Assembly: GCA_024403935.1 (NCBI GenBank)
Contig: JAKSQV010000010.1
Coordinates: 1 to 46,526, forward strand
Direction: 5' to 3'
DNA length: 46,526 nt
Source of the DNA: Ruminococcus sp.
Lineage (GTDB): Bacteria > Bacillota > Clostridia > Oscillospirales > Ruminococcaceae
Made by a program: the position numbers and the translations under genes. Positions 1 to 46,526 of the stretch are shown piece by piece. Position 1 is the first letter of the stretch. Each line of letters opens with the position of its first letter. The notes beneath the pieces were generated by a model. The model saw only the letters and a program-made list of their open reading frames with translations. It did no database searches and was not told the origin of the DNA.

Positions 1-494
1 TCTTCCTCCGTGTTTGCTGTTGTGATGAAGTTGATATCCACACCTCTTACCTTATCGATCGTGTCAGACTCGATCTCGGGGAAGATAAGCTGTTCCTTGA
101 TACCTGTTGAATAGTTGCCCTTGCCGTCGAATGAATTTGCACTGATTCCTCTGAAGTCACGAACGCGGGGGAACGCAACATTGAAGAGCTTGTCAACAAA
201 TTCATACATCTTCTCGGCTCTGAGTGTTACCTTTACGCCGATGGGCATACCCTCACGGAGCTTGAAGTTTGCAACCGATTTCTTAGCTCTGCACACGATA
301 GGCTTCTGACCTGTAATCGCTGCGAGGTCGGTCATGATAGCGTCGATAACCTTTGCGTTGTCCTTTGCCTCACCTGCGCCGACATTGATTACCACCTTGT
401 CGAGCTTCGGGATCTGCATAACGCTCTTATATCCGAACTTCTTCATAAGTGCAGGAGCAACGTCGCTAACATAATAATCCTTTAATCTTGCCAT
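1..494 (-). CDS. rplE: 50S ribosomal protein L5 (partial, 3' end outside window)
   Basis: The reading frame begins with [20 protein letters not shown] and runs off the left edge, giving about 164 of the usual roughly 180 residues. L5 binds 5S rRNA and contacts the central protuberance of the large subunit. The segment with [17 protein letters not shown] and PRVRDFRGI matches the L5 family. It follows rplX by 15 nt with an AAGGAG-type site, as in the conserved spc order rplN-rplX-rplE. No stop is visible because the gene continues beyond the window. Confidence 0.97.
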
Positions 495-509
495 GTCGTT
501 TCTCCTTTA

Positions 510-851
510 TTATTCAAAAGACTTGCCGCACTTCTTGCAAACGCGGAGCTTCTTGTCGCCCTCGATCACATGGCCGACTCTTGTGGGCTTGCCGCACTTG
601 GGGCAAACGAGCTGTACCTTGCAAGCGTAAACGGGAGCTTCAGTCTTGACGATTCCGCCCTGCTGACCAACTCTTGTGGGCTTTACGTGCTTTGTGATTA
701 CGTTGATTCCCTCAACGATAACCTTGCCCTCCTTGGGGCTTACCTGTGCGATCTTACCGGTCTTTCTGTCGCCGTTCTTCTCGTACTTATCCTCATACTT
801 ACCTGTGAGAAGGATAACGGTGTCACCGGTTTTAACGTGAACTTTACTCAT
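510..851 (-). CDS. rplX: 50S ribosomal protein L24
   Basis: This 113-residue protein carries the N-terminal KOW segment (VKTGDTVILLTGKYEDK) that binds 23S rRNA and helps start large-subunit assembly. Its C-terminus has two CxxC pairs (CPKCGKPTRVG and CKKCGKSF), so it is the zinc-ribbon form of L24. The length is slightly above the usual 100-105 residues because of a short spacer in the KOW-to-ribbon region. It sits between rplN and rplE in the standard spc order and uses an ATG start. Confidence 0.97.
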   Translation of the reverse strand: MSKVHVKTGDTVILLTGKYEDKYEKNGDRKTGKIAQVSPKEGKVIVEGINVITKHVKPTRVGQQGGIVKTEAPVYACKVQLVCPKCGKPTRVGHVIEGDKKLRVCKKCGKSFE

Positions 852-869
852 AATCGAATGACACCTCCA

Positions 870-1238
870 TTAAAGAACCTCGGGAGCAAGGCTGAGGATC
901 TTCGTGTATTCCTTTTCACGGAGCTCCTTAGCAACAGGTCCGAAAATACGTGTACCCTTGGGGTTCTTGTCTTCCTTGATTATTACAGCAGCATTCTCAT
1001 CAAAGCGGATGTATGTTCCGTCCTCTCTTCTGAGACCCTTTGCTGAACGAACGATAACTGCCTTTACAACGTCGCCCTTCTTTACAACGCCTCCGGGTGT
1101 TGCTTTCTTTACGGAAGCAACCACTACGTCACCGATATTTGCATATCTGCGGCGTGTACCACCCAGAACTCTGATACACATAAGCTCCTTTGCGCCTGTG
1201 TTATCAGCGACCTTTAAATAAGTCTGCATCTGTATCAC
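870..1238 (-). CDS. rplN: 50S ribosomal protein L14
   Basis: The 122-residue product shows the family start [18 protein letters not shown] and the basic loop with [13 protein letters not shown]14 sits at the subunit interface next to L19 and binds 23S rRNA. The start is a GTG at 1236-1238: AGGAGG lies 8 nt upstream of the GTG and 17 nt upstream of the internal ATG, and the MIQ start is typical for L14. This gene normally opens the spc operon; here it follows rpsQ by about 40 nt with no obvious terminator, so the two operons are probably co-transcribed. Confidence 0.97.
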
Positions 1239-1277
1239 AGCGAGTTCCTCCTTTCAAGCATAACGCTTTTATCAAAA

Positions 1278-1538
1278 TTACTTAGCCTTTTCGATGATAT
1301 TGGTTACGCGCCATCTCTTATCCTTGGAAAGCGGGCGTGTCTCCATGACCTCAACGCGGTCGCCGATTCTGCACTCATTATTCTCATCGTGAGCCTTGAG
1401 CTTTACGGTACGCTTGATGATCTTCTTATAAAGCGGGTGTTTAACGTTATCAACGATAGCAACTACGACGGTTTTATCCATCTTATCGCTTACAACCTTA
1501 CCTACTCTTGTTTTTCTAAGGTTTCTCTCAGTAGACAT
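1278..1538 (-). CDS. rpsQ: 30S ribosomal protein S17
   Basis: An 86-residue OB-fold protein with the family core [16 protein letters not shown] and the C-terminal [14 protein letters not shown]. It binds 16S rRNA helices 7 and 11 early in small-subunit assembly. A GGGAGG site lies 9 nt before the ATG. It follows rpmC by about 20 nt, the standard rpmC-rpsQ order at the end of the S10 operon. Confidence 0.97.
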
Positions 1539-1557
1539 AAGCTAAATCCTCCCTTTC

Positions 1558-1743
1558 TTATTCAGCCTGATTAAGGACTGTCTTGATGCGTGCAATATCC
1601 TTCTTTACAGCCTTGAGACGAGCTGTATTATCCAGCTGATTGATTGCGTGCTGGAAACGGAGAGCAAAAAGCTCTTCCTTAAGGCTTGTGAGCTTCTCGT
1701 TGAGCTCATCAACTGACATTTCTCTGATTTCTGATGCCTTCAT
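1558..1743 (-). CDS. rpmC: 50S ribosomal protein L29
   Basis: A 61-residue, mostly helical protein ([14 protein letters not shown], then [18 protein letters not shown]). L29 lies at the polypeptide exit tunnel, where it helps form the docking site for trigger factor and SRP. It overlaps the stop of rplP at position 1743, a TAATG arrangement that implies translational coupling. Length and start agree with the family. Confidence 0.96.
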
Positions 1744-2165
1744 TACTGCTCAACCTCCTGCTCTTTTGATACGAACTTACACTTGATAGGAAGCTTGTGC
1801 ATAGCAAGACGCATAGCTTCTCTTGCAGTTTCTTCAGAAACGCCCTTGATTTCAAAAAGAACTCTGCCTGGCTTAACTACTGCAACCCAGTACTCAGGAG
1901 AACCTTTACCTGAACCCATTCGTGTTTCAGCCGGCTTTTCTGTGATAGGCTTGTCTGGGAAGATCTTGATCCAAACCTGACCGCCTCTCTTGATGTAACG
2001 TGTCATAGCGATACGGGCTGACTCGATCTGGTTGGATGTGATCCAAGCCGGTTCAAGAGCCTGAAGACCGAAATCACCATATGTTACAACGTTTCCTCTG
2101 TATGCCTTACCCTTCAGACGTCCTCTGTGGACTCTGCGGTACTTAACTCTCTTTGGAAGCAGCAT
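1743..2165 (-). CDS. rplP: 50S ribosomal protein L16
   Basis: A 140-residue protein with the family start [19 protein letters not shown] and the [18 protein letters not shown] core. L16 contacts the A-site tRNA region and is a late assembly protein. Its ATG overlaps the stop of rpsC by one base and its stop overlaps rpmC, so the three genes are tightly coupled. Confidence 0.97.
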
Positions 2166-2956
2166 TACTGGTTACCTCCTTCTCTTTTAGCATCACGATT
2201 GAAGTTTCTGTTTCCGCCACGTCTGTTTCCGCCGTCACGCTTGTCGTCACGACGACGTCTGTCATTGTTTCTGGAATCGTTCTTCTTCTCAGCCTTTTCT
2301 CTCTGAGCAGCAGCCTTAGCAGCATCGCCCTTGAGAACTTCGCCCTTGTAAATCCAAACCTTTACGCCGAGCTTACCATATGTTGTATCAGCTTCAGCGA
2401 AACCGTAGTCGATATCAGCTCTGATTGTCTGGAGCGGAATAGTACCTTCGTGATAGCTTTCGCTTCTTGCGATTTCAGCACCGGCAAGTCTGCCTGATAC
2501 CTTAACCTTGATACCCTTTGCGCCGAGACGCATTGTTCTGCCGATCGACTGCTTCATAGCTCTTCTGAAAGATACACGGTTCTCGAGGTCGAGAGCGATC
2601 TTTTCAGCTACGAGCTGTGAGTCCATATCGGGCTGCTTTACTTCGATGATGTTTACGAATACCTGCTTGTTCATCATCTTTTCAAGCTGTACTCTGAGCT
2701 TTTCTATTTCTGCGCCCTGTCTTCCGATAACGATACCGGGCTTAGCGCAGTGGATGTGAATTCTCACCTTATCGTTGAAGCGCTCGATCTCAATTCTGGG
2801 AACACCAGCAGCATATAAGCTCTTCTTAATGAAATTACGAACGTTGTAGTCCTCAACGAGTGTGTCGCCGTAGTGTGCCTTATCAGCATACCAGCGTGAA
2901 TCCCAATCCTTAATAACGCCGACACGGAGTCCGTGCGGATTAACTTTCTGTCCCAT
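2165..2956 (-). CDS. rpsC: 30S ribosomal protein S3 with a charged C-terminal tail
   Basis: The first 210 or so residues are ordinary S3: the start [20 protein letters not shown], the KH domain with [16 protein letters not shown], and the C-terminal [21 protein letters not shown]3 lines the mRNA entry channel and contributes to ribosomal helicase activity. The protein is 263 residues, longer than the usual 210-235, because it ends in a low-complexity tail rich in Arg, Asn, Asp and Gly (from about residue 212). Such tails are seen in some Clostridia; the function of this one is unknown. Confidence 0.97.
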
Positions 2957-2974
2957 AATCAGACCTCCTTGGGA

Positions 2975-3310
2975 TTATTCTTTTTCTTTAAGAACAACTG
3001 TTATATGTGATGTTCTCTTTAATATTCTGTATGCTCTACCCTGTGCTCTGGGCATGATCCTCTTCATGATAGGACCGGGTGTTACGAAGCACTCTGCAAC
3101 ATAGAGGTTATCGCCGTCCATGCTGAAGTTGTTTACACCGTTTGCCTGAGCGGATTTTACAAGCTTTGAAACGATAGGACTTGCAGCCTTAGGAGTAAGC
3201 TCTAAAGTAGCCAGTGCGATGTCAACAGGCTTGTTTCTGATAAGATCGAGAACGATCTGCACCTTTCTGGGTGATATACGAGCATTTCTTAAATAAGCTC
3301 TCGCTTCCAT
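2975..3310 (-). CDS. rplV: 50S ribosomal protein L22
   Basis: A 111-residue protein with the family motifs [20 protein letters not shown] and, near the C-terminus, [18 protein letters not shown], the beta-hairpin that reaches into the exit tunnel. The length is normal. It lies between rpsS and rpsC with about 20-nt gaps and good ribosome binding sites, in the standard S10-operon order. Confidence 0.97.
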
Positions 3311-3329
3311 CTATAGCTCCTCCTTCCGC

Positions 3330-3614
3330 TTATTTCTTACCGTTGTTAGATGTCTTGGAGCCTGCGTGGCCCTTGTATGTTCTTGTAGGTGCAAACTCGC
3401 CGAGCTTGTGACCTACCATATCCTCTGTTACATATACCGGAACGTGCTTGCGACCGTCATGAACAGCGAATGTGTGACCTACAAAGTCAGGGAATATTGT
3501 AGAAGAACGGCTCCATGTCTTGAGAACCTTCTTCTCACCTGCTTCATTCATTGCAACGACCCTCTTCAGGAGAACTTCCTGGACATAAGGTCCTTTTTTG
3601 ATACTTCTACTCAT
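3330..3614 (-). CDS. rpsS: 30S ribosomal protein S19
   Basis: A 94-residue protein starting [19 protein letters not shown], with the conserved [29 protein letters not shown] block. S19 forms a complex with S13 in the 30S head. The length matches the family. It is 22 nt downstream of the rplB stop. Confidence 0.97.
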
Positions 3615-3636
3615 TTATCAAGTTCCTCCTTTCAGA

Positions 3637-4470
3637 TTACTTGCCGTTGCGGCGCTTTACGATGAACTTATCAGTTCTGTTGTGCTTCTTACGTGTCTTG
3701 TAGCCGAGAGCGGGCTTACCCCAGGGGGTAACAGGTCCGGGACGGCCGACAGGTGATTTACCTTCACCACCACCGTGAGGGTGATCGCAGGGGTTCATTA
3801 CAGAACCGCGAACTGTAGGTCTCCAGCCCATATTACGTACTCTACCGGCTTTACCGAAGTTTACGTTCTCGTGGTCGATATTGGAAACCTGACCGATAGC
3901 AGCCTTGCATCCGATCGGAACCTTTCTCATCTAGCCGGAAGGAAGTCTGATAAGTGCGTATGAGCCTTCCTTACCCATGAGCTGAGCCTGGTTGCCTGCG
4001 CTTCTTACGAGCTGTGCGCCCTTGCCGGGATAAAGCTCGATAGCGTGGATGAATGTACCAACAGGGATGTCTGCAAGCTTGAGAGCGTTGCCGGGCTTGA
4101 TATCAGCCTCTGAACCGGACTCGATCTTGTCGCCTACCTTCAGGCCGTTAGGAGCGAGGATGTATCTCTTCTCGCCGTCCTCGTACTGAACGAGAGCGAT
4201 GAATGCGCTTCTGTTGGGGTCATATTCAAGAGTCTGAACAACAGCGATCATGTTGTCCTTGTCACGCTTGAAATCTATAACGCGGTACTTTCTTCTGTTA
4301 CCGCCGCCTCTGTGGCGAACTGTAATTCTGCCGTAGCTATTTCTTCCTGACTTCTTCTTCATGGGCTCGAGAAGGCTCTTCTCGGGCTCAACCTTTGAGA
4401 GTACCGAATAGTCGGTAACTGTCATCTGACGTCTGGAAGGAGTAGTAGGCTTGTAGGTTTTAATAGCCAT
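3637..4470 (-). CDS. rplB: 50S ribosomal protein L2, interrupted by an in-frame TAG codon
   Basis: Read through, the frame encodes 277 codons, the normal L2 length, but codon 180 is TAG (3931-3933). The first part (179 residues, [15 protein letters not shown] to IRLPSG) holds the OB fold and most of the SH3-like domain. The second part (97 residues) begins with an ATG that immediately follows the TAG and holds the [13 protein letters not shown] tail that reaches the peptidyl transferase centre. Family members have a Glu codon here, as in SGEMRKV; GAG to TAG is one base change. No Shine-Dalgarno sequence precedes the second ATG. L2 is essential, so this is a sequencing or assembly error, readthrough or suppression, or two polypeptides made by stop-start reinitiation. 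Confidence 0.9.
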
Positions 4471-4546
4471 TTCAACTTTCTCCTTTAATGCGTTTTCGCG
4501 GGAGCATTACTCCCATACTTGTTCTTCCTATTTAATAGGTAAGGGA

Positions 4547-4840
4547 TCAATACATTCCCTCGAAGAACTCGATAGCCTTTGAGTCCTCAGTAAGAGTTAC
4601 GATAGCCTTCTTCCAGGAAGAAGTCATGCCCTCGTATCTGCCGAGACGCTTCATCTTGCCGTTTACGTTCATTGTGGTCACCTTATCGACCTCAACGCCG
4701 AAGAGCTTCTCAACAGCCTTCTTGATCTCAGGCTTTGTAGCGTCCTTGGCTACCTTAAAGGTGTACTTTCCTACCTGAAGTCCGTCCATAGACTTTTCGG
4801 TGATAACGGGCTTGAGGATGATATCCTGTGCTGTTTTCAT
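4547..4840 (-). CDS. rplW: 50S ribosomal protein L23
   Basis: A 97-residue protein with the family segments [41 protein letters not shown] and the RNA-binding loop [15 protein letters not shown]23 is at the tunnel exit and docks trigger factor and SRP. Its start overlaps the stop of rplD at 4840. It ends with TGA, whereas most neighbours end with TAA. A 76-nt gap separates it from rplB; it contains only short weak inverted repeats. Confidence 0.97.
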
Positions 4841-5463
4841 TATGCGTACACCTCCTCGATCTTTCCTACGGCATTCTTTACAACGATGAACTTGTCATAG
4901 TTGAGAATGTCATATACGTTAAGAGTGTTTACAGCGGCTGTCTTTATGCCGGGGATGTTTGCTGCACTCTTTATAACCTTTGCATCAGCCTCAGCAGTAA
5001 CGATGAGAGCCTTGCCGTCAACGCCGAGTGCCTTGAGCATCTCTGCGATTGTCTTTGTCTTGAAGCTGTCAAGTGTAAGAGCATCAAGAACGATCATATT
5101 ATTATCGAGCACCTTTGTGGAAAGAGCAGACTTCATAGCAAGTCTTCTTACCTTCTTGTTAAGTGCATATCTGTAATCTCTGGGCTTAGGACCGAGAGCA
5201 ACGCCGCCGTGGTACCACTGAGGAGCACGTGTCGAGCCCTGTCTTGCATGACCTGTACCCTTCTGTCTCCAGGGCTTTCTGCCGCCGCCGCTTACTTCTG
5301 TTCTTGTAAGTGTGGACTGTGTGCCCTGTCTCTGGTTTGCGAGGTAGTTAACTACCATTGCGTGCATAACAGCTTCGTTGGGAGTGATACCGAAGATCTC
5401 ATCATTGAGCTCTGTCTCGGATACCTGCTTGCCAGCCATATCAAATACTGAAATTGTAGACAT
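4840..5463 (-). CDS. rplD: 50S ribosomal protein L4
   Basis: A 207-residue protein with the conserved loop region [20 protein letters not shown] and [12 protein letters not shown] that reaches into the exit tunnel. In Escherichia coli L4 also represses the S10 operon by stimulating termination in its leader. The leader of this operon also holds an intrinsic terminator (6614-6644), so a similar feedback role is possible here, but this is inference. It follows rplC by 17 nt. Confidence 0.97.
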
Positions 5464-5480
5464 TAACGTTTCCTCCTTCC

Positions 5481-6113
5481 TTAAGCCTTAACGCTGTCAA
5501 CGATATATACGATTCCGCCCTTAGGACCGGGAACTGCACCCTTGATAGCGATGAGATTGTTTTCTGCGTCTATTTTAACGATCTCGAGGTTCTGAACAGT
5601 TACCTGCTCTGCGCCCATGTGACCAGCCATGCCCTTGCCCTTGTAGATTCTTGAAGGTGATGAGCACGCACCCATTGATCCTGCCTGTCTGTGAACAGGG
5701 CCTGTACCGTGGGTTTCCTTGAGTCTGTGCTGGTTGTGACGCTTGATTGCACCTGCGAAGCCCTTACCTTTGCTTGTGCCGATAACGTCGATAGCGTCAC
5801 CAACTGCAAATGTGTCAGCCTTTACGATGTCGCCGACATTGAGTGCATCACAGTCATCAAGTCTGAATTCCTTGAGGTTCTTCTTGCAGGCAACGTCTGC
5901 CTTGTCGAAGTGACCTTTCATAGGCTTGTTAACTCTCTGGACCTTTGTATCGCCGTAACCGAGCTGAAGTGCAGCGTAGCCGTCGTTTTCAACGGTCTTC
6001 TTCTGTACTACAACGCAGGGGCCGGCTTCAACTACTGTTACAGGAATAACCTTTCCTGCTTCGTCGAAGATCTGTGTCATACCGATCTTCTTGCCGATAA
6101 TGCCTTTCTGCAT
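5481..6113 (-). CDS. rplC: 50S ribosomal protein L3
   Basis: A 210-residue protein with the start [20 protein letters not shown] and the central [12 protein letters not shown] and [23 protein letters not shown] blocks. L3 is one of the two assembly initiators of the large subunit and approaches the peptidyl transferase centre. AGGAGG lies 7 nt before the ATG. It is separated from rpsJ by 107 nt that hold three consecutive hairpins, reported separately. Confidence 0.97.
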
Positions 6114-6138
6114 ATCATTTCCTCCTATAAGGTTATTG

Positions 6139-6195
6139 GTTGACGAAGGTCGTCAACATGACCGGCGGACTACCGCCATTCCGCTTCCCGAGCGG
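6139..6195 (-). promoter_or_regulatory. Three consecutive hairpins between rpsJ and rplC
   Basis: The rpsJ-rplC spacer holds three perfect inverted repeats in 57 nt: an 8-bp stem with a 3-nt loop (6139-6157), a 5-bp GC stem with a 4-nt loop (6164-6177) and a 5-bp GC stem with a 5-nt loop (6181-6195). None is followed by a U-tract on the minus strand, so they are not simple terminators. They may stabilise or process the mRNA, or form a protein-binding leader for rplC; which is not known. Confidence 0.6.
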
Positions 6196-6220
6196 TGATC
6201 TCAAGCGCGATTTCTGTCAA

Positions 6221-6535
6221 TTACTTGACTTCCATTACAACGTCTACGCCTGCGGGGATATCGAGCTTCTCGAAAGCAGCTGATGTCTTGTCTGTGGGAC
6301 GGAGAACATCGATGAGTCTCTTGTGAGTTCTCATTTCAAACTGCTCGCGGCTGTCCTTGTACTTGTGTACAGCGCGGAGGATAGTAACAACTTCCTTGTC
6401 TGTGGGGAGCGGGATAGGACCCGAAACTCTCGCACCGCTTCTCTTAGCCGCCTCAACGATCTTAGCTGCAGCGATGTCTACTGTAGCGTGATCGTAGCCC
6501 TTGATCTTGAATCTGATCTTTTCGTTGACTGCCAT
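6221..6535 (-). CDS. rpsJ: 30S ribosomal protein S10
   Basis: A 104-residue protein starting [20 protein letters not shown], with [44 protein letters not shown]10 is in the 30S head and, as NusE, also takes part in transcription antitermination. An upstream ATG extends the frame by 16 residues, but AAGGAGG lies at the right distance from the ATG at 6535 and the family begins there, so that start is chosen. It is the first gene of the S10 operon. Confidence 0.97.
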
Positions 6536-6849
6536 GATTTCGCCTCCTTGAAAATTTTTGGGGACGCTTTTTGGGATGCACACGTTTCCGTGTGTTTCAT
6601 GCTTGACCGTATTAAAAAAGCCCGAAAAACCGTATTTTCCGAGCCGCGTTCAGACATATTGAGACACAGTGTGAGCATAGACAGCGCATACGCAAGCTGC
6701 GCTGCTGTTCAACACGAACTGTGTTCATTATCCCATTCGCCCGGTTTAAAATCGGACATACTCCACGGAAATTCCCTGCCATACCGGCAGCAACCTTCCG
6801 CTTCCTCGCATATCTTTTGCAGTCGCGCACGATTCAGGTGCGCTCAACA
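6536..6849 (-). other. About 310-nt 5' leader of the S10 operon
   Basis: The gene-free stretch between the S10 promoter and rpsJ has several local inverted repeats (for example around 6660-6730) before the internal terminator. It could encode a 72-codon frame (6612-6830), but that frame resembles no known protein and lacks a good ribosome binding site, so RNA structure is the better reading. The rest of the gene-free region, 6885-7030, holds only the hairpin after the M23 gene. Confidence 0.65.
6614..6644 (-). terminator. Intrinsic terminator (attenuator) in the S10 leader
   Basis: On the minus strand a 10-bp stem containing two G-U pairs (6635-6644 with 6620-6629) and a 5-nt loop is followed by six U residues (6619-6614). 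It lies inside the leader, about 80 nt upstream of rpsJ and downstream of the promoter at 6856-6884. A terminator between promoter and first gene points to attenuation control of the whole operon. Confidence 0.75.
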
Positions 6850-6855
6850 ATGACA

Positions 6856-6884
6856 ATTATACCATATATTGAGGATAATTGCAA
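6856..6884 (-). promoter_or_regulatory. S10 operon promoter
   Basis: TTGCAA (6884-6879), a 17-nt spacer and TATAAT (6861-6856) on the minus strand. Transcription would start near 6849. This is the only strong promoter seen upstream of rpsJ and would drive the whole ribosomal protein run. Confidence 0.8.
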
Positions 6885-6992
6885 GCTTTGGGGAATTTTT
6901 ATATGTAGAACTTTACAAAATTTGTCTGTTGTTTTTTGTATACTTTCACAATGCGATATATCGCCTTCATTACGCTGTGTCTGACATGAATA

Positions 6993-7024
6993 ACAGGCAG
7001 AAGGAAAGCTCTCCTTCTGCCTGT
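6993..7024 (-). terminator. 13-bp hairpin after the M23 peptidase gene
   Basis: Perfect 13-bp inverted repeat with a 6-nt loop just past the stop of the M23 gene. The following minus-strand bases (TATTCATG) are only weakly U-rich, so it is a probable transcript-end hairpin rather than a textbook terminator. Confidence 0.5.
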
Positions 7025-7030
7025 AATACG

Positions 7031-8758
7031 TCAGTTTTTCTCCTTGTCGCGCTGTTTCTTCTCCTCGGTCATGCTCTGCGTGTTGAGGAACGAAGCAGGA
7101 TCGTAGCATATACCCTGATAGCGCACCTCGAAGTGGCAGTGATCTCCGAAGGAATTACCCGTATTTCCGACAAATCCGATAAGCTGTCCCTTCTGGACGT
7201 ACTCGCCCTCTACGGCATAAACGGATATCATGTGGCCGTAAACCGTCGCGTATCCGTCAGGATGCTCTATCATGACAACATTTCCGTAGCCGCCCGAATT
7301 CCAGCCCGCCGATACGACCTGTCCTTCCGCCGCGGCATATATCTCCGTTCCCTCGGGAGCGGCAATGTCGAGTCCCTTATGGTTTCTGTCGCTGATGAAT
7401 GTATCGCTTACCCAGCCACCGTCAACAGGCCAGCCGAACTCTCCGGTACCAACAAGCGGCTGTCCGAAATAGCAGGTATCGGGATTATCAGGCATCGCTG
7501 AGTAAGTTCCGTAGCCGATGACCTCCATGACAGGATTTTTCTTGATATTGTTGCTGATGACCTTGCGTGACGCCTCAATGCCGTCAATGAAGGTTATCTC
7601 TATCTTGCTCTCCTTTTCGCCGCGTTCGCCCTTTGTCAGTGTTGCAACAACGCCGACATTGAGTGCGCTCGTTTCGACCTCGACTGTCTCGTAGTCAATA
7701 AAGGACAGCGTTTCCATTTCGCGGATATACTGTATCGGGAGATAGCTCTCGGTCTGTATGACATTTATCATCTGACCGTCTTTCAGGTTCGTGCCGATGT
7801 CGGGATTGAGCTCGTTCAGCTTGTCGAGGTCCATACCGTACTTCTGTGCCACAGTAACGATATTGTCGCCTGCCTGAGCCACATATACGCGCTGTCTTTC
7901 CTTTGCTGAGGTGAGCTGTTCTATGGTTTCCTGCTCGGACTTGATACTGTTGCGCAGATATATTCCCTTTGTATACTCTATCTTGTTCACATAGGATACA
8001 TCCCTCGCAACACCTTTGACCTCGTAATTGAGGAGCCTGTCCTCAAGAGCGTCCTCAACTGCTTTACTGTTGTTGACCGCACCCTCAAAGCTTCCGTCAA
8101 TATATATGCCGAAAGCCTCTGCAAGGTCCTCATCCGAGGCTTCAAGCATCTTGTCGGCAAGCTGTCCCGAGGTAATGAACTTCTCATCATCCGATACGAC
8201 ACGGAGCGAGAGCTTGGCTGACATATCAAGTGCTTCCTCGTTATCCGAATACGAGACTCTCTGCTGTACGTCACGGGCAGCCGTTTCAAAATCCGCCTCG
8301 GCTGAGATTATGCCTATCTCACGTCCGTTGTATTCAACGGCGATACCGTATTCCAGTCCCGAACCAAACCTCACCACGCCCACAAGAAAGGCAATGCAGA
8401 GAATAGGAAGGATGTAGTTGAACGCGGTATAGACAACGCCGTTTTCGCCGAGGAAAAACGAGCCGATAAACTCCGCAATGGCTGTAATATGTTCTTTCCT
8501 GCCTTCTTTTTTGGCTTTGCGGATATTCCGCGTAAGCTCGTCCGAGAGCTTAACACGGCTCCTGAAGGACTCTGTGAGTTCCTTCCACAGCCACAGCAAT
8601 CCGCCGACGGCAGTCTTTATCATATCCGCCAGCTCGGCGGCTATGAAGCGGACAGCTTTTATCACGGCAAGCAGTATCGCCGCGATGAATCTGAATGTGC
8701 AGTGAGCCGCACGGACGAAAAGTCCTGATGCGCCGCCTGCTTTATGAAAAACGCTCAA
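7031..8758 (-). CDS. Membrane-anchored LysM-G5-M23 peptidoglycan peptidase
   Basis: With the chosen TTG start the product has 575 residues: a basic N-terminal part, one membrane segment near 116-129, an extracytoplasmic stretch, a LysM domain (about 291-334, GDNIVTVAQKYGMDLDKLN), a G5 domain (about 346-418) and a C-terminal M23 metallopeptidase (about 441-559). Zinc ligands are visible as H460 and D464 in HKGLD and H542 in HCHFE. M23 enzymes cut peptide cross-bridges of the cell wall, or act as non-catalytic activators when ligands are lost; here they are kept. The open frame extends upstream to 8830, but a TATAAT overlaps that extension and AGAGGAG lies 8 nt before the TTG, so the longer start is unlikely. 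Confidence 0.88.
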   Translation of the reverse strand: MSVFHKAGGASGLFVRAAHCTFRFIAAILLAVIKAVRFIAAELADMIKTAVGGLLWLWKELTESFRSRVKLSDELTRNIRKAKKEGRKEHITAIAEFIGSFFLGENGVVYTAFNYILPILCIAFLVGVVRFGSGLEYGIAVEYNGREIGIISAEADFETAARDVQQRVSYSDNEEALDMSAKLSLRVVSDDEKFITSGQLADKMLEASDEDLAEAFGIYIDGSFEGAVNNSKAVEDALEDRLLNYEVKGVARDVSYVNKIEYTKGIYLRNSIKSEQETIEQLTSAKERQRVYVAQAGDNIVTVAQKYGMDLDKLNELNPDIGTNLKDGQMINVIQTESYLPIQYIREMETLSFIDYETVEVETSALNVGVVATLTKGERGEKESKIEITFIDGIEASRKVISNNIKKNPVMEVIGYGTYSAMPDNPDTCYFGQPLVGTGEFGWPVDGGWVSDTFISDRNHKGLDIAAPEGTEIYAAAEGQVVSAGWNSGGYGNVVMIEHPDGYATVYGHMISVYAVEGEYVQKGQLIGFVGNTGNSFGDHCHFEVRYQGICYDPASFLNTQSMTEEKKQRDKEKN

Positions 8759-8791
8759 AAGCGATACTCCTCTCAGTAGTGTTACTGTATT

Positions 8792-8819
8792 ATTATATAC
8801 TATTCTCGGAAAATTACAA
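8792..8819 (-). promoter_or_regulatory. Promoter of the M23 peptidase gene
   Basis: TTGTAA (8819-8814), a 16-nt spacer and TATAAT (8797-8792) on the minus strand, about 34 nt upstream of the proposed TTG start. Confidence 0.65.
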
Positions 8820-8887
8820 CGGATTGCCACTCAAAAAAAGGCAGGCGGACAGGAAATTTGTAGGCCTGCACAAAAATCCCACCCATA

Positions 8888-9766
8888 TTACAGGCTGTTA
8901 TTATCCCCGACGGACAATCCGCCCTGCATCAGCCATTGCATATCCCCGGGCAGCTCCGACTCCACTGTAACAGTCTCGCCCGTCAGAGGCAGACTGAAAC
9001 TGAGTCTGCCGCAGTGCAGAGCCTGCCTGTCAATATCCGAAACAGAGCCGCCGTACATATCATCTCCTGCCAGCGGATGTCCTATATGTGCAAAATGCAC
9101 GCGTATCTGATGTGTACGTCCTGTCTCAAGCCTTATCTCAAGCAGGGAATACCTCTTGTTGAAGGATATGCGCTGATAATGCGTGACAGAAGGTCTGCCG
9201 TCCTCACGGACACAGCGCAGTATCACGCTCTCCTGCTTCCGTGCAATGGGCGCATCTATCGTGCCTGCTTCCTCAGTGATGCCGCTGACTGCCGCATAAT
9301 ACACTTTCTCGCAGCTTCCCTGAAGCAGATTCGCGGCATGAGCATCCTTTGCGGCAATACACAGCCCCGATGTGTTCCTGTCAAGACGATTCACGGGACG
9401 GAATGTCAGCTCAGGGTAAAGATACGCAAAATAATTTGCAAGAGTATCTCCGCGGTGACCGTGCGACTCGTGAACAGGCATACCGGCAGGCTTGTCAAAC
9501 ACAACAAGGCTGTCATTCTCGTACGCTATCGGCACACGAAGCAGAGGATTCGGCTCTGCCGTACTGTTTTCGCCCATGTCCAGAATTATGACATCCCCTG
9601 CCCTAACCATGTCGATGCTCCGTATCGGCTCTCCGTTACAGGTGATACCGCCCTCGCGGTGCTTGAGCTTTGCGAGAAGCCGCGCTGATACGCCGTTTCT
9701 TCCGCGCAGGAAGTTCCTGACGGATACAGGCTGTTCCGTATCTACCGTAAATCTGAGCTCCGCCAT
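8888..9766 (-). CDS. RluA/RluD-family 23S rRNA pseudouridine synthase
   Basis: A 292-residue enzyme with an N-terminal S4-like RNA-binding region (about 16-64) and the catalytic block VNRLDRNTSGL, whose Asp129 attacks the target uridine. Further family motifs are VFDKPAGMPVH near 90-99 and ETGRTHQIRVHFAHIGHPLAGDDMYGG near the C-terminus. The family isomerises uridines in 23S rRNA; the exact site cannot be read from sequence. It begins 4 nt after the membrane protein gene upstream, so the two are probably co-transcribed. Confidence 0.9.
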   Translation of the reverse strand: MAELRFTVDTEQPVSVRNFLRGRNGVSARLLAKLKHREGGITCNGEPIRSIDMVRAGDVIILDMGENSTAEPNPLLRVPIAYENDSLVVFDKPAGMPVHESHGHRGDTLANYFAYLYPELTFRPVNRLDRNTSGLCIAAKDAHAANLLQGSCEKVYYAAVSGITEEAGTIDAPIARKQESVILRCVREDGRPSVTHYQRISFNKRYSLLEIRLETGRTHQIRVHFAHIGHPLAGDDMYGGSVSDIDRQALHCGRLSFSLPLTGETVTVESELPGDMQWLMQGGLSVGDNNSL

Positions 9767-9770
9767 TATC

Positions 9771-10583
9771 TCACCCCGTCCGTCCGAGCTCCCGCCGCAC
9801 CGCTGAACGCGCGTACTCGTCCTCTTTTATGAAAATTGATATGCCCGCCGCATACGCTGCAGCAAGTTCAGGCAGGAATACAGGCAGTCCTGCCACTGTT
9901 GCCATCGGCAGGGCATAAACTGCCGCAAGCGCGAGCGGAAGCCGCTTTCTGCCGCGCATAAAGCCTATCGACATAAACGCGCATGAGAGTGCTCCCCTCT
10001 CGGGATACTCCGCGAGCAGAAACGGCACAGCCATTGTGCTGAGACGTGCTGCAAGCCACAGGACAACAGATACAGCCGCAAGTATCAGCGCATCCCATGC
10101 GGCAAACAGTTCCCTGCTCCCTCCGCCGTCAGACACGAGCGTGAGGGCGTATGCTCCGAGAAGTGCAGCAGGTATGAGCACGACAAAGCATATCAGCCTT
10201 CCTGCCGCATACGCCGCAATGCTGCGGCGGCGGAATCCTCCGCTCAGCAGGAGCTTCGATACAGAAGGCTCCTCAGCTTCGTCAGTGACAATGCTCCTCA
10301 GCTTCACAGCCGCCGCGCATATCAGCGGAGCTGTAACCGTCCAGCGCAGAAGCGCAAGTACTGCCGCGATGATAAACTGTCCTGCAAAGCCGCCGAAAAG
10401 CTCGATGGGCTTCATTGCGCCGAAATAGAGAAGCAGGCTGAAAGCCGCCGCCTCTCCGAGACGGAACAGCAGGCATACTGCCAGAGGCGGCAGACAGGCA
10501 AGCAGCAGCTCTGCGCGTCTGCCGCGTATGCGCCGCCTCGTGTAGCCTGTCAGTTCCCATATACTCACGTTCTCACCCCACAT
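9771..10583 (-). CDS. Polytopic membrane protein of unknown function
   Basis: I do not recognise this protein. Its 270 residues contain about five to six hydrophobic segments (for example LLLACLPPLAVCLLF near 27-41, FIIAAVLALL, FVVLIPAALLGAYALTL and ILAAVSVVLWLAA) separated by Arg-rich loops. It is Ala/Leu-rich with many CpG-rich codons. A GTG codon five residues in (10568) has GGGGTGAG just upstream, while the ATG at 10583 has no clear site, so the true start may be the GTG. It lies 4 nt before the pseudouridine synthase gene. Confidence 0.7.
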   Translation of the reverse strand: MWGENVSIWELTGYTRRRIRGRRAELLLACLPPLAVCLLFRLGEAAAFSLLLYFGAMKPIELFGGFAGQFIIAAVLALLRWTVTAPLICAAAVKLRSIVTDEAEEPSVSKLLLSGGFRRRSIAAYAAGRLICFVVLIPAALLGAYALTLVSDGGGSRELFAAWDALILAAVSVVLWLAARLSTMAVPFLLAEYPERGALSCAFMSIGFMRGRKRLPLALAAVYALPMATVAGLPVFLPELAAAYAAGISIFIKEDEYARSAVRRELGRTG

Positions 10584-10613
10584 TCAATGTTAGTATGTGA
10601 GGTTTCAGGTATT

Positions 10614-11261
10614 TTATTCCGAATACTCAGGTCCGTCTTCCTCTATTCTCTCATAGGGACAGCCGCCGAGTATCTCAAAGCACTGTGAATTGAGCCACAT
10701 CTGCGCCGTGACGATGATGTCAAAGCCGCCGCCCGGCTCCGTGATTATCTGCGAGGGCGTATATTTCGGTATCCCGAAGCCTGCAAGCATATTTGAGATG
10801 ATTCCTGCATGGGTGATGAGGGCGCAGTGGGTAAGTCCGCTCTCCATCATGTCGATGATGATGTTATGAAGCCCCGTGTATGTTCGTGCTGTCATCTCCT
10901 CAAGACTTTCACCCTTGGGCGGACGTGCATCCTTTCCGCCGTGCAGCCACGACTTATAGTCATCACGGTTGATGAGCTCGTCAACGCTCTTGCCGTCAAA
11001 CTCGCCGAAATCAAGCTCACGGAAATCATCCACGGGGACTATCTCAGTCTCGGGGAAGAGTATATCCGCTGTCTCCCTGCACCTCAGAAGCGGCGACGTG
11101 TAGACTCTGTGTACGGACGGGTAGTCGAACTCGTCCATCTTCGCCGCAAGGTCGGCTGCTCCCTTTGGAGAGAGCGGCATATCCGTCTTTCCGATATATA
11201 TTCCTTTTTCGTTTGCCTCGGTAAGACCGTGGCGGATAACACTTATCCTGTAACCTTTCAT
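10614..11261 (-). CDS. Histidine phosphatase family protein (phosphoglycerate mutase-like)
   Basis: A 215-residue protein with the phosphohistidine motif IRHGLTEANEKGIYIG near the N-terminus, the second catalytic region DDFRELDFGEFDGKSVDEL and the late His in ALITHAGIISNML. The family covers phosphoglycerate mutases, cobalamin biosynthesis phosphatases and general phosphatases; the substrate cannot be assigned. The start at 11261 is chosen because GGGAAGGAG precedes it at a good distance; an upstream ATG adds 11 residues without a site. Confidence 0.88.
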   Translation of the reverse strand: MKGYRISVIRHGLTEANEKGIYIGKTDMPLSPKGAADLAAKMDEFDYPSVHRVYTSPLLRCRETADILFPETEIVPVDDFRELDFGEFDGKSVDELINRDDYKSWLHGGKDARPPKGESLEEMTARTYTGLHNIIIDMMESGLTHCALITHAGIISNMLAGFGIPKYTPSQIITEPGGGFDIIVTAQMWLNSQCFEILGGCPYERIEEDGPEYSE

Positions 11262-11376
11262 ATTCTTCTCCTTCCCATTATGCAAAAATGCCAAAAACAG
11301 GCTGATTTTTTATAACTGTTGGTAATTCTTACAAATTGGACCGTAAAATCTCTCTGTAATTCCATAATTCAGCATA

Positions 11377-11405
11377 TTTACAAGTTATACAGTATGTATT
11401 ATAAT
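11377..11405 (+). promoter_or_regulatory. Promoter of the XRE regulator gene
   Basis: TTTACA (11377-11382), a 17-nt spacer and TATAAT (11400-11405), about 63 nt before the start codon. The region is AT-rich and also lies upstream of the divergent phosphatase gene, so a regulator bound here could affect both. Confidence 0.75.
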
Positions 11406-11468
11406 AATATTATGGCAAAAATATACTTAAAGTATCTATCATATATTCTTTATTAGGAGGGAATCCCC

Positions 11469-12200
11469 ATGAATTCAGATTTCGCGCGTATCATTACTCT
11501 TCAGAGAAAAGAACGTCATATCAGCCAGAAGCAGGCTGCCGCAGATCTCGGTATCTCACAGGCTCTGCTCTCTCATTACGAAAAAGGCATAAGAGAATGC
11601 GGTCTGAATTTCCTTGTCAAAATAGCCGACTATTACAATGTTTCATGTGACTATCTGCTCGGACGTACTCCCGAGCCCGAGGGCAAGGTCATCACCATTG
11701 AGGATATTCCAGATGATGACGGCAACAACACTCTCAAGATGCCTTCGCCTGAGATAATCAACTTCAACAGACGTATAATCAACAATTCCATAAGCCTTCT
11801 GTTCTCACTTGCACAGAAGGCAAACAGTATCACACTCATCAAGGAAGTCTCATCGTACCTCATGCTGTCTGTGTATAAGCTCTTCCGTATCGTTTACAAC
11901 GCGAATCCCCACAACGACCAGAAGCTCTTCCGCATTCCCAAGGTAATTGCCAACGACAGCGCAAACGCCATAATCTCCATGAGCGAGGCTGACATCAAAG
12001 CCGCTTCGAGCGGAATGGCTCTCGACGGAAACGACTGTATCGACAACTTCGATACCCTGTACATAACGACATCCACACTGCAAAAGGACTATGCCCAGTA
12101 CTCGTCATCACTGCTCAATCTGATAAAGCGGAGCGAGGAGAGCATTGCCCGTACACGTTCCAAATACCACAGCAACAGCGAAAGCAACCGCGGCTATTGA
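11469..12200 (+). CDS. XRE-family transcriptional regulator
   Basis: A 243-residue protein. Residues about 7-64 form a Cro/CI helix-turn-helix (ITLQRKERHISQKQAAADLG, then ISQALLSHYEKGIRECGLNFLVKIADYY). The remaining roughly 170 residues are mostly helical with no domain I can name, so the signal it senses is unknown. AGGAGG lies 7 nt before the ATG. The gene is monocistronic: it has its own promoter and a strong terminator at 12221-12246. Confidence 0.88.
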   Translation: MNSDFARIITLQRKERHISQKQAAADLGISQALLSHYEKGIRECGLNFLVKIADYYNVSCDYLLGRTPEPEGKVITIEDIPDDDGNNTLKMPSPEIINFNRRIINNSISLLFSLAQKANSITLIKEVSSYLMLSVYKLFRIVYNANPHNDQKLFRIPKVIANDSANAIISMSEADIKAASSGMALDGNDCIDNFDTLYITTSTLQKDYAQYSSSLLNLIKRSEESIARTRSKYHSNSESNRGY

Positions 12201-12220
12201 GCCGTTCATACAGCACATTT

Positions 12221-12246
12221 ATCCCTGCTTCGGCAGGGATTTTTTT
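12221..12246 (+). terminator. Terminator of the XRE regulator gene
   Basis: Perfect 8-bp stem with a TTCG tetraloop followed by seven T residues, 20 nt after the stop codon. Confidence 0.92.
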
Positions 12247-12272
12247 CGTCCCGAGCCTGTGGGGCAGTCAGG

Positions 12273-12710
12273 TCATAGCTGCCGTGAAGCGTTCATGGCT
12301 ATCTGTATCATATTTGCATTGATCTCGCCTGAGCCGAAGTGTCCTGTTGTCTTATCAACCGAAAGAATAAGCTGTATACCGCGCATCTGCGGAGTATTGC
12401 TTACAAGCTCCACAAGCTCGGCTATGCTGCACATCGTGTAGCCCGTTCCCATATCATCAGCAGTTTCAGTATTCGGGAATATCATGAAATAGTTCCCGTC
12501 AGATTTCGGAGCGATAACGAGCTGCATATCAAAGCCGCCGTCCGAAGCCTCTATCGCATCGCCGGTAACAGCCGCGAGCACCTTCTCGTCATTCTTCATC
12601 ATCTCCGCAAGCTTGAGTCCGACAGCGAACTCAAACGACTGACCGTCATAGTCTTCTTTTATCCGCGTTATCTTGCGGAACAGTGCCACCAGCTTTTCAA
12701 CATTGGTCAT
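12273..12710 (-). CDS. Hypothetical protein, possibly SseB-like
   Basis: A 145-residue soluble protein with no signal peptide and no membrane segment. The layout, with a central NYFMIFPNTETADD and a C-terminal ELVELVSNTPQMRGIQLILS stretch, resembles the SseB N-terminal fold, but the match is by eye and weak. The ATG at 12710 is preferred over an in-frame GTG four codons upstream because GGTGAT lies just before it. It is convergent with the XRE regulator and has no partner gene on its strand. Confidence 0.6.
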   Translation of the reverse strand: MTNVEKLVALFRKITRIKEDYDGQSFEFAVGLKLAEMMKNDEKVLAAVTGDAIEASDGGFDMQLVIAPKSDGNYFMIFPNTETADDMGTGYTMCSIAELVELVSNTPQMRGIQLILSVDKTTGHFGSGEINANMIQIAMNASRQL

Positions 12711-12863
12711 AGTATCACCCACATTAATAAGATATGTTTTTCCGTCAACTGCTCAGCAGTCCGTTTCAATGCCCCACCAACCGGCGATCATTGAGGACAC
12801 AGTTATTATATCATACACAGGCACTTATGTCAATTTTCAGGGACAGCTCCGCCGCCCTGACAT

Positions 12864-12891
12864 AAAAAAACTCCCGGCAAAAAGTCGGGAG
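12864..12891 (-). terminator. Terminator of the 2-oxoacid oxidoreductase operon
   Basis: On the minus strand a GC-rich 6-bp stem (12891-12886 with 12876-12871) is followed by seven U residues (12870-12864), 10 nt past the stop of the gamma-subunit gene. Confidence 0.85.
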
Positions 12892-12900
12892 CTTTCGTTT

Positions 12901-13434
12901 TTATGCATTCATGCCAAGCTCGATAGCCTTGTAGTTGTTGGGAATGAGTGCTGCCTTCTTCGGGGGCACTACCTTCTCGATAGCCTTCTTCATGGTATCA
13001 AGTGAGCATATCTCGGTCTCCTTGAGGAGCTTGCCGAGGAGAATGATGTTCGATCCGCCCTTGAGAGCGTTGTCGTCAGCCATCTGCTGTGACGGGATGC
13101 CGTACAGCTCGATGTCAGTTCTGTCGGTGGAAGCCTCGATCATGGTGCTGTCGAAGAACACCTTTCCGCCGGGCTTTACGTCCTTGACGAACTTATCAAA
13201 TGAGGGCTGGTTCATTACCACGAGAATATCGGGAGTGAGTACCAGCGGAGAGCCTATGGGCTCATCTGAGATGCAGACTGAGCAGTTGCACGTACCGCCT
13301 CTCATCTCGGGACCGTATGACGGGAGCCATGAGAGCTCCTTGTTGTCCATAAGTCCGCAGTATGCGAGTATCTTGCCGGCGAAGAGTATGCCCTGTCCGC
13401 CGAAGCCTGCGAGGAGAATTTCAGTTGTAGCCAT
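12901..13434 (-). CDS. 2-oxoacid:ferredoxin oxidoreductase, gamma subunit
   Basis: A 177-residue protein with the family start ATTEILLAGFGGQGILFAGK and SWLPSYGPEMRGGTCNCSV. In the Kor/Vor type of oxidoreductase this subunit contributes to coenzyme A binding. The complex oxidatively decarboxylates a 2-oxoacid to an acyl-CoA with ferredoxin as electron acceptor. Its ATG overlaps the beta-subunit stop by one base (TAATG). The substrate (2-oxoglutarate, 2-oxoisovalerate or similar) cannot be fixed from sequence alone. Confidence 0.9.
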   Translation of the reverse strand: MATTEILLAGFGGQGILFAGKILAYCGLMDNKELSWLPSYGPEMRGGTCNCSVCISDEPIGSPLVLTPDILVVMNQPSFDKFVKDVKPGGKVFFDSTMIEASTDRTDIELYGIPSQQMADDNALKGGSNIILLGKLLKETEICSLDTMKKAIEKVVPPKKAALIPNNYKAIELGMNA

Positions 13435-14204
13435 TATTCGTTTCCTCCTTCTGCGGGAAATACTCCCTCTTCAACGTCCTTGTATACGCCGAGAGGATAA
13501 TAGGGGATCATTTCGTCCTGAAGACGCTTGATAGCCTCGAGAGGTGTGAGTCCCCAGTTTGTCGGGCAAGTGGAGAGTACCTCAACGATAGAGAAGCCCT
13601 TGCCTGCCTTCTGGTTCTCGAAAGCCTTGCGGATAGCCTTCTTTGCAGCCTTGATGTGGGGAACGCTGTCAACGGCAACACGCTCAGCATAAGCTGTACC
13701 TGTGAGCTGTGAGAGCATCTCGCACACCTTTACGGGGTAGCCTGCGAGCTGAGGGCTTCTTCCGAAGGGAGTTGTCTGTGTTACCTGACCGGGGAGAGTG
13801 GTGGGAGCCATCTGTCCGCCTGTCATGCCGTAGATCGTGTTATTGATGAAGATAACAACGATGTTCTCGCCTCTTGTTGCGGAGTGAACTGTCTCAGCAG
13901 TACCGATGGCAGCAAGGTCTCCGTCGCCCTGATATGTGAATACGAACTTGTCGGGATTTGTGCGCTTAACGCCTGTTGCAACAGCCGGAGCACGTCCGTG
14001 AGCAGCCTCGATCATATCGCAGTTGAAGTAATCGTAAGCCATTACTGAGCAGCCAACAGGACATACGCCGATAGTATTGCCCTCGATGCCCATTTCGTCG
14101 ATGACCTCGGCGAGTATGCGGTGAACGATACCGTGTGTACAGCCGGGGCAGTAATGTGTAGGCACATCAATGAGTGCATGGGGTCTTTCAAATACAACTG
14201 ACAT
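13434..14204 (-). CDS. 2-oxoacid:ferredoxin oxidoreductase, beta subunit (ThDP-binding)
   Basis: A 256-residue protein with HYCPGCTHGIVHRILAE near the start and the thiamine diphosphate/magnesium motif GDGDLAAIGTAE followed by NNTIYGMTGGQ. This subunit carries ThDP and an iron-sulfur cluster in related enzymes. The motif order and length match Kor/Vor beta subunits. Overlapping starts and stops with both neighbours (TGATG upstream, TAATG downstream) indicate coupled translation of a stoichiometric complex. Confidence 0.92.
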   Translation of the reverse strand: MSVVFERPHALIDVPTHYCPGCTHGIVHRILAEVIDEMGIEGNTIGVCPVGCSVMAYDYFNCDMIEAAHGRAPAVATGVKRTNPDKFVFTYQGDGDLAAIGTAETVHSATRGENIVVIFINNTIYGMTGGQMAPTTLPGQVTQTTPFGRSPQLAGYPVKVCEMLSQLTGTAYAERVAVDSVPHIKAAKKAIRKAFENQKAGKGFSIVEVLSTCPTNWGLTPLEAIKRLQDEMIPYYPLGVYKDVEEGVFPAEGGNE

Positions 14205-15262
14205 CAGAGTGTACCTCCTATTCTCTTTATCTCTGCAAGAACCTCAGCAGGTGTCGGGATAACGCCGCCTGTTCTTCCGAAGAACTCAACAGGCTTTGAG
14301 CAGTTGATAGCGAGCTTTATGTCGTCTACCATCTGTCCCATTGACATCTCCACGCTGAGGAGAGCCTTTGCGTTCTTTGCAGCCTCGTTTATCTCCTTTA
14401 CAGGGAAAGGCCACAGTGTCTTGGGACGGAACAGACCTGCCTTGATGCCCTGCTCTCTTGCAGTGTTTACGGCAGACTTTACGACTCTTGCAGTAGCACC
14501 GAATGCACAGAGAAGGATGTCGCAGTCCTCAGTGAGGTAAAGTTCAGCCTCTGTCTCGGTCTCCTTGATTATCTCGTATCTCTTGTAGCGGTCGATGATT
14601 GACCTTTCAAGCTCATCGGGCTGGAGATAGAGTGAATTGATGATGTGGTGATCTCTTGCGTTGTTGTGGCCGTTTGCAGCCCATCCGCTCTTATCGTAAG
14701 CATCGGGGTTGATCTCGGGGAAGGAAACAGGCTCCATCATCTGACCGAGAAGTCCGTCTGCGAGGATCATTGCAGGCATACGGTACTTGTCAGCGCGGTC
14801 GAAAGCCTTGACAACGTAGTCAACCATTTCCTGAACGGAAGCAGGAGCGTATACGAGAAGCTGGAAGTCACCGTGGCCGAGAGCCTTTGTAGCCTGCCAG
14901 TAGTCAGCCTGTGAGGGCTGGATGCCACCGAGACCGGGGCCGCCTCTCTCAACGTTGATGATAACAGCAGGAAGATCTGAACCTGCGATGTATGATACGC
15001 CCTCGCTTTTGAGTGAGATTCCGGGTGAAGAGGATGAAGTCATTGCTCTTACACCTGTGGAAGCAGCACCGAGAACCATATTGATAGCAGCGATCTCAGA
15101 CTCAGCCTGAAGGAATACGCCGCCTGCCTTATGCATACGCTTTGCCATATAAGCGGCAAGCTCAGTCTGGGGAGTGATCGGGTAGCCGAAGAAGCACTTG
15201 CAGCCTGCTCTGATAGCAGCCTCAGCGAGAGCCTCGTTACCCTTCATAAGATTTCTTTCCAA
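14204..15262 (-). CDS. 2-oxoacid:ferredoxin oxidoreductase, alpha subunit (VorB/KorA-like)
   Basis: A 352-residue protein beginning MERNLMKGNEALAEAAIRAGC, then FGYPITPQTELAAYMAKRM and TSSSSPGISLKSEG. This is the pyrimidine-binding half of the ThDP site plus the C-terminal transketolase-like domain. It most resembles subunits annotated as 3-methyl-2-oxobutanoate oxidoreductase VorB. The start is a TTG at 15262 with AAGGAG 9 nt upstream; the next Met (residue 6) is too close to no alternative site. Confidence 0.9.
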   Translation of the reverse strand: MERNLMKGNEALAEAAIRAGCKCFFGYPITPQTELAAYMAKRMHKAGGVFLQAESEIAAINMVLGAASTGVRAMTSSSSPGISLKSEGVSYIAGSDLPAVIINVERGGPGLGGIQPSQADYWQATKALGHGDFQLLVYAPASVQEMVDYVVKAFDRADKYRMPAMILADGLLGQMMEPVSFPEINPDAYDKSGWAANGHNNARDHHIINSLYLQPDELERSIIDRYKRYEIIKETETEAELYLTEDCDILLCAFGATARVVKSAVNTAREQGIKAGLFRPKTLWPFPVKEINEAAKNAKALLSVEMSMGQMVDDIKLAINCSKPVEFFGRTGGVIPTPAEVLAEIKRIGGTL

Positions 15263-15293
15263 AGCTTAACAGCTCCTTTCAATAACTTTCAGT

Positions 15294-15500
15294 TTACTTT
15301 TCGATAACGATTGCACAGTCAGGGCACATAGTAGCGCACATTGCGCAGCTTATGCAAGCCTCCTGATCGGTACACTCAGCGTAGAAATATCCCTTCTTGT
15401 TGCGCTTTTCCTTCTGGAGAGCCACTATCTTCTTGGGACAGGCAGCGGTACAGAGTCCGCATCCCTTGCAGCGCTCGGTAATAACCGTCATTTTCGCCAT
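15294..15500 (-). CDS. 2x[4Fe-4S] ferredoxin subunit of the 2-oxoacid oxidoreductase
   Basis: A 68-residue protein with two cluster motifs, CKGCGLCTAACP near the start and CISCAMCATMCP near the end. It would pass electrons from the ThDP site to free ferredoxin. The ATG at 15500 has AGGGAG 8 nt upstream, better than the in-frame GTG three codons earlier. It is the first gene of the four-gene order delta-alpha-beta-gamma (KorDABC type). Confidence 0.9.
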   Translation of the reverse strand: MAKMTVITERCKGCGLCTAACPKKIVALQKEKRNKKGYFYAECTDQEACISCAMCATMCPDCAIVIEK

Positions 15501-15557
15501 TCTTTTCACTCCCTTCGCAAAGCTGAATATTGTAAGCGGTGTAACCGCATTTCTGTG

Positions 15558-16220
15558 TTATTTATCCCATACGGGCTTAACGTAGACCTTTACAGGCATC
15601 ATGCCTTCTCTTGCCTCAGAGCCGCAAAGCTCCTCGGGGAAAGTCGTAAACGCAAGCGGAAGTCCTGTCCTTGCGGCGACCTCCTCAGCAAATCCGCGTG
15701 ACCGCTCCACTATCTCCATAGTTGTCTCGCAGCCGAGATTTGTGTTGTTGACAACAGCGGTGTGCTTCATGCGTGAAGCCGTCTCTATCTCGTACATCAG
15801 CGTTACAGCCTCATCAGCAGTAGAGGTGAGCGTGCGCCGCTGATTGATGACATAGAGCATATCTATTTCGTCAGCGAAGTTTTCAAGCACTGCTTCGGCA
15901 TATCTTCCGAGAGCGGTAGCACCTGCGTCGTCGCCGCCGACATCAATGATGAGGCAATCCTCATTTATTGCGAGCTGCTCCACATCGAACTGTATCGACG
16001 GAACATCGAGATTCGAGTCGGCAAAATCAGGAGCAATGAGCTTGATTCCGATTTTCTCGAACAGCTCCCTGAAATCGGCACTACGCAAGCACGGGTTGAC
16101 AAGGTCGAGGTCTACGACTGCGACCTTCCTGCCCTCTTTGGCTGCCTGCATGGCAAGATTGACAGAGAGATTGGTTTTGCCGCTTCCGTAGTGACCTGTT
16201 ATGATTGTTATTTTTTTCAT
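15558..16220 (-). CDS. MinD/CobQ-like P-loop ATPase
   Basis: A 220-residue protein with a deviant Walker A GHYGSGKTNLSVNLA near residues 8-22, VAVVDLDLVNPCLRSADF and DCLIIDVGGDDAGATALG. It belongs to the SIMIBI class (MinD, ParA, CooC, NifH-like). It has no membrane-targeting helix that I can see, so cell-division MinD is unlikely. It lies directly upstream of the 2-oxoacid oxidoreductase genes on the same strand; a role in their maturation is possible but only inferred. The start at 16220 has GAGG upstream. Confidence 0.8.
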   Translation of the reverse strand: MKKITIITGHYGSGKTNLSVNLAMQAAKEGRKVAVVDLDLVNPCLRSADFRELFEKIGIKLIAPDFADSNLDVPSIQFDVEQLAINEDCLIIDVGGDDAGATALGRYAEAVLENFADEIDMLYVINQRRTLTSTADEAVTLMYEIETASRMKHTAVVNNTNLGCETTMEIVERSRGFAEEVAARTGLPLAFTTFPEELCGSEAREGMMPVKVYVKPVWDK

Positions 16221-16342
16221 ACTGTTCCTCATTTAGGCTTAAAAAATCCTGCAAATTTAATTATACCACTTTATAATATTAATTGCAAGTCTTTTTTCCG
16301 TGATAATATCCTGCGGTCATGCGTATCCGCTCGCCGCAAAAG

Positions 16343-16370
16343 AAAAAAGCTCCCTGACGGGAGCTTTTTT
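16343..16370 (-). terminator. Bidirectional terminator after acpP
   Basis: Symmetrical structure: a 6-bp GC stem with a 4-nt loop, flanked by six A and six T residues. It lies 5 nt past the acpP stop and closes the whole fatty acid cluster. Confidence 0.9.
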
Positions 16371-16374
16371 AAGA

Positions 16375-16608
16375 TTATTCCTCAGTATTCTTCTCGATGT
16401 AGTTAACGATGTCGTTTACTGTCTTGATCTCCTCGACAGCCTCATCGGGAATTGAAAGGTCATACTCATCCTCGATAGTCTGGATAAGGTCTACGATGTC
16501 GAGAGAATCTGCACCGAGATCCTCCTGGATGTTAGCCTCGGATGTAACGGCATCCTCTTCAACGCCGAGCTGTTCTACGATGATCTCCTTGATCTTATCA
16601 AATACCAT
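16375..16608 (-). CDS. acpP: Acyl carrier protein
   Basis: A 77-residue acidic protein with the phosphopantetheine attachment motif [11 protein letters not shown]; Ser35 is the modified residue. It carries growing acyl chains between the Fab enzymes. GGAGG lies close upstream of the ATG. It is the last gene of the cluster, 64 nt after accA, whereas in many Clostridia acpP sits near fabH or fabG. Confidence 0.95.
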
Positions 16609-16672
16609 ATCTTTTTCCTCCGTTTCTTTTATTTAAGCCCTCCTGCACCTGCATGAGAACAGAAAAACGGTG

Positions 16673-17479
16673 TCACTCTGTGAACTCTCCGATTTTTCTA
16701 AACTTAGTATAACGTTCTTTCAGTAAAACGTCAATATCTTTTTTACATTTTTCAGGAATTTTATGTAACAAATATTCCTTGATATTTTCTGAAATTTTGT
16801 CTAAATCGTTATGTGCTCCGCCGAGAGGCTCCTCAATGATGGTTTCTGCGACCCCGAGACGCACCATATCCTCAGCCGTTATCTTCATTATATTGCAGGC
16901 TTCTTCCTCGCGTTCAGCATCCTTCCAGAGAATGCTCGCAAAGCCGCGCGGTGATATTACCGAATACTGTGCGTTCTCAAGCATGGCAAGCTCATCGCAC
17001 ACGCCGAGTGCAAGAGCTCCTCCGCTTCCGCCCTCACCGAGCACTATGGAGATTATCGGAGTGCGCAAGGTCATGAACTCTGCGATATTGCGGGCAATAG
17101 CCTCGCCCTGTCCTCTTTCCTCCGCAGCAACTCCGGCATACGCGCCGGGAGTGTCTATGAAGCATATAACAGGTCTGTGAAACTTCTCCGCCTGTCTTGC
17201 GAGACGCAGAGCCTTTCTGTATCCCTCGGGAAGCGGCATTGCAAAGTTGCACGCCTTGTTCTCGTCGATGTCTCTGCCCTTGACCTGTGCAATGACAGTC
17301 ACGGGAGTACCGTCGAGCGAGGCGATACCTCCGATAACAGCCTTGTCATCACCGAAGGAGCGGTCGCCGTGCATCTCATAGAAATCGCTGAATATCAGCG
17401 GTATATAGTCGTTTATGGTAGGTCTGCCCTTTGTATGGACAAGCTTCAGGCGTTCCCACGCAGTCTTTTTTTCGTCCAT
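16673..17479 (-). CDS. accA: Acetyl-CoA carboxylase carboxyltransferase subunit alpha
   Basis: A 268-residue protein with KGRDIDENKACNFAMPLPEGYRKA in the middle and the crotonase-fold segment SIVLGEGGSGGALALGVCD. With AccD it moves the carboxyl group from biotin to acetyl-CoA, forming malonyl-CoA. It begins 3 nt after the accD stop, so expression is coupled. It is somewhat shorter than the E. coli subunit, as is usual in Firmicutes. Confidence 0.95.
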   Translation of the reverse strand: MDEKKTAWERLKLVHTKGRPTINDYIPLIFSDFYEMHGDRSFGDDKAVIGGIASLDGTPVTVIAQVKGRDIDENKACNFAMPLPEGYRKALRLARQAEKFHRPVICFIDTPGAYAGVAAEERGQGEAIARNIAEFMTLRTPIISIVLGEGGSGGALALGVCDELAMLENAQYSVISPRGFASILWKDAEREEEACNIMKITAEDMVRLGVAETIIEEPLGGAHNDLDKISENIKEYLLHKIPEKCKKDIDVLLKERYTKFRKIGEFTE

Positions 17480-17482
17480 CCG

Positions 17483-18325
17483 TCAGCTCTCCTTTCCACT
17501 ACAGCCGTGGAGCGCGAGAATGTGTCCGAGAGTAGCTCTCATGCGCTTTCTCTCGACTATCATATCCACGAAGCCCTTTTCCTGCATAAATTCGGCAAGC
17601 TGGAAGTCCTCGGGAAGTCTCTGCTTCATTGTGCTCTCGATGACACGTCTGCCTGCGAAGCCTATAAGCACCTTCGGTTCGGCGATGATGATGTCTCCGA
17701 GTGAAGCAAAGCTCGCTGTAACGCCGCCCGTTGTCGGATCGGTGAGGACTGTTATGTACAGTCCGCCCTTGTCGCTGTGGAGCTTTACTGCTCCCGATGT
17801 CTTTGCCATCTGCATGAGTGAGACTATGCCCTCCTGCATACGCGCGCCGCCCGAAGCGGTAAAGAGTATGACAGGCAGTCCCTTTTCGGAAGCATACTCA
17901 AAAAGGCGTGTTATCTTCTCGCCTACGACGCTTCCCATTGAAGCCATCATGTAATGTGAATCCATTACGCCTATCGCAGCTTCTATGCCCTTGATAGTGG
18001 CTGTACCCGTTACAACAGCGTCATTGAGTCCCGTTGCACTGCGAAGCTCCTGCTGCTTTTCCTGATAATCGGGAAATTCGATGGGATCGCCGCTTTTCAT
18101 CTCAGGATCAAGCTCGGAAAAGCTGTCCTTGTCAACGGTTATGGCTATTCTCTCAGCAGCAGAAAGTCTGCCGTGATAATTACAGTTGGGACATACCCTG
18201 TAAAGCTCCTCGTACTTGTCAACAGGGACAGAGCTCTGACATCTCGGACATTTGAAAGAGGGCTTTTCGTCCTCGTCGCTGCCGTTGAAGCGGAGCTTAA
18301 CAACATTGAAAAAATCGTCAAACAT
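17483..18325 (-). CDS. accD: Acetyl-CoA carboxylase carboxyltransferase subunit beta
   Basis: A 280-residue protein with an N-terminal four-cysteine zinc ribbon (CPRCQSSVPVDKYEELYRVC, then PNC) and the carboxyltransferase core VILFTASGGARMQEGIVSLMQMAKTS. The zinc ribbon binds RNA/DNA in E. coli AccD and couples expression to activity there. It lies between accC and accA with AAGGAG before the ATG. Confidence 0.96.
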   Translation of the reverse strand: MFDDFFNVVKLRFNGSDEDEKPSFKCPRCQSSVPVDKYEELYRVCPNCNYHGRLSAAERIAITVDKDSFSELDPEMKSGDPIEFPDYQEKQQELRSATGLNDAVVTGTATIKGIEAAIGVMDSHYMMASMGSVVGEKITRLFEYASEKGLPVILFTASGGARMQEGIVSLMQMAKTSGAVKLHSDKGGLYITVLTDPTTGGVTASFASLGDIIIAEPKVLIGFAGRRVIESTMKQRLPEDFQLAEFMQEKGFVDMIVERKRMRATLGHILALHGCSGKES

Positions 18326-18340
18326 CTGTTATGACACTCC

Positions 18341-19693
18341 TTATTTCTTGCTTTTGTCCATAAACCTGTTGAGGAAGCCTATATCATAGCTTCCGTTCAG
18401 AAATTCAGGCTGTTTGATGATCTCGAGCTGGAAGTCGATATTGGTATCGACTCCGTCAACTATGAACTCCGACAGTGCCCAGCGCATCTTGCGGATAGCG
18501 TCGTCGCGGTCGGAACCGTGAGCAATGAGCTTGCTTATCATCGAATCATAGTACGGCGTGATCGTGTAGCCCTGATATACCGCACCGTCTATACGTATGC
18601 CGGGACCTCCCGGAACATACAGCGCGTTGATCGTGCCGGGTGACGGACGGAAGTTCAGACTCGGATTTTCCGCATTGATACGGCACTCTATAGCGTGACC
18701 GCGCATCACGATGTCATTCTGCGTGACACGAAGCGGTATTCCCTCTGCTATCTCGATCTGTGCCTTTACAAGGTCAAAGCCCGTGACCTCCTCGGTTATC
18801 GGATGCTCGACCTGTATACGCGTGTTCATCTCCATGAAGTAGAAATCGCGGTTCTCATCAACGAGAAACTCGATAGTTCCTGCGTTGTAGTAGCCGCACT
18901 GTCTTGCGGCTGTCAGAGCCGTCTCGCCCATCTTTTTGCGAAGCTCGCTGTCAACGATAGGGCTCGGGCACTCCTCAAGCACCTTCTGATTGCGCCTCTG
19001 CATCGAGCAGTCACGCTCGCAGAGGTAGATATAGTGTCCCTGCCTGTCGGCTATCATCTGTATCTCGACATGATGGGGGTTGATGAGAAATTTCTCGATA
19101 TATACGGTATCATCACCGAAGAAGCTCAGTGCCTCCTGACGGGCTGCCGTCATCTGTGCTTCAAGCTCCTTGGGAGAATCCACGCGGCGGATACCGCGTC
19201 CTCCGCCTCCTGCGGAAGCCTTCACAAGCACGGGATATCCGCACTCCTCGGCTATCTTCTTCGCTTCTGCGAAGCTCTTTACTGCTCCCTTTGAGCCGGG
19301 GATGACGGGAACTCCCGCCGCTGCCATTGTCTCCTTTGCGGCAGCCTTGTCACCGAGCAGCTCTATCGCCTTATAAGAAGGTCCGATAAAGGTTATCCCG
19401 TTTTCCTCGCATAGCTTTGCAAACTCCGCATTTTCTGAAAGGAAGCCGAATCCCGGATGGATGGCATCTGCGCCGACATTCTTTGCCGCCTGAATGATCG
19501 CATCCATATTGAGGTAGCTGTCCTTGGTGGCAGGAGGGCCGATGCAGACCGACTCGTCAGCTATCTGGGCATGGAGCGAAGTCCTGTCCGCAGTGGAATA
19601 TACCGTAACGCAGCGAATGCCGAGCTCGCGGCAGGCTCTGATGATACGAACTGCAATCTCGCCTCTGTTGGCGATAAGTATTTTCCTGAACAT
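18341..19693 (-). CDS. accC: Biotin carboxylase subunit of acetyl-CoA carboxylase
   Basis: A 450-residue ATP-grasp enzyme: N-terminal biotin carboxylase domain (FRKILIANRGEIAVRIIRACRELG), the glycine-rich loop KASAGGGGRGIRRV, the catalytic FMEMNTRIQVEHPITEEVTG, and the C-terminal domain. It carboxylates the biotin of AccB using ATP and bicarbonate. The length and motifs are those of the stand-alone subunit. AAAGGAG precedes the ATG. Confidence 0.97.
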   Translation of the reverse strand: MFRKILIANRGEIAVRIIRACRELGIRCVTVYSTADRTSLHAQIADESVCIGPPATKDSYLNMDAIIQAAKNVGADAIHPGFGFLSENAEFAKLCEENGITFIGPSYKAIELLGDKAAAKETMAAAGVPVIPGSKGAVKSFAEAKKIAEECGYPVLVKASAGGGGRGIRRVDSPKELEAQMTAARQEALSFFGDDTVYIEKFLINPHHVEIQMIADRQGHYIYLCERDCSMQRRNQKVLEECPSPIVDSELRKKMGETALTAARQCGYYNAGTIEFLVDENRDFYFMEMNTRIQVEHPITEEVTGFDLVKAQIEIAEGIPLRVTQNDIVMRGHAIECRINAENPSLNFRPSPGTINALYVPGGPGIRIDGAVYQGYTITPYYDSMISKLIAHGSDRDDAIRKMRWALSEFIVDGVDTNIDFQLEIIKQPEFLNGSYDIGFLNRFMDKSKK

Positions 19694-19735
19694 TTATAAT
19701 GTATCTCCTTTGTGAACTGCGCCTCAGCGCACCGC

Positions 19736-20188
19736 TTATTCGTTCTTGTCGCCGTCTGTTACAACGAAGGTTATCTCGCAGGATACAGCCTTTTCTCCCC
19801 CGACAGAGGCAAGTGCCTTGCCTGTTCCTATCGGACCTCTCTGTCTGATGATCTCGACTTCAAGGTCAAGCACGTCGCCGGGAACTACCTGTCTGCGGAA
19901 CTTCGCCTTGTCTATGCCGCCGAACAGACCTATCTTGCCCTTGAATTCGGGCTTTGAGAGCATACATACAGCTCCTGCCTGTGCAAGCATCTCGACCATG
20001 AGCACACCGGGAGTCACGGGGTAATCCGGAAAATGCCCCCTGAACCAGAAATCATCCTCCTTGATGTACTTGCGTGCGTGAACCTTCACGCCGACCTCCA
20101 TATCCACGATCTCATCAATGAGAAGGAACGGATCGCGGTGGGGTATGATCTCCATTATCTGTTCTTTATTCATAAGTATATCAGCCAT
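19736..20188 (-). CDS. fabZ: 3-hydroxyacyl-ACP dehydratase
   Basis: A 150-residue hotdog-fold enzyme with IMEIIPHRDPFLLID and the catalytic block RGHFPDYPVTPGVLMVEMLAQAG; His52 and Glu66 are the expected catalytic pair. It dehydrates 3-hydroxyacyl-ACP. Its start overlaps the upstream membrane protein gene by 8 nt, with GAGGAG inside that gene, so the two are translated together. Confidence 0.95.
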   Translation of the reverse strand: MADILMNKEQIMEIIPHRDPFLLIDEIVDMEVGVKVHARKYIKEDDFWFRGHFPDYPVTPGVLMVEMLAQAGAVCMLSKPEFKGKIGLFGGIDKAKFRRQVVPGDVLDLEVEIIRQRGPIGTGKALASVGGEKAVSCEITFVVTDGDKNE

Positions 20189-20903
20189 AGTTATTCTCCT
20201 CAGCTATGTTGTTTTCGTTTATGTCACTGTCCCTGAGATAGCCTCCGCCCTCTGTCTGATAGCGTGTGCGGTACTTGTCGTAGGGATTTTCCCTGCGTTC
20301 GCTCTCAAGGTCATCGGATCTGCTTCCGTCCTCGAATTCATCCATATCGCCTTCCTCGGCGTACTCCTCGTCGCGTATGAACGAGAGATGCAGCTCCGCG
20401 AAGGACGGATAGCCTACCTCGTCCTTTATCTCGTTATCGGTATCGTTCATCTTCTTTGCAAAAAATGTGTTCCCGATGATGAGCACGGCAAACGCATAGT
20501 TTGTCGGTATCGGAAGAAGGCTCAGTATCAGCATCAGTTTCCAGTTGTATATCTTCCTGATAAAGATGAAATATAACAGTGCCGCCGCATACAGCACGGC
20601 AGGCAGATACGTCAGGATGATGTTTCCTCCGGTAGATGACAGGAATAATCCTTTTCCGCCTGTGAGCCTGAATACAAGCGACGTGTAGTCACTGAGCGCA
20701 GTAGGTATCGCAACAGCAAACATGATGATGTTCAATGTCAGTATCTTCCACAGGTCACGCATAAAGTGCTGACGCCTGACCTGCATATCGTACATGTGCT
20801 GGTTGAATCTCTTCGCCTCGTCATACATCTCTGCGGAGAGCACGTTGAAGCTCGCCGACTGTATATCGAGCGGAGTGATATATTTCAGGTCCTGTATCGT
20901 CAT
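20181..20903 (-). CDS. Multi-spanning membrane protein B in the fab operon, unknown function
   Basis: I do not recognise a family. The 240-residue protein has a soluble N-terminus starting MTIQDLKYITPLDIQSASFN, about four membrane segments (near 51-68, 95-113 and two closely spaced ones around 121-150), then EVGYPSFAELHLSF and a 70-residue acidic, Asp/Glu/Arg/Asn-rich tail. The N-terminus and the post-membrane motif match the upstream neighbour (20900-21520), so the two are paralogues. It overlaps that gene by 4 nt (ATGA) and fabZ by 8 nt. Position suggests a link to fatty acid or membrane lipid synthesis, but this is inference. Confidence 0.75.
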   Translation of the reverse strand: MTIQDLKYITPLDIQSASFNVLSAEMYDEAKRFNQHMYDMQVRRQHFMRDLWKILTLNIIMFAVAIPTALSDYTSLVFRLTGGKGLFLSSTGGNIILTYLPAVLYAAALLYFIFIRKIYNWKLMLILSLLPIPTNYAFAVLIIGNTFFAKKMNDTDNEIKDEVGYPSFAELHLSFIRDEEYAEEGDMDEFEDGSRSDDLESERRENPYDKYRTRYQTEGGGYLRDSDINENNIAEENNYG

Positions 20904-21520
20904 AACATTTCTCCGTCATCGCCGCGCATGTGCTTTGTGCGTTCCCTGATGCTGTCATAGGTCATGTCGTGGACGCTCTTTGCGTCACTGCCAAGAGTAG
21001 TTACGGCAAGCCGCACAAACGCAGGATAGCCGGCTTCCTCTGAGAACATACTCTCCCTCTTCACATAAAGGGATCCCACTATCAGATTTACTATTATTAT
21101 GAACCAGCACGGCAGCGTTGTCAGCAGCAGCGGTGACGAACACAGAAACATCGTCAGAGGCTCGCGGTGAAACCTGAATATGATGTAATAGCCAAAAAAT
21201 CCGATATACGCAAGAAGTCCGATGATGAGTGCTGCTACTCTCGCAGCCGATGCTATATTCTCATACTGTCCAAGTTTTACCAGAGAAGTATCCTCAACCG
21301 TTTTGAGTATAAGATAGAGAGCCGCAAAAATTGCACTCAGCGGTATCTGTATTACGAGCCATATCCCTGTCGCCAGTGTCATGCGCCTGCGCTTTGCATT
21401 GTTTGTGACAGCGTCCATATTGTAGCGGCGCGACTCCTCAAGCATTTCAGGTGTCGTAACATTGATACTGCCCTTGTCGATAATGTCCTGCGTGATATAT
21501 TTCAGCTCTGACAGCTTCAT
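20900..21520 (-). CDS. Multi-spanning membrane protein A in the fab operon, unknown function
   Basis: No family recognised. The 206-residue protein begins MKLSELKYITQDIIDKGSIN, has about four hydrophobic segments (near 49-72, 92-113, 123-137 and 138-150) and then EEAGYPAFVRLAVTT with a short charged tail. It shares the LKYIT..DI N-terminus and the GYPxF motif with the next gene and is its paralogue. Its ATG overlaps the accB stop (TAATG), so it is translated directly after the biotin carrier protein. Confidence 0.75.
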   Translation of the reverse strand: MKLSELKYITQDIIDKGSINVTTPEMLEESRRYNMDAVTNNAKRRRMTLATGIWLVIQIPLSAIFAALYLILKTVEDTSLVKLGQYENIASAARVAALIIGLLAYIGFFGYYIIFRFHREPLTMFLCSSPLLLTTLPCWFIIIVNLIVGSLYVKRESMFSEEAGYPAFVRLAVTTLGSDAKSVHDMTYDSIRERTKHMRGDDGEML

Positions 21521-21969
21521 TACTTTATTATCATTATGGGCTGGTCAAACTCGACAGGCTGACCGTCAGTAACGAGAATGCGCTCCACAACGCCGTCGAA
21601 CTCGGACTGCACCTCGTTCATCAGCTTCATTGACTCGATTATCATAATGACATCGCCCTTCTTCACCTTGTCGCCTATCTTGACGAACGGCGGCTTGTCG
21701 GGCGAAGGTGAGCGGAAGTATGTGCCGACGATAGGCGACTTCACAATGTTGCCGCCCGTCTCCTCATTCGCAGGAGCAGGTTCCGCCTTCGGTGCGGCTG
21801 CCGGAACGGCTGAAGCTGCGGAAAGAGGCGCAGGAAAGCATTTTCTGCCCTTCAGCGTAAGAGTCCTTCCTCCGTCTGTAATGGTTATCTCAGAAAGCTC
21901 CTTGTCGTTGATTATATCTGCAAGGCTGCTTATCATATCAAGATCAGTCATACCAAAGATCTCATTCAT
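21520..21969 (-). CDS. accB: Biotin carboxyl carrier protein of acetyl-CoA carboxylase
   Basis: A 149-residue protein: an N-terminal segment, a linker rich in Ala and Pro (about 46-72) and the biotinyl domain. The biotin site reads ESMKLMNEV, with Lys115 modified; the more common form is EAMKM. It shuttles carboxybiotin between AccC and AccA/AccD. The start at 21969 is chosen because AAGGAG, overlapping the fabF stop, lies 9 nt upstream; the longer open frame reaching 22056 overlaps fabF by 74 nt and lacks a site. Confidence 0.93.
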   Translation of the reverse strand: MNEIFGMTDLDMISSLADIINDKELSEITITDGGRTLTLKGRKCFPAPLSAASAVPAAAPKAEPAPANEETGGNIVKSPIVGTYFRSPSPDKPPFVKIGDKVKKGDVIMIIESMKLMNEVQSEFDGVVERILVTDGQPVEFDQPIMIIK

Positions 21970-21982
21970 CTTCGTGTTCTCC

Positions 21983-23239
21983 TTAGTCTGTAACTTTTTT
22001 GAAGCAGAGTGTAGCGTTATGTCCGCCGAATCCAAGCGAATTTGACAGAGCTGCACGCACCTCCTGCCTGATATTGCCGTTTACGCAGTAATCGAGGTCA
22101 CATTCCTCATCGGGCACCTTGTATCCTACGGTCGCGTGGATGAGTCCCTCCTCGATAGTCTTGGCACATACGATAGCTTCTATACCGCCTGCCGCTCCGA
22201 GAAGATGACCTGTCATAGACTTGGTGGAGCTTATCTTCACCTTGTATGCGTCATCGCCGAATGCCAGCTTTACAGCGGCTGTCTCATATTTATCATTCAG
22301 ACCTGTGGACGTGCCGTGAGCGTTGATATAATCAACATCACACGGACGGAGACCTGCCTCCTGCATTGCAAGTGACATACCCATTCCTGCCGCTTCACCC
22401 GTAGGCATGGGCGAGGTCATGTGGTAGCCGTCACAGGTAGCACCGTAGCCTGCCAGCTCTGCATATATCTTTGCTCCGCGAGCCTTTGCGTGTTCGTACT
22501 CCTCAAGGATGATGATGCCGCTTCCCTCACCGAGGACAAAGCCGTTTCTCTCCTTGTCGAAGGGTATCGAAGCGCGTGAAAGGTCATCGCTTTTTGTGAG
22601 AGCCTTCATATTGGCAAATCCGCCGTATGTGAACTCCACGCTTGTACTCTCGGTACCTCCTGCGATCGCCGCGTCAAGGTAGCCGTCCTTTATCTTGCGG
22701 AACGCCTCCCCGATAGCGTGAGAAGCTGATGCACAGGCTGTTGTGACATCGTAGTTCGCGCCGCGGAAGCCGGTTTTCATCGAGATGGTACCTGCCGCCA
22801 TATTGCTTATCATCATCGGGATATAGAACGCCGAGATGCGTCCCGGTCCTTTTTCGAGGTACTTTTCGTGCTCTGAAAGGGTGAGGTCGATGCCTCCTAT
22901 ACCCGAGCCGACAATAACGCCTGCTCTGTACGGGTCTATGTCGGAAAAATCAGTACCCGCATCCGTGATCGCCTCATGTGCTGCCACAACAGCATATTTG
23001 GTGAAGCGGTCCATACGCTTGGCTTCCTTCTTGTCGAAGCAGCCGGGAACGTCATAGTAGTCCTCCTCGTTAAAGTCACGGACAATACCTGCTATCTTTA
23101 CGCCTGTGCGCTCGGTATCGAATTTATCAACAAAGGAGAAGCCTATCTTGTTTGCCTTGATGCCCTCCCAGAATTTATCAACGCCTGTTCCGAGGGGAGT
23201 CACAGCTCCCAGACCGGTTATTACAACTCTTCTGCTCAT
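21983..23239 (-). CDS. fabF: 3-oxoacyl-ACP synthase II
   Basis: A 418-residue condensing enzyme. The catalytic Cys169 lies in DVTTACASASHAIGEAFR, and the two His residues are in YINAHGTSTGLNDKYE and SSTKSMTGHLLGAAGG. It condenses malonyl-ACP with acyl-ACP during elongation. The ATG at 23239 has AAAGGA upstream; an in-frame TTG six codons earlier opens the longer frame but is not needed. Confidence 0.96.
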   Translation of the reverse strand: MSRRVVITGLGAVTPLGTGVDKFWEGIKANKIGFSFVDKFDTERTGVKIAGIVRDFNEEDYYDVPGCFDKKEAKRMDRFTKYAVVAAHEAITDAGTDFSDIDPYRAGVIVGSGIGGIDLTLSEHEKYLEKGPGRISAFYIPMMISNMAAGTISMKTGFRGANYDVTTACASASHAIGEAFRKIKDGYLDAAIAGGTESTSVEFTYGGFANMKALTKSDDLSRASIPFDKERNGFVLGEGSGIIILEEYEHAKARGAKIYAELAGYGATCDGYHMTSPMPTGEAAGMGMSLAMQEAGLRPCDVDYINAHGTSTGLNDKYETAAVKLAFGDDAYKVKISSTKSMTGHLLGAAGGIEAIVCAKTIEEGLIHATVGYKVPDEECDLDYCVNGNIRQEVRAALSNSLGFGGHNATLCFKKVTD

Positions 23240-23283
23240 ATCTTTTCCTTTCGTCAATGCTGTATATAATGCCGTGTTTTGTC

Positions 23284-24024
23284 TTACATCATAAGTCCGC
23301 CGGAGATCTCGATCACCTGTCCCGTGATATAGCTTGCATCCTTTGATACGAGGAACGATACCACCGAGGCAATTTCCTCAGGCTCGCCATAGCGTTTGAG
23401 AGCGACTGCATCGATCATTTCCGCCTTGAGTTCATCAGGAAGCACATCTGTCATGGGCGTGCGGATAAGTCCGGGAGCGACCGCGTTGCAGGTGATACCG
23501 CGCTTGCCGTATTCCTTTGCAACGGACTTTGTCATGCCGATTATTGCCGCCTTGGAAGCGGAATAGTTGACCTGACCGGGATTTCCGTAGAGTCCCGCAA
23601 CAGACGAAACGTTTACGATGCTTCCGCTTTTCTGTCTGCCCATAACGCCGCAGACGAGCTTCATCATGTTGTATACGCTCTTCTGATTGACTGCAATGAC
23701 TGCATCATAGGCATCCTCAGTCATTCTGGCAAGAAGGGTATCCTTGGTGATACCTGCGTTGTTCACGAGTGCGTCTATTGTTCCGAAATCAGCCTTTACC
23801 TTCCCGACCATAGCCTCACAGTCGGCATATTTCGATACGTCTGCTGCACAGCACTCAGCCTTTACACCGAAGGCGCGGCACTCCTCAGCGACCGCAAGAG
23901 CCTTTTCCCTGTCGCTGTCGCTCGGATAATGATTGATAACTACGTCAAAGCCGTCCTTTGCGAGCCTTCTTGCAATGCAGGCTCCTATGCCCTGTGAAGC
24001 ACCTGTGATTATCGCTGTTGCCAT
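23284..24024 (-). CDS. fabG: 3-oxoacyl-ACP reductase
   Basis: A 246-residue short-chain dehydrogenase with the NADPH motif TGASQGIGACIARRLA, NNAGITKD, and the catalytic Tyr/Lys in VNYSASKAAIIGMTKS. It reduces 3-oxoacyl-ACP in each elongation cycle. GGGAGG lies upstream of the ATG. It follows fabK only after a 374-bp gap filled with hairpins, and a TATAAT at 24090-24085 may give fabG and the genes downstream their own transcript. Confidence 0.95.
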   Translation of the reverse strand: MATAIITGASQGIGACIARRLAKDGFDVVINHYPSDSDREKALAVAEECRAFGVKAECCAADVSKYADCEAMVGKVKADFGTIDALVNNAGITKDTLLARMTEDAYDAVIAVNQKSVYNMMKLVCGVMGRQKSGSIVNVSSVAGLYGNPGQVNYSASKAAIIGMTKSVAKEYGKRGITCNAVAPGLIRTPMTDVLPDELKAEMIDAVALKRYGEPEEIASVVSFLVSKDASYITGQVIEISGGLMM

Positions 24025-24084
24025 ATATGTTCCTCCCGAAATGATTTGTGTTGGTGTGTTTCGCGTAACGCCGCAGCGTTTTCA

Positions 24085-24090
24085 ATTATA
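24085..24090 (-). promoter_or_regulatory. Possible -10 box upstream of fabG
   Basis: TATAAT on the minus strand, about 60 nt before the fabG start. No convincing -35 hexamer is at the right distance, so this is a weak or activator-dependent promoter if real. Confidence 0.4.
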
Positions 24091-24164
24091 TTGTAACATC
24101 CTCACGCCGAAGCTTCAACGGAGAGATGTAATTTTGCCTGTTACAAATGTAATTAATGTATCCT

Positions 24165-24384
24165 CAATAACCGCCGACCAGCGGTTATTGCCCCGAACTA
24201 TGTTCGGGGAGCGCAAATTCTTTATAATTCGGAGAATTTGCGCGTCATATTTATTGATGTCAGGCTCATTTTGTCCTGAAGGACAAAACAAAGTGCAGGA
24301 AAAAATATCAATATCAGTCTTTTTTTCTGCACTTTGACAACTAAGAATTGGCTTTTGAATACTATATAGCCAATTCTTAGTTGT
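24165..24384. repeat. Array of six tandem hairpins between fabK and fabG
   Basis: The 374-bp gap between fabK and fabG (24025-24398) has no gene but holds six near-contiguous inverted repeats: 10-bp stem with 6-nt loop (24165-24190); 8-bp stem (24191-24209); 11-bp stem with 11-nt loop (24211-24243); 8-bp stem with TGAA loop (24269-24288); 10-bp perfect stem extended to about 17 bp by a G-U pair and an A/T run (24289-24336); 17-bp perfect stem with 14-nt loop (24337-24384). Stems 1 and 2 abut, as do 4, 5 and 6. Both strands would fold. It could be a structured RNA, a processing or attenuation region, or a palindromic element; I cannot decide. Confidence 0.85.
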
Positions 24385-24398
24385 TGAGCAGACATTAA

Positions 24399-25325
24399 TT
24401 ACTTTGCGAGGAGCTTCTCTGCTCCTGCCATTATTTCCTCAACTATCTCGCTGCACGGCTTTATCTCGTTGACCATTCCTGCTATAGCTCCGCAGAGGAA
24501 CGAGCCCTCGTCCACATTTCCGTCAACGACTGCCTTGCGGAGCGAGCCGAGAGTTATCTGCTCGAACTCCTCTGGTGAAAGGCTTCCGTCACGTTCGCCG
24601 TTTGCGAGCTTCTTTGAGAACTTCGTCTTTATGTTGCGGCAGGGATGTCCCGTATATCTGCCTGTGACAACGCTGTCGGTGTCCTTGGCTTTTATGACGA
24701 GCTCCTTGAATGTGGGATGTATCTGACATTCCTCCGAAGCGAGGAAGCGTGTGCCTATCTGTACGCCCTCAGCTCCGAGCATGAATGCCGCCGCCATGCC
24801 TCTGCCGTCGGCAATGCCGCCTGCCGCGATGACCGGTATCTCCAGTGCATCGACCACCTGCGGAACAAGGCACATCGTTGTATTCTCACCGATATGGCCG
24901 CCCGATTCGGTGCCCTCAGCTACTACCGCATCTGCACCTGCGCGCTCCATGCGCTTTGCAAGAGCAACTGACGGAACGACAGGGATGACCTTTATGCCGG
25001 CTTCCTTCCATGTGGGAATGTACTTGCCGGGATTGCCTGCGCCCGTAGTTACGACCTTCACGCCCTCGTCTATGCAGAGCTGAGCGAGGTCGTCGGCATT
25101 CGGGCTCATGAGCATAATATTTACGCCGAACGGCTTATCTGTCTTTTCCTTGCATTTGCGTATCTGGTCGCGGAGATAGTCTATCGGAGCACTTCCGCCT
25201 GCGATAAGTCCTATACCGCCTGCATTCGATACTGCGGAGGCGAGAGTATGCTCAGCCACCCAAGCCATACCGCCCTGTATTATGGGGTACTTACAGCCTA
25301 AAAGCTCGGTAATTCTTGTTTTCAT
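24399..25325 (-). CDS. fabK: Enoyl-ACP reductase II (FMN-dependent)
   Basis: A 308-residue TIM-barrel flavoprotein of the nitronate monooxygenase/FabK group, with KYPIIQGGMAWVAEHTLASAVSNAGGIG at the N-terminus, AEGTESGGHIGE and IPVIAAGGIADGRGMAAAFMLGAEGVQIGTRF for FMN phosphate binding. It reduces enoyl-ACP in the last step of elongation. No FabI is in the cluster, so FabK is the likely sole enoyl reductase here. It follows fabH by 15 nt. Confidence 0.93.
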   Translation of the reverse strand: MKTRITELLGCKYPIIQGGMAWVAEHTLASAVSNAGGIGLIAGGSAPIDYLRDQIRKCKEKTDKPFGVNIMLMSPNADDLAQLCIDEGVKVVTTGAGNPGKYIPTWKEAGIKVIPVVPSVALAKRMERAGADAVVAEGTESGGHIGENTTMCLVPQVVDALEIPVIAAGGIADGRGMAAAFMLGAEGVQIGTRFLASEECQIHPTFKELVIKAKDTDSVVTGRYTGHPCRNIKTKFSKKLANGERDGSLSPEEFEQITLGSLRKAVVDGNVDEGSFLCGAIAGMVNEIKPCSEIVEEIMAGAEKLLAK

Positions 25326-25340
25326 TTTCTTTCTCCTTAA

Positions 25341-26327
25341 TCAGTATTCAAAGATGGCGGCTGCATAGGTCAGACCTGCTCCGAAGCCTACGAGAGCCAG
25401 CTTCTGTCCGCGCTTTATCAATCCCTTTCCGACTGCTTCACACAATGCAAGCGGGATAGAAACGCTTGAGGTGTTTCCGTAATGGTCGAGTGTGACGATG
25501 AACTTCTCCATAGGAGCTCCGAGATTCTTTGCCGCCGTCTCGATTATTCGTATATTCGCCTGATGCGGCACGAACCAGTCAATATCCTCAGCGGATATCC
25601 CTGCCTTGTCGGCAGCAAGGTTGAACGCCTTCGGCAGAGCCTTTGTAGCGAATTTATAGACCTCTTTGCCGTCCTGATACAGCTTGTGGAGACGTTTCTC
25701 GGAGAAACCGTCGTCATAGCCGCTCTCCACCTTTACCTCCTCGGCAACTCCGACGCTTCTTGCGTAGAGGAGAGGTGCTCCGCTGCCGTCTGCTCCGAGT
25801 GCGGAAGCGAACGGCTTGTCGCTGCGTTCTATGACTGCCGCTGCTGAGCCGTCACCGAACAGTATGCATGATGACCTGTCACCGAAATCGAGAAAGCGTG
25901 AAAGAGCTTCGGAAGCGACTACGAGCACATATTTCATGCTTTCATCCGTTTCAAGGAAACGTCTTGCGGTATCGAGTGCGTAAACGAAGCCCGAGCAGGC
26001 TGCATTCACGTCAAATGCTGCCGCATTGACCGCGCCTGCTGCGTTCTGCACGAGGCACGCAACTGACGGGGTATGGAAGTCATTGGTAGCCGTTGCCGCA
26101 ATGACAAGACCGATGTCCTCAGGAGCTATCCCTGCTTCAGCAATGGCTTTTTTTGCAGCCTCTGCTCCCATATACCATACAGGCTCCCAGCCTGCCATAC
26201 GTCTCTCAGCAATGCCTGTGCGTGTTTTTATCCACTCATCGCTGGTCTCAACAAACTTTGTGAAATCGTCATTTGTAAGTCTTTGCTCAGGGAGATAGCT
26301 GCCCATTCCCAAAATCTTTATGCCCAT
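25341..26327 (-). CDS. fabH: 3-oxoacyl-ACP synthase III
   Basis: A 328-residue thiolase-fold enzyme with catalytic Cys111 in DVNAACSGFVYAL, His in WFVPHQANIRIIE and Asn in HYGNTSSVSIPLAL. It starts fatty acid synthesis by condensing an acyl-CoA primer with malonyl-ACP. It is the first gene of the minus-strand cluster; AAGGAG lies before the ATG and a TATAAT sits at 26460-26455. The 2-oxoacid oxidoreductase at 13-15.5 kb could provide branched primers, but that link is inferred. Confidence 0.96.
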   Translation of the reverse strand: MGIKILGMGSYLPEQRLTNDDFTKFVETSDEWIKTRTGIAERRMAGWEPVWYMGAEAAKKAIAEAGIAPEDIGLVIAATATNDFHTPSVACLVQNAAGAVNAAAFDVNAACSGFVYALDTARRFLETDESMKYVLVVASEALSRFLDFGDRSSCILFGDGSAAAVIERSDKPFASALGADGSGAPLLYARSVGVAEEVKVESGYDDGFSEKRLHKLYQDGKEVYKFATKALPKAFNLAADKAGISAEDIDWFVPHQANIRIIETAAKNLGAPMEKFIVTLDHYGNTSSVSIPLALCEAVGKGLIKRGQKLALVGFGAGLTYAAAIFEY

Positions 26328-26636
26328 ACGATGTCTCCTTTTAATTTGATGAGCTTATAGAAAAGCACTATCGTGTCAGCAGGGCTTCTGCTGCGGGCGC
26401 ACTGCCCAACAGCGCGATCTGCGGACTCTTGCATTTTTTTCTGATATATGATATATTATATCTATGCCGCTGTGCGGACATACTCATAGCAATATACAAT
26501 ATATATTATAAATCATTTCCGAGATTTTTTCAACGATATTTTAATCCTTTGCTTCAACGGAAAGGATATATCGTCATTTTTCACAAATACTGCTTGTTAT
26601 AATCAGCAAAAATCAACAGAAAGGAATTTACAGACT
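26328..26636. promoter_or_regulatory. Divergent fabH/fabD control region
   Basis: This 309-bp gene-free stretch is very AT-rich at 26440-26520, with short palindromic ATATAT runs. On the minus strand TATAAT (26460-26455) would serve fabH, leaving a leader of about 120 nt. On the plus strand TATAAT (26598-26603) would serve fabD, close to AAAGGAATT and the ATG. Neither has a good -35 box. I see no FapR-type or FabT-type operator that I can name. Confidence 0.55.
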
Positions 26637-27572
26637 ATGATAATTTCGCTGTTTTCAGGACAGGGTTCCCAGTACCCAAACATGGGAAATGATATACTGA
26701 CGGCTTACCCCCACACAGGGGAGCTGTACGACACCGCTTCCGACATACTCGGACGCGATATGCGCAAGATCTGCTTCGAGAGCACTCCCGAGGAGCTTGC
26801 TCTGACCATCAACGCCCAGCCTGCTGTACTGCTCACCTCGCTCGTGTGCTTCTCCGCAGCCATTACCCGTGTTCAGAAAGAAGCAATCCCGTTCAGATAT
26901 GACGGCGTGGCAGGTCACTCGCTCGGCGAATACGCTGCCCTTGCAGTCTCGGGCATAGTATCGACAGAGGACGTTTTCCGCCTGATAAAGGCTCGTTCCG
27001 AGGCTATGGACGAAGCTGCACGCGCAAACAAGGGCGCAATGGCAGCAGTAATGAAGCTGTCGCCCGAGAAGATCGAGGAGGTCTGCTCAAAGGCAAAGAA
27101 TTATGTAGTGCCCGTAAACTACAACTCGCCCATGCAGACAGTCATCGCAGGTACTCCCGAGGGCATTGACGAGGTGACCGAAGTATTCGCTGAAATGAAA
27201 GCAAAGGTCGTAAAGCTCAAGGTTGCGGGTGCTTTCCACTCAAAGCTGATGCAGACCGCTGCTGACAGCTTCTATGAAGCAGCAAAGAAGATCACATTCA
27301 AAGCACCGCAGGTAAAGTACTATTCCAACGTGACAGGCGGCGAACTTACCGATTTCAGCGATATGCCGTCACTCCTTGCAAAGCATATCGTATCGCCTGT
27401 ACGCTTCAGCTCAGAGCTTGCCGCCATGCAGGCTGACGGAGCCGACACCTTCGTTGAGTTCGGGCCCGGAAAGACACTGACAGGACTGGTCAGAAAGACT
27501 CTCTCCGATGTCAGGGCTTACAATATCGAAAACCTCGAAACGCTCGAAAAAGCAGAGGAAATATATGGATAA
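26637..27572 (+). CDS. fabD: Malonyl-CoA:ACP transacylase
   Basis: A 311-residue enzyme with FSGQGSQYPNMG at the N-terminus, the active-site Ser95 in VAGHSLGEYAAL, and the catalytic His in VAGAFHSKLM. It loads malonyl groups onto ACP. Unusually it is not between fabK and fabG but divergent from fabH, and it leads a plus-strand run into shikimate genes. Its stop overlaps the aroE start by 8 nt. Confidence 0.96.
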   Translation: MIISLFSGQGSQYPNMGNDILTAYPHTGELYDTASDILGRDMRKICFESTPEELALTINAQPAVLLTSLVCFSAAITRVQKEAIPFRYDGVAGHSLGEYAALAVSGIVSTEDVFRLIKARSEAMDEAARANKGAMAAVMKLSPEKIEEVCSKAKNYVVPVNYNSPMQTVIAGTPEGIDEVTEVFAEMKAKVVKLKVAGAFHSKLMQTAADSFYEAAKKITFKAPQVKYYSNVTGGELTDFSDMPSLLAKHIVSPVRFSSELAAMQADGADTFVEFGPGKTLTGLVRKTLSDVRAYNIENLETLEKAEEIYG

Positions 27573-28401
27573 ATACGGACTTATCGGGCATCCGCTCGGA
27601 CACTCGATGTCGCCGCTGATACACAGTAAGCTGTTTGCACTCAGCGGTATTCCCGACAGCAGCTACGAGCTTATCGACATTGCTCCCGAGGAGCTTTCGC
27701 AGCACATTGACAAGCTGAAAGAGCTGAAGGGCTTCAATATCACCATTCCCCATAAAACAGCCATTATCCCCTTTCTGAACGAGCTGAGTGAGAGTGCCGC
27801 ACGATACGGCTCCGTGAACTGCGTTTCCAACAGCGGCGGCAGGCTTATCGGCTACAATACTGACTGTGACGGCTTTCTGCACTCGGCGGAACTGCTCCCC
27901 CTCGGCGGCAAAGTGCTTCTTGCCGGCTGCGGCGGTGTCGGCAGGATGATAGCCGTTGAAGCCGCCATGCACGGAGCTGAGCTCACCATTGCAGTGCTTC
28001 CGCGCAGTATCAGAAAAGCTCAGCTTGTCATGGCTGAGGTGCTCAGAGGGTGCAGTACTGCAAATGTACGTATCTGCCTTATCGACGAGGTCATGGACAG
28101 CTTTGACCTGCTAATAAATGCAACTCCCGCAGGAATGTATCCCAATACCGAATGCTGTCCTGTCTCAGATGAGCTGATAGCGAACTGCCTCAGCTTCTTT
28201 GATGTCATATACAACCCGACCGAGACGCTGCTTATGAAAAAAGCTCGCGCTCTCGGACGCACTGCCGTCGGAGGAGCTTCAATGCTCGTCCATCAGGCGG
28301 TAAAGGCTCACGAATACTGGTACGGCGGAGAATTCAGCCACGAGGACATATCGGAGATAATCCTCAGCGTTGAAGCAGAAGTGGACAGGATGAACGGATG
28401 A
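27565..28401 (+). CDS. aroE: Shikimate dehydrogenase
   Basis: A 278-residue protein beginning MDKYGLIGHPLGHSMSPLIH. Lys64 in NITIPHKTAI and Asp100 in YNTDCDGF are the catalytic pair, and LLAGCGGVGRMIAVEAA is the NADP loop. It reduces 3-dehydroshikimate. The ATG at 27565 lies within the end of fabD with AGAGGA upstream; the longer open frame starting at 27508 would overlap fabD by 65 nt and adds residues foreign to the family. Confidence 0.93.
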   Translation: MDKYGLIGHPLGHSMSPLIHSKLFALSGIPDSSYELIDIAPEELSQHIDKLKELKGFNITIPHKTAIIPFLNELSESAARYGSVNCVSNSGGRLIGYNTDCDGFLHSAELLPLGGKVLLAGCGGVGRMIAVEAAMHGAELTIAVLPRSIRKAQLVMAEVLRGCSTANVRICLIDEVMDSFDLLINATPAGMYPNTECCPVSDELIANCLSFFDVIYNPTETLLMKKARALGRTAVGGASMLVHQAVKAHEYWYGGEFSHEDISEIILSVEAEVDRMNG

Positions 28402-28435
28402 TGCAGGCAGGCTGTCTGCGGAAAAGGAGAAGATC

Positions 28436-28936
28436 ATGACTGTATTTCTTTGCGGATTCATGGGCTGCGGCAAAACGACCGCAGGCAGGCTCGCAGCGAA
28501 AAAGCTCGGCTGCAGCTTCTGCGACACCGACGATCTCATAGTTGAAAGCCAGAAAATGTCTGTTCCCGAGATATTTGCCGCTAAGGGCGAAGCATATTTC
28601 CGTCAGGTCGAGGCGGACATCGTAAAGGTGCTGTGCGGCAGAACGGCTGTTGTCGCCTGCGGAGGCGGAGCAATGCTCAATCCCGATACCGCAGCGGCTG
28701 CCTCCGAAGCAGGTGCGGTAATATTCCTCGACACCGACTTCGAGACCTGCTATGAGCGTATCCGCAGCGATAAAAACCGTCCTATAGCGGCTTCGTCAAC
28801 AAAGGAGGAGCTTCTGGAGCGCTTCAATGCGCGCCGTGCTGTCTACCTTTCACATTCCAACATACAGATACAATGCGGCGGAAGTCCGATAGAGACCGCC
28901 GATATGATTGTCGGATCAGTCAGAAATTTCCGATAG
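28436..28936 (+). CDS. aroK: Shikimate kinase
   Basis: A 166-residue kinase with Walker A GFMGCGKTTAGRLAAKKLG, DTDDLIVESQKMSVPEIFAAKGEAYFRQVE for shikimate binding and VVACGGGAML. It phosphorylates shikimate with ATP. It follows aroE by 34 nt and has AAGGAG before the ATG. It ends with TAG, showing that TAG serves as a normal stop in this genome, which bears on the rplB amber codon. Confidence 0.95.
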   Translation: MTVFLCGFMGCGKTTAGRLAAKKLGCSFCDTDDLIVESQKMSVPEIFAAKGEAYFRQVEADIVKVLCGRTAVVACGGGAMLNPDTAAAASEAGAVIFLDTDFETCYERIRSDKNRPIAASSTKEELLERFNARRAVYLSHSNIQIQCGGSPIETADMIVGSVRNFR

Positions 28937-28951
28937 AAAGGCGGTCTGAAA

Positions 28952-30118
28952 ATGAAGATATATAATGCAAAGATATATACCATGGATGAATGCGGCATAA
29001 TCGAAAACGGCTGGATAGAGCTGTCTGACGGCAGTATAAAAGCTCTCGGCAGCGGTGCTCCCGATTCTGTCGGAGCAGATGACATCGACGCGCAGGGCGG
29101 TACTCTCCTCCCCGGCTTCATCGATGCGCACACACATCTCGGCATCATCGAGGACGGACTCGACTTTGAGGGCGACGACTGCAACGAGACAACTGATCCC
29201 TTTACGCCGCAGATGCGCGCTATCGACGGCATCAATCCTTTCGACCGCTGCTTCACCGAAGCCCGTATGCGCGGCATCACAGCGGCAGCCGTCAGCCCCG
29301 GCAGCGGCAACGCCTGCGGCGGCGAGATATGCGTGATAAAGACCGCAGGCAGACGTGTTGACGATATGCTCATAGTAAATGCAGGCATAAAATTCGCGCT
29401 CGGCGAAAATCCCAAGCGCGTATACAACGACAAGGACAGCACTCCCGTAACTCGCATGGCTACGGCTGCGCTGATACGCGAGGGGCTCAGCAAAGCACGC
29501 CGCTACGCTCACAGCATAGACAGCTACTACTCCGATACCGAGAACTCAGATCCGCCCGAATTTGATGCAAAATGTGAGGCTCTCCTGCCTCTGCTCGACC
29601 GCAAGCAGAAAGCCTTCTTCCACTGCCACCGTGCTGACGATATATGCACGGCAATGAGACTGGCATCGGAATTCTCGCTCGATACGGTCATTATCCACGG
29701 CACCGAGGGATATCAGATAGCCGACATCATAGCCGAGGAGAAAATCCCCGTGATATGCGGTCCGATCATCTGTGACCGCTGCAAACCCGAAATGCGCGGA
29801 CAGGAGCTGAAGAACGCCGCAGCTCTCGCGGAGAACGGCGTAAACGTCGCTATATGCACAGACCACACCGTTATCCCGATACAATACCTGCCCATCTCGG
29901 CACAGGCAGCCGTCAAGGGCGGACTCGACAGTATGACAGCTCTGCGCGCCCTGACAACAGCTCCTGCCGAAATTCTCGGCGCGGAGAACATCGGCAGTCT
30001 GACCGAAGGCAAGGATGCCGACCTCCAGCTCTATCGCAAGGGCGACGATCCGCTCAGTCTTATGTCAGAGCCTGTGCTTGTAATGATAAACGGTGAAACG
30101 ATACGCAGAGAGGTATGA
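28952..30118 (+). CDS. Amidohydrolase (imidazolonepropionase-like)
   Basis: A 388-residue metal-dependent hydrolase. The HxH metal motif is in FIDAHTHLG (His60 and His62); further candidate ligands are in FFHCHRADD, VIIHGTEGYQ and ICTDHTVIP. The C-terminus KDADLQLYRKGDDPL is the usual small beta domain. The substrate is not evident; family members act on cyclic amides, nucleobase derivatives or dipeptides. It is 15 nt after aroK and 1 nt before the LRR/dockerin gene. Confidence 0.85.
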   Translation: MKIYNAKIYTMDECGIIENGWIELSDGSIKALGSGAPDSVGADDIDAQGGTLLPGFIDAHTHLGIIEDGLDFEGDDCNETTDPFTPQMRAIDGINPFDRCFTEARMRGITAAAVSPGSGNACGGEICVIKTAGRRVDDMLIVNAGIKFALGENPKRVYNDKDSTPVTRMATAALIREGLSKARRYAHSIDSYYSDTENSDPPEFDAKCEALLPLLDRKQKAFFHCHRADDICTAMRLASEFSLDTVIIHGTEGYQIADIIAEEKIPVICGPIICDRCKPEMRGQELKNAAALAENGVNVAICTDHTVIPIQYLPISAQAAVKGGLDSMTALRALTTAPAEILGAENIGSLTEGKDADLQLYRKGDDPLSLMSEPVLVMINGETIRREV

Positions 30119-30119
30119 T

Positions 30120-31064
30120 ATGAAGCGTCTGTTCTCTATTACTGCTGCCGCAGTTATCGCAGCAGGTGCAGCTCCTGCAGCTGCCAGTGCAGCTGATGCT
30201 GCCGAAGCAAAAACCGCTGTCGTGAGCGGTGTGACCTACACCTACACTGTCGGAGATACCGCATCATCGGGCATTACCATAACGAAAGCCTCCCCTGCTG
30301 AGGGAAAGCTCGTCCTGCCCGAAGCTATCGGCGGTCAGACCGTCACAGGCATAGGAGACAAGGCTTTTCTCGGACAGACAGGACTGAAAGAGGTCACTCT
30401 TCCGAGCGGACTCAGAACTATCGGCAGTTCGGCGTTTTCAGCCTGTATTTCCATAACGCATCTTGATATTCCGGACTCTGTCCAGCTCATAAAGGAAAAA
30501 GCATTCATGAGCTGCTACGCCCTTACTGATGTATCTATCGGCAAAGGCGTGAAGGAGCTCCCCGATGACTGCTTCTTCTCGTGTACGTCGCTCGCAGGAG
30601 CAAAGCTTCCTGACGGACTGCAGAAAATCGGCAATGAAGCGTTCTTCGGCTGTCCCGTGCTCGACACGTTCATTCCTGCTTCCGTCAAGGAAATAGGCAC
30701 GAACGCCCTCGGCTACCGTACCGACGCACATTCAGCAATGTCGGTACAGGTAAACGGCTTCATCGTGAACGGCGCAAAAGGAAGCTCCGCTGAGACCTAC
30801 GCTGCCGAAAACGGGTTGGATTTCCTCGATCCCGACAACTGCCTCATCGGAGACATCAACAACGATAATATGATAGACGCCAAGGATGCGTCAGCGATAC
30901 TCGCCGAATATGCCCGTGCCTCGACAGGAGCAGAAACAAGCTTTTCTCCGTGGCAGAAAAAGATCGGCGATATAAAGTCTGACGGTATCATTGATGCAAA
31001 CGATGCCTCAAGGGTGCTTATGGAGTACGCCCGTCTCTCCACGCTTCCCGATTCTTCACTTTAA
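30120..31064 (+). CDS. Secreted leucine-rich-repeat (BspA-like) protein with dockerin
   Basis: A 314-residue protein: signal peptide (about 1-27, MKRLFSITAAAVIAAGAAPA), five or six LRR_5 repeats (about 65-225, of the type KAFLGQTGLKEVTLPSGLRTIGSSAF cut into 23-residue units), a short beta segment, and a C-terminal type I dockerin (about 247-310). Both calcium loops are 12-residue (GDINNDNMIDAKDAS and GDIKSDGIIDANDAS) and each is followed by a VLxEYAR/ILAEYAR helix. It is probably attached to a scaffoldin cohesin outside the cell. The start at 30120, with AGAGG just upstream, gives a clean signal peptide. It lacks any enzyme domain. Confidence 0.88.
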   Translation: MKRLFSITAAAVIAAGAAPAAASAADAAEAKTAVVSGVTYTYTVGDTASSGITITKASPAEGKLVLPEAIGGQTVTGIGDKAFLGQTGLKEVTLPSGLRTIGSSAFSACISITHLDIPDSVQLIKEKAFMSCYALTDVSIGKGVKELPDDCFFSCTSLAGAKLPDGLQKIGNEAFFGCPVLDTFIPASVKEIGTNALGYRTDAHSAMSVQVNGFIVNGAKGSSAETYAAENGLDFLDPDNCLIGDINNDNMIDAKDASAILAEYARASTGAETSFSPWQKKIGDIKSDGIIDANDASRVLMEYARLSTLPDSSL

Positions 31065-31136
31065 TGTGGCACGAATAAACATATTTATACTATATTTTCG
31101 TATAATTTTTCTATATCAGTTTTATCCGCTCAGGTA

Positions 31137-31165
31137 TTGACAGAACAGCAAAAAATTGGTATGAT
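31137..31165 (+). promoter_or_regulatory. guaB promoter
   Basis: TTGACA (31137-31142), a 17-nt spacer and TATGAT (31160-31165), giving a leader of about 40 nt. The leader is too short for a purine riboswitch, and none is seen. Confidence 0.85.
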
Positions 31166-31196
31166 TAAAGTTAATAATTCATTGCTTAATTTATAA

Positions 31197-32703
<1,507 letters not shown>

Positions 32704-32718
32704 CTGAATATCGCAAAA

Positions 32719-32746
32719 AAGGGGATGCCTGTAAAGGCATCCCCTT
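32719..32746. terminator. Bidirectional terminator between guaB and the convergent lipoprotein gene
   Basis: 11-bp stem with a 6-nt loop. On the minus strand it is followed by a run of six U (32720-32715), making a strong terminator for the lipoprotein operon; on the plus strand the T-tract (TTCGTGTTT) is weaker. Confidence 0.85.
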
Positions 32747-32752
32747 CGTGTT

Positions 32753-33457
32753 TCAGAATATATACGGCTTACCGTCGATAGTGTATACGCAGAACATTAT
32801 GCCCTCGGGTATGAGCGAGGTTATCTCTGCCCAGTCGCCGTCAGCAGTGATATAGCTGTCGCCTGCGATCGTGAGCAGCTTGCGGTCGGATATCTTATTG
32901 ACAATGTCATCACCGAACGCCGCTTTCATCGTTTCATCACGGTTGGCAAACATCGAATCTGCTTCAAGGTCACCGCTTTGCCGGCAGTTTGAGATGTCGA
33001 GGAAGTCAAACTTGAAATTCTCGGTAAGGGTGCCTTCGAGCTGTTCGCGGTACGTCTGAACAAACGCCTCGGGAGATTCAAACGTATCATCTCCGCAAAG
33101 GCTGTCAAGATAGCCGGGATAGTAGCAGTCGAGCACTCCCTGAACATCATTGTTGTTGAGTGCATCGAAGTATCTGTCAATGAGGTATATCTCACTGTAA
33201 TCAGTACCGTTATTTCCAAGGAAGCGATTGTCAAAGCTGACCATTATCGTAATGTTCTCATCATCGGCAGGAGTGAGATCAAAATTGGTCATATATGTGC
33301 CGTGGTACTCCTCATCGGTCATGTTTTTGCGGGCATTACCGCCTCCATCGATGCGGACACCGGATGTTGAGGAGCTTTTCTTGTCTCCGCACGAAACGGC
33401 TGTTGCCATGGCTCCCGCAAGAATAGCTGCTGCCAGTACAGAAAAAATGCGCTTCAT
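32753..33457 (-). CDS. Lipoprotein of unknown function, paralogue of the next gene
   Basis: A 234-residue protein with a lipoprotein signal ending at the Cys in ATAVSCGDKK (about residue 23). The mature part contains RYFDALNNNDVQGVLDCYYPGYL, similar to KYFSSFQNNDLEAYKESLYPDFI in the upstream gene at 33472-34221, in a setting that suggests an NTF2-like fold. Both end with a segment predicted as a beta hairpin ending in GKPYIF or GKYYTFG. The function is unknown. It is the last gene of a three-lipoprotein run. Confidence 0.75.
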   Translation of the reverse strand: MKRIFSVLAAAILAGAMATAVSCGDKKSSSTSGVRIDGGGNARKNMTDEEYHGTYMTNFDLTPADDENITIMVSFDNRFLGNNGTDYSEIYLIDRYFDALNNNDVQGVLDCYYPGYLDSLCGDDTFESPEAFVQTYREQLEGTLTENFKFDFLDISNCRQSGDLEADSMFANRDETMKAAFGDDIVNKISDRKLLTIAGDSYITADGDWAEITSLIPEGIMFCVYTIDGKPYIF

Positions 33458-33471
33458 ATCACCATCTCCAA

Positions 33472-34221
33472 TTAACCAAAGGTATAATATTTACCGCCCT
33501 TGAGAGCGAAAGCTATTTCGTAGCTGCCGATAAGACGATGTTCTTCGCCGTCCTCACCCTCAGCATAGATATAGAAGCAGACCAGCTCGATTCCGTCTGA
33601 ATCTTCCTTTATGAACTCATAGTAATCCATATCGAACACTTCACGAAAATATTCAAAAAGGGCTTTTTTGGCATCATCAATGGTCTCGTCCTCGTTAAGC
33701 GCAGGTGCCTCCGCCTTGATACGGGTGATCGTGTAATCTCCCGAATACTGGGAGGGGTCTCCCTCATCGCCTGCAAGTGCATTCTGCATCTGTGAGCGGA
33801 GATTATCACAGCTCAGCTCGAATGACTTTTCGATGCCGTACTTGTATTCCTCCTCAAGGAATTTGCCGTAACGTTCGATAAAGTCGGGATAGAGACTCTC
33901 TTTATATGCTTCAAGGTCATTGTTCTGGAAGCTGGAGAAATATTTGTCGAGAGCAAACATCAGCTCCTCGGGAACAGTCTCGTCATAGTAGAGCTTCACA
34001 CCGTCCGAAGCGATACGGTAGCTTCCGAGGTTATACTCCTCGCTTTCCTCATCCGGCTCGATAAGCTCTCCCACAGAGAGATTCGACTTATCAGGCGCGG
34101 AAGCGGTAGTGCTTTCCGAAGCCTTCTCATCCACTGATATTTCTGTGCCCTTTCCGCAGGAAACACAGGAGAGAAGACATATTGCTGCTGAAAATGCAGC
34201 CACTATTTTCTTGTAGCTCAT
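33472..34221 (-). CDS. Lipoprotein of unknown function, NTF2-like
   Basis: A 249-residue protein with a lipobox ending LLSCVSCGKG (Cys near residue 24), a Ser/Glu-rich linker and a globular part with YFSSFQNNDLEAYKESLYPDF. It is paralogous to the downstream lipoprotein. The start at 34221 is chosen because GAGGTG lies 7 nt upstream and the signal peptide begins there; the open frame extends 14 codons further into the neighbouring gene. No function is assigned. Confidence 0.75.
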   Translation of the reverse strand: MSYKKIVAAFSAAICLLSCVSCGKGTEISVDEKASESTTASAPDKSNLSVGELIEPDEESEEYNLGSYRIASDGVKLYYDETVPEELMFALDKYFSSFQNNDLEAYKESLYPDFIERYGKFLEEEYKYGIEKSFELSCDNLRSQMQNALAGDEGDPSQYSGDYTITRIKAEAPALNEDETIDDAKKALFEYFREVFDMDYYEFIKEDSDGIELVCFYIYAEGEDGEEHRLIGSYEIAFALKGGKYYTFG

Positions 34222-34234
34222 AAAATACACCTCA

Positions 34235-34942
34235 TTATATCGGCATGAATTTTCCCATAGCATCAGCCCATTTCGCAGCTTCTGAATCTGCGGGAGCGTA
34301 TACTGTCAGGTCGGGGAGCTCTTCAAGTCCCCAGTTCTCATATTTAAGGCCGGGATTGAGTATCTTCAGCTCTGTCATTCCCTCGCAGGCGGTAAATACT
34401 TCCTCACGGACATATCCGACATTCATCGGCAGCGTTACCGACTTCAGGCTCGCACATCCGACAAATGCACCTCTGTCGATGCCTGTCACTGCCTCGGGGA
34501 TATTGACCTCCTCAAGTGATGCACAGTCCATGAATGCACCTTCGCCTATGAGTGTGACGCTCTCCGGTATCTGAACCGAAACGACATCATAATTCGCCTC
34601 AAAAGCGTAATAGCTTATCTCGGTGACGGGAACGTCCTCAACGCTGTCGGGAATGATAACAGCCTGTTCGCTTCCGACATATTTTGTTATCTTGGCTTTT
34701 CCGTCCTCAATGACGTACTCAAAGTCTGTCAGTTCCTTTACATCTCTGACGTGAACGGTCGGCTTTTCGCTGTACACATTGCCGTCCTCGTCAATGAAGG
34801 TATCGGGCTCGGTCACTGGCTCCTCCACGGCGGCAGACGAAGTCTGCTCCTGCGCGGACGAAGAAGCGTCACCGGTCTCCGCACATCCTGAGAAGAAGGC
34901 TGTGAGAGCAAGAACAGCGGACAGTAATACCATTTTCCTCAT
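34235..34942 (-). CDS. Leucine-rich-repeat (BspA-like) lipoprotein
   Basis: A 235-residue protein with a lipoprotein signal (LALTAFFSGCAETG, Cys near residue 20), a low-complexity Ser/Glu linker and three to four LRR_5 repeats (IPESVTLIGEGAFMDCASLEEVNIP type) between about 120 and 200. LRR_5 proteins of gut bacteria often bind surfaces or host and plant polymers; the ligand here is unknown. ACGGAGG precedes the ATG. It is the first gene of the three-gene lipoprotein operon and has no dockerin. Confidence 0.82.
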   Translation of the reverse strand: MRKMVLLSAVLALTAFFSGCAETGDASSSAQEQTSSAAVEEPVTEPDTFIDEDGNVYSEKPTVHVRDVKELTDFEYVIEDGKAKITKYVGSEQAVIIPDSVEDVPVTEISYYAFEANYDVVSVQIPESVTLIGEGAFMDCASLEEVNIPEAVTGIDRGAFVGCASLKSVTLPMNVGYVREEVFTACEGMTELKILNPGLKYENWGLEELPDLTVYAPADSEAAKWADAMGKFMPI

Positions 34943-35027
34943 AATAATACCTCCGTATTATGAAAGCTGTATGTCAGCTTTATGCATATAGTATGAAAAC
35001 GCAGGGAAACTCATATTCCGGACAGCG

Positions 35028-36851
35028 TTACTGCTTTGCTCTTTCCTTTGCACGCTGTGAGTTGCTGAGTATGCGCTTGCGGATACGCAGGCTCTCGGGA
35101 GTTACCTCAAGAAGCTCATCATCAGCAAGGAATTCAAGGCAGTCCTCAAGGCTGAGGATGCGGTGCGGTACGAGACGCAGAGCGTCGTCGCTTCCGCTTG
35201 CACGGGTATTTGTAAGGTGCTTTCTCTTGCACACATTTACAACGAGGTCGTCGGTCTTGGGAGAAGCTCCTACGACCATTCCCTCATATACGGGAGTACC
35301 GGCAGGGATAAAGAGCTGTCCGCGCTCCTGTGCGTTGTACAGACCGTAGGTAACAGCCTCGCCTGTCTCGAATGAAACGAGAGAGCCTGTGCTGCGGCGG
35401 TCGATGTCTCCCTTGTAGGGCTCATAGTCCTCGAATACGTGGTTCATGATTCCCTCGCCCTTGGTGTCGGTAAGGAACTCGCTCTTATAGCCGAAAAGTC
35501 CTCTTGCAGGTACAAGGAATTCGATACGCATACGGCTTCCCTGAGGATGCATGGAAACGAGCTCGCCCTTTCTGGTGCCCATTTTCTCCATTACAGAGCC
35601 TACACAGTCCTCGGGAACATCTATGACAAGTCTCTCGATAGGCTCGAGCTTCTGACCTGTCTCCTCATCTCTCTTGTAGAGTACTCGGGGAGTCGATACA
35701 GACAGCTCATAGCCCTCACGGCGCATATTCTCAACGAGAATGGAGAGGTGCATCTCGCCTCTGCCTGCAACGCGGAAGGAATCTGTGGAATCGGTCTCCT
35801 CAACGCGGAGGGAAACGTCCTTGAGAAGCTCACGGAAAAGTCTTTCACGAAGCTGGCGTGAGGTAACGAACTTGCCCTCACGGCCTGCAAACGGGCTGTC
35901 ATTGACCGAGAAAGTCATCTCAACGGTCGGCTCACTTATCTTTACGAAGGGCAGCGGCTCGGGAGCTTCGGTAGCACAGATGGTATCACCGATAGTGATG
36001 CCGTCAATACCCGATATCCATACGATGTCGCCTACTGTTGCCTCCTGAACAGGAACGCGGTTGAGTCCCTGTATCTGAAGGAGAGATACTATTTTGGAGT
36101 TGTAATTCTTCTTTGAGCCTGTATAATCGCAGACAGTAACCTGCTGATTGACCTTTACGCTTCCGCGGGTAACACATCCGATACCGATACGTCCGACATA
36201 CTCGTTGTAGTCGATAGAGGAAATGAGCATCTGGAGCGGCTCTTCCTCGTTGCCCTTCGGTGGCTCGATGTAGTTTACTATCGTCTCGAACAGGGGCTTG
36301 AGGTCTGTTCCTGCCTCGTACTGACTGAGTGATGCTGTACCGCTTCTGCCCGAGCAGAAGAGAAGCGGAGATTCAAGCTGTTCCTCACTTGCATCGAGGT
36401 CGAGCAGAAGCTCAAGCACCTCGTCGCCTATCTCATCGAGACGAGCGTCGGGACGGTCTATCTTGTTTACAACAATAATAATCTTATGTCCCATTTCAAG
36501 TGCTTTTGAAAGCACGAAACGAGTCTGCGGCATGGGTCCCTCAGCCGCATCAACGAGCAGGAGAACGCCGTCTACCATTTCAAGTATACGCTCGACCTCG
36601 CCGCCGAAATCAGCGTGTCCGGGGGTATCGATTACATTGATCTTGATGTCATTGTACATAACAGAGGTATTCTTTGCAAGGATCGTGATACCTCTTTCGC
36701 GCTCGATGTCGTTTGAGTCCATAACGCGCTCGGCAACTGCCTGATTCTCACGGAACACTCCGCCCTGCTTCAGCATCTCGTCAACGAGTGTGGTCTTGCC
36801 ATGGTCAACGTGAGCAATTATGGCGATGTTTCTCAGATCATTTCTTATCAT
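35028..36851 (-). CDS. typA: Ribosome-associated translational GTPase TypA/BipA
   Basis: A 607-residue GTPase with P-loop AHVDHGKTTLVDEML, RERGITILAKNTSV (switch I), DTPGHADFGGEVER (switch II) and NKIDRPDAR. Domains II-III follow, then EF-G-like domain V and the BipA C-terminal domain. It binds 70S ribosomes and aids 50S assembly and growth under stress. The length and motifs are typical. AAGGAGAG precedes the ATG. It probably shares a transcript with the small gene 57 nt upstream. Confidence 0.96.
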   Translation of the reverse strand: MIRNDLRNIAIIAHVDHGKTTLVDEMLKQGGVFRENQAVAERVMDSNDIERERGITILAKNTSVMYNDIKINVIDTPGHADFGGEVERILEMVDGVLLLVDAAEGPMPQTRFVLSKALEMGHKIIIVVNKIDRPDARLDEIGDEVLELLLDLDASEEQLESPLLFCSGRSGTASLSQYEAGTDLKPLFETIVNYIEPPKGNEEEPLQMLISSIDYNEYVGRIGIGCVTRGSVKVNQQVTVCDYTGSKKNYNSKIVSLLQIQGLNRVPVQEATVGDIVWISGIDGITIGDTICATEAPEPLPFVKISEPTVEMTFSVNDSPFAGREGKFVTSRQLRERLFRELLKDVSLRVEETDSTDSFRVAGRGEMHLSILVENMRREGYELSVSTPRVLYKRDEETGQKLEPIERLVIDVPEDCVGSVMEKMGTRKGELVSMHPQGSRMRIEFLVPARGLFGYKSEFLTDTKGEGIMNHVFEDYEPYKGDIDRRSTGSLVSFETGEAVTYGLYNAQERGQLFIPAGTPVYEGMVVGASPKTDDLVVNVCKRKHLTNTRASGSDDALRLVPHRILSLEDCLEFLADDELLEVTPESLRIRKRILSNSQRAKERAKQ

Positions 36852-36908
36852 ACTTATCTCTCCTTAATATTCAGCCGACAGTTGTCAGCATTGGCTTTTC
36901 ATTATCCC

Positions 36909-37103
36909 TCACGAAAGACTGCGGAGTCTCATGAGCAGTTCGTCTAAATTTATATAATCTGACGGTATTGCCACCGTCATGGGCATTATGTCCAGCAAGC
37001 TCCCCTCATTCGAGCCGCAGGTCTGACGCTTGAACTTTATCTTCACATGCTTCCTGATATATCGGGCTTTCAGGTCATCGGCATACGATGTTCTGCACAC
37101 CAT
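36909..37103 (-). CDS. Small hypothetical protein
   Basis: A 64-residue protein starting MVCRTSYADDLKARYIRKHV, with a basic N-terminal half and a C-terminal SDYINLDELLMRLRSL. I recognise no family and see no signal or membrane segment. The ATG at 37103 has GGGAGG 8 nt upstream, which decides the start; the open frame reaches 22 codons further without a site. It is directly upstream of typA on the same strand. Confidence 0.6.
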   Translation of the reverse strand: MVCRTSYADDLKARYIRKHVKIKFKRQTCGSNEGSLLDIMPMTVAIPSDYINLDELLMRLRSLS

Positions 37104-37174
37104 ATATATACCTCCCATACATTTATTAAACACAAAAGCGGTATTTAGTGCAAAAGCTCTTTTTTTCACGACAT

Positions 37175-37200
37175 AAAAAAGCCCTTGCAGATATGCAAGG
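37175..37200 (-). terminator. Second terminator downstream of tRNA-Tyr
   Basis: 7-bp inverted repeat (37200-37194 with 37189-37183) followed by GGC and six U on the minus strand. It backs up the stronger terminator at 37208-37235. Confidence 0.75.
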
Positions 37201-37207
37201 TCACTTC

Positions 37208-37235
37208 AAAAAAACAGCCCCGAATTCTCGGGGCT
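37208..37235 (-). terminator. Terminator of tRNA-Tyr
   Basis: Perfect 8-bp GC-rich stem with a 4-nt loop, directly next to the CCA end of tRNA-Tyr, followed on the minus strand by a U-tract of seven. Confidence 0.9.
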
Positions 37236-37321
37236 TGGTGGGAGAGGGTGGATTCGGACCACCGAAGCTGAAAAGCAACAGATTTACAGTCTGCCCCCTT
37301 TGGCCACTCGGGAACTCTCCC
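37236..37321 (-). tRNA. tRNA-Tyr (GTA)
   Basis: 86-nt gene with GGGAGAG/CTCTCCC acceptor arms, a long variable arm as expected for bacterial tRNA-Tyr, anticodon loop CTGTAAA with GTA, and an encoded CCA. It lies 38 nt downstream of tRNA-Thr. Confidence 0.97.
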
Positions 37322-37327
37322 ATGATT

Positions 37328-37354
37328 CAAAAAATATACCGGAGCTTATCCGGT
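37328..37354 (-). terminator. Terminator-like hairpin between tRNA-Thr and tRNA-Tyr
   Basis: A 6-bp stem (37354-37349 with 37343-37338) followed by a U-rich stretch on the minus strand. It could terminate part of the transcripts or serve in processing; tRNA-Tyr has no promoter of its own that I can see. Confidence 0.5.
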
Positions 37355-37359
37355 AAAAA

Positions 37360-37435
37360 TGGAGCTGGTGGACGGACTCGAACCCCCGACCTGCTGATTA
37401 CAAATCAGCTGCTCTACCAACTGAGCTACACCAGC
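37360..37435 (-). tRNA. tRNA-Thr (TGT)
   Basis: 76-nt gene with GCTGGTG/CACCAGC acceptor arms, TAGCTCAGTTGGTAGAGC D-arm, anticodon TGT in TTTGTAA, TTCGAGTCC T-loop region and encoded CCA. Confidence 0.97.
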
Positions 37436-37450
37436 TTAACTGACTTAATT

Positions 37451-37479
37451 ATTATACCACAAACAAATCTGATTGTCAA
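37451..37479 (-). promoter_or_regulatory. Consensus promoter of tRNA-Thr
   Basis: TTGACA (37479-37474), exactly 17 nt, TATAAT (37456-37451) on the minus strand. The transcript would start about 10 nt upstream of the mature 5' end. Confidence 0.9.
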
Positions 37480-37604
37480 GCATTTTTTTGAAAAAATTTT
37501 CAGAATCTGAGTTTTCACGTCTCAGACCCGCATAAAAAGGGCTTTTTCACTGCTTTTTCCAGAATGCTGTCTGCCTCAACAGTACAAAGAAGCCTGTCCG
37601 GCTC

Positions 37605-37681
37605 TGGTCGAGGCGACAGGACTCGAACCTGCGGCATCTTGGTCCCAAACCAAGCACTCTACCAAACTGAGCTACGCCTCG
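37605..37681 (-). tRNA. tRNA-Pro (TGG)
   Basis: 77-nt gene with CGAGGCG/CGCCTCG acceptor arms, anticodon loop TTTGGGA with TGG, TTCGAGTCC T-loop region and encoded CCA. The spacer to tRNA-Thr (37436-37604) holds a separate promoter. Confidence 0.97.
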
Positions 37682-37709
37682 ATAACGTCTTTTTTCAGAC
37701 AGCTTTTAC

Positions 37710-37738
37710 ATTATACCAAAAATCTTCCGTCTTGTCAA
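37710..37738 (-). promoter_or_regulatory. Consensus promoter of tRNA-Pro
   Basis: TTGACA (37738-37733), exactly 17 nt, TATAAT (37715-37710) on the minus strand. The spacer ends TTTTTGG, much like the tRNA-Thr promoter (TTTGTGG). Confidence 0.9.
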
Positions 37739-37761
37739 GCAACGGCGAGCATTTTTTCTAC

Positions 37762-37882
37762 AAAAAAGAGGAGCAAAGGGAGCCCCCTTCGGCAAATCGC
37801 AGGTTACTGACGATAAACCGTTGGTTTATCGCACGGTAGCCCGCTTTTTCCGTTTAGGGCAGCTCTCCTAAGCCCCTCTTTT
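37762..37882. repeat. Nested hairpin element of about 120 bp
   Basis: The spacer between tRNA-Pro and the YtxH-like gene folds in three tiers: outer AAAAGAGG/CCTCTTTT arms (37764-37771 with 37875-37882), a middle 11-bp stem with one mismatch and two G-U pairs (37799-37809 with 37834-37844), and an inner 9-bp perfect stem with a 3-nt loop (37811-37831). On the minus strand the outer arm runs into six U, so it may also end the YtxH-like transcript. Confidence 0.7.
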
Positions 37883-37887
37883 CTTAA

Positions 37888-38229
37888 TTACTTTTTAAAA
37901 GCGTCCTTGATATCGTCAACGATGTCCTCAGCTGCGTCCTTGATGTCATCAACAGCATCCTCAGCCTTGTCCTTCAGATCATCAGCCGCATCAGCAGCAT
38001 CTTCTGCAAGATCATCAGCCGCGTCAGCCATATCATCGGCAAGATCTCTGACTGTTGAGTCATTGATCTCGAAGTCGATGCTTTCATCCGAATCATACGG
38101 ATCGGGATAATCATAAATATCGTCATCGTAATCGGGCTCGCTGTTCTTGCCCTTGATAAACTTATAAGCAGCATAGCCTGCTGCGACTGCTGCGCCTGTA
38201 ATAAGAACGCCCACAAAAATGTTGTTCAT
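37888..38229 (-). CDS. YtxH-like small acidic membrane protein
   Basis: A 113-residue protein with one N-terminal hydrophobic segment (FVGVLITGAAVAAGYAAYKF), a Tyr/Asp-rich stretch (about 32-50) and a C-terminal amphipathic helix made of repeats of the type DAADDLKDKAEDAVDDIKDA. It resembles YtxH-domain proteins, which occur in stress responses; the function is unknown. AAGAGGA precedes the ATG. A promoter is at 38329-38357. Confidence 0.75.
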   Translation of the reverse strand: MNNIFVGVLITGAAVAAGYAAYKFIKGKNSEPDYDDDIYDYPDPYDSDESIDFEINDSTVRDLADDMADAADDLAEDAADAADDLKDKAEDAVDDIKDAAEDIVDDIKDAFKK

Positions 38230-38328
38230 ACATATTCCTCTTTTCTTATCAGATATTATTTCATCCTTCCGTATTAAGAAAGGCTGTTATCGGCAGTCCG
38301 AGGACACATCCGATAAATCACATATACT

Positions 38329-38357
38329 ATTATATCACACCTGATCTTGAAATTCAA
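38329..38357 (-). promoter_or_regulatory. Promoter of the YtxH-like gene
   Basis: TTGAAT (38357-38352), 17 nt, TATAAT (38334-38329) on the minus strand; leader of about 95 nt. It overlaps the end region of rsmE upstream. Confidence 0.8.
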
Positions 38358-38361
38358 CCAT

Positions 38362-39084
38362 TTACATATTATTTGTTAAAAACATCAAAATCGAGAGTGC
38401 AGTTATTGGTGCAGTTTCACAACGGAGTATCCTGTTGCCGAGCCAAACACGCCGAACATTGTCGGAATCTGCCTGCCCGACCTCGCTGCTGTCGAATCCG
38501 CCCTCGCTTCCGACAACGAGCCCTACCGTTCCTGCTTTGGAGAAATCAATATCCGAAAACGAACAGCCGCCCTTCTCCTCATAAAGAAAGGCTGTGATGT
38601 CGAGCTGTTTCATCATACTGACAGCCTTCTCCCAGCTGACAACAGGCATGACCTCGGGTATCATCCCCCTTCCCGACTGCTTTGCAGCTTCGGCAGCTAT
38701 CTTGTTCAGGCGCGGCAGCTTTTTCGCAAAGTCGCGCTCATCGGGGCGCGATATACATCTGCGCGTCAGTACAGGCACGATGCGGCTCACTCCCAGCTCC
38801 ACGCTTTTCTGTATGATGTATTCGAGCTTGTCCTGCTTTGGAACAGCCTGAAACAGTGTGACTTCAATGTTCGGCTCGGCGGCGCATCTGACCTTGCTCT
38901 CAAGGCTCAGATAGACTGTATCCGCGGTAATACGCGAAATAGTACAATTATAGTCCGTACCGCAGCAGCAGACTGTCACGGGCTCTCCGGTCTTCATACG
39001 GAGCGAATGTCCTATATGATGAGCATCATCGCCTGTCAGAGTGATATTGTTCTCATCTATTGTATTTGTAAAGAATCTTGGCAT
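38362..39084 (-). CDS. rsmE: 16S rRNA (uracil-1498-N3)-methyltransferase
   Basis: A 240-residue SPOUT methyltransferase starting MPRFFTNTIDENNITLTGDD, with HHIGHSLRMKTGEPV in the PUA-like N-terminal domain and the knotted C-terminal part VGLVVGSEGGFDSSEV and LGNRILRCETAPITALS. It methylates U1498 of 16S rRNA in the decoding region. The ATG at 39084 has AGGAGG 8 nt upstream and a TATAAT a short way further, so the 37-residue extension of the open frame is not used. Confidence 0.94.
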   Translation of the reverse strand: MPRFFTNTIDENNITLTGDDAHHIGHSLRMKTGEPVTVCCCGTDYNCTISRITADTVYLSLESKVRCAAEPNIEVTLFQAVPKQDKLEYIIQKSVELGVSRIVPVLTRRCISRPDERDFAKKLPRLNKIAAEAAKQSGRGMIPEVMPVVSWEKAVSMMKQLDITAFLYEEKGGCSFSDIDFSKAGTVGLVVGSEGGFDSSEVGQADSDNVRRVWLGNRILRCETAPITALSILMFLTNNM

Positions 39085-39106
39085 GACAGATACCTCCTGT
39101 ACGACC

Positions 39107-39135
39107 ATTATACAACATTCTGACAGATATTTCAA
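39107..39135 (-). promoter_or_regulatory. rsmE promoter
   Basis: TTGAAA (39135-39130), 17 nt, TATAAT (39112-39107) on the minus strand, leaving a very short leader before AGGAGG. Confidence 0.8.
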
Positions 39136-39300
39136 TAGCGACTGTCTATGATACGGCAATACAGCGGGAGCGGACTGCTTTGTAATAATTTGCACTTATA
39201 CATTTGCAGTTCACAGATAGCTGTAATAATTATGTCATTATATACAAAATGGATATGTGGAATTAGTACAATAGGGAGAATCTTCAAAAAACCGTTCCCT

Positions 39301-39330
39301 TGTAACCGCATTGTAACCGTTCTGTAATCA
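39301..39330 (+). promoter_or_regulatory. Triple direct repeat with 11-bp period upstream of the GH9 gene
   Basis: TGTAACCG at 39301 and 39312 and TGTAATCA at 39323 repeat at exactly 11 bp, one helical turn. This spacing fits tandem binding of a response regulator or other activator. It is about 70-100 nt before the start codon. The rest of the gene-free stretch 39136-39400 has an AT-rich possible -10 (TATTAT near 39369) and nothing else I can name. Confidence 0.55.
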
Positions 39331-39400
39331 AATGTGCGCAGAATTTATGTCTAATAGGTTATAAGGCATATTATAGGCGATACGATATTCAGAAAGAAGT

Positions 39401-41623
39401 GTGAATAGTATGCATTCATTATTAAAAAAAGTATCATCCGCAGTCGTAAGCGGTGCCCTCGCACTCACAACGGCTGTAAGCTCGTTCTCCGCTGTTGCTC
39501 CCTCTCTCAATGCAAACGCGGCAGACAACAACTACGCAAGACTCCTTCAGTACTCCCTCTATTTCTATGACGCAAATATGTGCGGCGACGTTACAGGCTG
39601 CGGCCTCAACTGGAGAGGCAACTGCCATACGAACGATGAAGTTCCCGGCGGTTTCCACGATGCCGGTGACCATGCAATGTTCGGTCTTCCTCAGGGATAT
39701 ACCGCAACAGCGCTCGGTCTTAGCTACTACGAGTTCGCCGACGCATACCAGCAGACAGGTCAGGCAGATCACGTCAAGATGATCCTCAACCATTTCTGCA
39801 CATTCTTCAAGAAGTCTACCAAGCTCAACGGCGACAGCGTTTCCAACTTCCTCTACCAGAAGGGCGAAGGCAACGCTGACCACTCCTACTGGGGCCCCCC
39901 CGAGCAGCAGGGAGGCAACCGCAAAATGTACTGGACAAACAGCGGTGCAAGTGATATCGCTGCAAACTACGCTTCCGCTCTTGCTATCAACTACAAGAAC
40001 TTCGGCAATGAGGAAGACCTCAAGTACGCAAAGGCACTTTACAAATTCTCCAAGCAGTTCAACCAGTGCGCAAAGGATGGCCCGGACACCTTCTACGTTT
40101 CATCAAAGTGCAATGACGAGCAGGCAATGGCTGCCGGCTGTCTCGCACTCGCTACAGGCGACCAGGGTTATAAGAACGACCTCAAGGCTGCTAACTCTAT
40201 CGGTGTTTACTGGGCATACGGCTGGAACGATGCAAACCTCGGTGCCGCTGTTATGAACGGTATCGTTAACAAGGACTGGGATGCTGCCAAGAAGTACCTC
40301 AGCGGAACCTGCAACGGCAGCAACTACCTCTTCATGGACAAGTGGGGCAGCGCAAGACTTAACTGCTCTATGCAGTTCATGTCACTCGTTGCTACAAAGG
40401 AAGGCGCAGGAGACTATACAAACTGGGCTCAGGGCCAGATGAACTATATCCTCGGCGATAATCCTGCAAAGACCTGCTTCGTAACAGGCTATGCAAGCAA
40501 CAGCGCAAAGAACGCTCACCACAGAGCTGCTTCAGGCTATACAAGCTACGACCAGTTCAATATGAACGGCTGGAATCCTGACGGAGACCACATGAATCCC
40601 TTCTGTGCTTACGGCAACAACGCAAAGCCCCTCATCGGTGCTCTCGTAGGCGGTCCCTGCAACGCAAACGGCGACTACCACGACAATATGTCTGACTACG
40701 TCTGCAACGAGGTTGCTATCGACTACAACGCAGGTCTCGTAGGTGCAGCAGCAGGTCTCTACCACTTCAAGAAGACAGGTACTCCCGACGCTACTATCAA
40801 CGGTGTTACAAAGATCTACAACGGAAGCTCACAGCCTCCGCAGACTCAGCCCACTACTACTTCCACAACCACAACTCAGCAGAATCCCTGGAATCCGCCC
40901 ACAACTACAACAACTACTACAACCCCCGGCACATCCGGCGGTGACATTGTTCTCATGCCTTCTGATATGAAGGTCGGCACCGAAGAAGGCGACGACAAAC
41001 AGATCAACAATTTTGCAGAGCTTGATCCTCAGAATGCAAAATCCCTTACGCTCTATCTCAAGGTCAACAGTTCCGACACAGAGGTTTCCGGCGGTTTCGG
41101 TACATGGACAGGCAAATGGACACAGGAAGAGTATTCAGGCGTAAAGGTCAATGCAGACAAGACAGTCGCTATTGATTACAATATTCCTTCCGACCACGGC
41201 GATACAGTAAAGGCTATGGTATGGTGGCCGCACGGTGACGGCGTTACTATCGAAAAGATAGTCCTCCACACAGACGGAAGCGTTCCCACAACAACAACAA
41301 CAACAACAACCACAACCACTACAACTACTACCACAACAACTACTACAACTACCACGACAACCACCACCACAACCACTACAACTACTACAACCACAATTAC
41401 AGCTTCCAGATACGGCGACGTTAACCTTGACGGCTATGTTACAATCGCTGATGCAGTTGCTATCCTCCAGTACATCGCAAACAAGGATAAGTACGACCTC
41501 AGCGCAAAGCAGCTCGCAAATGCTGACGTTTCAGGCAACAAGGACGGCGTTACTGCAAGCGACGCACTCACAATACAGAAAGTCGATGCAGGCTCTATCA
41601 AGGAATCTGATCTTCCTGTCTGA
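39401..41623 (+). CDS. Secreted GH9 endoglucanase with CBM-like module and dockerin
   Basis: A 740-residue enzyme: signal peptide (about 1-40), GH9 catalytic domain (about 42-457), Thr/Pro linker (about 470-512), a beta-rich module with TWTGKWTQEEY and MVWWPHGDG (about 515-627), a run of 36 Thr (630-665) and a dockerin (about 671-735). Catalytic residues are visible as Asp87 and Asp90 in GGFHDAGDHAMF and Glu437 in CNEVAIDYNAG; HHRAASG is also conserved. It should cleave internal beta-1,4 bonds of cellulose. The module may be a carbohydrate-binding module of the R. flavefaciens type, unassigned. The dockerin's first loop is canonical (GDVNLDGYVTIAD); the second has 13 residues. Confidence 0.93.
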   Translation: MNSMHSLLKKVSSAVVSGALALTTAVSSFSAVAPSLNANAADNNYARLLQYSLYFYDANMCGDVTGCGLNWRGNCHTNDEVPGGFHDAGDHAMFGLPQGYTATALGLSYYEFADAYQQTGQADHVKMILNHFCTFFKKSTKLNGDSVSNFLYQKGEGNADHSYWGPPEQQGGNRKMYWTNSGASDIAANYASALAINYKNFGNEEDLKYAKALYKFSKQFNQCAKDGPDTFYVSSKCNDEQAMAAGCLALATGDQGYKNDLKAANSIGVYWAYGWNDANLGAAVMNGIVNKDWDAAKKYLSGTCNGSNYLFMDKWGSARLNCSMQFMSLVATKEGAGDYTNWAQGQMNYILGDNPAKTCFVTGYASNSAKNAHHRAASGYTSYDQFNMNGWNPDGDHMNPFCAYGNNAKPLIGALVGGPCNANGDYHDNMSDYVCNEVAIDYNAGLVGAAAGLYHFKKTGTPDATINGVTKIYNGSSQPPQTQPTTTSTTTTQQNPWNPPTTTTTTTTPGTSGGDIVLMPSDMKVGTEEGDDKQINNFAELDPQNAKSLTLYLKVNSSDTEVSGGFGTWTGKWTQEEYSGVKVNADKTVAIDYNIPSDHGDTVKAMVWWPHGDGVTIEKIVLHTDGSVPTTTTTTTTTTTTTTTTTTTTTTTTTTTTTTTTTTTTITASRYGDVNLDGYVTIADAVAILQYIANKDKYDLSAKQLANADVSGNKDGVTASDALTIQKVDAGSIKESDLPV

Positions 41624-41646
41624 TGAGATGAAATAATATGTGAAGC

Positions 41647-41683
41647 ACCGCCCGAACGGCTCAGACCGTTCGGGCGGTTTTTT
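41647..41683 (+). terminator. Terminator of the GH9 gene
   Basis: 13-bp perfect GC-rich stem with a 6-nt loop and a run of six T, 23 nt after the stop. It separates the GH9 and GH10 transcripts. Confidence 0.95.
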
Positions 41684-41741
41684 CGCTATCTGACCATTTT
41701 TCGCGCTGACTGTCAATAATTGCGTTATTCATACAGAATCA

Positions 41742-41770
41742 TTGACAAGCTTTCAGTGCCATGTTAGAAT
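41742..41770 (+). promoter_or_regulatory. Promoter of the GH10 gene
   Basis: TTGACA (41742-41747), 17 nt, TAGAAT (41765-41770), about 45 nt before the start codon. The TGTAACCG repeats seen upstream of the GH9 gene are not present here. Confidence 0.8.
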
Positions 41771-41814
41771 AATGTTAATGGATACTATACGATCCAAAGA
41801 AGGGATGATTTATC

Positions 41815-43782
41815 ATGAAACACAAATCTATCAACAAACTGACGGCTGCTGTACTTGCTGCGGCTGTCGCCCTGCCGACCATTCCCGCAGCCGGAACGGC
41901 TGTATCAGATGCGGCAGACACCGAGAATATCGTTTTCTCTACTGACTTTGAGGACGGCGATGTCTCGATGTTCAACAAGCGCGGCGATGAGGATACGTCC
42001 GTAATCAAAGCCGAGGACGATGACAAGGCTCCGAGCGGAAGCAAGGTAATGTCGGTCTCGGGACGCGACCAGACATGGAACGGTCCGTCATTTGCCGTTG
42101 AGGGCATACTTGAACCGAACGTGAAATACATCGTTTCCGCTAAGGTCAAAGCTGCATGGTATAACAAGGTGTGCATCTCGCTCCAGCACACTCCCGGAGA
42201 CGGCGAAGCACAGTATACCAACCTCGTCAAGGACACCTCACAGGGCGATTACGTTGAGCTCACAGGAAGCTTCTCGTTCGGAGAAGACGAGAAAGACGTA
42301 TTCATCTACATCGAAACTCAGGAGGGCGAGGCTAACGACATCTGCGTCGATGATTTCACCATCTCTCTCGCTCCCAACAAGCTCGACAAGTCACTGACAG
42401 GACTGAAGGATATCTACGGAGATATGTTCAAGTTCGGTACAGCAACCACTGTCGGCGAGATCGCGCCACAGTCCACCAAGGAGCTTGTAAAGCACCACTT
42501 CAACAGCCTTACCGCAGGAAACGAGCTCAAGCCCGACTCCGTTCTCGATAAAGCCGCCTGCCTGAACCTTGCCGCTGACGGCAACGACACCGATCCGCAG
42601 GTAACGCTTGCAAATGCTCGTCCGATACTCGACTTTGCAAGAGACAACGATATTTCTGTAAGAGGTCACGTCCTTGTATGGCACAATCAGACTCCTCTGT
42701 GGTTCTTCAAGGAGGACTACGATGAAAACGGCGAATGGGTATCAAAGGATAAGATGCTCAAGCGCATGGAGAACTACATAAAGAACGTTTTTGAAGCAGT
42801 CAAGAAGGAATATCCCGATGTTGACTTCTACGCATGGGACGTTGTCAATGAAGCTCTCACAGACAGCGGTGCTCCCAGAACGGCAGGTTACCCTGACCAG
42901 AGCAACAACTACGAAGCTTCTCCGTGGGTAAAGGTATTCGGTGACAACTCCTTCATCAAGCCCGCATTTGAATTCGCAAAGAAGTATGCTCCCGAAGGCA
43001 CAAAGCTCTACTACAACGACTACAACGAATACATGGACAAGAAGGATACGATCGTAAATCTCGCAGAGGAGATAAACTCAGACGGTCACTACATCGACGG
43101 AATCGGTATGCAGTCTCACCTCAACGCTTCAAACAACGGCGGAAGCGATCCTTTCCCGACAGCAGGAATGTACAAGAACGCACTCGAAAAATTCAGCAAA
43201 ACCGGTCTTGACATTCAGATAACCGAGCTTGATGCAACCGTTGACGGCGAGAAGTACGACCAGCAGGCTCAGTATTACAGCGACATCTTCGATGCCATCG
43301 TTGCGTACAAGGACTACATTTCGGCAGTTGTCGTATGGGGCACAACAGACGACCAGAGCTGGCGTTCAGACAGAAATCCCCTTTTCTTCAACAAGGACTA
43401 CGAGGCAAAGCCGTGCTACTTCTCTATTATTGACGGCATCGAGCCTTCTGCGACAACCACCAAAAAGACCACAGTCTCAACAACTACCACAACTAATACC
43501 ACTACTGCTTCAACAGCGTCCACAACTTCATCAACTTCTGCTGCACCCGATGATATCGTTTACGGTGACGCCAACCTCGACAACAAGGTCAGCGTTGCAG
43601 ATGCGGTAGCTATACTCCAGTCTTTGGCAAACAAGGACAAGTACGGACTCTCTGATACAGCAAAGCTGAACGCAGACTGCTATAATCCCGGTGACGGTGT
43701 TACTGCAAGCGACGCACTCGCAATACAGCGTCTTGATGCAGGTGTGCTTTCCGAGCTCCCCGACATCTCAGCAGCAGAATAA
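41815..43782 (+). CDS. Secreted CBM22-GH10 endo-beta-1,4-xylanase with dockerin
   Basis: A 655-residue enzyme: signal peptide (about 1-34), CBM22-like module (about 38-185, FSTDFEDGDVSMFNKRG to DICVDDFTISL), GH10 barrel (about 190-540), Thr/Ser linker and dockerin (about 580-645). The acid/base Glu346 is in AWDVVNEALTD and the nucleophile Glu471 in IQITELDATVDG; WHNQTPLWFF and VVVWGTTDDQSWR are conserved. It cleaves internal xylan bonds. The dockerin is closely related to that of the GH9 protein (shared ADAVAILQ, ANKDKY, DGVTASDAL), so both should bind the same cohesin type. AAGGGAT precedes the ATG. Confidence 0.94.
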   Translation: MKHKSINKLTAAVLAAAVALPTIPAAGTAVSDAADTENIVFSTDFEDGDVSMFNKRGDEDTSVIKAEDDDKAPSGSKVMSVSGRDQTWNGPSFAVEGILEPNVKYIVSAKVKAAWYNKVCISLQHTPGDGEAQYTNLVKDTSQGDYVELTGSFSFGEDEKDVFIYIETQEGEANDICVDDFTISLAPNKLDKSLTGLKDIYGDMFKFGTATTVGEIAPQSTKELVKHHFNSLTAGNELKPDSVLDKAACLNLAADGNDTDPQVTLANARPILDFARDNDISVRGHVLVWHNQTPLWFFKEDYDENGEWVSKDKMLKRMENYIKNVFEAVKKEYPDVDFYAWDVVNEALTDSGAPRTAGYPDQSNNYEASPWVKVFGDNSFIKPAFEFAKKYAPEGTKLYYNDYNEYMDKKDTIVNLAEEINSDGHYIDGIGMQSHLNASNNGGSDPFPTAGMYKNALEKFSKTGLDIQITELDATVDGEKYDQQAQYYSDIFDAIVAYKDYISAVVVWGTTDDQSWRSDRNPLFFNKDYEAKPCYFSIIDGIEPSATTTKKTTVSTTTTTNTTTASTASTTSSTSAAPDDIVYGDANLDNKVSVADAVAILQSLANKDKYGLSDTAKLNADCYNPGDGVTASDALAIQRLDAGVLSELPDISAAE

Positions 43783-43817
43783 AAGGGAAAGCTCCCGATA
43801 GTATTATACAAAATAAT

Positions 43818-43856
43818 AAACAGCCCGTGCAGGATCACTCCTCACGGGCTGTTTTT
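43818..43856 (+). terminator. Terminator of the GH10 gene
   Basis: 10-bp stem (43820-43829 with 43843-43852), 13-nt loop and five T. No other feature is seen in 43857-44053, which is AT-rich. Confidence 0.85.
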
Positions 43857-44053
43857 CTGCCGCCGACAGAAATATACGATATAATATTTTTTGAATTTTA
43901 GTTTGTAGCAATATCAATCATAAAACCCAAAACACCATATAAATCTAAAAAATTTATACATTCATCTCTACATTTGTTAGTGTTTTGCAACTATTAAGTT
44001 ATGCAATTCATTTATATCCTCTCAATACTCAATGCTGTTCAATGTCTGTATTA

Positions 44054-44623
44054 TTAAAAAGCATTGCTGTTTGAATCCTTGATATAAAACTCAATAACTT
44101 CATTCGTTGTATCATTACATATTATCCCAAAATAATATTTGTATACTGAGCTATCCTTCTTTATATACGAATACAAACAATAACCGTCATTCTCAGTAAA
44201 CATATCCGTTACAAATCTCGCATCGTTATCTTCCAGCTGAGATATATCAACAGCCTTTGCATCAACTCCTTCGCTGTGAATAAATGACTCGGTAACTGCC
44301 GGTGTCATATACGAAAGATAACGTTCATCCGCTTCTTTCTTCCACTGCTTGTAATCTGAATCGGAAAGCTTCATGCGATAGCAGCTTTTTTTCTTAAAAG
44401 TACCGCTGTGGAAGTAATATGTGACGTTTTCCGAGCTTTGCGGCATTTCTGCCGCAAAGCTCGTACTTTCAGACTTTTCCTTAAACGCGCTGTAGCTCTT
44501 GAAGCTTTTTTTCGTAACAGATGCAAATCCACTCATAAAAAGAATAGCCGTTACTATTCCTGCCAAGACAGCACATATTATTATCAATATTATTATTATC
44601 TTATTACTTTTTTTCTTTTCCAT
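44054..44623 (-). CDS. Single-pass membrane protein of unknown function
   Basis: A 189-residue protein with a basic N-terminus (MEKKKSNK), one hydrophobic segment (IIIILIIICAVLAGIVTAIL) and an extracytoplasmic domain with many Tyr, Lys and Asp residues. I recognise no family. Its ATG lies 2 nt after the stop of the upstream small gene, so translation is likely coupled. The codons are more AT-rich than those of the fab and glycosidase genes. Confidence 0.65.
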   Translation of the reverse strand: MEKKKSNKIIIILIIICAVLAGIVTAILFMSGFASVTKKSFKSYSAFKEKSESTSFAAEMPQSSENVTYYFHSGTFKKKSCYRMKLSDSDYKQWKKEADERYLSYMTPAVTESFIHSEGVDAKAVDISQLEDNDARFVTDMFTENDGYCLYSYIKKDSSVYKYYFGIICNDTTNEVIEFYIKDSNSNAF

Positions 44624-44625
44624 TT

Positions 44626-44871
44626 TTACCTAAACCAATAATAGTATTTTTTTGCATTCTTTTTCCATGAAGCATTAGCAATTGCATAACCGTAAAGCTC
44701 ATAGCTTCTTGTCAGTCCAAGCATATTCATCTCATCAAGCACATCATAGAATGAGAAATCATAGTAATCTATGAGATAGTAGCAATGCATATTAGCATTG
44801 AAGCTACAACAGTTAATATTTTTTTCATTTACCTCATATACTTTTCTTATTTCTGCCGCATTTTCTGCCAA
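44626..44871 (-). CDS. Small hypothetical protein, TTG start
   Basis: An 81-residue protein rich in Tyr and Asn (DYYDFSFYDVLDEMN, ending KKYYYWFR). I recognise no family. The first possible start is TTG at 44871; GGGGAGAG abuts it too closely to be an ideal site, and the open frame continues upstream without ATG, so the N-terminus may be lost. A good promoter at 44935-44963 supports expression. It is followed 2 nt later by the membrane protein gene. Confidence 0.5.
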   Translation of the reverse strand: MAENAAEIRKVYEVNEKNINCCSFNANMHCYYLIDYYDFSFYDVLDEMNMLGLTRSYELYGYAIANASWKKNAKKYYYWFR

Positions 44872-44934
44872 CTCTCCCCACAGTTTATAAATTTGCGGCG
44901 CATATATGCCATATAAATTTTATATAGTTGATAA

Positions 44935-44963
44935 ATTGTACCACGTTTCTAAGGTTTAGTCAA
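44935..44963 (-). promoter_or_regulatory. Promoter of the 44-kb gene pair
   Basis: TTGACT (44963-44958), 17 nt, TACAAT (44940-44935) on the minus strand, about 65 nt upstream of the TTG start. Confidence 0.75.
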
Positions 44964-45100
44964 GTCGTTTCCACCGACATTATGCACTTTGCCAAACAAG
45001 AATTTCTACTCTGCATAAAAACGCCCCCGACACACTATACGTTCATATATACAATAAATAATTAGAAGCAATACTTGATTGTCTTTGTATCCCTAAATAT

Positions 45101-45307
45101 TCAGTTCGTATTTTTGCAACTTTCCTTATCCTCATTATAACCAATTCGTTCCTTAAAGCATTGCAGGATCAACCATTTTACTTTTTCCATAACATCAACA
45201 TAATCATCTGTTTTGGGTTTAAACCTGATAGTTACCTCACAACCATTTATATTTGTAATTATGCTTGATTCATCAAATGAACTGTTCCCCTTGCTATACC
45301 GTCGGGC
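45101..45307 (-). pseudogene. Remnant reading frame overlapping the 3' end of the prenyltransferase-fold gene
   Basis: An open frame of 68 codons ends with TGA at 45101 and overlaps the last 49 nt of the next gene in another frame. It reads like a real protein tail (SIITNINGCEVTIRFKPKTD, then a helix with VMEKVKWLILQCFKERIG) but has no usable start. The pattern of a short beta strand followed by one helix recalls small accessory proteins of Firmicutes integrative elements; this resemblance is by memory and weak. The rest of the gene-free stretch 44964-45100 shows nothing I can name. Confidence 0.45.
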
Positions 45308-46374
45308 TTAATGATAGACATTTCAAAGTGAGCCTTATCAGTTTCAAACTCATTGATAACGCTGATATTTACGTTTTCATTGGAGTTGAAAGCAGCAACT
45401 GCGTAACCTCTGCCATTGGTGATAGCGATATTATCAATCTTAGCTACCAGAACATTCTGCTCTCTTACAAGCAGTTCAAGGTAAAATGCCGTAGCCATAG
45501 GATCATCGAACACTCCGCCGTCCTCTGCCTGCAAAGCATAATATGGTGATACATCATAGCGTCCATCCCTTTTCAGCCTGTACAGAGCAGTATAGAAGTG
45601 CTGATATACTGTATCAAGGTCACTTGCTGAAAGCCCGTTTATGGCAGGGAACGTTGTATCGAGATAGCTGTCGAGTGCTGTAAATGTATCCTCAAGATAG
45701 TAAGACAGAACAGGGTTGACATCTATTGTATCCACAAGAATGTTAGCGATGTCAGCAGAGAGATAAGCATTGGAACTTAATCCCTGCTGATAACCAAAAC
45801 CTCCGTCCTCGTTTTGCAGTGATGAAATGTAGAGGGCAGCATTTGTCATTGCTTCTGTTTCACCTATATCAGTCAGAGCCTTCAACGCCAGCTTTGTGTC
45901 AATGATATCGCTGGTATAGCCTTCGGCAAGGCCAAAGCCACCGTCAGGATTTTGATACCTGAGCAGATTATTGATTTCACATATATCCTCCATTCTCAAA
46001 TCATTAATCAAAATTATCCTTGAGAGTATGTCGTTATTTATAGACTTCATGTCTAAATAATAATCACACCCGTCCATAATCATCTCGTTTAACTGATAAT
46101 AGGATCTGGAGTCTAAGTCTTCAGAATAATCATATAGGTATTCTGCAATATTTATAACGAATGAAGTCTCATTGCTATCTGGTGTGTCCCAAATTCTTGT
46201 TGGATCTTGCTTGAAGCGAAGAAATTGTATACCTTCGCTTAATACTTGATCATGAATAGAAGGGAAATCATTGTAATCTGTAAATATATCTTCAGCTTTA
46301 ACATTCAGTATTGGTATTGATGAGAGAATTTGTCCCAAACTAAGTATTGCAGCAATATTCTTGAGAATATTCAT
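45259..46374 (-). CDS. Secreted prenyltransferase/squalene-cyclase-fold repeat protein
   Basis: A 371-residue protein with a signal peptide (about 1-27, ending NVKAED) and alpha-toroid repeats of the squalene cyclase type: RYQNPDGGFGLAEGYTSDI and SLQNEDGGFGYQQGLSSNAYLS (about 140-215), and LQAEDGGVFDDP near 285. A short beta-rich C-terminus follows. It is exported, so it is not a terpene cyclase; secreted toroid proteins of Ruminococcus can carry dockerins, but none is present. The C-terminal residues IARGTVHLMNQA overlap the remnant frame, so the original 3' end may have been replaced. Confidence 0.75.
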   Translation of the reverse strand: MNILKNIAAILSLGQILSSIPILNVKAEDIFTDYNDFPSIHDQVLSEGIQFLRFKQDPTRIWDTPDSNETSFVINIAEYLYDYSEDLDSRSYYQLNEMIMDGCDYYLDMKSINNDILSRIILINDLRMEDICEINNLLRYQNPDGGFGLAEGYTSDIIDTKLALKALTDIGETEAMTNAALYISSLQNEDGGFGYQQGLSSNAYLSADIANILVDTIDVNPVLSYYLEDTFTALDSYLDTTFPAINGLSASDLDTVYQHFYTALYRLKRDGRYDVSPYYALQAEDGGVFDDPMATAFYLELLVREQNVLVAKIDNIAITNGRGYAVAAFNSNENVNISVINEFETDKAHFEMSIIKPDGIARGTVHLMNQA

Positions 46375-46440
46375 AGGTATCTAAAGAACATACATAAGGA
46401 AAAATAAGCTCAAGTAATTTTATTCAATATAGAAGTGTAA

Positions 46441-46470
46441 AACAAAAGCGCCTGCTGATGCAGACGCTCT
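46441..46470 (-). terminator. Terminator of tRNA-Asn
   Basis: 9-bp stem with one G-U pair and a TGAT loop (46468-46460 with 46455-46447), followed by U-rich sequence on the minus strand, close to the CCA end of tRNA-Asn. Confidence 0.75.
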
Positions 46471-46472
46471 TT

Positions 46473-46526
46473 TGGCTCCCCCTGCCCGGCTCGAACGGGC
46501 GACAACTCGGTTAACAGCCGAGTGCT
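46473..46526 (-). tRNA. tRNA-Asn (GTT), partial
   Basis: The last 54 nt include the anticodon arm with CTGTTAA (GTT), the T-arm GCCCGTTCGAGCCGGGC, the 3' acceptor strand and encoded CCA. The 5' part lies beyond the window. Confidence 0.93.

Follow-up and report, generated by a model that had tools for sequence, protein, structure and literature searches.

Does this genome really carry a stop codon in the middle of rplB, the gene for ribosomal protein L2, and does it then make L2 in two pieces, or does the stop belong to the assembly only? The window, that is, the whole stretch of DNA analyzed, is the entire contig C2 of 46,526 bases. When the complement of positions 3637-4470 is translated, the L2 obtained is interrupted only once, at position 180 of 277, where the minus-strand codons read GGC TAG ATG AGA, with the TAG at 3933-3931, the ATG at 3930-3928 and 0 nt between them. 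The two open reading frames on either side of the stop, 3931-4470 (179 aa) and 3637-3930 (97 aa), lie in one and the same frame of the minus strand. An earlier note on this DNA had described a TAG followed at once by an ATG in rplB and two frames in register which together make a 277-codon L2; the minus-strand sequence bears out the former, and the reading frames and the translation with its one internal stop bear out the latter. The features discussed are the following.

3637..4470, minus strand: rplB (ribosomal protein L2), 277 codons and the final stop, broken once at codon 180 (reading frames, translation, Pfam)
3931..4470, minus strand: first open piece, 179 codons and the TAG, with all of L2_N and positions 1-55 of L2_C (reading frame, Pfam)
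3931..3933, minus strand: in-frame TAG, codon 180, Glu (GAG or GAA) in relatives that could be read (sequence, relatives)
3637..3930, minus strand: second open piece, 97 codons from the conserved Met181 codon, with positions 57-126 of L2_C (reading frame, Pfam)
3330..3614, minus strand: rpsS (S19), uninterrupted, downstream neighbor in the operon (reading frame, Pfam)
4547..4840, minus strand: rplW (L23), uninterrupted, upstream neighbor in the operon (reading frame, Pfam)

Since the Pfam match to L2_C ends at its position 55 in the first piece and resumes at position 57 in the second, the TAG replaces one residue in the middle of this domain. The gene has both L2 domains, in order and in one frame, and is flanked by L23 and S19 as part of a ribosomal operon, in which Pfam confirmed 13 further members from L5 to S10. 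What the gene does not have is an uninterrupted reading frame. A second private change in L2 was seen at codon 264 (3679-3681), where His is replaced by Asn (AAC, and CAC in eight congeners). A search of solved structures with L2 at a threshold of E 1e-120 gave no match; the best solved-structure match has Asn at the place aligned with residue 264, so this change may well be tolerated.

Comparison of rplB in close relatives had been proposed as a check, and in the relatives that could be read codon 180 is GAG or GAA. When 125 genomes of the genus were searched with exact patterns, TAR was found in one, the window's own genome, and GAR in 88, with the remaining 36 matching neither pattern and so left unread by this test; in one of the 88, G030, the match is to a second L2-like sequence, and the main rplB of G030 has GAA. 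Of 109 other loci (24 from the same genus, five from the same order and 80 from named genomes, with possible overlap in origin), 108 have Glu as residue 180, and the remaining locus, L026, ends before this residue. The statement that the family has Glu at this position accordingly holds for 108 of the 108 loci that cover it. In 29 congener loci (L232-L260), partly counted already, the codon is GAG in 15 and GAA in 14, and every alignment covering codon 180 in the relatives found by an rplB DNA search reads one or the other. Among the relatives searched the closest over the whole of rplB are G008 and G022, with 94% and 92% identity, both of which read GAG. Over the eight codons around the site G022 differs from the window at codon 180 alone, and G008 by one further synonymous base.

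Codon 181 is ATG among the matches listed from the genus, with the exception of the second L2-like match of G030, and this conservation indicates that the ATG following the TAG is simply the Met181 codon usual in the genus. In relation to G008, codons 181-277 have 20 synonymous and two non-synonymous differences, and codons 1-179 have 21 and two. The piece after the stop looks as constrained as the piece before it, so that rplB was intact until recently. The TAG is present in this assembly and was found in no other genome examined, and no visible compensating feature accompanies it. A split L2 could be expected to be shared by related genomes, and the interruption was found in one of 125 genomes of the genus (36 unread); a wrong base or a minority allele could be expected to be private to one assembly and without compensating change, and this is what was observed.

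It is therefore very probable that we are dealing with an isolated discrepancy of one base, either a wrong consensus base at codon 180 or a minority allele unrepresentative of the living population. In the second case the assembler would have picked up that allele; in either case the L2 of the population is most likely a normal single chain of 277 residues. We infer that living cells do not carry the TAG, which most likely is not a real feature of the organism.

The stop directly before an ATG is the best point in favor of a biological reading. If the TAG were real, translation could terminate at the UAG and resume at the AUG next to it, giving two L2 chains that would assemble in the large subunit. 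In the rplB of G008 a single base change would turn any of 88 codons into a stop, and only two of these codons are followed by ATG, GTG or TTG; a stop arising at random would thus have a start codon next to it in about 1 in 40 cases, a mild coincidence which favors something tolerated. Both pieces of rplB are, moreover, still open and conserved. The available part of a study of termination-reinitiation (PMC10666635) documents reinitiation over very short distances in E. coli, and 0 nt falls within the range of distances in which it works; in three E. coli gene pairs described there, efficiency with a gap of 2 nt was lower by 5, 20 and 70% than with the native overlap. The rplB pieces resemble such bacterial pairs in having stop and start codon side by side, the arrangement preferred in translational coupling. 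According to the same part of that source, however, most native pairs have an overlap of 4 or 1 nt, whereas in rplB the distance is 0 nt, no ribosome-binding sequence is seen and the putative start is a conserved internal Met. The second piece shows no translation signals of its own: by eye, no Shine-Dalgarno-like sequence precedes the ATG at 3930 (...CTTATCAGACTTCCTTCCGGCTAG), in contrast to the AAAGGAG before rplB itself, and relatives have the same ATG as their Met181 codon. A search of window positions 3500-4700 for promoter-like sites found none. The cut also passes through the Pfam L2_C domain, and the TAG was found in no other genome of the genus. Translation of L2 as two chains by reinitiation, which the earlier note had listed among its possibilities, is thus mechanistically possible; nothing in the sequence looks adapted to it, and we consider it very unlikely.

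We know of no split L2 in bacteria, and a literature search for split ribosomal proteins in bacteria gave no bacterial case among the matches listed, which is not proof of absence. The original paper on the split mitochondrial rpl2 is reportedly that of Adams and co-workers. In eudicots, as the available part of one report states, mitochondrial rpl2 is split into the genes 5' rpl2 and 3' rpl2 (PMC5664110), so that L2 is divided in the mitochondria of some plants, and the earlier statement that a truly split L2 would be new was too broad. This system is similar to the one considered here in that L2 is coded as an N-terminal and a C-terminal piece. It differs, to the extent that the available text describes it, in consisting of separate genes, partly in different compartments and common to lineages (PMC5664110), while the rplB interruption is one base in one draft and one operon and was found in no relative. 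A shortened form of uL2 in E. coli (tL2), which results from cleavage after Arg214 and was considered an artefact of lysis (PMC12039935), likewise is L2 without its C-terminal part, but it is not encoded by a stop. That the sole L2 of this organism consists of chains of 179 and 97 residues, which would be the first fission of a bacterial L2 gene, caught one mutation after the event, is most unlikely indeed.

A real TAG could also be read through, by a suppressor tRNA or owing to weakened termination at UAG; L2 would then be full-length, with one amino acid or another inserted at position 180. In the part of the genome sampled (362,838 bases) TAG is used least of the three stops; it ends 13 of the 260 non-overlapping open reading frames of at least 150 aa, the first rplB piece included, and such rarity would suit readthrough, as would another in-frame TAG, in the rpsS of the congener G011. 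Release factor RF1, however, is present and complete in the draft (516.9 bits, with the prfA cut-off at 423.25), next to a separate RF2, and both trmD and deoD end at TAG, matching their families to within a few residues of the ends. The genome has not lost RF1, as recoding would lead one to expect; no other interrupted gene was seen in about a fifth of the assembly, and TAG is still used as a terminator, given that 12 other long reading frames end in it. Wholesale reassignment of TAG was therefore rejected, in agreement with the earlier note, which had held it to be unsupported. The observation on which that opinion was based, TAG as a normal stop of aroK elsewhere in the window, stands: the shikimate-kinase-like reading frame at 28436-28936, which that note called aroK, does end in TAG, as do trmD and deoD. 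All NCBIfam matches of this reading frame are below the curated cut-offs.

The suppressor itself was also sought. Among the 20 tRNA genes found in the draft none has a CTA anticodon, in a tRNA set that is clearly incomplete, and no match in this genome was obtained with the CTA-tRNA pattern TCTARN{14,30}GTTCRANNC, a loose one whose reversed control matched more often than it did in most genomes. Matches of the draft to the PylS profile are below the curated cut-off. Since the congener G008, which is 99% complete, has 55 tRNA matches, the absence of a CTA tRNA is weak evidence, and a suppressor could be missing from a draft with such poor tRNA recovery. The proposed search for a suppressor tRNA thus found none, and the suppressor suggested in the earlier note gained no positive evidence. 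With RF1 complete, trmD and deoD ending at TAG at family length and no other interrupted gene seen in 363 kb, readthrough is very improbable. A CTA tRNA common to the genus was considered as well, for the pattern matched in 56 of 60 genus genomes and one recurrent match resembled a suppressor, and was rejected: in 13 of 13 loci fetched, ARAGORN calls the recurrent match or a near variant of it tRNA-Arg(TCT). The sole pattern match of G011 is among these 13 loci. Two neighboring matches, G432:C240:4-31 and 507-534, differ from the recurrent tRNA-Arg(TCT) match.

The quality of the assembly bears on all these explanations. It is a draft in 76 contigs (1,654,144 bases in all) with a contamination of 2.6% and a completeness of 74%, and from the latter we infer that it is probably metagenome-derived. 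Contig C2 starts inside rplE (an open-ended reading frame at 3-494, L5 by Pfam), 3.9 kb from the TAG, which indicates that the ribosomal operon is split across contigs in the draft. In 14 ribosomal genes, 2043 codons could be compared with at least five genomes; nine of the changes private to the window are non-synonymous, counting the stop, and 50 are synonymous. These numbers are within the range of eight relatives, which in 974-2043 codons each have 1-24 and 32-114, respectively, although indels in some of their alignments may inflate those relatives' numbers. Pervasive errors of the oxidation type (G>T/C>A) were considered and rejected: they account for three of 41 private sites in the window and for 5-17% in relatives, which is no excess.

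We also scanned the same 362,838 bases, about a fifth of the assembly, for in-frame stops preceded by 40 coding-like codons and followed by 40 open codons in the same frame, a criterion blind to frameshifts and to stops near gene ends such as that in the rpsS of G011. The scan gave 43 candidates. Among the 11 best, nine look like ordinary gene boundaries, one is in a frame judged non-coding and one is rplB; inspection of the remaining 32 by eye, without homology, revealed no interrupted gene. The draft is thus mostly sound and the rplB stop stands alone in it, which speaks against general recoding as well as against a widespread excess of errors, and fits one wrong or unrepresentative base.

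To see how often ribosomal genes are broken in this way we can look at other loci. One other in-frame point stop was present in 163 ribosomal gene copies from 24 loci of the same genus, none in 35 copies from five loci of the same order, and none was accepted in 501 copies from 80 loci of named genomes. A stop near the C-terminus of S3 in L092 and L125 was set aside, as it was taken for the normal end of a shorter S3. The one case found is an in-frame TAG at codon 12 of rpsS (S19) in G011, where seven other congeners read have CAG, and no start codon adjoins it.

10988-11269 of locus L143 (G011:C124:30000-49999), also in locus L006: rpsS of G011 with the stray TAG

An in-frame stop is rare per gene, yet any scan over many draft windows will meet one. 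Across the order, 353 of 394 genomes matched in an L2_C search and none had a stop among the matches listed, from which low-scoring rows, where broken genes would fall, were excluded and no rate was drawn. G033 was examined as a possible second broken rplB and rejected, its breaks in rplB and rpsS being runs of 54 and 102 N, and its rows were excluded as stops from the counts of residue 180 and of point stops. These runs are located in L136 (G033:C49) at about 17919-17972 and 17149-17250, and the first has the same bases on both flanks, as from mis-scaffolding or withheld sequence. The break considered here, unlike that of G033, is a clean single base, with no N runs or duplicated flanks. In the named isolate draft of Acetivibrio straminisolvens (L077, NZ_BAVR01000040.1) frame breaks, with no point stop, were seen in rplV (L22) and rplD (L4); they are probably sequencing errors.

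It could further be supposed that the TAG is real and harmless, with a second, intact rplB lying in the unassembled quarter of the genome. A completeness of 74% leaves room for such a copy, and other members of the genus have additional matches, a second, diverged one to L2 in G002 and the L2-like one in G030. The draft as a whole, however, has one L2_N and one L2_C match, that is, one L2 gene, and the interrupted copy is located in a normal ribosomal operon. Only three of 47 relatives with an rplB DNA match have two, of which G014 and G033 have complementary pieces of one gene, the third being G002. A second rplB is extremely unlikely. The divergent matches themselves, G002:C33:13971-14676 and G030:C62:2738-2760, represent either contamination or a second gene.

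Among the three possibilities that the earlier note named for this site, an error in the base, a suppressor and two chains, an error is best supported, with TAG in one of 125 genomes, no compensation and RF1 present. The evidence for it is a TAG private to one incomplete draft whose contig C2 begins within the same operon, Glu in the relatives that could be read, a post-stop piece that still looks constrained and the stray TAG in the rpsS of G011, a second draft of the genus; against it are an assembly that is not broadly error-ridden, the rarity of point stops in ribosomal genes elsewhere and the position of the stop directly before an ATG. Local errors in uncurated metagenome assemblies are described, in the available part of one source, as leaving incorrect protein-coding genes in databases (PMC7111523); that account is of local misassembly, not of single bases. 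The likeness is that an essential conserved gene is broken in one draft and intact in those relatives that could be read, and the difference is that the rplB break is a clean single base.

If real, a bacterial L2 in two pieces would put to the test the extent to which the most conserved ribosomal proteins can be broken, and the way in which gene fission begins. As it most likely stands, the interrupted rplB is a reason for caution: where a draft genome has a single-base stop in an essential gene, the reads should be consulted before recoding or gene fission is claimed.
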